DNA of 34,389 bases, taken from contig JAFXOV010000048.1 of NCBI GenBank assembly GCA_017528425.1, positions 1 through 34,389 on the forward strand, given 5' to 3'. Below the pieces are notes generated by a model. That model was not told where the DNA came from. It searched no databases and worked only from the letters and a program-made list of their open reading frames with translations. The DNA comes from Elusimicrobiota bacterium (GTDB lineage: Bacteria; Elusimicrobiota; Endomicrobiia; Endomicrobiales; Endomicrobiaceae). Position numbers and translations under genes: made by a program. Shown in pieces: positions 1 to 34,389 of the stretch. Within the stretch, counting starts at the first letter, position 1. Every line of letters starts with the position of its first letter.

Positions 1-531
1 TACATGAACACAGGTATTCAAAGAAGCAGTGCAACACCTAAAGGTGCAAGTGCAACTACACCACCTGTAGGTAAAGTTAAACAAGGTAAAGAACAACCTA
101 AAAAAGATTTGACTGCAATAATTGCAGCTCACAATGTTCCTTATGCAGCACAAGCTATAATCGGTGATTTCAACGATTATATTACAAAAGTTCAAAAAGC
201 TTTGAACACAGACGGTCCTACATTTATCAATGTATTAACACCTTGCAGACTCGGTTGGGGATGCAAACCTGAAGATTCAATGGAAATGGTAAGACTTGCT
301 GTTGATACATGCATTTGGCCTGTTTATGAAGTTGTAAACGGCAAATACAAAATGACAAAGAAACCAAGAGGAGGAAAGAAACTTCCTGTTGGCGAATTCT
401 TCAAGCATCAGTCAAGATTCAAACATTTGTTGAAACCTCAAAATGCTGAATTGTTGGCTAATATTCAAGCAGATGTTGATGCAAAGTGGGAGAAGATTTG
501 CAACCTCTGCGGCGAAGAAGTAATAAAATAG
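1..531 (+). CDS. porB: Pyruvate:ferredoxin oxidoreductase beta subunit, 3' end (5' truncated by window)
   Basis: The reading frame is open from the first base, so the start lies outside the window; about 176 residues remain of a subunit usually near 300. The visible part is the C-terminal half of the thiamine-diphosphate-binding beta chain. It begins at the conserved YMNTGIQRSSATP segment, followed by an alanine-rich AAHNVPYAAQA stretch and the FINVLTPCRLGW block typical of 2-oxoacid:ferredoxin oxidoreductases. The family oxidatively decarboxylates pyruvate to acetyl-CoA and CO2 and reduces ferredoxin in the cytoplasm of anaerobes. The alpha and gamma/delta subunits presumably lie upstream of the window. 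The stop codon is embedded in a long palindrome (529-630). A sister 2-oxoacid oxidoreductase with another substrate cannot be excluded from this fragment. Confidence 0.85.
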   Translation, partial: YMNTGIQRSSATPKGASATTPPVGKVKQGKEQPKKDLTAIIAAHNVPYAAQAIIGDFNDYITKVQKALNTDGPTFINVLTPCRLGWGCKPEDSMEMVRLAVDTCIWPVYEVVNGKYKMTKKPRGGKKLPVGEFFKHQSRFKHLLKPQNAELLANIQADVDAKWEKICNLCGEEVIK

Positions 532-630
532 TTTAGATTTTGGATTACAATTTTGAAATGCAAGAGTTTATGTGCTATTCACGCACACGGCACTCTTGCA
601 TTTCTTCATTTCATCTCAAAATCTAAACTA
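529..630. repeat. Long nested palindrome overlapping the porB stop codon
   Basis: Three nested inverted repeats share one centre. The outer stem is 14 bp (529-542 with 617-630), the middle stem 13 bp (555-567 with 592-604) and the inner stem 5 bp (571-575 with 583-587). The internal loop between the outer and middle stems is itself partly complementary. The outer arm begins exactly at the TAG stop of porB. Only a short T run follows, so it is a poor canonical terminator. It could protect the mRNA 3' end, act as a transcription barrier, or be a miniature inverted-repeat insertion. Confidence 0.8.
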
Positions 631-677
631 TTTTCCTGCCCTTACATTTTATTGGTAAATTAAAAAATACATATTGC

Positions 678-704
678 TTAAAAATTTGCTCCACAAATTT
701 TTAA
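678..704. other. AT-rich hairpin in porB-OMP gap
   Basis: An 11-bp perfect inverted repeat (678-688 with 694-704) has a 5-nt loop. It lies between the long palindrome and the promoter of the next gene. It may be a second stop signal, but no clean U tract follows on the plus strand. Confidence 0.45.
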
Positions 705-730
705 AAGGTAGTAATTATTTTTTAGTTTCG

Positions 731-759
731 TTGACAATAAACAGGTAAAATAATAAAAT
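731..759 (+). promoter_or_regulatory. Sigma-70-type promoter for the 798-1406 gene
   Basis: A perfect -35 TTGACA (731-736), a 17-nt spacer and a -10 TAAAAT (754-759) lie 38 bp before the start codon. The same two hexamers and the same spacing occur in the T-box promoter at 16838. Confidence 0.8.
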
Positions 760-797
760 AAACAAAGTTGTAGTAACTTAAACAAAGGAGGCAGTAA

Positions 798-1406
798 ATG
801 AGAAAGTTGTTAGCAGTAGTATTGTTGGCAGCAGCAATGGTAGCACCTGCATTTGCAGCGGAAAAAGGCAGTATGGAAATTAACGGAAAATTAGGCTATC
901 TTATTAATCCTGAATTAAAGGCTGAAGCAAACGGACAGTCTAAGACGATTGATTTCAAAGGAACATTTTCTTTGGAAGCTGATTTCTTTTATTATGTAGA
1001 TCCTAAAATTGCTGTTGGTTTAGGTTTGGAATATGTTTTTCCAAGTGAAATGGATGATAGCTTTATTCCATCAGAAATGGACTCAAAGTGTGGAAACACA
1101 AATATTTTTGTTCAAGCAAAATATGATTTTGCTATAGAAAACGATATTTTTAATACTATTTATCCTTTAGTTCAATTAGGTTACGGAATAATAAATATAA
1201 GTGATGATCTTAGTAAAGGTTTTGATGTTAAAAATGGATTGTATTGGGCTATCGGTTTAGGAACAACAATAAAAGAAAATTTTATAGTTGAATTGTTATA
1301 TGCTTTCAATTATGGAACAGCAGATATGATAGGTGAAGGTCCTTCGGGAATAGATCTAACATACAAAACCTTTAAATTTAAAGTTGGTTACAAATTCGCC
1401 ATTTAA
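798..1406 (+). CDS. Small secreted outer-membrane beta-barrel protein (paralogue 1)
   Basis: The 202-residue product begins with a clear Sec signal peptide (residues 1-20, cleavage after AFA). Alternating hydrophobic and polar strands follow, ending in VGYKFAI, the aromatic-rich C-terminal strand expected of a BAM-inserted barrel. Size and pattern resemble OmpW/Opacity-type porin-like proteins; the function is unknown. The start is fixed by a very strong Shine-Dalgarno, AAAGGAGG, 6 nt before ATG. A paralogue at 15983-16576 shares the N-terminal KGxMEI-KLGY block, a central G-TNI block, LYW-IG, VELLY-NY and the C-terminal VGYKF. It is monocistronic, with its own promoter (731-759) and terminator (1427-1464), so it is probably well expressed. 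Confidence 0.8.
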   Translation: MRKLLAVVLLAAAMVAPAFAAEKGSMEINGKLGYLINPELKAEANGQSKTIDFKGTFSLEADFFYYVDPKIAVGLGLEYVFPSEMDDSFIPSEMDSKCGNTNIFVQAKYDFAIENDIFNTIYPLVQLGYGIINISDDLSKGFDVKNGLYWAIGLGTTIKENFIVELLYAFNYGTADMIGEGPSGIDLTYKTFKFKVGYKFAI

Positions 1407-1426
1407 TCATTGTAAAAAAAACAATT

Positions 1427-1464
1427 AAAGCACAGGGAGAGTTTTTCTTTCTGTGCTTTTTTTT
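1427..1464 (+). terminator. Rho-independent terminator after OMP paralogue 1
   Basis: A 9-bp stem (AAAGCACAG at 1427-1435 with CTGTGCTTT at 1451-1459) has a 15-nt loop and runs into a T tract ending at 1464, 20 bp after the stop codon. Confidence 0.88.
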
Positions 1465-1468
1465 GTTT

Positions 1469-1608
1469 TAGCGAAGCAACTTTATCTTTTGAATTATAAC
1501 TTTGTATTTGTCTCAATCGAGTACCAATCGCTATCGCTTTCTTTTACGTACACTTCATTCGCCAAATACTTTGTTCTAATTCAAAATATTGAAAGTCTTT
1601 GAACGCCA
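1469..1608 (+). repeat. Dispersed repeat C, copy 1 (inverted partner at 32463-32602)
   Basis: About 140 bp match the reverse complement of 32463-32602 with scattered substitutions and one 1-nt indel. The best conserved core is around 1510-1570 and contains TCTCAATCGAGTACCAATCG. On the minus strand the core reads in frame as LANEVYVKES, and the frame is then broken here by the extra base near 1532. It sits directly downstream of a terminator, so it is not obviously part of a neighbouring gene. Confidence 0.8.
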
Positions 1609-1630
1609 AGAATAAGGTACAAAAATATTT

Positions 1631-1671
1631 TGTCATTGCGAGGCAACTTGTTGCCGTGGCAATCCATCCGT
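1631..1671. repeat. Palindromic repeat A, copy 1 (CATTGCGAGG...GCAATCC type)
   Basis: CATTGCGA, a 6-bp stem (GGCAAC with GTTGCC) and GCAATCCAT form a nested palindrome with ATTGC/GCAAT outside. A second copy at 16576-16612 has the same flanks but a different, still complementary stem. Motifs of this general form are known as short palindromic repeats in several bacterial groups. Confidence 0.7.
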
Positions 1672-1675
1672 TGTC

Positions 1676-1746
1676 GTTAATTATAAATTGTAAATTATAA
1701 ATTATACATTGTCGTTTTGTCGTTGCCAATCTTCCAATCTTCTAAA
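1676..1746. repeat. AT-rich repeat D (copy 1) followed by CTTCCAATCTT motif
   Basis: The AT block at 1676-1706 is identical over about 31 nt to 15931-15961, and related blocks lie at 6750-6783, 9214-9236 and 16709-16745. It runs into a TCGTTTTGTCGTTG segment and then CAATCTTCCAATCTTCT, a motif repeated at 9314-9350. An upstream extension of the autotransporter reading frame crosses this segment; it is repeat DNA, not coding sequence. Confidence 0.7.
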
Positions 1747-1766
1747 ATCGCTTTGTGGTTTTTCAA

Positions 1767-1794
1767 TTGCCGTTTTCCCTATATGTGCTATAAT
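1767..1794 (+). promoter_or_regulatory. Promoter of the autotransporter gene
   Basis: TTGCCG (1767-1772), a 16-nt spacer and a perfect TATAAT (1789-1794) place the transcript start near 1801. That excludes ATG codons at or before 1795 and supports translation from ATG 1828. Confidence 0.75.
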
Positions 1795-1827
1795 ATGAAA
1801 ATACAAAATCAAGATGAGAGACAAATT

Positions 1828-4800
1828 ATGGTTAATTTAAAAAATCTAAAAATTATGTTTTTGTCGGGGGTGGCAATGTTATTAAATGCTATACCCGGTT
1901 TTGCAACCGAACACTACGAAATTACAACAAGCAGTTCCGTTGCTAATGAAACATATTTGTATTACTCACAGAGCGGGACCGGCGAAAGCAGTTACGGCGG
2001 AGTTTTTTATGTCGGTAATAACGGCGACTTAACTTTAGATACTGTAGAATTTTATAATAATTATTCGGCAAGAGGCGGAGCAATTTATAATTCGGGAACA
2101 ACGGCAATAGATAATGTATTGTTCAGCGGTAATTCGGCAAGTTCCGGCGGTGCTTTTTATAATATTAAAACATCAACAATAACAAACACAGTCTTTAGTA
2201 ATAACAGTGCATCATACGGAGGAGCTGTATATAGCAGCCAAATCACGATAGGTGAAGGTGTTGTTTTTACCGAAAACCAATCTGTAAGTAACGGCGGTGC
2301 AATTTACAGTACCGGTGCGCTGTATATAAGTTCTGGCGTAATATTTACGGGAAATCAAGCTGTCAGTACAAGTGCCGGAAACGGTGGAGCTATATATGGC
2401 TCTTACAACAGTAAAATAGAAATAGGTGACGGTGTAATATTCAGCTCTAATACAGCAATGGGTTCAAATTCAAGATCGGGATACGGCGGAGCAATATTCG
2501 CTTCTTCTTACGATACCGGCAGCGGTGTAACAATAGGAGATAACGCAATATTTGATTCCAACTCGAGCTATAGAGGAGGAGCACTTTATATTGACAGCGA
2601 AACGAATTTAAATATCGGCAATAATGCTACTTTTACATACAATAAAGCAAGTTCCGGCGGAGTATTATATAATCTGGGATATACAACAATAGGTGAAAAT
2701 GCAGTATTTGAATCCAACGAAACAACGACCGGAATTTTGAGTAATAATGGCGGTTCAATAACAATAAAAGGAAATGCCTTGTTTAAATCTAATATTGCAT
2801 CAAATACCGGTGCCATAGCATATAATATGGGCACGATAACCATAGAAGATGGAGCAAGATTCATTTCAAATGTTGCAACGCAATATGCATCCGGTGGAGG
2901 TGCTCTATACAATTCGGGAACATTAAATTTAATTGCAAATACAAACAATATTGAATTTACCGGAAACAAAAACGGTTATGCTTCTAATGCGGTAAGAAAC
3001 GACAAGACGATGAATTTATGGGCAAGTGATGCTGCGGATATAATTTTTAACGATAGAATAACCGGATCCGTAAATGGAATAATCAATATAAACAGTTCAA
3101 CAGATACATTGACGGCAAACGGCAGAATAATATTGAATGAAGATATGAGCGGATATACCGGAACTACTAATATATATGGCGGCGAAGTAGAGTTTCAATC
3201 AAAGAAGGGAAATAATTCAAAAGTTAATACATATGAATTTGTTAAGGGAACGGTAAATATATCAAGCGGAACGTTAAATATAATGAACAATGCAACAGAT
3301 AATATATCTCTGACAACGTTCACATTAACGGAAAATGCAAATTTAAAATTTGATGCGGATTTGGTTGATAATACAAGCGATAATTTTACGGTAACAAATA
3401 ATATAACCGAAGGAGAACTAAATTTAACGGGAATAAATCTTTTAGGCTGTGATAAAGATGTTGAAACCGGAATAATAACGTTATTTAAAAACGGGAATTC
3501 TCCTGTTTTAAATATATTAACAACAGCAAATTGCGGCGGTAATATATATACTTTTACAACCGGTGCGGTTGCAGGAACACTAAATTATGTTGTTTCCGGA
3601 TATAAAACGTTTAAAGAATATGTAAACGATACCGAAAACGAAATTAGGTCATATTCTTTTGGAGTTGGTGGCGAAACGGTAACTGAAGCTTTGGGTGATT
3701 TGGGCGGAACAGAGTTTACGATTTTCGGTAACGGATACGATTTGACGGCAAGTTCCGTAACGGGAATAAACGTGAATTTAGGACAAACATTAAATATCGA
3801 TAATATAAATGAGATAACGGGTTTTAAAACCGAAAATGACGGCGGTTTTTTATACAATGACAAGGGAAATATCAATGCAGGAAACAGAACATCTTTTTCT
3901 TCAAACGGTGCCGATAACGGCGGAGCAATTTATAATTCGTTAGGAACATTAACAATAAATAACAACACAAACTTTTTTGATAATATGGCAACATCTAAAG
4001 GCGGAGCCATCTATAATAACAAAGGAACAATAGATTTAATAGCAAATGCGGGAAATATAGAATTTACCGGAAACATTGCAAACGGAATATCAAATGCAAT
4101 TCATGATAATAACGGAACAATAAATTTATGGGCAAGTGAAAATGCAAACATAATTTTTAACGACAGAATAACATCCGAAGACAGTTTAAGCATAATGAAT
4201 ATAAACAGCACAACCACAACGGTAATAACAAAAGGCCAAGTAATACTAAATGAGGATATGAGCGGATATATCGGAACCGTGAACTTGTATGGCGGTGAAC
4301 TTTTGTTACAGTCTCAAACAGAAGAAAATTCCGATATAAACACAAACAAACTTTTTAGCGGAGCAATAAAGATAAACGACGGAACATTAAACATATTGAA
4401 CAATGCAATAGACAACATAACATTATCGACTTTTACGGTAACGGAAAGTGCGGGTTTAAAATTTGATGTAGACTTAAGCAATAATACAAGTGACAATTTT
4501 ACAGTTACAAATGTTGCCGGGACATTGAATTTAACAGCAATAAACTTGTTGGGAGTTAATCAAGATAGCGGTCAAATAACATTGTTTAATAATGAAAATT
4601 CTCCCGAATTGAATATTTTAACTACCGGATCTTATAAAGGATATGAATACACTTTTACAAACAGTGATGTTGCAGGTGTATTAAATTATGAGAAGACAGG
4701 TCTTGTGCCAAAAACATTTAAAGAATATGTTAATGCCGAAGAACCGGAAATAAGAAGCTATTCTCTGTCTGAAAATGAAACGGTAAACAATCATTTATAC

Positions 4801-6732
4801 TATTTAGGCGGAGAACAATTAACGATATTCGGTAACGGATACGATATAATTGCAGATTATTATAATGGAATATATGTTGATGAAGGAAAAATATTGAATG
4901 TTGAAAATGTAAATAATTATGGCGGTTTTTCAAGTAGTTTCGGAGCAATAAGAAACGAAGGAATATTAAATATATCGGGGACAAATTTTTCAAATAATGA
5001 CGTGCAAGATATAGTAAATCACGGGAATTTAACACTTTCAGGAACGGCAAGCAGTTTTGAAACCGGAATTAGAAATTATGGTAACGGCGGTACGACTGTA
5101 ATAGACGGAGTGGATATAAATTTGGGAGATACGGCATTTATATACCAGGAATCAATAATAATAAACGACGGCGGCAGTTTAACGGCAAACGCAAATAATT
5201 TAGAAGGCGAGATACTAAACAAAGGAGTTCTTGTTTTTAATAACGGAACAAATGAAAACGAGATAAACGGAACGGGACAATTGTATATGAACGGGGTTTT
5301 AATAAACAACGGAACAATAAATCAAGACGTAGTTGAAATGGTCGGTTCGTTAGAAAACAAATCTGCAATAACAGCAACAGATATGTACATAAACGGAACA
5401 TTTAAAATCGGTAAAAACGGAAGTTTTTACAGTGCAACAAATTCAATAATAAATGACGGTTCGTTTATAGATTTAAAAAACAGTAAAATACAAAACCATA
5501 ACTTTGGAAAATTAACCGTAAGTTCGGGGAAAATAAACTTGTTTGTGGAAGCGGATTTAGCAAAAGAAAGAATGGATATGATTTCCGCAACTGCCGATTC
5601 CGAAATAGACGGAACAATAAACATAAGAGCAATAACCATATTAAAAGATAATAAAGATATTGCCGAAATATTACTTACGGATTCGGATGTATTAAAAGAT
5701 AAAATAACGATACCCGGAACAGCAAGTTCAAAATTATATAAATATGAAGTTTCCTATAATGACGGATATTTAACGTTTATAAATGCTAACAATCCGTTAA
5801 TAAATCCTGCGATAGCAGAACAGGCGATAGCAAGTTCTGTAGGCGGAACGGCGGCACAGTCTGTAATATTCGGACAAGCATTTGTAAGTTTAAACAGCGA
5901 AGTATTAAGTAGCAAAAAAGATAAAGCAGAACCTGACTTAAATGCATCAGCGGAACAGGCTTTTTTAACGGAAGACAGAATAGAAGAAAGATTATGGTTA
6001 AGACCGTTTATGTTGCAAGATACGGTTAAAATAGGAGTTTATGATATAGATAACAGTTTGTATGGTACATTGGCGGGAATAGATTTGCCTGTATCGGATA
6101 ACATAATGACATCTTTCTATTTAGGTTATGTCGGAAGCACACAAAAATACGATGAAATTAAGATGAGTCAAACAGGATATGTTGCAGGAGCAACCGGGAT
6201 GTTGATAAAAGGAAAGTATTATGTAGGGTTAACGGCAAATGTTATATTTAATAAAGCATCTGCAGATACGGATTCCGGAACCGATGAGTTTGATATGAAT
6301 ATGTTTTCAATCGGAGCAAAAGCAGGATATAATTTTGATATAGGAAACAATTGGATATTGGAACCTAATTTGATGTTGATGTACGGAATATTAAGCGCAC
6401 AAGGTTACAAAACCGGTCATGGTGCGGAAATAGACAGTCAAAGTGTAAGTAACATAGTGCTTGAACCGCAAGTAAAAGCAAAGTGGCAATTAAATAACGG
6501 ATGGCAACCTTACGGACTTATAGGGTATGTTGCAAACATGAACGAAAAAGCTAAAGTTGTAGCGGACTCGTTGGAATTTGAATTAGATAAAATAGACGGA
6601 TATGTCGAATACGGTATAGGAATAAACAAAGATTTTGAACATACGTCATGGAGTTGTTACGGACAGATAACAGGTAAGAGCGGCGGAAGAAACGGAGTCG
6701 AATTTAATTTGGGAATTAAGTACCGCTTTTAA
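1828..6732 (+). CDS. Giant autotransporter with Pmp-like GGAI/FxxN repeats
   Basis: The 1634-residue protein starts at ATG 1828, preceded by GAGAG and followed by a signal peptide ending at GFA (about residue 26). The open frame extends upstream to 1717, but that stretch is repeat DNA before the promoter. Residues about 45-360 hold many GGA(I/L/V/F)Y and FxxN motifs, the signature of polymorphic outer-membrane protein beta-helices best known in Chlamydiae. A module of about 275 residues occurs twice (about 366-640 and 733-1008), with a degenerate start of a third copy after 1010. Residues about 1380-1634 form an autotransporter beta-barrel ending in KYRF with a terminal aromatic residue. Predicted type V secretion puts the passenger on the cell surface, probably for adhesion or surface variation (inference). 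No protease catalytic motif was seen. Confidence 0.9.
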   Translation: MVNLKNLKIMFLSGVAMLLNAIPGFATEHYEITTSSSVANETYLYYSQSGTGESSYGGVFYVGNNGDLTLDTVEFYNNYSARGGAIYNSGTTAIDNVLFSGNSASSGGAFYNIKTSTITNTVFSNNSASYGGAVYSSQITIGEGVVFTENQSVSNGGAIYSTGALYISSGVIFTGNQAVSTSAGNGGAIYGSYNSKIEIGDGVIFSSNTAMGSNSRSGYGGAIFASSYDTGSGVTIGDNAIFDSNSSYRGGALYIDSETNLNIGNNATFTYNKASSGGVLYNLGYTTIGENAVFESNETTTGILSNNGGSITIKGNALFKSNIASNTGAIAYNMGTITIEDGARFISNVATQYASGGGALYNSGTLNLIANTNNIEFTGNKNGYASNAVRNDKTMNLWASDAADIIFNDRITGSVNGIININSSTDTLTANGRIILNEDMSGYTGTTNIYGGEVEFQSKKGNNSKVNTYEFVKGTVNISSGTLNIMNNATDNISLTTFTLTENANLKFDADLVDNTSDNFTVTNNITEGELNLTGINLLGCDKDVETGIITLFKNGNSPVLNILTTANCGGNIYTFTTGAVAGTLNYVVSGYKTFKEYVNDTENEIRSYSFGVGGETVTEALGDLGGTEFTIFGNGYDLTASSVTGINVNLGQTLNIDNINEITGFKTENDGGFLYNDKGNINAGNRTSFSSNGADNGGAIYNSLGTLTINNNTNFFDNMATSKGGAIYNNKGTIDLIANAGNIEFTGNIANGISNAIHDNNGTINLWASENANIIFNDRITSEDSLSIMNINSTTTTVITKGQVILNEDMSGYIGTVNLYGGELLLQSQTEENSDINTNKLFSGAIKINDGTLNILNNAIDNITLSTFTVTESAGLKFDVDLSNNTSDNFTVTNVAGTLNLTAINLLGVNQDSGQITLFNNENSPELNILTTGSYKGYEYTFTNSDVAGVLNYEKTGLVPKTFKEYVNAEEPEIRSYSLSENETVNNHLYYLGGEQLTIFGNGYDIIADYYNGIYVDEGKILNVENVNNYGGFSSSFGAIRNEGILNISGTNFSNNDVQDIVNHGNLTLSGTASSFETGIRNYGNGGTTVIDGVDINLGDTAFIYQESIIINDGGSLTANANNLEGEILNKGVLVFNNGTNENEINGTGQLYMNGVLINNGTINQDVVEMVGSLENKSAITATDMYINGTFKIGKNGSFYSATNSIINDGSFIDLKNSKIQNHNFGKLTVSSGKINLFVEADLAKERMDMISATADSEIDGTINIRAITILKDNKDIAEILLTDSDVLKDKITIPGTASSKLYKYEVSYNDGYLTFINANNPLINPAIAEQAIASSVGGTAAQSVIFGQAFVSLNSEVLSSKKDKAEPDLNASAEQAFLTEDRIEERLWLRPFMLQDTVKIGVYDIDNSLYGTLAGIDLPVSDNIMTSFYLGYVGSTQKYDEIKMSQTGYVAGATGMLIKGKYYVGLTANVIFNKASADTDSGTDEFDMNMFSIGAKAGYNFDIGNNWILEPNLMLMYGILSAQGYKTGHGAEIDSQSVSNIVLEPQVKAKWQLNNGWQPYGLIGYVANMNEKAKVVADSLEFELDKIDGYVEYGIGINKDFEHTSWSCYGQITGKSGGRNGVEFNLGIKYRF

Positions 6733-6753
6733 CGGTAACGGCAAAAACGGCAA

Positions 6754-6782
6754 TTGATAATTTGTAATTTATAATTTACAAT
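6754..6782 (+). promoter_or_regulatory. Promoter of argS, formed inside AT-rich repeat D
   Basis: TTGATA (6754-6759), a 17-nt spacer and TACAAT (6777-6782) give a start near 6789, with a 22-nt leader containing TAAGGAAA before ATG 6811. The whole promoter lies in a copy of the AT-rich repeat seen at 1676 and 15931, here in opposite orientation. Confidence 0.7.
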
Positions 6783-6810
6783 ATATGAAACTACTTTAAG
6801 GAAATACAAA

Positions 6811-8454
6811 ATGTTGAAATTTAATTTTGAAGAGAAACTAAAAGACACAATAAATAATTTTGCAAAATCCAAAGGAATAGAAGAACAAATATCTTTTGTC
6901 GTGGAAATTCCTCCTAAAAATATCAATGCGGATTTGGCTTTAAATGCCGCAATGATAATTGCAAAAAAAGTCAGAACAAACCCGAGAAATGTTGCAACAG
7001 AACTTATAGAAATTATTTCCAAAGAATTTTCAAATACAATAAAATCCGCCGAGATTGCCGGAGCGGGTTTTATAAATTTACATTTTACTGACGAATATTT
7101 GCAACAGGAACTAAACAAAATTTTAGATAAAAAAGAAAACTATGCAAAACAAGATAACATAAAGAAAGATAAAATAATGGTAGAGTTTGTTTCCGCTAAC
7201 CCTACAGGCCCTTTACATATAGGGCACGGAAGAGGTGCCGCAATAGGTGATTCTCTTTCAAGAATATTAAAACACTTGGGTTATAATGTTGTTAAAGAAT
7301 ATTATCTTAACGATGTAGGTAACCAAATGAACGTTTTGGGTGAATCTACCAAAACAAGATACAGACAACTTAAAGGCGAAGATATACCGTTTTTGGAAGA
7401 CGGGTATAAAGGTGAATATATAAAAGATATAGCTCAAGATTTAATAAACGAAGGAAAACCGTTTGAAGAAATAGATTTTAAAAAAGAGTCTCATACAAGA
7501 ATATTGGAAACAATAAAAAAAGATTTGGAGCAATTCAGGGTAAGTTTCGACAGTTGGTTTTCCGAATCGAAAATTGCTTCCGATAAAGATGAAAACGGCA
7601 AAACACAAGTAGATAATGTTTGCCGATACTTAAAAGAAAAAGGTGATGCTTTCGAGCAAGACGGAGCATTGTGGCTAAAATCCACTTCATACGGTGACGA
7701 TAAAGACAGAGTTTTAAGAAGAACCGATGGCAGATACACTTATTTGGCATCCGATGTTGCATATCATAAAAACAAATACGAAAGAGAGTTTGCTCAGGTT
7801 ATAAATTTGTGGGGAGCGGATCATCACGGATATGTTGCAAGAATTATGGCGGCAATTCAAATGCTCGGTCAGAAAAAAGAGGCATTAAAAGTTATACTTT
7901 ACCAACTTGTAAGTTTGGTTAGAAACGGGCAACCTGTTGCAATGTCTACAAGAAGCGGTGAATTTATAACATTAAAAGATGTGTTGGACGAAGTAGGAAC
8001 GGATGCTTGCAGATTTTTTTTCTTATTAAGAGCACCGGACTCACAACTTGAGTTTGATTTGGAGCTTGCAAAAAAACAAACAAGTGAAAATCCCGTATTT
8101 TATGTTCAGTATGTTAATGCAAGATGCCAATCTATTTTAAAAGATTATAAAGAAGATTCTTCAACCGCAAATTTAAGTTTGTTAAGCACAAAAGAAGAAA
8201 AAGATTTAATAAAAAAATTGATATCTTTCGAAGATACTTTACTTATATGCGACAAAACAAAAAGTCCGCACCATTTAACCACATACTTAATAGAAACTGC
8301 AGATATTTATCACAGATTCTATGAAAAGTGCAGAGTGTTGGGGACAGAAGATAAAGAACTTGAAAAAGCGAGAATACAATTGCTTAAAGCAGTGTCGATT
8401 ATAATAAAATCAGGTCTTGAGTTGTTAGGTGTATCATCACCGGATAAGATGTAG
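6811..8454 (+). CDS. argS: Arginyl-tRNA synthetase
   Basis: This 547-residue class Ia synthetase charges tRNA-Arg with arginine using ATP in the cytoplasm. It has the N-terminal additional domain (1-115), then VEFVSANPTGPLHIGHGRG with the HIGH signature at 136-139. The ADHHGYVARIMAA segment, the AMSTRSGEFITL loop (the ArgRS version of KMSKS) and a DALR-type anticodon-binding domain at the C-terminus follow. Length is normal for the family. ATG 6811 follows AAGGAAA at suitable spacing. The gene is apparently monocistronic, with its own promoter, and lies between the autotransporter and a secreted transpeptidase. Confidence 0.97.
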   Translation: MLKFNFEEKLKDTINNFAKSKGIEEQISFVVEIPPKNINADLALNAAMIIAKKVRTNPRNVATELIEIISKEFSNTIKSAEIAGAGFINLHFTDEYLQQELNKILDKKENYAKQDNIKKDKIMVEFVSANPTGPLHIGHGRGAAIGDSLSRILKHLGYNVVKEYYLNDVGNQMNVLGESTKTRYRQLKGEDIPFLEDGYKGEYIKDIAQDLINEGKPFEEIDFKKESHTRILETIKKDLEQFRVSFDSWFSESKIASDKDENGKTQVDNVCRYLKEKGDAFEQDGALWLKSTSYGDDKDRVLRRTDGRYTYLASDVAYHKNKYEREFAQVINLWGADHHGYVARIMAAIQMLGQKKEALKVILYQLVSLVRNGQPVAMSTRSGEFITLKDVLDEVGTDACRFFFLLRAPDSQLEFDLELAKKQTSENPVFYVQYVNARCQSILKDYKEDSSTANLSLLSTKEEKDLIKKLISFEDTLLICDKTKSPHHLTTYLIETADIYHRFYEKCRVLGTEDKELEKARIQLLKAVSIIIKSGLELLGVSSPDKM

Positions 8455-8493
8455 AAATTGCCGAAGGCAATTTGGAAGAACAGAAGATTGGAA
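8455..8493. repeat. Small hairpin and left copy of the inverted repeat flanking the L,D-transpeptidase gene
   Basis: AAATTGCC (8455-8462) and GGCAATTT (8466-8473) form an 8-bp stem with a GAA loop directly after the argS stop. Next to it, 8475-8493 is the exact reverse complement of the 19 nt at 9331-9349 on the other side of the next gene. Confidence 0.7.
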
Positions 8494-8512
8494 ACGAATA
8501 GGGAGAAAAAAC

Positions 8513-9214
8513 ATGAAAATAAAAAATGTGTTAGCGTTTTCGGTTGCGGCAGTATTATTTTTTAGTATATCCGTTTATGCAAAGAAAGCTCCGGAAGTTC
8601 AGACCATAAACAGAAATCCGTTATTAAATAAATATCAAAACGATAAAAAAGTTCAGGAAATAATATGTATAACTCCCGTGGAAAACACTAATGCCATTTT
8701 AAAGATGTATGTTAAGGACAAAACTCAAGACAGCGGTTGGGATCTTATTTTAGCAACAGATGCTTTTATCGGAAAAAGAGGATTAGGTAAAGAGAGAGAA
8801 GGGGACTTGAAAACACCTGTCGGGGAATTTAATCCTACTTTCGCTTTCGGGAAAAAAGGGAATCCCGGAACAACTTTAAACTATATCGATGTAACTAACG
8901 ATATGTATGCGTGTGACGAAGATTGTAAATATTATAATCAAATTATAGATGTAAAAAAAGTAAAACACGAATGTAACGGAGAACATTTAATGGATTATAT
9001 CCCTCAATATAATTATGCATTAGCTATAGACTACAATCCTAAAAACATTTTTCCTAACGGTTCAAATATTTTTATTCATGTAAAAGGAAACAGTAAGGAC
9101 TATACTGCAGGATGTGTGGCAGTTGATGAAGAAAGTATGATGAAGATTCTTCAAAATACCACAAAGAAAACCAAAATAATTATTTACGAATACGAACATC
9201 AATTCGGAGATTAA
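8513..9214 (+). CDS. Secreted L,D-transpeptidase (YkuD-type catalytic domain)
   Basis: The 233-residue protein has an N-terminal signal peptide (about 1-23, ending VYA). A KTPVGEF segment at 100-106 and the catalytic block IFIHVKG ... YTAGCVAVDEE follow, with candidate residues His189 and Cys201. This is the H-x(n)-G-C arrangement of YkuD/ErfK L,D-transpeptidases, closest in style to the GCVA(M/L) subfamily. Such enzymes form 3-3 cross-links in peptidoglycan or attach proteins to it in the periplasm. The start at 8513 was chosen over upstream codons because GGGAG precedes it and the signal peptide begins there; the upstream extension runs through repeat DNA. The gene is flanked by a 19-bp perfect inverted repeat. 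The exact substrate is unknown. Confidence 0.82.
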   Translation: MKIKNVLAFSVAAVLFFSISVYAKKAPEVQTINRNPLLNKYQNDKKVQEIICITPVENTNAILKMYVKDKTQDSGWDLILATDAFIGKRGLGKEREGDLKTPVGEFNPTFAFGKKGNPGTTLNYIDVTNDMYACDEDCKYYNQIIDVKKVKHECNGEHLMDYIPQYNYALAIDYNPKNIFPNGSNIFIHVKGNSKDYTAGCVAVDEESMMKILQNTTKKTKIIIYEYEHQFGD

Positions 9215-9236
9215 ATTATAAATTGTAAATTGCCGT
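9214..9236. repeat. AT-rich repeat D, copy 3
   Basis: AAATTATAAATTGTAAATTG starts at the stop codon of the transpeptidase gene and matches the core of the repeats at 1676 and 15931. It is followed by CCGTTTTGTTGTTGTC, resembling the sequence after copy 1. Confidence 0.6.
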
Positions 9237-9245
9237 TTTGTTGTT

Positions 9246-9271
9246 GTCATTCTGAACTTGATTCAGAATCT
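9246..9271. repeat. Palindromic repeat B, copy 1
   Basis: A 26-nt element GTC-ATTCTGAA-CTTGA-TTCAGAAT-CT with an 8-bp perfect stem and a 5-nt loop. Copies with different but still fully complementary stems are at 16637-16662 and 32407-32432. Confidence 0.8.
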
Positions 9272-9274
9272 ATT

Positions 9275-9304
9275 AAAAACAACAAAATTTGCAAAGCAAA
9301 TTTT
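9275..9304 (-). terminator. Probable terminator of the rpmH-mnmE operon
   Basis: A 9-bp stem (9284-9292 with 9296-9304) has a 3-nt loop. Read on the minus strand it is followed by GTTGTTTTT. It lies 62 bp past the mnmE stop, in the convergent gap with the transpeptidase gene. Confidence 0.55.
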
Positions 9305-9313
9305 ACATTTGAA

Positions 9314-9350
9314 CTTCCAATCTTCTAATCTTCCAATCTTCTGTTCTTCT
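9314..9350. repeat. CTTCCAATCTTCT tandem motif, right copy of the inverted repeat
   Basis: CTTCCAATCTTCT occurs twice in tandem, then GTTCTTCTG. Positions 9331-9349 are the exact inverted copy of 8475-8493. Related pieces are at 1727-1743 and 16780-16789. Confidence 0.65.
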
Positions 9351-9365
9351 GCTTTTTTGTCGTTT

Positions 9366-10757
9366 TTATTTTCCTACACAGAATTTTGAAAATACGGTAT
9401 GTAAGATATCTTCTTTTGCGTCGATACCTAATATTTCATTTAAAGAGTTGAGTGCATTTTGTGTTTCGAAAGATACAATTTCATCACTATCACCTTTATC
9501 TATAAGTTCCAAAATCTTGTTGAGTTGCTCTTGAACTTTACAGATTAAATTGTATTGTCTTGTGTTGAGCAGTATTGTAGAATCTTCCTCAATATTTGTT
9601 AAATTCATTAACTCAAATATTTTATCTAAAATAGTTTCTATCGGAGTTTTTGTTACGGTTGAAAAATTTATAATGTTGGTTGTATCCATAACATTTTTTA
9701 ATTCGTTTAAAGAAATTTTTTGTTGCAAATCGGATTTGTTTAACACAACAATAGTTTTGTTTTGTTTGTCTTTTAATAAATTTGCGATTTGTGTATCGTT
9801 GTCGTCCAAATCAGTGTTTGAGTCAACGATCCACAAAATTATATCGGCAATTTCTATTGAAGATTTCGATCTTTCCTGTCCGATTTTTTCTATAGTGTTA
9901 GTTGTATGATATCTTATTCCGGCAGTATCTATAATTGTTATCGAAACACCGTTATATTCAACGGTTTCTTCTATTGTGTCGGTCGTAGTTCCTGCAATAT
10001 CTGTTACGATTGCTCGTTGGTAACCCAATATTGAGTTAAGTATGGAAGATTTTCCTGCATTAGGTTTACCGATAATTGCAATCTTTATACCGTTTGTTAT
10101 AAGTTTGCTTAAAGAGTAAGAAGAAATAAGATTATCGATTTGAGAAATAATTTTTTGCATATTTTCTTTTTTCTGTTCTCTTGTTAAAAAGTCTATATCT
10201 TCCTGCGGATAATCGAGAGATACTTCCAAATATGCAAACAATGCAGTTAAATCCTGTTTAATATTTTTTATTTTGTCGGATAGTGAACCTTGCAACGAAT
10301 TCAGTGCAAGTTCCGCCGATTTGGAATTTGAACTGTTTATAAGTTCGTTCACCGCCTCAGCTTCGGACAAATCCATTTTCTTATTTATAAAAGCTCTGTA
10401 AGTGAATTCTCCTTTGTCTGCCGGTCTTATACCTTTTGACAATAAAAGATTTATTATTTTTTGAACTATTAAAGGATTACCGTGTGTGGAAATTTCAACC
10501 GTATCTTCTCCGGTATAAGTGTGAGGAGCTTTTAAGTAATATAAAATTACTTCATCAAGTTTTTTATCGTTATCGTAAATATAACCGTGATAAACTTTTC
10601 TGTCTTCGATATTTATGGGATTATGATTTTTTGTAAAAAAAACGGAAGATACTGCATCTCTTGCAATACTACCACTTATTCTTATGATAGCTAAAGCGGA
10701 TTTTATATTGCCCGTAGCAAGCGCTACTATAGTATCTTCCTGTTTAAATAAGTTCAT
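9366..10757 (-). CDS. mnmE: tRNA uridine-5-carboxymethylaminomethyl modification GTPase MnmE
   Basis: This 463-residue GTPase works with MnmG to install the cmnm5 group at U34 of wobble-reading tRNAs. The N-terminal tetrahydrofolate-binding domain (1-120) contains IVALATG and KGEFTYRAFINKKMDL. A helical domain follows, with an inserted G domain: GKPNAGKS at 230-237, GTTTDT at 256-261, DTAG at 277-280 and NKSD at 340-343. The protein ends in CVGK with the conserved cysteine (460) of the C-terminal motif. Length is typical. ATG overlaps the jag stop (TAATG), so it is the last gene of the rpmH operon and likely translationally coupled. Confidence 0.97.
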   Translation of the reverse strand: MNLFKQEDTIVALATGNIKSALAIIRISGSIARDAVSSVFFTKNHNPINIEDRKVYHGYIYDNDKKLDEVILYYLKAPHTYTGEDTVEISTHGNPLIVQKIINLLLSKGIRPADKGEFTYRAFINKKMDLSEAEAVNELINSSNSKSAELALNSLQGSLSDKIKNIKQDLTALFAYLEVSLDYPQEDIDFLTREQKKENMQKIISQIDNLISSYSLSKLITNGIKIAIIGKPNAGKSSILNSILGYQRAIVTDIAGTTTDTIEETVEYNGVSITIIDTAGIRYHTTNTIEKIGQERSKSSIEIADIILWIVDSNTDLDDNDTQIANLLKDKQNKTIVVLNKSDLQQKISLNELKNVMDTTNIINFSTVTKTPIETILDKIFELMNLTNIEEDSTILLNTRQYNLICKVQEQLNKILELIDKGDSDEIVSFETQNALNSLNEILGIDAKEDILHTVFSKFCVGK

Positions 10758-11449
10758 TAATTTTTGTCTATCGACAATTTTACTCCGACTTTTCTCATTG
10801 CACCTTCACCTTCGGAGAAAGTGTCGAAACCGCCGATATTTTTAAAGTATTTGTGTATAAATTTTCTGTCTTTTGCAGACATCGGATCAAATCTGTAAAT
10901 CTTTTTTGTTCTTTTAACGTATTCAATTGCTTTGTTTGCTATAGTTTTTAATCTGTCCTGTTGCTTTTGTCTGTAATTTTCGGTATCGATACTGACTTTT
11001 GCTCTTGTTGAAGAATTTGTGTTTAACATAAGCTGAACAACATATTCCAAAGCGTTCAAAGATTGTCCGCTTCTTCCTATTAATAAACTGCCGCTGTCGG
11101 TAGCAACATCGATATTTACGGTTTCATCATCGTGATTAACTTTGATATCCGTAACATTTATGTTCATCATAGAAATTATTTTTGATGTGTATTCTTTTGC
11201 ATTTTTGCATGCCAAATCAAAATCTATTTCTCTTTTAGGTTCTTCTTTTCTTGTCTCTGTTTTTTTGTTTTTATCTTTTACGGTTAAATGAACTCTTGCA
11301 GGTTTTGCACCCATAAGTCCGAAAAGACCTTTTGTTCCTTCATCTAAAATTTTTATTTCTACATCTTCTTTCGAACAATTAAGTTCCTGTAAACCTTTTT
11401 CTATTGCATCTTCTATATTTTTGCCGGATATTTCAAGCTCTTTTTGCAT
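10757..11449 (-). CDS. jag: Jag/KhpB-type RNA-binding protein (Jag-N, KH, R3H)
   Basis: The 230-residue cytoplasmic protein has a Jag N-terminal domain (1-50, with KGLFGLMGAKPARV), a charged linker and a KH domain with the IGRSGQ loop at 124-129. It ends with an R3H domain containing Arg195 and His199 (RKFIHKYF). KhpB/EloR proteins bind RNA and influence cell elongation and division; in many bacteria the gene follows yidC, as it does here. The start overlaps the yidC end by 17 nt, with GGGGG before the ATG serving as SD. Confidence 0.93.
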   Translation of the reverse strand: MQKELEISGKNIEDAIEKGLQELNCSKEDVEIKILDEGTKGLFGLMGAKPARVHLTVKDKNKKTETRKEEPKREIDFDLACKNAKEYTSKIISMMNINVTDIKVNHDDETVNIDVATDSGSLLIGRSGQSLNALEYVVQLMLNTNSSTRAKVSIDTENYRQKQQDRLKTIANKAIEYVKRTKKIYRFDPMSAKDRKFIHKYFKNIGGFDTFSEGEGAMRKVGVKLSIDKN

Positions 11450-13037
11450 TTTTTACCCCCGAGGAATTTTTTTCATATCTTCTTAAAACAAAAATCTGAA
11501 CGAAAATCGATACTACACTGTTTGTAAGCCAATATAATACAAGTCCTGAAGGGAACCCCCAGAACATTAAAGTAAATATTACAGGCATTATATACATCAT
11601 TTTTCTTTGAGTAGGATCGGATGTTGCTGTTGTAAGTCTTTGCTGTAAAAACATTATAAAACCCATAATCAAAGGCAACATATTAAATGATATTGAACCC
11701 ATATAAAACAACGAATCGCTTGCCGACAAATCTTTTACCCACAAAATCCAGGGAGAATATCTTAACTCGTAAGCATTTCTCAATGTTTGGAACAATGCCC
11801 AAAAAATAGGAAGTTGTAAAAGCATCGGTAAACATCCGCCGAAAGGATTAACTTTGTGTGTTTTATATAAGTTCATCATTTCCACTTGTAATCTTTTCGG
11901 ATCGTTTTTATATTTTGTTTGAATATCTTTCATTATAGGTTGAATCTTTTTCATGCCTGCCATGGCTTTAAAGCTTTTTAATGTTAACGGTAACACCAAA
12001 ATTTGTATTATTATGGTCATTATTATAATTGCCCAACCGTAATTGTTGGTTATGCCGTACAATGCAAATAAAGCAGATGTAGCAAGTTTACCTAAAATAC
12101 CGAAGAAACCGAAATCAACCGCTTTTTCAAAACCCATATTAAATGTTTTTAAATATGAATAAGATTTCGGACCTACAAAAAATTTCAACGAAAAGTTTTG
12201 AACTGCTTCTTCCTGTTTTACTTTTGCACTGAACATCAAAACAGGAGGCATTCTTTTATTTTGTTTAACCATTCCTACATTGGAATAGTTTAATGAATTG
12301 TCCGGAATAAGTGCGGCAAGAAAATATCTGTTATCTATTGCCACCCACTTATATAACTGTGCCGGATTGGATTCCGTTTTAATTTTTTCCAACTTTGCCG
12401 GTTTTGTTGAAGTGTATCCTACAACTCTTGTAACAGAAACATTTTCTTTTAATTCTTTATCATCTGTTCCGAGTCCCGGTCCCCAATTAAATTCTATTTC
12501 GGGAAGTTTTGCATCTTCGGTGAGTTTTTCAAGTTTTATTTCCATCGCATGCAAATAATCTTGAGATAAATCGAAAGTCTTTGTTATTTTCCAGTTCTGC
12601 ATTGAAGTATGAGACAATACCAACTTCGAATCCGTTTTTTCTACTATTTCATATACGGACCCCGGGAAATTGGCAAGTACCGGAGATGCTTCCGGTAAAA
12701 CCAAATCAACAAAAGTATTGTTTTGCTCTTTTATATACCAATGTTTTATTGCGGCGCCTTTGTTTGAAAATACCGCTTTGTATTTATCTGTTTCTATGGT
12801 TATTTCTTCTTCTTTAATATTTTGAATGTTGGAAATAACATCTTGTTTTGAAACAGGTTCGTTACTGATTGTTGTGTTTTGCAAATTTGTTTCTTGAGAT
12901 TGTGTTACTGTTTGTTGTTGTTGCTGTTGTTGCAACATAAGTTGTTGTGCATCTTGTTTCGGTTGAAAAAATAAATACCATATTCCCACAAAAATACAAG
13001 AAAACAGTATAAACTTAAACATATTATTGTTTTGCAT
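11433..13037 (-). CDS. yidC: Membrane protein insertase YidC (Gram-negative type)
   Basis: The 534-residue protein inserts and folds inner-membrane proteins, alone or with SecYEG. An N-terminal transmembrane helix (about 6-24) is followed by a Gln-rich linker (seven Q at about 36-42) and a large periplasmic domain (about 60-310). The five-helix insertase core (about 325-520) contains the LPLTLKSFKAMAGMKKIQP and FGGCLPMLLQLPIFWALF segments. The periplasmic domain marks the Gram-negative form, in line with the outer-membrane proteins in this window. The ATG is preceded by AGGTAGGT. Confidence 0.96.
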   Translation of the reverse strand: MQNNNMFKFILFSCIFVGIWYLFFQPKQDAQQLMLQQQQQQQTVTQSQETNLQNTTISNEPVSKQDVISNIQNIKEEEITIETDKYKAVFSNKGAAIKHWYIKEQNNTFVDLVLPEASPVLANFPGSVYEIVEKTDSKLVLSHTSMQNWKITKTFDLSQDYLHAMEIKLEKLTEDAKLPEIEFNWGPGLGTDDKELKENVSVTRVVGYTSTKPAKLEKIKTESNPAQLYKWVAIDNRYFLAALIPDNSLNYSNVGMVKQNKRMPPVLMFSAKVKQEEAVQNFSLKFFVGPKSYSYLKTFNMGFEKAVDFGFFGILGKLATSALFALYGITNNYGWAIIIMTIIIQILVLPLTLKSFKAMAGMKKIQPIMKDIQTKYKNDPKRLQVEMMNLYKTHKVNPFGGCLPMLLQLPIFWALFQTLRNAYELRYSPWILWVKDLSASDSLFYMGSISFNMLPLIMGFIMFLQQRLTTATSDPTQRKMMYIMPVIFTLMFWGFPSGLVLYWLTNSVVSIFVQIFVLRRYEKNSSGVKNAKRA

Positions 13038-13061
13038 TTGATACCTACCTGTGCTTATACT

Positions 13062-13274
13062 TTATTCTTTCGGAACGGGATCATAACCGCCGTCATTAAA
13101 AGGATGACATTTTAAAATCCTTTTGACAGCCAAATACAATCCTTTAAATACTCCGAATCTTTCAATTGCTTCATAAGCATAAGCTGAACAAGTGGGGTAA
13201 AACCTGCATCTTGGAGGGGTAAGTGATGAAATTTTTCTATATATTCTAATAAGAAAAAGTAAAATCTGTTTCAT
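13062..13274 (-). CDS. yidD: Membrane protein insertion efficiency factor YidD
   Basis: The 70-residue protein has the family pattern: an amphipathic N-terminus, then [19 protein letters not shown] and a C-terminal [14 protein letters not shown] block with its conserved cysteines. YidD assists YidC in membrane-protein insertion at the inner membrane. It lies 6 nt after rnpA and 24 nt before yidC, the usual gene order. Confidence 0.95.
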
Positions 13275-13280
13275 ACTAAA

Positions 13281-13655
13281 CTATATATTATTATAAAATC
13301 CTGCACTTTCTAAACAATCTAAAATATCTTTCTTTAGTTTGCTGTACCCTGTCGAAGTAATTTGAGGTTTCAAGATGAATATAACATCCAAACCCGGTGT
13401 CAGCTTATGTTTGTTTGTTCTAAAGATTTCTCTTAATCTTCTTTTTGCCGTATTTCTTTTTACGGCTTTTCCTACTTTTCTTGATGTTATCAGACCTAAT
13501 CTTCTAATTTCGTTATTATCGTTTCTTTTTAATACATAAATATTAACAAAAACAGTTTTAAGTTTTTTGCCGTTTTTTAAAACTCTGTTAAAATCTGTAG
13601 AAGTATGTAATCTTTCAAGATAACAAAAAGAAAATCCTTTACTGCTGCTAAGCAT
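13281..13655 (-). CDS. rnpA: Ribonuclease P protein component
   Basis: This 124-residue basic protein is the protein subunit of RNase P, which matures tRNA 5' ends. The N-terminal ERLHTSTDFNRVLKNGKK block and the RNR-type signature (GLITSRKVGKAVKRNTAKRRLREIFR) are present. ATG 13655 lies one base after the rpmH stop. A longer form from GTG 13697, preceded by AAAGG but inside rpmH, would add 14 residues and overlap rpmH by 41 nt. The ATG is preferred because family members usually begin shortly before the ERL block. Confidence 0.93.
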   Translation of the reverse strand: MLSSSKGFSFCYLERLHTSTDFNRVLKNGKKLKTVFVNIYVLKRNDNNEIRRLGLITSRKVGKAVKRNTAKRRLREIFRTNKHKLTPGLDVIFILKPQITSTGYSKLKKDILDCLESAGFYNNI

Positions 13656-13656
13656 T

Positions 13657-13794
13657 TTATGCTGAAAGTGTTGCTCTGCCTTTTTTTCTTCTGGCACTTA
13701 ATACCTTTCTTCCGCCTGCTGTAGCCATTCTTGCTCTAAAACCAATTTTCTTTTTTCTTCTTTCTTTGTTTGGTTGAAAAGTTCTCTTTGTCAT
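13657..13794 (-). CDS. rpmH: 50S ribosomal protein L34
   Basis: A 45-residue frame read directly from the sequence. It begins [16 protein letters not shown] and continues with [19 protein letters not shown], the near-invariant L34 core, ending in LSA. The protein binds 23S rRNA in the large subunit. ATG 13794 is preceded by AAAGAGG (13801-13807) and a strong promoter, making it the first gene of the rpmH-rnpA-yidD-yidC-jag-mnmE operon. No dnaA lies upstream, unlike the arrangement near many replication origins. Confidence 0.96.
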
Positions 13795-13830
13795 TTTAAA
13801 CCTCTTTAATATTTACAAAATAATTTAGTA

Positions 13831-13859
13831 ATTATACTTTAAAAATAATAATATATCAA
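13831..13859 (-). promoter_or_regulatory. Promoter of the rpmH operon
   Basis: On the minus strand TTGATA (13854-13859), a 17-nt spacer and a perfect TATAAT (13831-13836) lie 37 bp before the rpmH ATG. Confidence 0.82.
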
Positions 13860-13873
13860 ATTTTTATTAAAAA

Positions 13874-14749
13874 TTACAGATTGTTGTGCCTTTCAAATGC
13901 CAATATTGTGTTGTGTAACAACATCGTTATTGTCATAGGTCCCACTCCGCCCGGAACAGGGGTGATATTTATGTCCATATCTTTTACGGACTCGAAATCT
14001 ACATCTCCGTAAAGTTTTTTATCTTCGCATCTGTTAATACCCACATCTATTATTGTTGCACCGTCTTTAATAAAATCTTTTGTAACAAACTTTGCTTTAC
14101 CTATTGCCGCAATTACTATATCGGCTTTTTTCGTAATCTCTTTTAAATTTTGTGTTCTTGAATGTGCCATAGTTACGGTTGCATTGTTTGCAAGCATAAG
14201 CATTGAAACAGGTTTGCCTACCAAATTAGATCTTCCTATAACTACTACATTCTTTCCTGTTATATCTATGTTTGAATACTTTAATAAATAAACTACACCC
14301 ATAGGTGTACAAGAAACCAACAATTTTTGATCAACAATTTCTTTCCACGATTTTACAAGTGTAAGCATACCGGCATTGAAAGGATGCAAACCGTCAACAT
14401 CTTTATCCGGAGAAATTGAATTTATGCATTTGTCCGGCATTTGCCCGTTCGGTAACGGTAATTGCAATAATATACCGTCAACTTCCGGATTTGCATTTAA
14501 TTTCTTTATTAAATCTATAATTTCTTCCTGTGTAGCTGTTGCGGGTAAAGGATTGTGAAATGATTTCATTCCCACTTGTTCACAAGCTTTTATTTTAGAA
14601 CCGACATACACTTTACTTGCAGGATCTTCACCTACAAGAATTGTTGCAAGGCCGGGAACTCTCGAAGTTTTTTTTGATAGTTCTTCTACTTTATTTTTCA
14701 ATTCTTGTCTTATCGCTTGAGATATTTCTTTTCCGTTAATAATTTTCAT
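13874..14749 (-). CDS. folD: Bifunctional methylenetetrahydrofolate dehydrogenase / methenyltetrahydrofolate cyclohydrolase
   Basis: The 291-residue protein interconverts 5,10-methylene-, methenyl- and 10-formyl-tetrahydrofolate with NADP in the cytoplasm. The conserved blocks are present in order: ILVGEDPASKVYVGSK with the catalytic Tyr/Lys, GILLQLPLP, PDKDVDGLHPFNAG, TPMG, VVIGRSNLVGKPVSMLM and TPVPGGVGPMTITMLL. Length is normal. It lies 12 nt after the PilZ gene on the same strand and likely shares its promoter (15127-15154). No good terminator was seen before the rpmH promoter. Confidence 0.97.
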   Translation of the reverse strand: MKIINGKEISQAIRQELKNKVEELSKKTSRVPGLATILVGEDPASKVYVGSKIKACEQVGMKSFHNPLPATATQEEIIDLIKKLNANPEVDGILLQLPLPNGQMPDKCINSISPDKDVDGLHPFNAGMLTLVKSWKEIVDQKLLVSCTPMGVVYLLKYSNIDITGKNVVVIGRSNLVGKPVSMLMLANNATVTMAHSRTQNLKEITKKADIVIAAIGKAKFVTKDFIKDGATIIDVGINRCEDKKLYGDVDFESVKDMDINITPVPGGVGPMTITMLLHNTILAFERHNNL

Positions 14750-14761
14750 GATGTGTCCTTC

Positions 14762-15088
14762 TTAATTTAATGAGTAATCTATGTATCTTCTGAAAAAATC
14801 CAAATTCTTGCTGTCACCGTCAATTATTTCTACACCGTATAACGGATAAAAAACACCTTCGCATATTCTTACAACTTTACCTGTTAACGATATTTTTTGG
14901 TTGAGAATTGTAAGTTCCAAACTGAATTTCTGCCCGATATGAAATTTTGTTTCGCTTTCAAAAGCAAAACCGACTTTTGAAATATCGGTTAAGATACAAT
15001 CTCCTAAAACTTTTTCAGTTTCAGTTTCTAAAAGATTGGTAGATAATGAAACCCATTGTCTTGGGAATTTTCTTTTTTCTATGTCCAT
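14762..15088 (-). CDS. PilZ-domain protein (probable c-di-GMP receptor)
   Basis: The 108-residue single-domain protein has the two PilZ ligand motifs: RKFPR (residues 6-10, RxxxR) and DISKVG (35-40, D/NxSxxG). The rest is the short beta-barrel fold, including GKVVRICEGVFYPLYGVEI. PilZ domains bind cyclic di-GMP and act through protein partners on motility, secretion or polysaccharide synthesis; no partner domain or adjacent target is visible here. It is cotranscribed with folD, an unusual pairing with no obvious functional link. Both ligand motifs look intact, so c-di-GMP binding is expected. Confidence 0.85.
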   Translation of the reverse strand: MDIEKRKFPRQWVSLSTNLLETETEKVLGDCILTDISKVGFAFESETKFHIGQKFSLELTILNQKISLTGKVVRICEGVFYPLYGVEIIDGDSKNLDFFRRYIDYSLN

Positions 15089-15126
15089 TCTTTATAAAAC
15101 TAATAAAAAGATTTCGGATTATTTTT

Positions 15127-15154
15127 ATTATATAAAATTTGAAAAAATTTTCAA
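15127..15154 (-). promoter_or_regulatory. Promoter of the PilZ-folD operon
   Basis: Minus-strand TTGAAA (15149-15154), a 16-nt spacer and TATAAT (15127-15132) lie 39 bp before the start codon. The -35 lies in a TTGAAAA/TTTTCAA palindrome (15139-15154) within the divergent gap to the tcdA-like gene. Confidence 0.7.
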
Positions 15155-15198
15155 TATATATTGTTGAATAAATAGTATAAAATTTGTATTTTAATGAT

Positions 15199-15921
15199 AT
15201 GGAACAGTTTGTAAGAACAAAATTACTATTGGGTGATGAAAAAGTAGAACGAATTTTTAACTCTAAGGTTACTGTTGTGGGGCTTGGAGCTGTCGGGAGT
15301 TTTGCCGTTGAAATTTTGGCAAGAGTCGGTGTAGGAAATCTGACTCTCGTTGACTTTGATGTAGTGCAGGAATCAAATATTAACAGACAACTTTATGCTT
15401 TACATTCAACCATTAACAACAAGAAAACGGAACTCGCAAAAGCAAGAGTTTTAGATATAAATCCTAATTGTAAAGTAAAAACATTCGATACATTCGTTAA
15501 TACCGACACTTTGGATATTGTTTTTTCCGAAACTCCGGACATTGTTATAGATGCAATAGATTCATACAATCCTAAATTAAGACTTTTGGAATATTGTTAT
15601 AAAAACAATATCAAAATAATCTCTTCCATGGGTGCGGCACTTAAAACCGACCCTCTTTCAATAAAGTATGCTGACTTATTTGAAACTCACCATTGCAAAT
15701 TGGCGGAAAGGTTGAGGGGAGATTTAAGATCTTTGGGAATATCAAAGGGAATTCCCTGTGTATTTTCGGAACAATCTCCGCAAGTAAAACCTATACCTTT
15801 ACCGGAACAGGAAGGTAAAAAGTACGGTAAAAACGGCGGACCTAAAATTTTAGGTTCCACACCGGTAATTACCGGAATATTCGGTATCCTTTTAGCAAAC
15901 AAAGCGATAGAATTGATGTAA
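15199..15921 (+). CDS. tcdA: ThiF-family tRNA threonylcarbamoyladenosine dehydratase (TcdA/YgdL-like)
   Basis: The 240-residue E1-like enzyme has an N-terminal FVRTKLLLGDEKV block, an ATP-binding VTVVGLGAVGS loop, DFDVVQESNINRQLYALHST, and IDAIDSYNPKLRLLEYC. This order is characteristic of TcdA/CsdL rather than MoeB or ThiF. The family cyclises t6A37 in ANN-decoding tRNAs to ct6A with ATP. The start was set at ATG 15199: the open frame reaches TTG 15184 but has no SD there. A TATAAA at 15177-15182 just upstream suggests a very short leader. Length is close to the family norm. Confidence 0.87.
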   Translation: MEQFVRTKLLLGDEKVERIFNSKVTVVGLGAVGSFAVEILARVGVGNLTLVDFDVVQESNINRQLYALHSTINNKKTELAKARVLDINPNCKVKTFDTFVNTDTLDIVFSETPDIVIDAIDSYNPKLRLLEYCYKNNIKIISSMGAALKTDPLSIKYADLFETHHCKLAERLRGDLRSLGISKGIPCVFSEQSPQVKPIPLPEQEGKKYGKNGGPKILGSTPVITGIFGILLANKAIELM

Positions 15922-15922
15922 A

Positions 15923-15951
15923 TTGACATCGTTAATTATAAATTGTAAATT
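15923..15951 (+). promoter_or_regulatory. Candidate promoter of OMP paralogue 2
   Basis: TTGACA (15923-15928), a 17-nt spacer and TAAATT (15946-15951). The -35 overlaps the tcdA stop codon and the -10 is supplied by the AT-rich repeat. Confidence 0.5.
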
Positions 15952-15968
15952 ATAAATTATAAATTACA
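15931..15968. repeat. AT-rich repeat D, copy 4
   Basis: About 31 nt from 15931 are identical to 1676-1706, then the TATAAATTA unit repeats once more up to the SD of the next gene. Confidence 0.7.
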
Positions 15969-15982
15969 AAAGGAGGCAGTAA

Positions 15983-16576
15983 ATGAAAAAAGGATTGTTG
16001 GCATTATTGTTGGCCGTAGCACTTGTAGCACCTGTTTTTGCAACCGATAAAGGAGCAATGGAAATAGATGCAAAATTGGGATATATCATTGAACCATTAG
16101 AATTAGAGACAGAATACGGTAAATACAAATACGCTTATCCCCAAGAATCGACATTTTCTTTAGGAGCAGATTTCTATTATTATTTATTAGATAATATTGG
16201 TGCAGGTATAGGTATAAATTATGTTTTTGATAGTAAGTTTGTTGATACCGGCTATGATGGCGCAAAGCTGGGAGCAACAAATATTTATTTGTCTGTAAAA
16301 CCCGTTTTGGATGTTAATGAAAATAAAATAATAGATAAAGTGTATTTCTTAGGTCAGTTAGGTTTGGGTATTACAAGATATGATGATGGTTGGTGTGATT
16401 TTTCGCAAAGCGGTTTGTATTGGGGAATCGGTGCAGGTGTAGAAAAATGTAATGTGATAGTTGAACTTTTATATTCCGTAAATTATTGGAAACATGGTGA
16501 TGATGGATGGACCGATAAGATTACTTATACAAACAGAAGATTTGCGATAAACGTTGGTTACAAATTTAACATATAG
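15983..16576 (+). CDS. Small secreted outer-membrane beta-barrel protein (paralogue 2)
   Basis: The 197-residue protein begins with a signal peptide (1-20, ending VFA) and a mature N-terminus TDKGAMEIDAKLGYI. A predicted beta-barrel follows, with STFSLGADFYYYL, GATNIYLS, LYWGIGAGV, VELLYSVNYW and the terminal INVGYKFNI. All these blocks recur in the 798-1406 protein, so the two are paralogues despite moderate overall identity. The ribosome-binding region AAAGGAGGCAGTAAATG is identical in both genes. The function is unknown; an OmpW- or porin-like role in the outer membrane is the likeliest inference. The stop codon abuts palindromic repeat A. Confidence 0.8.
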   Translation: MKKGLLALLLAVALVAPVFATDKGAMEIDAKLGYIIEPLELETEYGKYKYAYPQESTFSLGADFYYYLLDNIGAGIGINYVFDSKFVDTGYDGAKLGATNIYLSVKPVLDVNENKIIDKVYFLGQLGLGITRYDDGWCDFSQSGLYWGIGAGVEKCNVIVELLYSVNYWKHGDDGWTDKITYTNRRFAINVGYKFNI

Positions 16577-16612
16577 TCATTGCGAGGCACTGTAAGTGCC
16601 GAAGCAATCCAT
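16576..16612. repeat. Palindromic repeat A, copy 2
   Basis: GTCATTGCGA, stem GGCACT/AGTGCC and GAAGCAATCCAT. It shares flanks with 1631-1671, but the inner stem differs in a compensatory way. It starts at the last base of the OMP stop codon. Confidence 0.7.
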
Positions 16613-16636
16613 GGTAGTTTAAACCGCGGTAGTATT

Positions 16637-16662
16637 GTCATCCCGTACTTGATACGGGATCT
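16637..16662. repeat. Palindromic repeat B, copy 2
   Basis: GTC-ATCCCGTA-CTTGA-TACGGGAT-CT: the same 26-nt architecture as 9246-9271, with a different, fully paired 8-bp stem. Confidence 0.8.
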
Positions 16663-16673
16663 GTAAAAATAAT

Positions 16674-16706
16674 AAAAAGCAGGAAGATTTTTTCTTCCTG
16701 CTTTTT
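16674..16706 (+). terminator. Rho-independent terminator after OMP paralogue 2
   Basis: A 13-bp stem (16674-16686 with 16694-16706) with a 7-nt loop; the T run forms the 3' arm. A near copy of the 3' arm recurs at 16751-16766. Confidence 0.82.
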
Positions 16707-16708
16707 AC

Positions 16709-16789
16709 ATTCATTATACATTGTAAATTCTACATTGTACATTGTCGTTTCTTCTTCCTGCTTTTTGCTATTAAGTTCTCAATCTTCTG
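16709..16789. repeat. AT-rich repeat D-like block (copy 5) with second copy of the terminator arm
   Basis: CATTATACATTGTAAATTC and CATTGTACATTGTCGTTTC resemble the end of repeat D copy 1. CTTCTTCCTGCTTTTT (16751-16766) repeats the 3' arm of the preceding terminator. A short CAATCTTCTGTCG piece of the CTTCCAATCTTCT family follows. Confidence 0.5.
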
Positions 16790-16837
16790 TCGTTATCAAC
16801 CTATAACCTAAAATTTTGTTTTACAAAAATTTTGCTA

Positions 16838-16866
16838 TTGACAAATAAAAAAAATAATATTAAAAT
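16838..16866 (+). promoter_or_regulatory. Promoter of the T-box/trp operon
   Basis: Perfect TTGACA (16838-16843), a 17-nt spacer and TAAAAT (16861-16866). The predicted start near 16873 lies just before stem I of the T-box leader. Confidence 0.85.
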
Positions 16867-16872
16867 CTTACG

Positions 16873-17210
16873 AGTTGTACAAAATAAACCGATGATGCGG
16901 AGATAAAAATAAGAAGAACCCTAACAGCGAGCCTGGGTGGTGAGAAGCAGGCAGGAAGTGTCTTATTAAATGGACCGCAGAGGGTGCAGTCAAAGAGGTG
17001 GTATTTTAACCTTGAGTATTCTGCAACGGGAAAGCAGCCGTTATTTGCTAGGGATATGTTGGTATCCTAAATAAGAGTGAGACTACCTGATAAGATTCTA
17101 AGTGTAAATTTTATCGTTTGTTTGGTGGTTTCAAATCAAGGTGGCACCGCGGATAATATAATTCGTCCTTGAAAACAAAATTTTTTGTTTTAGGATGAAT
17201 TTTTTTTATT
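16873..17210 (+). promoter_or_regulatory. Tryptophan T-box leader (tRNA-Trp-sensing riboswitch)
   Basis: The signature T-box sequence AAGGTGGCACCGCGG is at 17138-17152. Stem I is legible: GCGG (16897-16900) pairs with CCGC (16975-16978), and AATAAGA (16908-16914) pairs with TCTTATT (16961-16967). The internal loop between them holds TGG (16971-16973) followed by A, so the specifier codon is UGG (Trp). A distal GCCTG/CAGGC helix and a stem III (TTATTT...AAATAA around AGGGATA/TATCCT) follow. The bulge TGGC carries C at the position that pairs with the discriminator base, matching G73 of bacterial tRNA-Trp. The antiterminator helix CAAGG (17137-17141)/CCTTG (17167-17171) overlaps the terminator's 5' arm, so the two are mutually exclusive. 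Uncharged tRNA-Trp should allow readthrough into trpE. Confidence 0.95.
17160..17207 (+). terminator. T-box regulated terminator
   Basis: A 10-bp base (17160-17169 with 17192-17201, one G-T pair) extended by AAAACAAAA/TTTGTTTT and followed by a T tract to 17207. It is the off-state of the leader and ends 17 bp before the trpE start codon. Confidence 0.9.
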
Positions 17211-17224
17211 TTGAGGTGCTGAAA

Positions 17225-18688
17225 ATGTATATACCAAGTTATGAACAAGCCGTAAAGTTGGCAAAAGGTTATAAGACTATTCCTATAAGTTGCCAAATAT
17301 TGAGTGATATAAAAACTCCTATCCAGGTTTTAAGAATACTTAAATCCGTAAGTAATCATTGTTATATGCTTGAAAGTTTGGAAGATTCTTCAAAGTGGGG
17401 AAGATACACTTTTTTGGGATACGATCCGAAACTTGAATTTACATGCTTAAACGGTGTAATAAAAATAAACGGTGAAATAATATCTAAAAACGATAATCCT
17501 AAAAAATATATAAAAAATATCGTGGCAGAAAATAAAAGTCCTAAAGTTGAAGGCTTACCGACTTTTACCGGAGGGCTTGTAGGTTACTTTTCTTACGATT
17601 ATATAAAGTACAGTGAATCGACATTAAAGTTGGTTGCAAACGATGACGAAAATTTTAACGATGTAGATTTAATGTTGTTTGATAAAGTTATTGTTTTTGA
17701 TAATTTAAAACAAAAAATTATTTTGATAGTTAATATTAAAACAGATAACTTAAAACAAAATTATGATGATGCTGTTTTAGAACTTAATAAAATGGCAGAC
17801 CTTATACAAAACGGTACACCGAAAAAAGAAGAACCGTTAAAGATAAAGTCGGATTTCAGATATTTGTTCAGCAAAGAACAATATTGTGATATGGTAAATA
17901 AAATAAAAACTTATATAAAAGACGGTGATATTTTTCAGGCGGTTTTATCAAACAGAATGGATGCCGATGTTGAAGGAAGTCTTTTGGATACATACAGGAT
18001 TTTAAGAACGACAAATCCGTCACCTTACATGTTTTATTTTTGCAGTAAAGATATAGAAATTGCAGGTGCTTCACCGGAAACATTGGTGAAACTAAACAAC
18101 GGTGTTTTACATACTTTCCCTTTAGCGGGAACAAGACCGAGAGGAAAAACTCAAGAACAGGATTTACAACTTGAAAAAGAACTTCTTTCGGATAAAAAGG
18201 AACTTGCGGAACATAATATGCTTGTGGATTTGGGCAGAAACGATTTGGGTAAAATAAGTAAATTCGGTTCTGTTAAAGTAGAAAAATATATGAGTATAGA
18301 AAGATTTTCGCATGTTATGCATATCGGTTCAACCGTAAGAGGAGAAATAAGAGACGATAAATCCGCTCTTGACGGTATAGATACAGTTCTTCCCGCGGGA
18401 ACACTTTCGGGTGCGCCTAAAATAAGAGCATGCCAAATTATAAATGAGTTGGAACAAAATAAAAGAGGCATTTACGGCGGTGCAATAGGATACATAGATT
18501 TTTCCGGAAACATGGACACTTGTATTTCTATAAGAATAGCTTTTAAGAAAAATAATAAGGTTTTTGTTCGTTCCGGTGCAGGTATTGTTGCAGACAGTGT
18601 CCCGGAAAACGAATATCAGGAATGTATAAATAAAGCAAAAGCGGTTATAAATGCTTTAAATCTTTCTGCCGGAGGTAATGTGAAATGA
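17225..18688 (+). CDS. trpE: Anthranilate synthase component I
   Basis: The 487-residue large subunit converts chorismate plus ammonia (from TrpG) to anthranilate and pyruvate. The N-terminal part contains LLESLEDSSKWGRYTFLGYDP, the region of the tryptophan feedback site in the family. The chorismate-binding domain shows GDIFQAVLSNR, NPSPYMFY, GASPETLVK, PLAGTRPRG, ERFSHVMHIGSTV, AGTLSGAPKIRA and YGGAIGY. ATG 17225 was chosen because GAGGTG (17213-17218) precedes it. An earlier in-frame ATG at 17195 lies inside the T-box terminator. It is the first gene of the trp operon and overlaps trpG by 4 nt. Confidence 0.96.
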   Translation: MYIPSYEQAVKLAKGYKTIPISCQILSDIKTPIQVLRILKSVSNHCYMLESLEDSSKWGRYTFLGYDPKLEFTCLNGVIKINGEIISKNDNPKKYIKNIVAENKSPKVEGLPTFTGGLVGYFSYDYIKYSESTLKLVANDDENFNDVDLMLFDKVIVFDNLKQKIILIVNIKTDNLKQNYDDAVLELNKMADLIQNGTPKKEEPLKIKSDFRYLFSKEQYCDMVNKIKTYIKDGDIFQAVLSNRMDADVEGSLLDTYRILRTTNPSPYMFYFCSKDIEIAGASPETLVKLNNGVLHTFPLAGTRPRGKTQEQDLQLEKELLSDKKELAEHNMLVDLGRNDLGKISKFGSVKVEKYMSIERFSHVMHIGSTVRGEIRDDKSALDGIDTVLPAGTLSGAPKIRACQIINELEQNKRGIYGGAIGYIDFSGNMDTCISIRIAFKKNNKVFVRSGAGIVADSVPENEYQECINKAKAVINALNLSAGGNVK

Positions 18689-19251
18689 TATTGTTAATAG
18701 ATAATTATGACAGTTTTGTTTATAACTTATATCAATATATCGGTTCTATAAATCCCGATATAACAGTAAAAAGAAACGACGAAATTACAATAGATGAAAT
18801 AGAAAAATTAAATCCGGAAAAAATAATTTTGTCGCCCGGTCCGGGAAAACCTTCCGATGCCGGAATTTGTATAGAGTTAGTAAAAAAATTTGCAGGCAAA
18901 ATTCCTGTTTTAGGAGTTTGTTTGGGACATCAGGCAATATGTGAAGCTTTCGGTGCAAAAATATCTTATGCAAAAGAACTTATGCACGGAAAACAGTCTG
19001 AAATAGATATAGATACAAGTTGCCCGATATTCGAAGGACTTGATAAAAAAATTGTTGTAGGCAGATATCATTCTCTTGCTGCATTAAAAGATACATTACC
19101 TGAAAAATTAAAGGTTTGTGCGATAAGCAGTGATGATGAAGTTATGGCAGTTTATAATAAAGAAAAAAACATTTATGGTGTTCAATTTCATCCTGAATCG
19201 GTACTTACTCCAAACGGATACCAAATGATAAAAAATTTTTTGAGAGGATAA
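18685..19251 (+). CDS. trpG: Anthranilate synthase component II (glutamine amidotransferase)
   Basis: The 188-residue class I glutamine amidotransferase supplies ammonia to TrpE. The catalytic triad is visible: Cys79 in GVCLGHQA, and His169 with Glu171 in FHPES. The [10 protein letters not shown] oxyanion region is also present. The protein is a stand-alone TrpG, not fused to TrpD. It may also serve a PabB elsewhere, which this window cannot show. ATGA overlap with trpE implies translational coupling and equal amounts of the two subunits. Confidence 0.95.
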
Positions 19252-19255
19252 AAAA

Positions 19256-20266
19256 ATGATAAAAGAGGCTATTTTAAAAGCTGTTATGAAACAAAATTTG
19301 AGCTTCAAAGAGTCTGAAACTGTGTTGGATGAAATAATGAGTGGCAGTGCAAGTCAAATTCAAATGTCGGCTTTTTTAACTGCAATGAGTATGAAAAAAG
19401 AAACAATAGAAGAAATTACCGGTGCGGCATCCGGTATGAGAAAACATTGTGTAAAACTTCTTAACGATATGGATATATTGGAAATCGTGGGAACGGGCGG
19501 AGATAAATCAAATTCTTTCAATATATCGACAACGTCCGCATTTGTTGTTTCCGCTGCGGGAATACCTATAGCCAAACACGGAAACAGAGCAGCATCAAGT
19601 AAATGCGGAGCAGCAGATGTATTGGAAGCTCTCGGTGCAAAAATAACAATATCACCTGAAAAGAGTAAACAAATTTTAGATAAAATAAATTTTTGTTTCT
19701 TGTTTGCACAAAACTATCATATAGCAATGAAATATGTTGCACCGGTAAGAAAAGAGTTGGGTATAAGAACAATATTTAATATTTTGGGACCGTTGGTAAA
19801 TCCGGCCGGAGCAAGTATGCAATTGTTAGGTGTTTACGACGAAGATTTAATTGAACCGATGGCACATGTGTTATCTAATTTAGGTGTAAAAAGTGCTATG
19901 GTAGTTTACGGAACCGACGGACTTGACGAAATTTCCGCAAGTTCGGTAACAAAAGTTTGTGAAGTTGTTAACGGAAACTATAAAACTTATGAAATCGAAC
20001 CGGAACATTTCGGCATGAAAAAATGTAAAAAAGAAGATTTGCTCGGCGGAACACCGCAAGAAAATGCAAAAATCACAAGAGACATTTTATCCGGTGCAAA
20101 GGGCCCGAAAACAGATGCCGTGATACTAAATTCCGCAGCGGCAATACATGTTGCAAAACCTGAAATTTCAATTGCCGAAGGAGTTAATATTGCAAAAGAA
20201 ATGATTGAAACTCAGAAAGCTTTTGTGCAGATGGAGAAATATGTTAAATTGTCTAATGAGGAATAG
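19256..20266 (+). CDS. trpD: Anthranilate phosphoribosyltransferase
   Basis: The 336-residue enzyme transfers phosphoribose from PRPP to anthranilate, the second committed step to tryptophan. The [15 protein letters not shown] loop binds PRPP and metal. [31 protein letters not shown] and [10 protein letters not shown] follow in the family order. Length is typical. It follows trpG by 4 nt, with AGAGGAT as SD inside the trpG end. Confidence 0.96.
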
Positions 20267-20268
20267 TT

Positions 20269-21060
20269 ATGATACTTGACGATATAATTGCCAAACAAAA
20301 AACAAGAATAGAAAACGAAAAAAAAGAAAAAGATATTGAAACTTTAAAACAGGAAGTTTTGTTTTTGCCTTCAAGTAAAAATTTCTTTTTTGAGAATTCT
20401 TTGAAAAACAAAGATTTTGCTTTTATTTGCGAAATAAAAAAAGCGTCACCGTCAAAAGGTGTTATAGTTGAAGATTTTCCTTATACGGATATCGCACAGG
20501 AATACGAAAAGGCGGGAGCTTCGGCAATATCGGTTCTTACCGAACCGCACTTTTTTAAAGGTAACGATAAATATTTGAAAGACGTTGCAGATATTGTAAA
20601 TATTCCTGTTTTAAGAAAAGATTTTATTATTGACGAATATCAAATATATCAGGCGAAACTTATCGGTGCGGATGCTGTTTTACTTATTTGTGCTGTTCTT
20701 GATGAAAGCACTTTAAAAAATTTTATAAACATTGCAACAAGTTTAAAGTTAAGTTGTCTTGTAGAAACACATAATGAAGAAGAAATTAAAAAAGCATTAA
20801 GTTGTAATGCAAAAATAATCGGTATAAATAACAGAGATTTAAAAACATTTAACGTTGATATAAACACATCTTTAAAGTTAAGAAAGTTTATACCGGAAAA
20901 TAAAATTTTAATTTCGGAAAGCGGAATAAAAACCGCACAAGATATAAAGATGTTAAAAGATGCCGGTTTTAACGGAGCATTAATCGGTGAAAGTATGATG
21001 TTAAGCAAAAATAAGCAGCAATTTTTGCTTAGTTTAAAGGGTGAAAAGGTTAATGGGTGA
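20269..21060 (+). CDS. trpC: Indole-3-glycerol phosphate synthase
   Basis: The 263-residue (beta/alpha)8 enzyme closes the indole ring by decarboxylating the rearranged anthranilate-ribulose phosphate. Visible catalytic blocks are FICEIKKASPSKG, AGASAISVLTEPHFFKG, LRKDFIIDEYQIYQA, GADAVLLI, LVETHNEEE, IGINNRDLKTF, LISESGI and ALIGESMM. It is a stand-alone enzyme, not fused to TrpF. The GAGGAA SD lies in the end of trpD, 2 nt upstream in operon spacing. Confidence 0.96.
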   Translation: MILDDIIAKQKTRIENEKKEKDIETLKQEVLFLPSSKNFFFENSLKNKDFAFICEIKKASPSKGVIVEDFPYTDIAQEYEKAGASAISVLTEPHFFKGNDKYLKDVADIVNIPVLRKDFIIDEYQIYQAKLIGADAVLLICAVLDESTLKNFINIATSLKLSCLVETHNEEEIKKALSCNAKIIGINNRDLKTFNVDINTSLKLRKFIPENKILISESGIKTAQDIKMLKDAGFNGALIGESMMLSKNKQQFLLSLKGEKVNG

Positions 21061-21064
21061 AAAT

Positions 21065-21655
21065 ATGAAAATAAAAATTTGCGGATTATTCAGAGAAGAA
21101 GATATTGATTTCGTCAACGAAGCAAAACCCGACTATATCGGTTTTGTGTTCGCTAAAAGTCACAGACAAGTGTCTAAAGAAACCGCAAAAAAATTAAAAA
21201 ATAAGTTGGATAAAAATATTTTGTCGGTAGGTGTTTTCGTGAATGAAGATATAAATAAAATCGCGGAAATATGTGACGAAAATATAATTGATTTTGTTCA
21301 ACTTCACGGTGATGAAGACGATAAATATATAAATGAACTGAAAAAAGTTTGTTCCAAAAAAATAATTAAAGCGATAAAAGTAAAAAGCGGGGAAGAAATT
21401 GTTCGATGGCGAAATTCTCAAGCGGACTTGTTGATGTTCGATTCGGGTATGGGGTCGGGTAAAACATTTGATTGGAACGTAATAAAAGATTTTATAAGAC
21501 CTTATTTTCTTGCAGGCGGTATCGATGAGAACAACATAGAACAAGCAATAAAATTGAACCCGTATTGCATAGATATATCAAGCGGAGTGGAAACAAATAA
21601 AGTTAAAGATAAAAATAAAATTTTAAATATAGTTAGGAGAATAAAAAATGGGTAA
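21065..21655 (+). CDS. trpF: Phosphoribosylanthranilate isomerase
   Basis: The 196-residue TIM-barrel enzyme catalyses the Amadori rearrangement between the TrpD and TrpC steps. The N-terminal MKIKICG carries the catalytic Cys6. [43 protein letters not shown] with the catalytic Asp, and [10 protein letters not shown] follow. Start candidates are GTG 21041 and ATG 21053 (both overlapping trpC) and ATG 21065. The last was chosen because GGGTGA lies just ahead and KIKICG begins the family fold. It overlaps trpB by 8 nt. Confidence 0.94.
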
Positions 21656-22832
21656 AACGAGATTTGGAATATACGGCGGACAATATATTCCCGAAACACT
21701 TATGAACGAGATAATAAATCTTGAAAAACAGTACGAATATTATAAAAATAATCCCGATTTTGTAAACGAACTCAATACTTTGTTAAAAAATTATGCCGGA
21801 AGACCGTCACTTTTATATTACGCCGAAAAGATGACAAAAGATTTGGGCGGAGCAAAAATATATTTGAAAAGAGAAGATTTGAATCATACCGGTTCACACA
21901 AAATAAATAATGTTTTGGGACAAGTTCTTCTTGCAAAAAAGATGGGTAAAACAAGAGTTATTGCAGAAACAGGTGCAGGTCAGCACGGAGTTGCAACTGC
22001 AACCGCTGCCGCACTTTTAGGTATGGAATGTGAAATATTTATGGGTGAAGAAGATACTAAAAGACAGGCACTAAATGTTTACAGAATGAAATTGTTGGGA
22101 GCAAAAGTTAATGCTGTAACTTCCGGAACAAAAGTGTTAAAAGATGCCGTTAACGAAGCAATGAGAAATTGGTCAACAAGAGTAGCGGATACTCACTATG
22201 TTTTAGGTTCCGTTATGGGACCGCACCCGTTTCCAACAATAGTAAGAGATTTTCAAAGTGTAATAAGTAAAGAAGCAAAACAACAAATTTTGGAATACGA
22301 AGGCAAACTTCCTTATGCGGTAGTTGCCTGTGTAGGCGGCGGCAGTAACGCTATGGGAATGTTTTATAATTTTATTGAAGAAAAATCCGTAAAACTTATA
22401 GGTTGCGAAGCGGCAGGTAAAGGAATAGATACCGATAAACATGCAGCATCAATCGCCAAAGGTAAAGTCGGAATATTTCACGGAATGAAATCTTATTTCT
22501 GTCAGGACAAATACGGACAAATAGATGAAGTTTATTCGATTTCCGCAGGTCTTGATTATCCCGGAATAGGTCCCGAACATGCATACTTGCACGATACCGG
22601 AAGAGCCGAATATGTTCCGATTACCGATGAAGAAGCGGTAAGTGCATTTGAATATCTTGCAAGAACGGAAGGTATAATTTGTGCAATAGAAAGTGCTCAT
22701 GCTGTTGCTCATGTAAGAAAAATTGCACCTAAAACAGATAAAAACGAAAGCATAATAATTTGTCTTTCCGGAAGAGGCGATAAAGATGTAGCCGCAATTG
22801 CAAGATACAGAGGAGAAAAAATATATGAATAG
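21648..22832 (+). CDS. trpB: Tryptophan synthase beta chain
   Basis: The 394-residue PLP enzyme condenses indole with serine to give tryptophan, in an alpha2beta2 complex with TrpA. The PLP lysine is Lys85 in HTGSHKINN. The segment [20 protein letters not shown] binds substrate carboxylate and the [10 protein letters not shown] loop binds PLP phosphate. [17 protein letters not shown] and LSGRGDKD complete the family signature of the TrpA-partnered TrpB1 type. It is operon-internal and overlaps trpF by 8 nt and trpA by 8 nt. Confidence 0.97.
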
Positions 22833-23598
22833 AATAGAATCGGCATTTAAAAATAAAAAAGCATTTATACCGTTTATAACGGCGGGTTATCCCAATATAA
22901 ATAAAACTGAAGATTTTATTTATAAAATGGTTTCGGCAGGTGCGGATTTAATAGAAATCGGAATACCTTTTTCAGATCCCGTTGCGGAAGGCCCGGTAAT
23001 TCAGGAATCGAGCCAAAAAGCGTTGGAAGCGGGAACAAATCTCGATAACATTTTCGAGCTTGTTAAAAAGGTAAGAAAAACGGTTAACATACCGTTAGTT
23101 TTTATGACATATGTTAATCCTGTTTTCAGGTATGGTTACGATAACTTTTTTAAACAATGTTCTTTAATCGGTATAGACGGTATAATTATTCCGGATTTAC
23201 CTTTTGAAGAAAAAAATGAAATTTATGAATATGCAAAAAAGTACGACATAAAAATTGTTTCTTTAATAGCGCCTACATCACAGCAAAGAATAGAAGATAT
23301 AGCCAAAGAAGCAGAAGGTTTTTTGTATGTGGTTTCATCCATGGGTGTTACCGGTGTAAGAACCGAAATAAAAACGGATTTAAAATCTATTATAGAGTCC
23401 GTAAAAAAAGTAACAAATGTTCCTACTGCAATAGGGTTTGGAATACATTCACCGGAACAAGCAAACAAAATGTCAAAAATTTCCGATGGTGTAATAGTAG
23501 GAAGTGCAATAATTAAAATTATAAAACAGTACGGAACGGATGCAGATAAATATATTTACGATTATGTTAAAAGTATGAAAGATTCCATGAATAATTGA
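22825..23598 (+). CDS. trpA: Tryptophan synthase alpha chain
   Basis: The 257-residue TIM-barrel enzyme cleaves indole-3-glycerol phosphate to indole, which is channelled to Trp[57 protein letters not shown] and [11 protein letters not shown] are present. Glu44 corresponds to catalytic Glu49 of the E. coli enzyme. The second catalytic acid (Asp60 in E. coli) is Glu55 here. ATG 22825 was chosen over an upstream frame opening at 22798 because AGAGGAG precedes it. It is the last gene of the tryptophan block. Confidence 0.95.
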
Positions 23599-23657
23599 TA
23601 TATACATTAGAATTTTAATTTTATATAATAAAAAAATTAGTTGTAAGGAGAAAAGAA

Positions 23658-24674
23658 ATGATTATAACTCTTAAAAAAGGGGCGACCAAACAGGAAGAAA
23701 AAAAGGTTGTAGAAAAAATAAAGAAATTAGGCTACATACCTCACATATCGAAAGGTAAAGACGTAACCATTATCGGTATGGTTGGTGAATTTGCGGAAAA
23801 ATATGGCGAATTTTTTGAATCGATGGATGAAGTTGACCATATAAGTGAAATCGAAAAACCATACAAGTTGGCATCAAGAGATTTTAAACAGGAAAATACA
23901 ATAATAAAACTTCCTTACGGAATAGAAATCGGTGGTAACAAAGTTCCTATTATAGCGGGACCTTGTGCAATAGAAAGTAAAGCAGTATTGGATGAAATAG
24001 CTAAAATTGTTAAAGACGGCGGCGGAACGATACTCAGAGGCGGAGCATACAAGCCGAGATCTTCACCATACACTTTCCAAGGTTTAGGTGAAAAAGGATT
24101 AAAATTTTTGCACGATGTCGGAGTTAAATATAAAATTCCTACAATAAGTGAAGCGATGTCTGTAGAGCAAGTTCCTTTAGTAAGCAAATATTGTGATATA
24201 GTTCAAATCGGTGCAAGAAACGTTCAAAACTACGATTTGTTAAAAGCTTGCGGCAGACAAAAGAAACCTGTTTTATTGAAAAGAGGTATGGCAACAACAA
24301 TAAAAGAATGGTTGCTTTCGGCGGAATATATTTTGTCTGAAGGGAACAATAATGTTATGTTGTGTGAAAGAGGTATAAGAACATTCGAAACCGCAACAAG
24401 ATTTACACTGGATTTGAATGCGATTCCCGTAGTAAAAAAATTAACGCATTTACCTGTGGTATTAGATCCTTCACACGGTATAGGTATAAGAGAACATGTT
24501 CCTACGATGGCAAAAGCTTGTTTAGCAGCAGGTGCGGATGCTCTTGCGATTGAAATTCATCCGAGACCTGAAGAAGCATTGTCGGACGGAGCACAAAGTT
24601 TGTTGACGGAACAATATAAAAAACTTGTGTCGGAACTTAAAGTTTTGGCAAAAGCTTTGGGCAGAGAAATTTAA
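23658..24674 (+). CDS. aroF: 3-deoxy-7-phosphoheptulonate synthase (DAHP synthase, type I-beta with N-terminal regulatory domain)
   Basis: The 338-residue enzyme condenses PEP and erythrose 4-phosphate, the entry step of the shikimate pathway. Residues 1-65 form the ferredoxin-like domain used for feedback control in Thermotoga-type enzymes. The barrel begins near 85 with [10 protein letters not shown] (metal-ligand Cys103), [59 protein letters not shown] and [18 protein letters not shown] 59-bp AT-rich gap separates it from trpA, the longest inside the aromatic block; it holds a TATAAT but no convincing -35. The SD is AAGGAG. Cotranscription with trp is likely. Confidence 0.94.
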
Positions 24675-25516
24675 TGAAAACCGTTGCTATTATCGGTGTA
24701 GGCTTAATGGGCGGATCTTTAGGTATTGCCTTGAGACATATATTAAAAAACGGCTCAAGGCAATATGAAGTTATAGGAATAGGCAGAAACATAAAAAATT
24801 TAAAACTTGCAAAAGATAAAAATGCCGTTGACAGTTATTCTACCGATATTAGTGCTGTAAAGTGCGCAGATATAGTTTTTATTTGCAGTCCTGTTGATAC
24901 AATAGTTGATTTTTATAAAAAGATAGCGGAAGTTGCAGATAAAAAAACTATTGTGTGTGATATAGGCAGCATAAAACTTAATGTTGATACAAAGATAAAA
25001 CAACTCCAACAAAAAAATAAAGATTATCCTGTTTTTATAGGATGTCACCCTATGTGCGGTATAGAACAAAACGGTATAGAGTATGCGAGTTTGGATATAT
25101 ACAACAATGCCAATGTTGTAATAACATCAAATCCCAAGGATAAAAATACAAAAATAATAGCTAAATTATGGAAAGAAGTAGGTTGTAAAGTTCTGTTTAT
25201 TTCTGCAAAAGAACACGATGAAACCGTAGCTTTTACGAGTCACATTCCACACATAATAGCATTCAGCTTTTATAAGATGTTCAGAGAAAAAAAAGGTAAG
25301 AATAAAAATATAGAAAATTTGGTTGCAGGTTCGTTCAAAAGTTTAACAAGAGTAGCAAAATCGTCTCCTGAAATGTGGATTCCTATTTTTTTAAATAACA
25401 AAAATAATTTGAAAATTTTATCCAACGAATTGTGTAAACAAATAAAAGATTTTGTTAATACTTTCGGTAACGAAGAAAAACTAAAAGAAATATTGGAAAA
25501 AAGTATAAGACAATGA
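24674..25516 (+). CDS. tyrA: Prephenate dehydrogenase
   Basis: The 280-residue protein oxidatively decarboxylates prephenate to 4-hydroxyphenylpyruvate for tyrosine. It has an N-terminal Rossmann motif GVGLMGGSLG (8-17), DIVFICSPVD, CDIGSIK, GCHPMCGIEQNG, and the helical dimer domain with EHDETVAFTSHIPHIIA. No chorismate mutase or ACT domain is fused. An arogenate-specific enzyme cannot be excluded. It overlaps aroF by one base (TAATG) and aroA by 4 nt. Confidence 0.92.
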   Translation: MKTVAIIGVGLMGGSLGIALRHILKNGSRQYEVIGIGRNIKNLKLAKDKNAVDSYSTDISAVKCADIVFICSPVDTIVDFYKKIAEVADKKTIVCDIGSIKLNVDTKIKQLQQKNKDYPVFIGCHPMCGIEQNGIEYASLDIYNNANVVITSNPKDKNTKIIAKLWKEVGCKVLFISAKEHDETVAFTSHIPHIIAFSFYKMFREKKGKNKNIENLVAGSFKSLTRVAKSSPEMWIPIFLNNKNNLKILSNELCKQIKDFVNTFGNEEKLKEILEKSIRQ

Positions 25517-26790
25517 AAATAAATAAAGTGTCAAAACTTTCAGGAACAATTACCGTTCCGGCAGATAAATCAATTACACACAGATCAATAATGTTATCTT
25601 CTATTGCCGAAGGCAAATCTTATGTGAACAATTATTTACAATCCGATGACTGTTTAATGACAATGAACGCATTCAAACAAATGGGCGTAAACATTGAACA
25701 AAAAGACAATTCATTGATAATAGACGGTGTCGGAATAAACGGTTTAAAAAATCCCGTTAAAGAAATTTATGCGGGAAATTCCGGTACAACAACAAGATTG
25801 TTGTCGGGAGTTTTGGCAGGCCAAAGATTTTCGTCAACTATTACCGGCGATGAAAGTTTATCTAAAAGACCGATGAAAAGAGTAATTGCACCGTTATCTT
25901 TAATGGGAGCAGATATTAAAGCAAAAGATAATAACTTTTTACCGATGACAATAAATGCAAACGGTAATTTAAAAGCAATAGATTATGTAAGCCCCGTTGC
26001 AAGTGCACAAGTAAAATCGTGTATATTATTTGCGGGCTTATATGCGGACGGAACAACTACCGTTACCGAACCGATAAAGTCAAGAGATCACAGTGAAAAA
26101 ATGTTTAAAACTTTCGGTGCGGACATTTCCGTTGACGGGTTAAAAGTAATCGTAAACCATTGTGATAAACTCTATGCACAGGAAGTAACGGTTCCTTGCG
26201 ATATTTCTTCTGCAGCATTTTTTATTGTTGCCGGTTTAATAGTTCCAAACTCAAATATTAAAATTTTAAATGTTAATATAAATAAAACAAGAGACGGCGT
26301 TTTAACCGTTTTAAAAAGTATGGGCGCAGATATAGTTTTGGATAATGTAAGAACCGTATCGGGCGAAGATGTTGCCGATATAGAAATAAGAAGTTCAAAA
26401 CTTAATTCTACAAGTTTCGGTAAAGAAATAGTTCCGTCTTTAATAGATGAAATTCCAATAATAGTTCTTGCAGCAACTCAAGCGGAAGGACAAACCGTTA
26501 TATCTGGAGCAAAAGAATTAAAAGTTAAAGAAAGTGACAGAATTCATTCTGTTGCATCTCAATTAAACAAAATGGGTGCGGATATTCAAGAAACCGATGA
26601 CGGTTTTATAATAAACGGTCCTGCAAAACTTAAAGGTGCAACAGTAGACAGTTTTGATGATCACAGAATTGCAATGATGTTATCAATAGCAGGACTTATA
26701 GCGGAAGGTGAAACGGAAGTTTTAAAGAGTGATTGTGTAAAAATTTCTTTTGCAAATTTTTATGAGGTATTAAAACAAATATGCAAATAA
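25513..26790 (+). CDS. aroA: 3-phosphoshikimate 1-carboxyvinyltransferase (EPSP synthase)
   Basis: The 425-residue two-domain enzyme transfers the enolpyruvyl group of PEP to shikimate 3-phosphate. Family blocks are VPADKSITHRSIMLSSIAEG, YAGNSGTTTRLLSGVLAG, GDESLSKRPMKRVI, SAQVKSCILFAGLYADG, SRDHSEKMF, LIDEIPIIVLAATQAEG, KESDRIHSVA and DDHRIAMMLSIAG. Length is normal. Its ATG overlaps the tyrA stop and its end overlaps plsC by 10 nt. Confidence 0.97.
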   Translation: MKINKVSKLSGTITVPADKSITHRSIMLSSIAEGKSYVNNYLQSDDCLMTMNAFKQMGVNIEQKDNSLIIDGVGINGLKNPVKEIYAGNSGTTTRLLSGVLAGQRFSSTITGDESLSKRPMKRVIAPLSLMGADIKAKDNNFLPMTINANGNLKAIDYVSPVASAQVKSCILFAGLYADGTTTVTEPIKSRDHSEKMFKTFGADISVDGLKVIVNHCDKLYAQEVTVPCDISSAAFFIVAGLIVPNSNIKILNVNINKTRDGVLTVLKSMGADIVLDNVRTVSGEDVADIEIRSSKLNSTSFGKEIVPSLIDEIPIIVLAATQAEGQTVISGAKELKVKESDRIHSVASQLNKMGADIQETDDGFIINGPAKLKGATVDSFDDHRIAMMLSIAGLIAEGETEVLKSDCVKISFANFYEVLKQICK

Positions 26791-27371
26791 AAGAAAGAAG
26801 CAGTTTTTTATATTATTTGGGTAAAGTTGTTTTTAAGTTCATGTTTCTTGTTATATACAGATGCAAATCTTCCGGTCAGGAAAATATACCTGAAAACACA
26901 GGTTTTATAATAGCACCTAATCATATGAGTTTTTTCGATCCGCCGTTGGCTGGATGTTTTATGAAACAAGATCTTTTCTTTATGGCAAAACAAGAACTTT
27001 TTGATACCCCGATATTAGGTTCCATAATAAAAAGAACAAACGCTTTTCCGGTAAAAAGAGGAATGCAGGATATGAGTGCATTCAGAAATGCATTTACTCT
27101 TTTGGAAAACAAAAAAGCGTTGTTAATGTTTCCGGAAGGTACAAGATCAAAAACCGGGGAACTCGGCAAAGCAAGACCCGGTGTAGGTATGGTAGCTTGC
27201 AACTGTCAGGTTCCGATAGTTCCGGTAAAATTAGTTAATACCAACAACATGAAAAAGTTTAAAAAGATAGAAATAAAATATGGAAAACCGATATATCCTC
27301 CGAAAGAACATACTAAAGAAGATTATTTGAAATTGGCGCAACAAACTTTAGATGAAATAAGAAAAATGTAG
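26781..27371 (+). CDS. plsC: 1-acyl-sn-glycerol-3-phosphate acyltransferase
   Basis: The 196-residue membrane-associated enzyme makes phosphatidic acid from lysophosphatidic acid. The acyltransferase motifs are NHMSFFDPP (HX4D at 48-53), KRTNAFPVKRG, MFPEGTRS (117-123) and a V-P-IVPVKLVN block. An N-terminal hydrophobic stretch (about 12-27) fits membrane association. In related gene clusters cytidylate kinase often lies between aroA and plsC; no cmk is present here. It overlaps aroA by 10 nt and precedes ispH by 7 nt. Confidence 0.9.
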   Translation: MQIKERSSFLYYLGKVVFKFMFLVIYRCKSSGQENIPENTGFIIAPNHMSFFDPPLAGCFMKQDLFFMAKQELFDTPILGSIIKRTNAFPVKRGMQDMSAFRNAFTLLENKKALLMFPEGTRSKTGELGKARPGVGMVACNCQVPIVPVKLVNTNNMKKFKKIEIKYGKPIYPPKEHTKEDYLKLAQQTLDEIRKM

Positions 27372-27378
27372 GTAAAAT

Positions 27379-28218
27379 ATGGTAAAAATAACGATAGCTA
27401 AAAGTGCAGGTTTTTGTTTCGGTGTAAAAAGAGCAATAGATTTGGCACAGGATATTGCTTCAAAAAATAAAGATGTTTACACTTTCGGTCCGCTTATACA
27501 TAATCCGCAGGAAGTCGCAAGACTTGAAAAAGAAAATATTAAAGTTGTTGAAGATTATTCCAAAATAGATAAAGGTGTTTTGGTATTAAGAACTCACGGA
27601 ATACCTTTGGATATTTATGAGAACTTATCAAAAAAAGAAAATATAAAAATAGTTGATGCTGCTTGCCCTTTCGTAAAAAAAGCGCAAGACATAATAAAAG
27701 AACTAAGTAAAGACAGTGAACAAATAGTTATTGTAGGTGAAAAAAAACATCCGGAAGTTGTAGCTCTTGTTTCTTACGGTAAAGGAAAATGTTTAGTTGT
27801 TGAAGATAAAAACGATGTTAAAAATGTTAAAAAAACTGATATAATTTATATAGTAAGCCAAACTACACAAAGTCCTAAAAAGTTTGAAGAAATTGTTAAT
27901 GAGATATCTAAAATATCTCAAGTGAAGGTCTTTAACACTATTTGCAGAGCAACTTTTGACAGACAAAGTGCAGCCGCGAAGTTGGCTAAAGAAGTGGATG
28001 TAATGATTGTTATAGGCGGTAAAAATTCGGGTAATACTACCCGCTTGTACCAGATTTGTTCTAACATAACAAAAACTTATCATATAGAAGATGTCGATGA
28101 GATCGAACCTGCTTGGTTCGACAAGGTGGAAACTGTAGGAATAACGGCAGGTGCTTCAACACCTGACTGGATTATTGAAAACATTAAAGGGAGGATAAAA
28201 GAAATCACAAATTGTTAG
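27379..28218 (+). CDS. ispH: 4-hydroxy-3-methylbut-2-enyl diphosphate reductase
   Basis: The 279-residue [4Fe-4S] enzyme makes IPP and DMAPP in the last step of the MEP isoprenoid pathway. The three conserved cluster cysteines are present (Cys13 in AGFCFGVKRA, Cys96 in DAACPFVKK, Cys189 in TICRATFDRQ). Substrate-binding histidines His41, His73 and His124, the GGKNSGNTTRL block and the AGASTPDWIIE block are also present. It is a stand-alone protein, not fused to S1 as in some bacteria, but rpsA follows directly after 38 bp. Confidence 0.96.
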   Translation: MVKITIAKSAGFCFGVKRAIDLAQDIASKNKDVYTFGPLIHNPQEVARLEKENIKVVEDYSKIDKGVLVLRTHGIPLDIYENLSKKENIKIVDAACPFVKKAQDIIKELSKDSEQIVIVGEKKHPEVVALVSYGKGKCLVVEDKNDVKNVKKTDIIYIVSQTTQSPKKFEEIVNEISKISQVKVFNTICRATFDRQSAAAKLAKEVDVMIVIGGKNSGNTTRLYQICSNITKTYHIEDVDEIEPAWFDKVETVGITAGASTPDWIIENIKGRIKEITNC

Positions 28219-28256
28219 AAGGTTAAGATTAGATCACGAAAAGGAGAAGAAGTAAA

Positions 28257-29924
28257 ATGGAAAACAATAATTTAGATAATTTAACGAAGTTTGAAGAAGA
28301 TGAAAGTATCAGTATGGCAGATTTGTTAGGTCCTGAAACAAAGATGGGCCTTAACAGAGGTCAGATATTGGATGTTGTAATCGTTGCCGAAACCGATGAC
28401 GGTTTTATGGTGGATTTAGGTATGAAATCGGAAGGTATAATTCCTAAATCCGAGTTTGAAAACAACGAAATCCCGAAAGAGTTGGCAGTAGGTGCAACAG
28501 TAAAAGTATTTGTAAAAAATGCAGTAGGAAGAATACAACTTTCTTACAGAGAAGTTTTGGAAAAACAAGCTTGGGATAAAGTAGAAGAAATATTCAAAAA
28601 TAAACAAACAATAAAAGGAACAATAAAGAAATCAATTAAAGGCGGATTTATTGTTGATGTCGGAGTAAACGCTTTCTTGCACATTTCACAAGTAGATACA
28701 TCTTTTGTTAATAATCCGGAAAAATATATCGGCAAAAATTTTGAGTTTGCAATTACGGAATTTGACAGATACGATAAGAAAATAACATTATCAAGAAGAA
28801 AACTTTTGGAAGATGAAAAAAGAGCAAAAAGAGAACAAATGTTTGCAACATTAACCGAAGGTCAAATATTGGACGGAACAGTTAAAAAAATTATCCCTTC
28901 GGCAGCATTTGTAGATTTGGGCGGGGTAGACGGATTTTTGCATATCGGAGAACTTGCCTGGTATAAAGTTAAAAAAGTTGAAGATATTTTGCATGTAGGT
29001 CAAATAGTAAGAGTTCAAATATCTAAAATAGATAAAGAAAATGAAAAGATTTCTTTAAGTATGAAACAGCTTGCAGTTAACCCTTGGGACAGTGCAGGTG
29101 AAAAATATATTGCAGGTCTTATAACAAAAGGTAAAGTTACATCCATAATGCCTTACGGTGCTTTTGTTGAACTCGAAAAAGGTGTTGAAGGCCTTTTACC
29201 CGTAGCGGAATATGCTTGGAACGATGCGGAACATTTGTTCAAGAGTGAAGTTAAAGAAGGTCAGGAATTGGAAGTTAAAATTATAAATTGCGATAAAGAT
29301 ACAAAAAAGATTTCTTTATCGGTAAAACAAATGAAACCTAACCCTTGGGAAGTATCCGCAAAACATTACGTTCCCGGAACAAGAGTTAAAGGTATAGTAA
29401 AAAATATTACACCGTTCGGTGCATTTGTAAAGTTGCCGGAAGGTGTTGAAGGTCTTATACATATAAGCGATTTTTCTTGGCTTAAAAATGTAAAACATCC
29501 CGAAGATGTAGTTAAAAAAGGTCAGGAAGTTGAAGTAGTTGTTTTGTCCGTTAATACACAAAACGAAAAAATAGCTTTGTCTTTAAAACATTTAACGGAA
29601 GATCCATACAAAAAATATAAACTCGGAACAACAGTTAAAGGTAAAGTTGTAAGAGTTGCAGAGTTCGGAGTATTTATTGAAGTAGAACCTAATATTGAAG
29701 TGTTAATAAAAAGAACGGAATTATCTTTTGAAAATAAAATCGGCGAACTTCCAAAAGAAGGGGAAGAAATTGAAGCAAAAATTATCAAATCCGATTTGAA
29801 AGAAAGAAAGTTGGAAGCGTCAATTAAGAAATTTGAAAAAGCTCAAGAGAAAGAGTTGATAAAACAATTCTCTTCTAACGATGAAAAACCGACACTCGGT
29901 GACATATTACAGGAAGAGGAATAA
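28257..29924 (+). CDS. rpsA: 30S ribosomal protein S1 (six S1 domains)
   Basis: The 555-residue protein has six S1/OB-fold repeats, about residues 34-100, 117-183, 201-270, 287-357, 374-445 and 456-525. The third to fifth are the best conserved (for example GAFVELEKGVEGLLP and GAFVKLPEGVEGLIHISD). Full-length S1 of this type unfolds and delivers mRNA to the 30S subunit in Gram-negative bacteria. ATG 28257 is preceded by AAAGGAGAAG, one of the strongest SDs in the cluster. Whether rpsA has a separate promoter in the 38-bp gap is unclear. Confidence 0.95.
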   Translation: MENNNLDNLTKFEEDESISMADLLGPETKMGLNRGQILDVVIVAETDDGFMVDLGMKSEGIIPKSEFENNEIPKELAVGATVKVFVKNAVGRIQLSYREVLEKQAWDKVEEIFKNKQTIKGTIKKSIKGGFIVDVGVNAFLHISQVDTSFVNNPEKYIGKNFEFAITEFDRYDKKITLSRRKLLEDEKRAKREQMFATLTEGQILDGTVKKIIPSAAFVDLGGVDGFLHIGELAWYKVKKVEDILHVGQIVRVQISKIDKENEKISLSMKQLAVNPWDSAGEKYIAGLITKGKVTSIMPYGAFVELEKGVEGLLPVAEYAWNDAEHLFKSEVKEGQELEVKIINCDKDTKKISLSVKQMKPNPWEVSAKHYVPGTRVKGIVKNITPFGAFVKLPEGVEGLIHISDFSWLKNVKHPEDVVKKGQEVEVVVLSVNTQNEKIALSLKHLTEDPYKKYKLGTTVKGKVVRVAEFGVFIEVEPNIEVLIKRTELSFENKIGELPKEGEEIEAKIIKSDLKERKLEASIKKFEKAQEKELIKQFSSNDEKPTLGDILQEEE

Positions 29925-29926
29925 TT

Positions 29927-30532
29927 TTGATAGATTATTTTAAAGGAACATTATCTTATAAAACTTTAAATACCGCAGTTGTGGAAGTTGCAGGTATCGG
30001 TTATAGTATTTCCATAACTGCGGATACATTTAACAAGTTGCCTACCGACGGTAACCAGGTAAAACTATACATTATAGAATCTACCGGAATGTACGGCGGA
30101 GTAATTTCTTATTACGGTTTTTTAACCAGAGAAGAAAGAGATATGTTCGTTTTAATAAAAGACGAAGTTCCTTCAACAGGTGCAAAAAAAGCAATGGAAT
30201 ATCTCGACAAAATTTCAAAATCGTTTGCCGATTTTAAAGCGGCGGTGATGAAGAGAGATGTTTCAATGCTTAGCGGAATTTTCGGGTTTACAAAAAAAAC
30301 TGCGGAAAAGTTGGTAGCCGCATTAAAAGATAAAATAGCAAGTGTTACCGTAAAAGATTCCGCAAAGTGGAGCAATATCGATGCGGGTTCTTCTTCTTCG
30401 GAAGCGGTAGCCGCACTTGTGGCATTAGGTTATAAAGAAACCGATGCAAGAGAAGTTGTAAATAAAGTAGCAAACGAAAATAAAGATTTTTCAGTAGAAC
30501 AAATAATTACGGAATCATTAAAGTATTTATAA
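29927..30532 (+). CDS. ruvA: Holliday junction DNA helicase subunit RuvA
   Basis: The 201-residue protein binds four-way junctions and recruits RuvB for branch migration. The N-terminal OB fold ([27 protein letters not shown]), the middle HhH region ([41 protein letters not shown]) and the C-terminal domain III ([20 protein letters not shown]) are all recognisable. The start is TTG 29927, preceded by AAGAGGA in the end of rpsA; no ATG lies close enough to replace it. Confidence 0.94.
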
Positions 30533-30533
30533 A

Positions 30534-31571
30534 ATGGATATGAACGAAGAAAACAGAATTATAGATCCGGAAAATTTATCTCCGGAAGAAAGACTTGAAA
30601 ATTCGTTAAGACCTAAATATCTTGACGAGTTTATCGGTCAACAAAAACTTAAAAACAATTTAAAGGTTTTTATTGAAGCATCAAAAAAAAGAAATGAACC
30701 TTTAGATCATTGTTTGTTTTATGCTCCTCCGGGACTGGGTAAAACCACACTTGCACACATTATTGCAAAAGAGATGGGCGGAAATTTAAGAACAACGTCA
30801 GGTCCTGTTCTTGAAAGAGTTGGTGATTTAGCTGCAATATTAACTAACCTTTCCGAAGGTGATGTTTTCTTTATAGATGAAATTCACAGAATGAACCATT
30901 TGGTGGAAGAAGCACTTTATCCTGCAATGGAAGATTTTGAGCTTGATATTATTATCGGGCAGGGACCTTCCGCAAAAACGATAAAACTTCCGGTACCGAA
31001 ATTTACATTGATAGGTGCAACTACAAGAGCAGGTATGCTTTCAAGCCCTTTAAGAGACAGATTCGGTATAATAGAACATTTAAACTATTATGATACGGAC
31101 GAACTTGTACAAATAGTTAAAAGATCAAGTTCAATAATAAATGTTAAAACAGATGAAGAAGGTGCTCTTGAAATCGCAAGAAGGTCAAGAGGTACCCCGA
31201 GAATCGTTAACAGATTATTAAAAAGAGTCAGAGATTTTGCCGAAATAAAAACAGGCGGTGTAATAAATAAACAAATAGCAAAAGAAGGTCTTGATGCTTT
31301 AGGAATAGATGATATCGGTCTTGATAAAATGGACAGACTTTTGCTTACCACAATGATAGAAAAGTTTTCAGGCGGACCGGTAGGACTTGATACTATGGCT
31401 GTATCTGTTAGTGAAGATGCAGATACAATATCGGATGTTTATGAACCTTACTTAATACAGTTAGGTTTTATTGCAAGAACACCCAGAGGCAGAGTTGTTA
31501 CCGATTTGGCATACAAACATTTGAATATTCCTATACCTAAAAAAATTAATAATCAAAAAGAGTTGTTTTAA
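30534..31571 (+). CDS. ruvB: Holliday junction branch migration ATPase RuvB
   Basis: The 345-residue AAA+ motor protein has Walker A PPGLGKTT (65-72), Walker B FFIDEIHR (DEIHR at 115-119), sensor [18 protein letters not shown], and a C-terminal winged helix with [16 protein letters not shown] and [16 protein letters not shown]. It works as a hexamer on RuvA-bound junctions. Its ATG lies one base after the ruvA stop, so coupling is expected. ruvC is not in the window. Confidence 0.97.
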
Positions 31572-31572
31572 T

Positions 31573-32109
31573 ATGGAAAAGATTTTGTTACATACATGTT
31601 GTGCACCGTGCAGTGCATCAACAATACCGGCACTTACGCTTCTTACGGATTTCAAGATCGTAAGCCTTTGGTACAATCCCAACATCTATCCGCGCAGCGA
31701 ATACATATCGAGGTATGACTCTTGGAAAAAATACATGCAAATTCAGGGGATAAAAACGATTGAGAAAGAAACCCCATGGAACGACGATTCCCAATATGAA
31801 AAAATGTGGCTGGATGATGCCGTAAAGTATGAAAAGGGAAGATGTCAATATTGTTATTTGAAAAGATTGGAAAAAACGGCAAAAATTGCACAAAAAAATA
31901 ATATAAAAAACTTCTCAACGACTCTTCTTGCAAGTCCGTACCAGCAACACGACGTGATAAAATCAATCGCATTGGAAATCGCTTCTGAATACAAACTCAA
32001 TTTTGTTTATGTAGACCCGAGAAAATTGTATTACAGCGGAGTAAATAATGTTAAACATATCGGACTTTATACTCAGAAATATTGCGGATGTAAATTAAGT
32101 ATCCGCTAA
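31573..32109 (+). CDS. queH: Epoxyqueuosine reductase QueH
   Basis: The 178-residue protein belongs to the DUF208 family, the non-homologous alternative to QueG that reduces epoxyqueuosine to queuosine in tRNA. The Fe-S cysteine pattern is clear: LLHTCCAPCSA at the N-terminus, GRCQYCYLKRLEKTA in the middle and KYCGCKLS at the end. LWYNPNIYPRSEYISRY and SPYQQHDVI also match the family. It is the last gene of the long same-strand run, one base after ruvB. No strong terminator follows. Confidence 0.93.
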   Translation: MEKILLHTCCAPCSASTIPALTLLTDFKIVSLWYNPNIYPRSEYISRYDSWKKYMQIQGIKTIEKETPWNDDSQYEKMWLDDAVKYEKGRCQYCYLKRLEKTAKIAQKNNIKNFSTTLLASPYQQHDVIKSIALEIASEYKLNFVYVDPRKLYYSGVNNVKHIGLYTQKYCGCKLSIR

Positions 32110-32126
32110 CAATAGCGAATATTTTA

Positions 32127-32154
32127 TTTACCATTTATAACGATTGGTTATAAT
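32127..32154 (+). promoter_or_regulatory. Candidate promoter of the 59-residue membrane protein gene
   Basis: TTTACC (32127-32132), a 16-nt spacer and a perfect TATAAT (32149-32154) lie 48 bp before ATG 32203. Confidence 0.5.
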
Positions 32155-32202
32155 GTTGGACCATTACAAAATTAAAGTTCTTGGCACTTTTAGGAGTTGA
32201 AG

Positions 32203-32382
32203 ATGGAAACAATAGTTATATTTGGATTGGTTTTAACAGTCACATTTATATGTTCTAAGATTATTCAGATATTATTTAATATATTTTTTTCGAAAAAGCT
32301 TGGTGATAAAATCTCATTTGTATCTACAATAATAGTATCAATAATTGTGACTATGTGGTTAATTATTGGTTTAAATAAATAA
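32203..32382 (+). CDS. Small two-helix membrane protein, unknown function
   Basis: The frame encodes 59 residues from ATG 32203, preceded at good distance by TAGGAG (32191-32196). A TTG 32197 start is possible but lies too close to that SD. The protein is almost entirely two predicted transmembrane helices (about 3-29 and 38-57) joined by the short polar loop FSKKLGDK. The family was not recognised. The promoter, SD and membrane-like composition make it more likely real than a chance frame. Small two-helix proteins include holin-like, toxin-like and accessory subunits, and nothing here favours one. Palindromic repeat B and dispersed repeat C follow. Confidence 0.6.
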   Translation: METIVIFGLVLTVTFICSKIIQILFNIFFSKKLGDKISFVSTIIVSIIVTMWLIIGLNK

Positions 32383-32406
32383 AAAGCTATGTTGTTTTGT
32401 AGTTTT

Positions 32407-32432
32407 GTCATTCCGGACTCGATCCGGAATCT
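32407..32432. repeat. Palindromic repeat B, copy 3
   Basis: GTC-ATTCCGGA-CTCGA-TCCGGAAT-CT, with the same length and architecture as 9246-9271 and 16637-16662 and a third, fully paired stem sequence. Confidence 0.8.
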
Positions 32433-32462
32433 ATATAAGTATAAGTTCCTCTTTTGTCGTTG

Positions 32463-32602
32463 GTTGCTCTCAAAGGATTTCAAAATTTTAAATTATAACG
32501 AAGTGTTTGGCAAATGAAGTGTACGTAAAAGAAAGCGAAGCGATTGGTACTCGATTGAGACAAATACGAAATTAGAATTTAAAAGATAAATCCGTTTCGC
32601 TA
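32463..32602 (-). repeat. Dispersed repeat C, copy 2 (inverted partner of 1469-1608)
   Basis: The reverse complement matches 1469-1608 over its whole length. Read on the plus strand here, the core stays open and encodes TKCLANEVYVKES followed by EAIGTRLRQIRN and a stop. In copy 1 the second half is frame-shifted. No start codon or SD goes with this frame. Confidence 0.8.
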
Positions 32603-32612
32603 AGAAGAATAA

Positions 32613-33341
32613 TTATTTAATTATCGAATCATTAATATTTTTATATTGTTCATCATCGTTTCTTTTCGGTTCTTCAACCGGGTCTTGAGATTCGAGGGCT
32701 TGTCTTTCCAATTCCGCTTCAGATACCGGATAATTTTCTAAGTCGGCTGTTTGGTTATCTTCGTCATTTTCTTCTTGCTTTCGATTTGGTGTTTCGTGAT
32801 TAAGTATTCTTTTCGGTGGTTCCTTTCGCTTTTTTATGTCATACGATATCCAAAAATATAATATCATTGACGGAATTGCTACCCCGATAGATGCCCAAAT
32901 AATATCTGCTTTATCTATTATTCTAAATTTAAAATTGACATTGCTTTTTATTGAAGTATTTATTCTCTTTAATAATAATTGCCTTGCTTCTGTATCTGAT
33001 GGTACATTGTGAGATGTAACGGAATATCTTTTACCTTTTATATCTCTTAATGACAGTACATTATCATCAAACGGTATTTTTTCTATAGTTGCTTCTTTTA
33101 CATTCTCTACAATTGTGATACGCTTTTTAAAAAAAGAAGAAATCTCTCTTTTAGTTATTACAGCTTGTGTTTTGTTATTAATGTGTTTTATTTCTAATGT
33201 TGTAGGAAAAACTTCACGTGATAAGGTTATAAGGCCTAAAATAACGCTGATAACAAGAATAGAAAGTAGTCCGAAAATAAGTCTAAATTTCGAATAACCT
33301 AAAACAAAATATTTAAATAGTTTCCAAGATAAATTAGACAT
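32613..33341 (-). CDS. Orphan two-pass membrane protein with acidic cytoplasmic tail
   Basis: The family of this 242-residue protein was not recognised. It has a transmembrane helix at about 19-40, an extracytoplasmic domain of about 105 residues and a second helix at about 147-168. A highly charged tail (170-242) follows, first basic (KKRKEPPKR), then rich in Glu/Asp/Gln. The tail looks disordered. No SD precedes the ATG. A TATAAT on the minus strand (33348-33353) ends only 6 nt before the start codon, suggesting a leaderless mRNA. The gene is transcribed divergently from the FAKK-repeat protein and stands alone between repeats, which suggests an accessory gene. Confidence 0.65.
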   Translation of the reverse strand: MSNLSWKLFKYFVLGYSKFRLIFGLLSILVISVILGLITLSREVFPTTLEIKHINNKTQAVITKREISSFFKKRITIVENVKEATIEKIPFDDNVLSLRDIKGKRYSVTSHNVPSDTEARQLLLKRINTSIKSNVNFKFRIIDKADIIWASIGVAIPSMILYFWISYDIKKRKEPPKRILNHETPNRKQEENDEDNQTADLENYPVSEAELERQALESQDPVEEPKRNDDEQYKNINDSIIK

Positions 33342-33363
33342 AAGTTTATTATACTTTTTTTTA

Positions 33364-33391
33364 TTGTTAATTCCTATTTGCTAAATATAAT
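33364..33391 (+). promoter_or_regulatory. Promoter of the FAKK-repeat protein gene
   Basis: TTGTTA (33364-33369), a 16-nt spacer and a perfect TATAAT (33386-33391) give a leader of about 70 nt before ATG 33470. Confidence 0.65.
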
Positions 33392-33469
33392 TAAAAGAAA
33401 GGTGTAACTTTTTTATTTTTTGTTTTGTCTTAATTGTGTATTTGAAAAAAAACAGTAAAGGGGGACAAA

Positions 33470-33937
33470 ATGAGAAATGTAAAAATCGCAAAAATGATGT
33501 TAAGTTTGATGTTGATGTTTGGACTTACAACCGCAAGTTTTGCAATGGGACCCGGCGATGCAAAAAAAGCACCTAAAGATAACGGTAAAGTAAAAGTTGA
33601 ACAGAAGTATGATAAAAAAGATGTAAAAAAAGATACAAAGAAAGAAACAAATGTTGCAAAAAAAGATCAAAAGAAAAAAGATTTTGCTAAAAAGAACGAT
33701 AAAAAAGAAAAGTTTGCAAAGAAAGGTAAAAAAGGAAAAGAGTTTGCAAAAAAAAGACAAGGTAAAAACGGTAAATATTTCGCAAAGAAAGGACAAAGAG
33801 GAAAATATTTTGCAAAAAAAGGTCACAACAAAAACTTTAAATTCGCAAAGAAAAACGGACATCACAAAAAACATTTTGCAAAAAAAGGTCACAACAGACA
33901 CTTTGCAAAAAAATGCAATAAAAAGTGTAAATGTTAG
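33470..33937 (+). CDS. Secreted lysine-rich protein with eight FAKK repeats
   Basis: The 155-residue protein has a signal peptide of about 26 residues (MLSLMLMFGLTTASFA) and a mature part dominated by lysine. From about residue 64 the tetrapeptide FAKK recurs eight times at 8-14-residue spacing, each preceded by D, K, E, Y or H. Spacers are rich in G, N, Q and, towards the end, H. The last residues are CNKKCKC, with three cysteines. The strong SD AAAGGGGG precedes the ATG. No known family was recognised. The composition would suit binding of nucleic acid, anionic polysaccharide or lipid, or metal; these are inferences. The DNA repeat makes it prone to length variation. Overlapping open frames on both strands are shadows of this repeat. 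Confidence 0.75.
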   Translation: MRNVKIAKMMLSLMLMFGLTTASFAMGPGDAKKAPKDNGKVKVEQKYDKKDVKKDTKKETNVAKKDQKKKDFAKKNDKKEKFAKKGKKGKEFAKKRQGKNGKYFAKKGQRGKYFAKKGHNKNFKFAKKNGHHKKHFAKKGHNRHFAKKCNKKCKC

Positions 33938-33991
33938 TAGTATTATAGATCTTTGTATATGTAAAAAATTTGTGAAATTGATTGAAAAATG

Positions 33992-34020
33992 TTGAAATTC
34001 ATAAAAGTATGGGCTATGCT
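33992..34020 (+). promoter_or_regulatory. Candidate promoter of the last, partial gene
   Basis: TTGAAA (33992-33997), a 17-nt spacer and TATGCT (34015-34020) predict a start near 34027, exactly at the 5' side of the first helix in the leader that follows. Confidence 0.55.
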
Positions 34021-34026
34021 AAATAT

Positions 34027-34149
34027 TACGCGCTGAAACAAAAATAAATTAGGTGAAACTTTTTAAAAAGGAGGTAAGTCTAAAGTTTGTAGCAGCCGTA
34101 AAAAAATGTAGAACTCAGATTCTACAAATCTAAAAAAAGGAGAAGGAAA
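34027..34149 (+). promoter_or_regulatory. Structured 5' leader, unassigned riboswitch-like RNA
   Basis: The 123-nt leader has a closing helix: TTACG (34026-34030) with CGTAA (34097-34101), and CTG (34033-34035) with CAG (34093-34095). Inside are a CTTTT/AAAAG hairpin and an orphan SD AAAGGAGGT (34067-34075) that serves no long frame; the nearest start-like codon, TTG 34087, is followed at once by TAG. A 7-bp hairpin (34107-34113 with 34120-34126) competes with an alternative stem (34117-34121 with 34127-34131) just before the real SD. Some blocks recall c-di-GMP aptamers, but the match is incomplete. Confidence 0.4.
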
Positions 34150-34389
34150 ATGAGAAAGGTAATGAGCTTGTTAGTAGCAACCGTTTTCATGGCAGGAGTA
34201 GCAGCAGTAGCATTCGCAGCACCAAAAGCAGCATCAACATCATCAGCAAAGTCATCATCATCTTTTAAAGCATTTGCAGTATATGTAGAAAATGCTTCAA
34301 AAGATAACCACTTTGCACCATCAGGATGGATGGGAGATTTCGGAGATTTGAAATTGAACCAGGCATGCACAGAAACACCAAGAAGCGGA
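34150..34389 (+). CDS. Secreted protein, 3' truncated by window end
   Basis: Eighty codons are visible from ATG 34150, which is preceded by AAAGGAGAAGG. A signal peptide (1-24, ending AFA) leads into an Ala/Ser/Lys-rich linker, then a globular start containing FAVYVENASKDNHFAPSGWMGDFGDLKL. The SGWMGD-GDLK pattern looks like a conserved motif of secreted hypothetical proteins, but I cannot name the family with confidence. A long structured leader precedes it, so expression may be regulated post-initiation. The frame is still open at the window edge. Confidence 0.75.
   Translation, partial: MRKVMSLLVATVFMAGVAAVAFAAPKAASTSSAKSSSSFKAFAVYVENASKDNHFAPSGWMGDFGDLKLNQACTETPRSG

Follow-up and report, generated by a model that had tools for sequence, protein, structure and literature searches.

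The question raised by this locus is whether the DNA just ahead of a secreted protein gene specifies a structured mRNA leader and, if so, what such a leader might do; the earlier note had proposed an undescribed or degenerate riboswitch. The locus lies at the end of the window (the whole stretch of DNA analysed, 34,389 nt), a single contig from a draft genome; the named organisms closest to this genome are rumen Elusimicrobiota (family Endomicrobiaceae), e.g., Candidatus Ruminimicrobiellum bubulum (for a description of the genus, refer to PMC11257099). The window genome was compared with four others (G001, G003, G006 and G008), giving five species of one Endomicrobiaceae genus (Ruminimicrobiellum-type).

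Locus and predicted fold of the leader

The secreted protein gene (copy A, 34150-34389; this and all features below are on the + strand) is clipped by the contig end. Full-length relatives of its protein have about 208-214 aa, an N-terminal signal peptide and a sub-threshold choice-of-anchor-J-like match. A second copy with a 97% identical start is found at the end of contig C2 of the same genome (L002/L035, G000:C2:75335-75598), behind the 3' end of an OmpA-like reading frame; it is without the leader, since its similarity to the window starts only at ~34126-34134. Near-identical second copies behind an OmpA-like gene occur in the same genomes as the leader copy (L002/L035, L036, L037, L038 and L039). 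The within-genome likeness of the two copies suggests recent duplication or gene conversion, ending at the Shine-Dalgarno sequence (SD) and sparing the leader, and the duplicated copies are probably the cause of the contig breaks. Further paralogues of the family stand in tandem, two to three in a row (L038 and G000:C22:43583-45215). Just upstream of the leader, positions 33470-33937 encode a lysine-rich secreted protein in which FAKKG/HFAKK motifs recur and which has no Pfam match; the end of this gene also lies ahead of the leader in G001, G003 and G006, and was not seen in G008 within the 300 nt that precede the secreted protein gene.

A sigma-70-type promoter, TTGAAA - 17 nt - TATGCT, was located at 33992-34020 by promoter scan and conservation. 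Taken alone its consensus match is no better than chance; it is kept in 5/5 species, with TTGAAATT and the 17-nt spacing identical and a -10 of TATGCT or TATGAT. Because of this promoter the transcript start is predicted at ~34026-34028, at the foot of a helix, in agreement with the coincidence of start and closing helix claimed previously. The promoter-to-helix-foot geometry is common to 5/5 species; with the start taken as 34027, the number of unpaired nucleotides before the stem is 0 in three species and 4-6 in G001 and G008.

From predicted start to gene the leader measures about 125 nt: a long hairpin of three tiers (34026-34102) comes first, then a smaller hairpin, then the A-rich stretch that carries the true SD. 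The basal helix P1 joins a fast-evolving 5' arm at the predicted mRNA 5' end (34026-34043), whose pairing is kept, to a 3' arm at 34085-34101; within it the closing helix of the earlier note (34026-34035 with 34093-34101) was recovered as part of the MFE structure, UUACG-GCUG pairing with CAGC-CGUAA around one bulge. In the consensus fold P2 pairs UUAGGU (34049-34054, with one-sided pair-preserving changes in G003) to GUCUAA (34078-34083), and encloses the invariant P3 hairpin ACUUUUU-AAAA-AGGAGGU (34058-34075; pairs 34058-34064/34069-34075), in which a U-rich 5' strand pairs with the SD-like AAGGAGGT (34068-34075) as 3' strand. Hairpin 2, UGUAGAA-CUCAGA-UUCUACA (34107-34126), has a stem invariant in the five species and a z of -2.9; the true SD (AAGGAGAAGG, 34137-34147, by direct reading) lies in the single-stranded A-rich stretch and is identical in all five. 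For the 77-nt domain the predicted folding energy is -18.2 kcal/mol (z -2.6 vs shuffles), and with hairpin 2 included the 106-nt domain reaches z -3.4 in the window; the five orthologous 77-nt-type domains gave z -2.6 to -4.4 and, with hairpin 2, the three tested gave -3.4 to -4.8. Two competing hairpins had been described before the true SD. The 34107-34126 stem stands, but the competition is not conserved, because G001 and G008 both carry AAATT, which breaks the alternative AGATT/AATCT hairpin (34117-34131).

Conservation and pairing among five species

In all five species the orthologous gene has this promoter, both hairpins and the SD ahead of it. Averaged over species pairs, identity was lowest ahead of the promoter (63% over 60 nt) and in the P1 5' arm (67%, approximately the rate of the flanking DNA), intermediate in the P1 3' arm (85%) and the promoter (87%), and highest in the inner domain (34049-34085; 93%), the A-run with hairpin 2 (93%) and the A-rich SD stretch (100%); third codon positions of the gene, at 87%, fall below both the inner domain and hairpin 2. 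By this comparison the leader element is under purifying selection, and "degenerate" is therefore an unsuitable label for it.

The arms of P1 were then the place where pairing could be followed through sequence change. In the alignment of the five leaders both partners have changed in three P1 pairs; 14/500 shuffles reached this count, and 9/500 the covariation score. Of the alignment cells 93% are paired, falling to 42-53% when the partner is slid by one to three columns. The 3' arms of G001 and G008 diverge from those of the other three species. That of G001 reaches -13.2 when paired to its own 5' arm vs -6.0 to -8.8 with those of the window, G006 and G003, and that of G008 reaches -11.2 with its own vs -2.8 to -5.2 with those of the same three. 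With random 5' arms carrying an equal number of changes, the observed energies were reached in 0-0.2% of trials, and in 3.4% in one comparison. The converse fails: any of the 3' arms is a good partner for the 5' arm of G008, and the 5' arm of G001 pairs with the 3' arms of the other three species about as well as with its own. The pairs of P2, P3 and hairpin 2 hardly vary among the five sequences; those of P3 and hairpin 2 are invariant and give no covariation information, so that these two stems are backed by conservation and energy only. The earlier note had set its proposal against two possible findings, loss of the helices in relatives and absence of a covariance-model match; the helices are conserved, with P1 adding two-sided changes and arm-specific pairing, and the match is absent (see below).

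The conservation could instead reflect shared recent ancestry, or an operator acting at the DNA level, without the RNA having any function; we regard this explanation as quite improbable. It would draw on there being just five related species, on the moderate result of the shuffled-column test, and on a whole-domain MFE null with random substitutions that was not significant by itself (fraction 0.12-0.23); against it, the flanking 60 nt have diverged far more than the inner domain and the A-rich SD stretch, both of which surpass third codon positions in identity, and the P1 arms coevolve in an arm-specific manner. Since the fold is kept in five species with coevolving arms, the leader structure is more than chance, and the sequences support a real, evolutionarily maintained and undescribed structured leader before the secreted protein gene. 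Of the original label, "undescribed" thus holds, for a leader that is structured and conserved; the leader as a riboswitch is unproven, no ligand core, terminator or conserved SD-masking alternative having been found.

Riboswitch and sensor readings

Sequence blocks in the leader had been said to recall parts of the c-di-GMP-I and c-di-GMP-II aptamers, and searches with RF01051 and RF01786 had been suggested. Neither model matched the window at the gathering threshold, nor the five orthologous loci or the leader alone at E<=10, nor any genome of the genus, in a search where the control genomes were silent as well. Other Rfam families gave no credible match to the leaders even at E<=10. The gathering-threshold scan of the window did recover a T-box leader before trpE (16883-17173, RF00230, 93.6 bits, immediately ahead of the trp cluster of aromatic amino acid genes starting at 17195), so the scan works. 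The genome encodes a PilZ protein and GGDEF domains, and judging from the latter the organism probably makes c-di-GMP; this gives no evidence for the RNA. As a structured leader in a GGDEF/PilZ genome it resembles the c-di-GMP-I and -II riboswitches, but its architecture, one extended hairpin, lacks both the helix junction of class I and the pseudoknot that the c-di-GMP-II riboswitch has, and it is conserved rather than degenerate. A degenerate or variant c-di-GMP riboswitch is accordingly a reading to which we attach almost no probability, and it was rejected for want of any match to the two models and for its different architecture.

A broader possibility is a genus-specific cis-regulatory sensor, either a ligand riboswitch or a protein-binding leader, and this we consider rather unlikely. 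The inner domain would be the binding site and P1 a variable closing stem, with binding altering ribosome access or mRNA decay. A near-invariant inner domain within a fast but covarying closing stem is the pattern of many aptamers, and UUUGUAG (34085-34091, P1 3' arm) could pair with CUACAAA (34122-34128, hairpin 2) instead; yet this alternative helix loses one pair in G008, whereas P1 is compensated there. Distribution also counts against a sensor. Metabolite riboswitches usually spread over multiple genes and lineages, but this leader occurs once per genome, in 5/96 class genomes, and only before the secreted protein gene. Model R1 and a 31-nt pattern found in 77 family genomes only the five known loci plus chance-level matches; R1 in the 96 class genomes likewise found the five known loci only, the rest being at chance level (chance matches overall E 0.6-0.8), and an exact 23-nt pattern had no match in viral contigs. 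No terminator follows the leader, and a conserved expression platform (terminator or SD-masking alternative) was not found in the five species, because there is no terminator, the true SD is open in all five and the AGATT/AATCT pairing is broken in two. More specifically still, the leader might belong to an RNA class restricted to this genus of rumen Endomicrobiaceae, its invariant inner domain binding a metabolite or protein and so controlling one of the two near-identical secreted protein gene copies; we hold this to be distinctly doubtful.

Possible ribosome docking, proposed mRNA stabilisation and known leaders

The SD-like sequence within the leader was claimed to serve no gene, and this was borne out. 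AAGGAGGT at 34068-34075 has no other exact copy in the window, where chance would give 0.68, and behind it there is no usable start codon. A leader peptide was weak as a candidate, the only start being a TTG, 11 nt downstream, followed immediately by TAG/TAA. An RNA thermometer was also discarded: AAGGAGGT pairs to a U-run as in FourU elements, yet no gene starts there.

AAGGAGGT in P3 may instead be the active part, a site at which the 30S subunit docks, as a standby site or a STAB-SD-like roadblock, with the stems merely presenting it. This is a serious second reading, because the invariant AAGGAGGT is calculated to bind the anti-SD more strongly than does the true SD (-13.1 vs -8.9 kcal/mol, for an assumed canonical anti-SD at the 16S 3' end); P3 alone contributes only -1.7 kcal/mol, and being SD-like, invariant in five species and not directing translation, AAGGAGGT answers to the definition of a STAB-SD as far as sequence goes. 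A precedent exists in cry3A, where a leader SD that initiates no gene stabilises the mRNA (PMC4113751). We nonetheless judge docking unlikely as the main function: the site comes out as about 80% paired when the leader is folded by prediction and lies ~40 nt inside the leader, not at the very 5' end, and STAB-SD acts against RNase J1, whereas no RNase J above cut-off was found in the genome (only 32 bits in the draft genome vs a cut-off of 400). RNase E/G is present (458 bits, above cut-off), and this pair of results makes the strict STAB-SD mechanism less likely and fits 5'-end protection.

By analogy with known leaders, the present one most likely protects or tunes its mRNA, and we give about even chances to its being a 5' stabiliser of the secreted protein mRNA of the ompA/aprE kind. 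Transcription would start at the foot of the P1-P2-P3 hairpin, leaving the 5' end paired or within a few bases of a stem; the 5'-terminal stem would shield that end from 5'-end-dependent decay, for which RNase E/G would be responsible here, ribosomes would be kept on the mRNA by the open A-rich SD region, and the protected, ribosome-loaded message would be long-lived. Like the transcript start, mRNA stabilisation and high expression are what we infer, each step beyond the structure being conditional; the product is possibly an abundant surface protein. For a stabiliser speak the promoter-helix geometry in 5/5 species, fold z-scores of -2.6 to -4.8, the coevolution of the P1 arms, and a true SD that prediction leaves largely open in each of the five species (unpaired probability about 0.8 on average). 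Counted against it is a start codon predicted to be paired with codons 12-14 (unpaired probability of the AUG, 0.04). In all five orthologues AUGAGAA (start codon and first codons) pairs with UUUUCAU of codons 12-14 (in the window, within 34150-34190), which may be a by-product of the signal-peptide codons or a further translation brake. Protection of the 5' end would be weaker in G001 and G008, if the start is as predicted, because there the stem begins 4-6 nt from the 5' end. Moreover, a generic stabiliser would not need a near-invariant GUGAAACUUUUUAAAAAGGAGGU-AGUCUAAA, so something more specific may bind this inner domain.

If the stabiliser reading is right, a structurally maintained 5' leader is documented in Elusimicrobiota, in which we know of little work on post-transcriptional control, the leader being otherwise an ordinary kind of element. 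A natural experiment would also be at hand within one genome: of two near-identical gene copies, one has the leader and a promoter of its own, and the other stands behind an OmpA-type gene and lacks the leader.

The E. coli ompA leader has a 5' stem, a second hairpin, single-stranded A-rich segments and an open SD. The leader studied here is alike in its similar length, in a stem at the (here predicted) 5' end followed by a second hairpin, in single-stranded A-rich segments with the SD in an open stretch, and in preceding a cell-envelope or secreted protein gene in an RNase E/G organism; it is unlike in that its first hairpin is larger and composite and buries an SD-like sequence. The likeness is one of anatomy, stabilisation here being predicted, and no sequence relation is claimed to ompA or to aprE. 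The B. subtilis aprE leader, reportedly a 5' stem-loop with a strong SD (the title of Hambraeus 2002), likewise precedes a secreted protein, but aprE acts in an RNase J organism. The 5' stem-loop stabilisers of ompA, papA and aprE are cited among the references of PMC3997798, and ompA and other transcripts without start codons remain stable given a strong SD (PMC7509114). With the STAB-SD of cry3A the leader shares an SD-like sequence that starts no gene, the site here lying within a hairpin and away from the 5' end, in a genome where no RNase J scored above cut-off.
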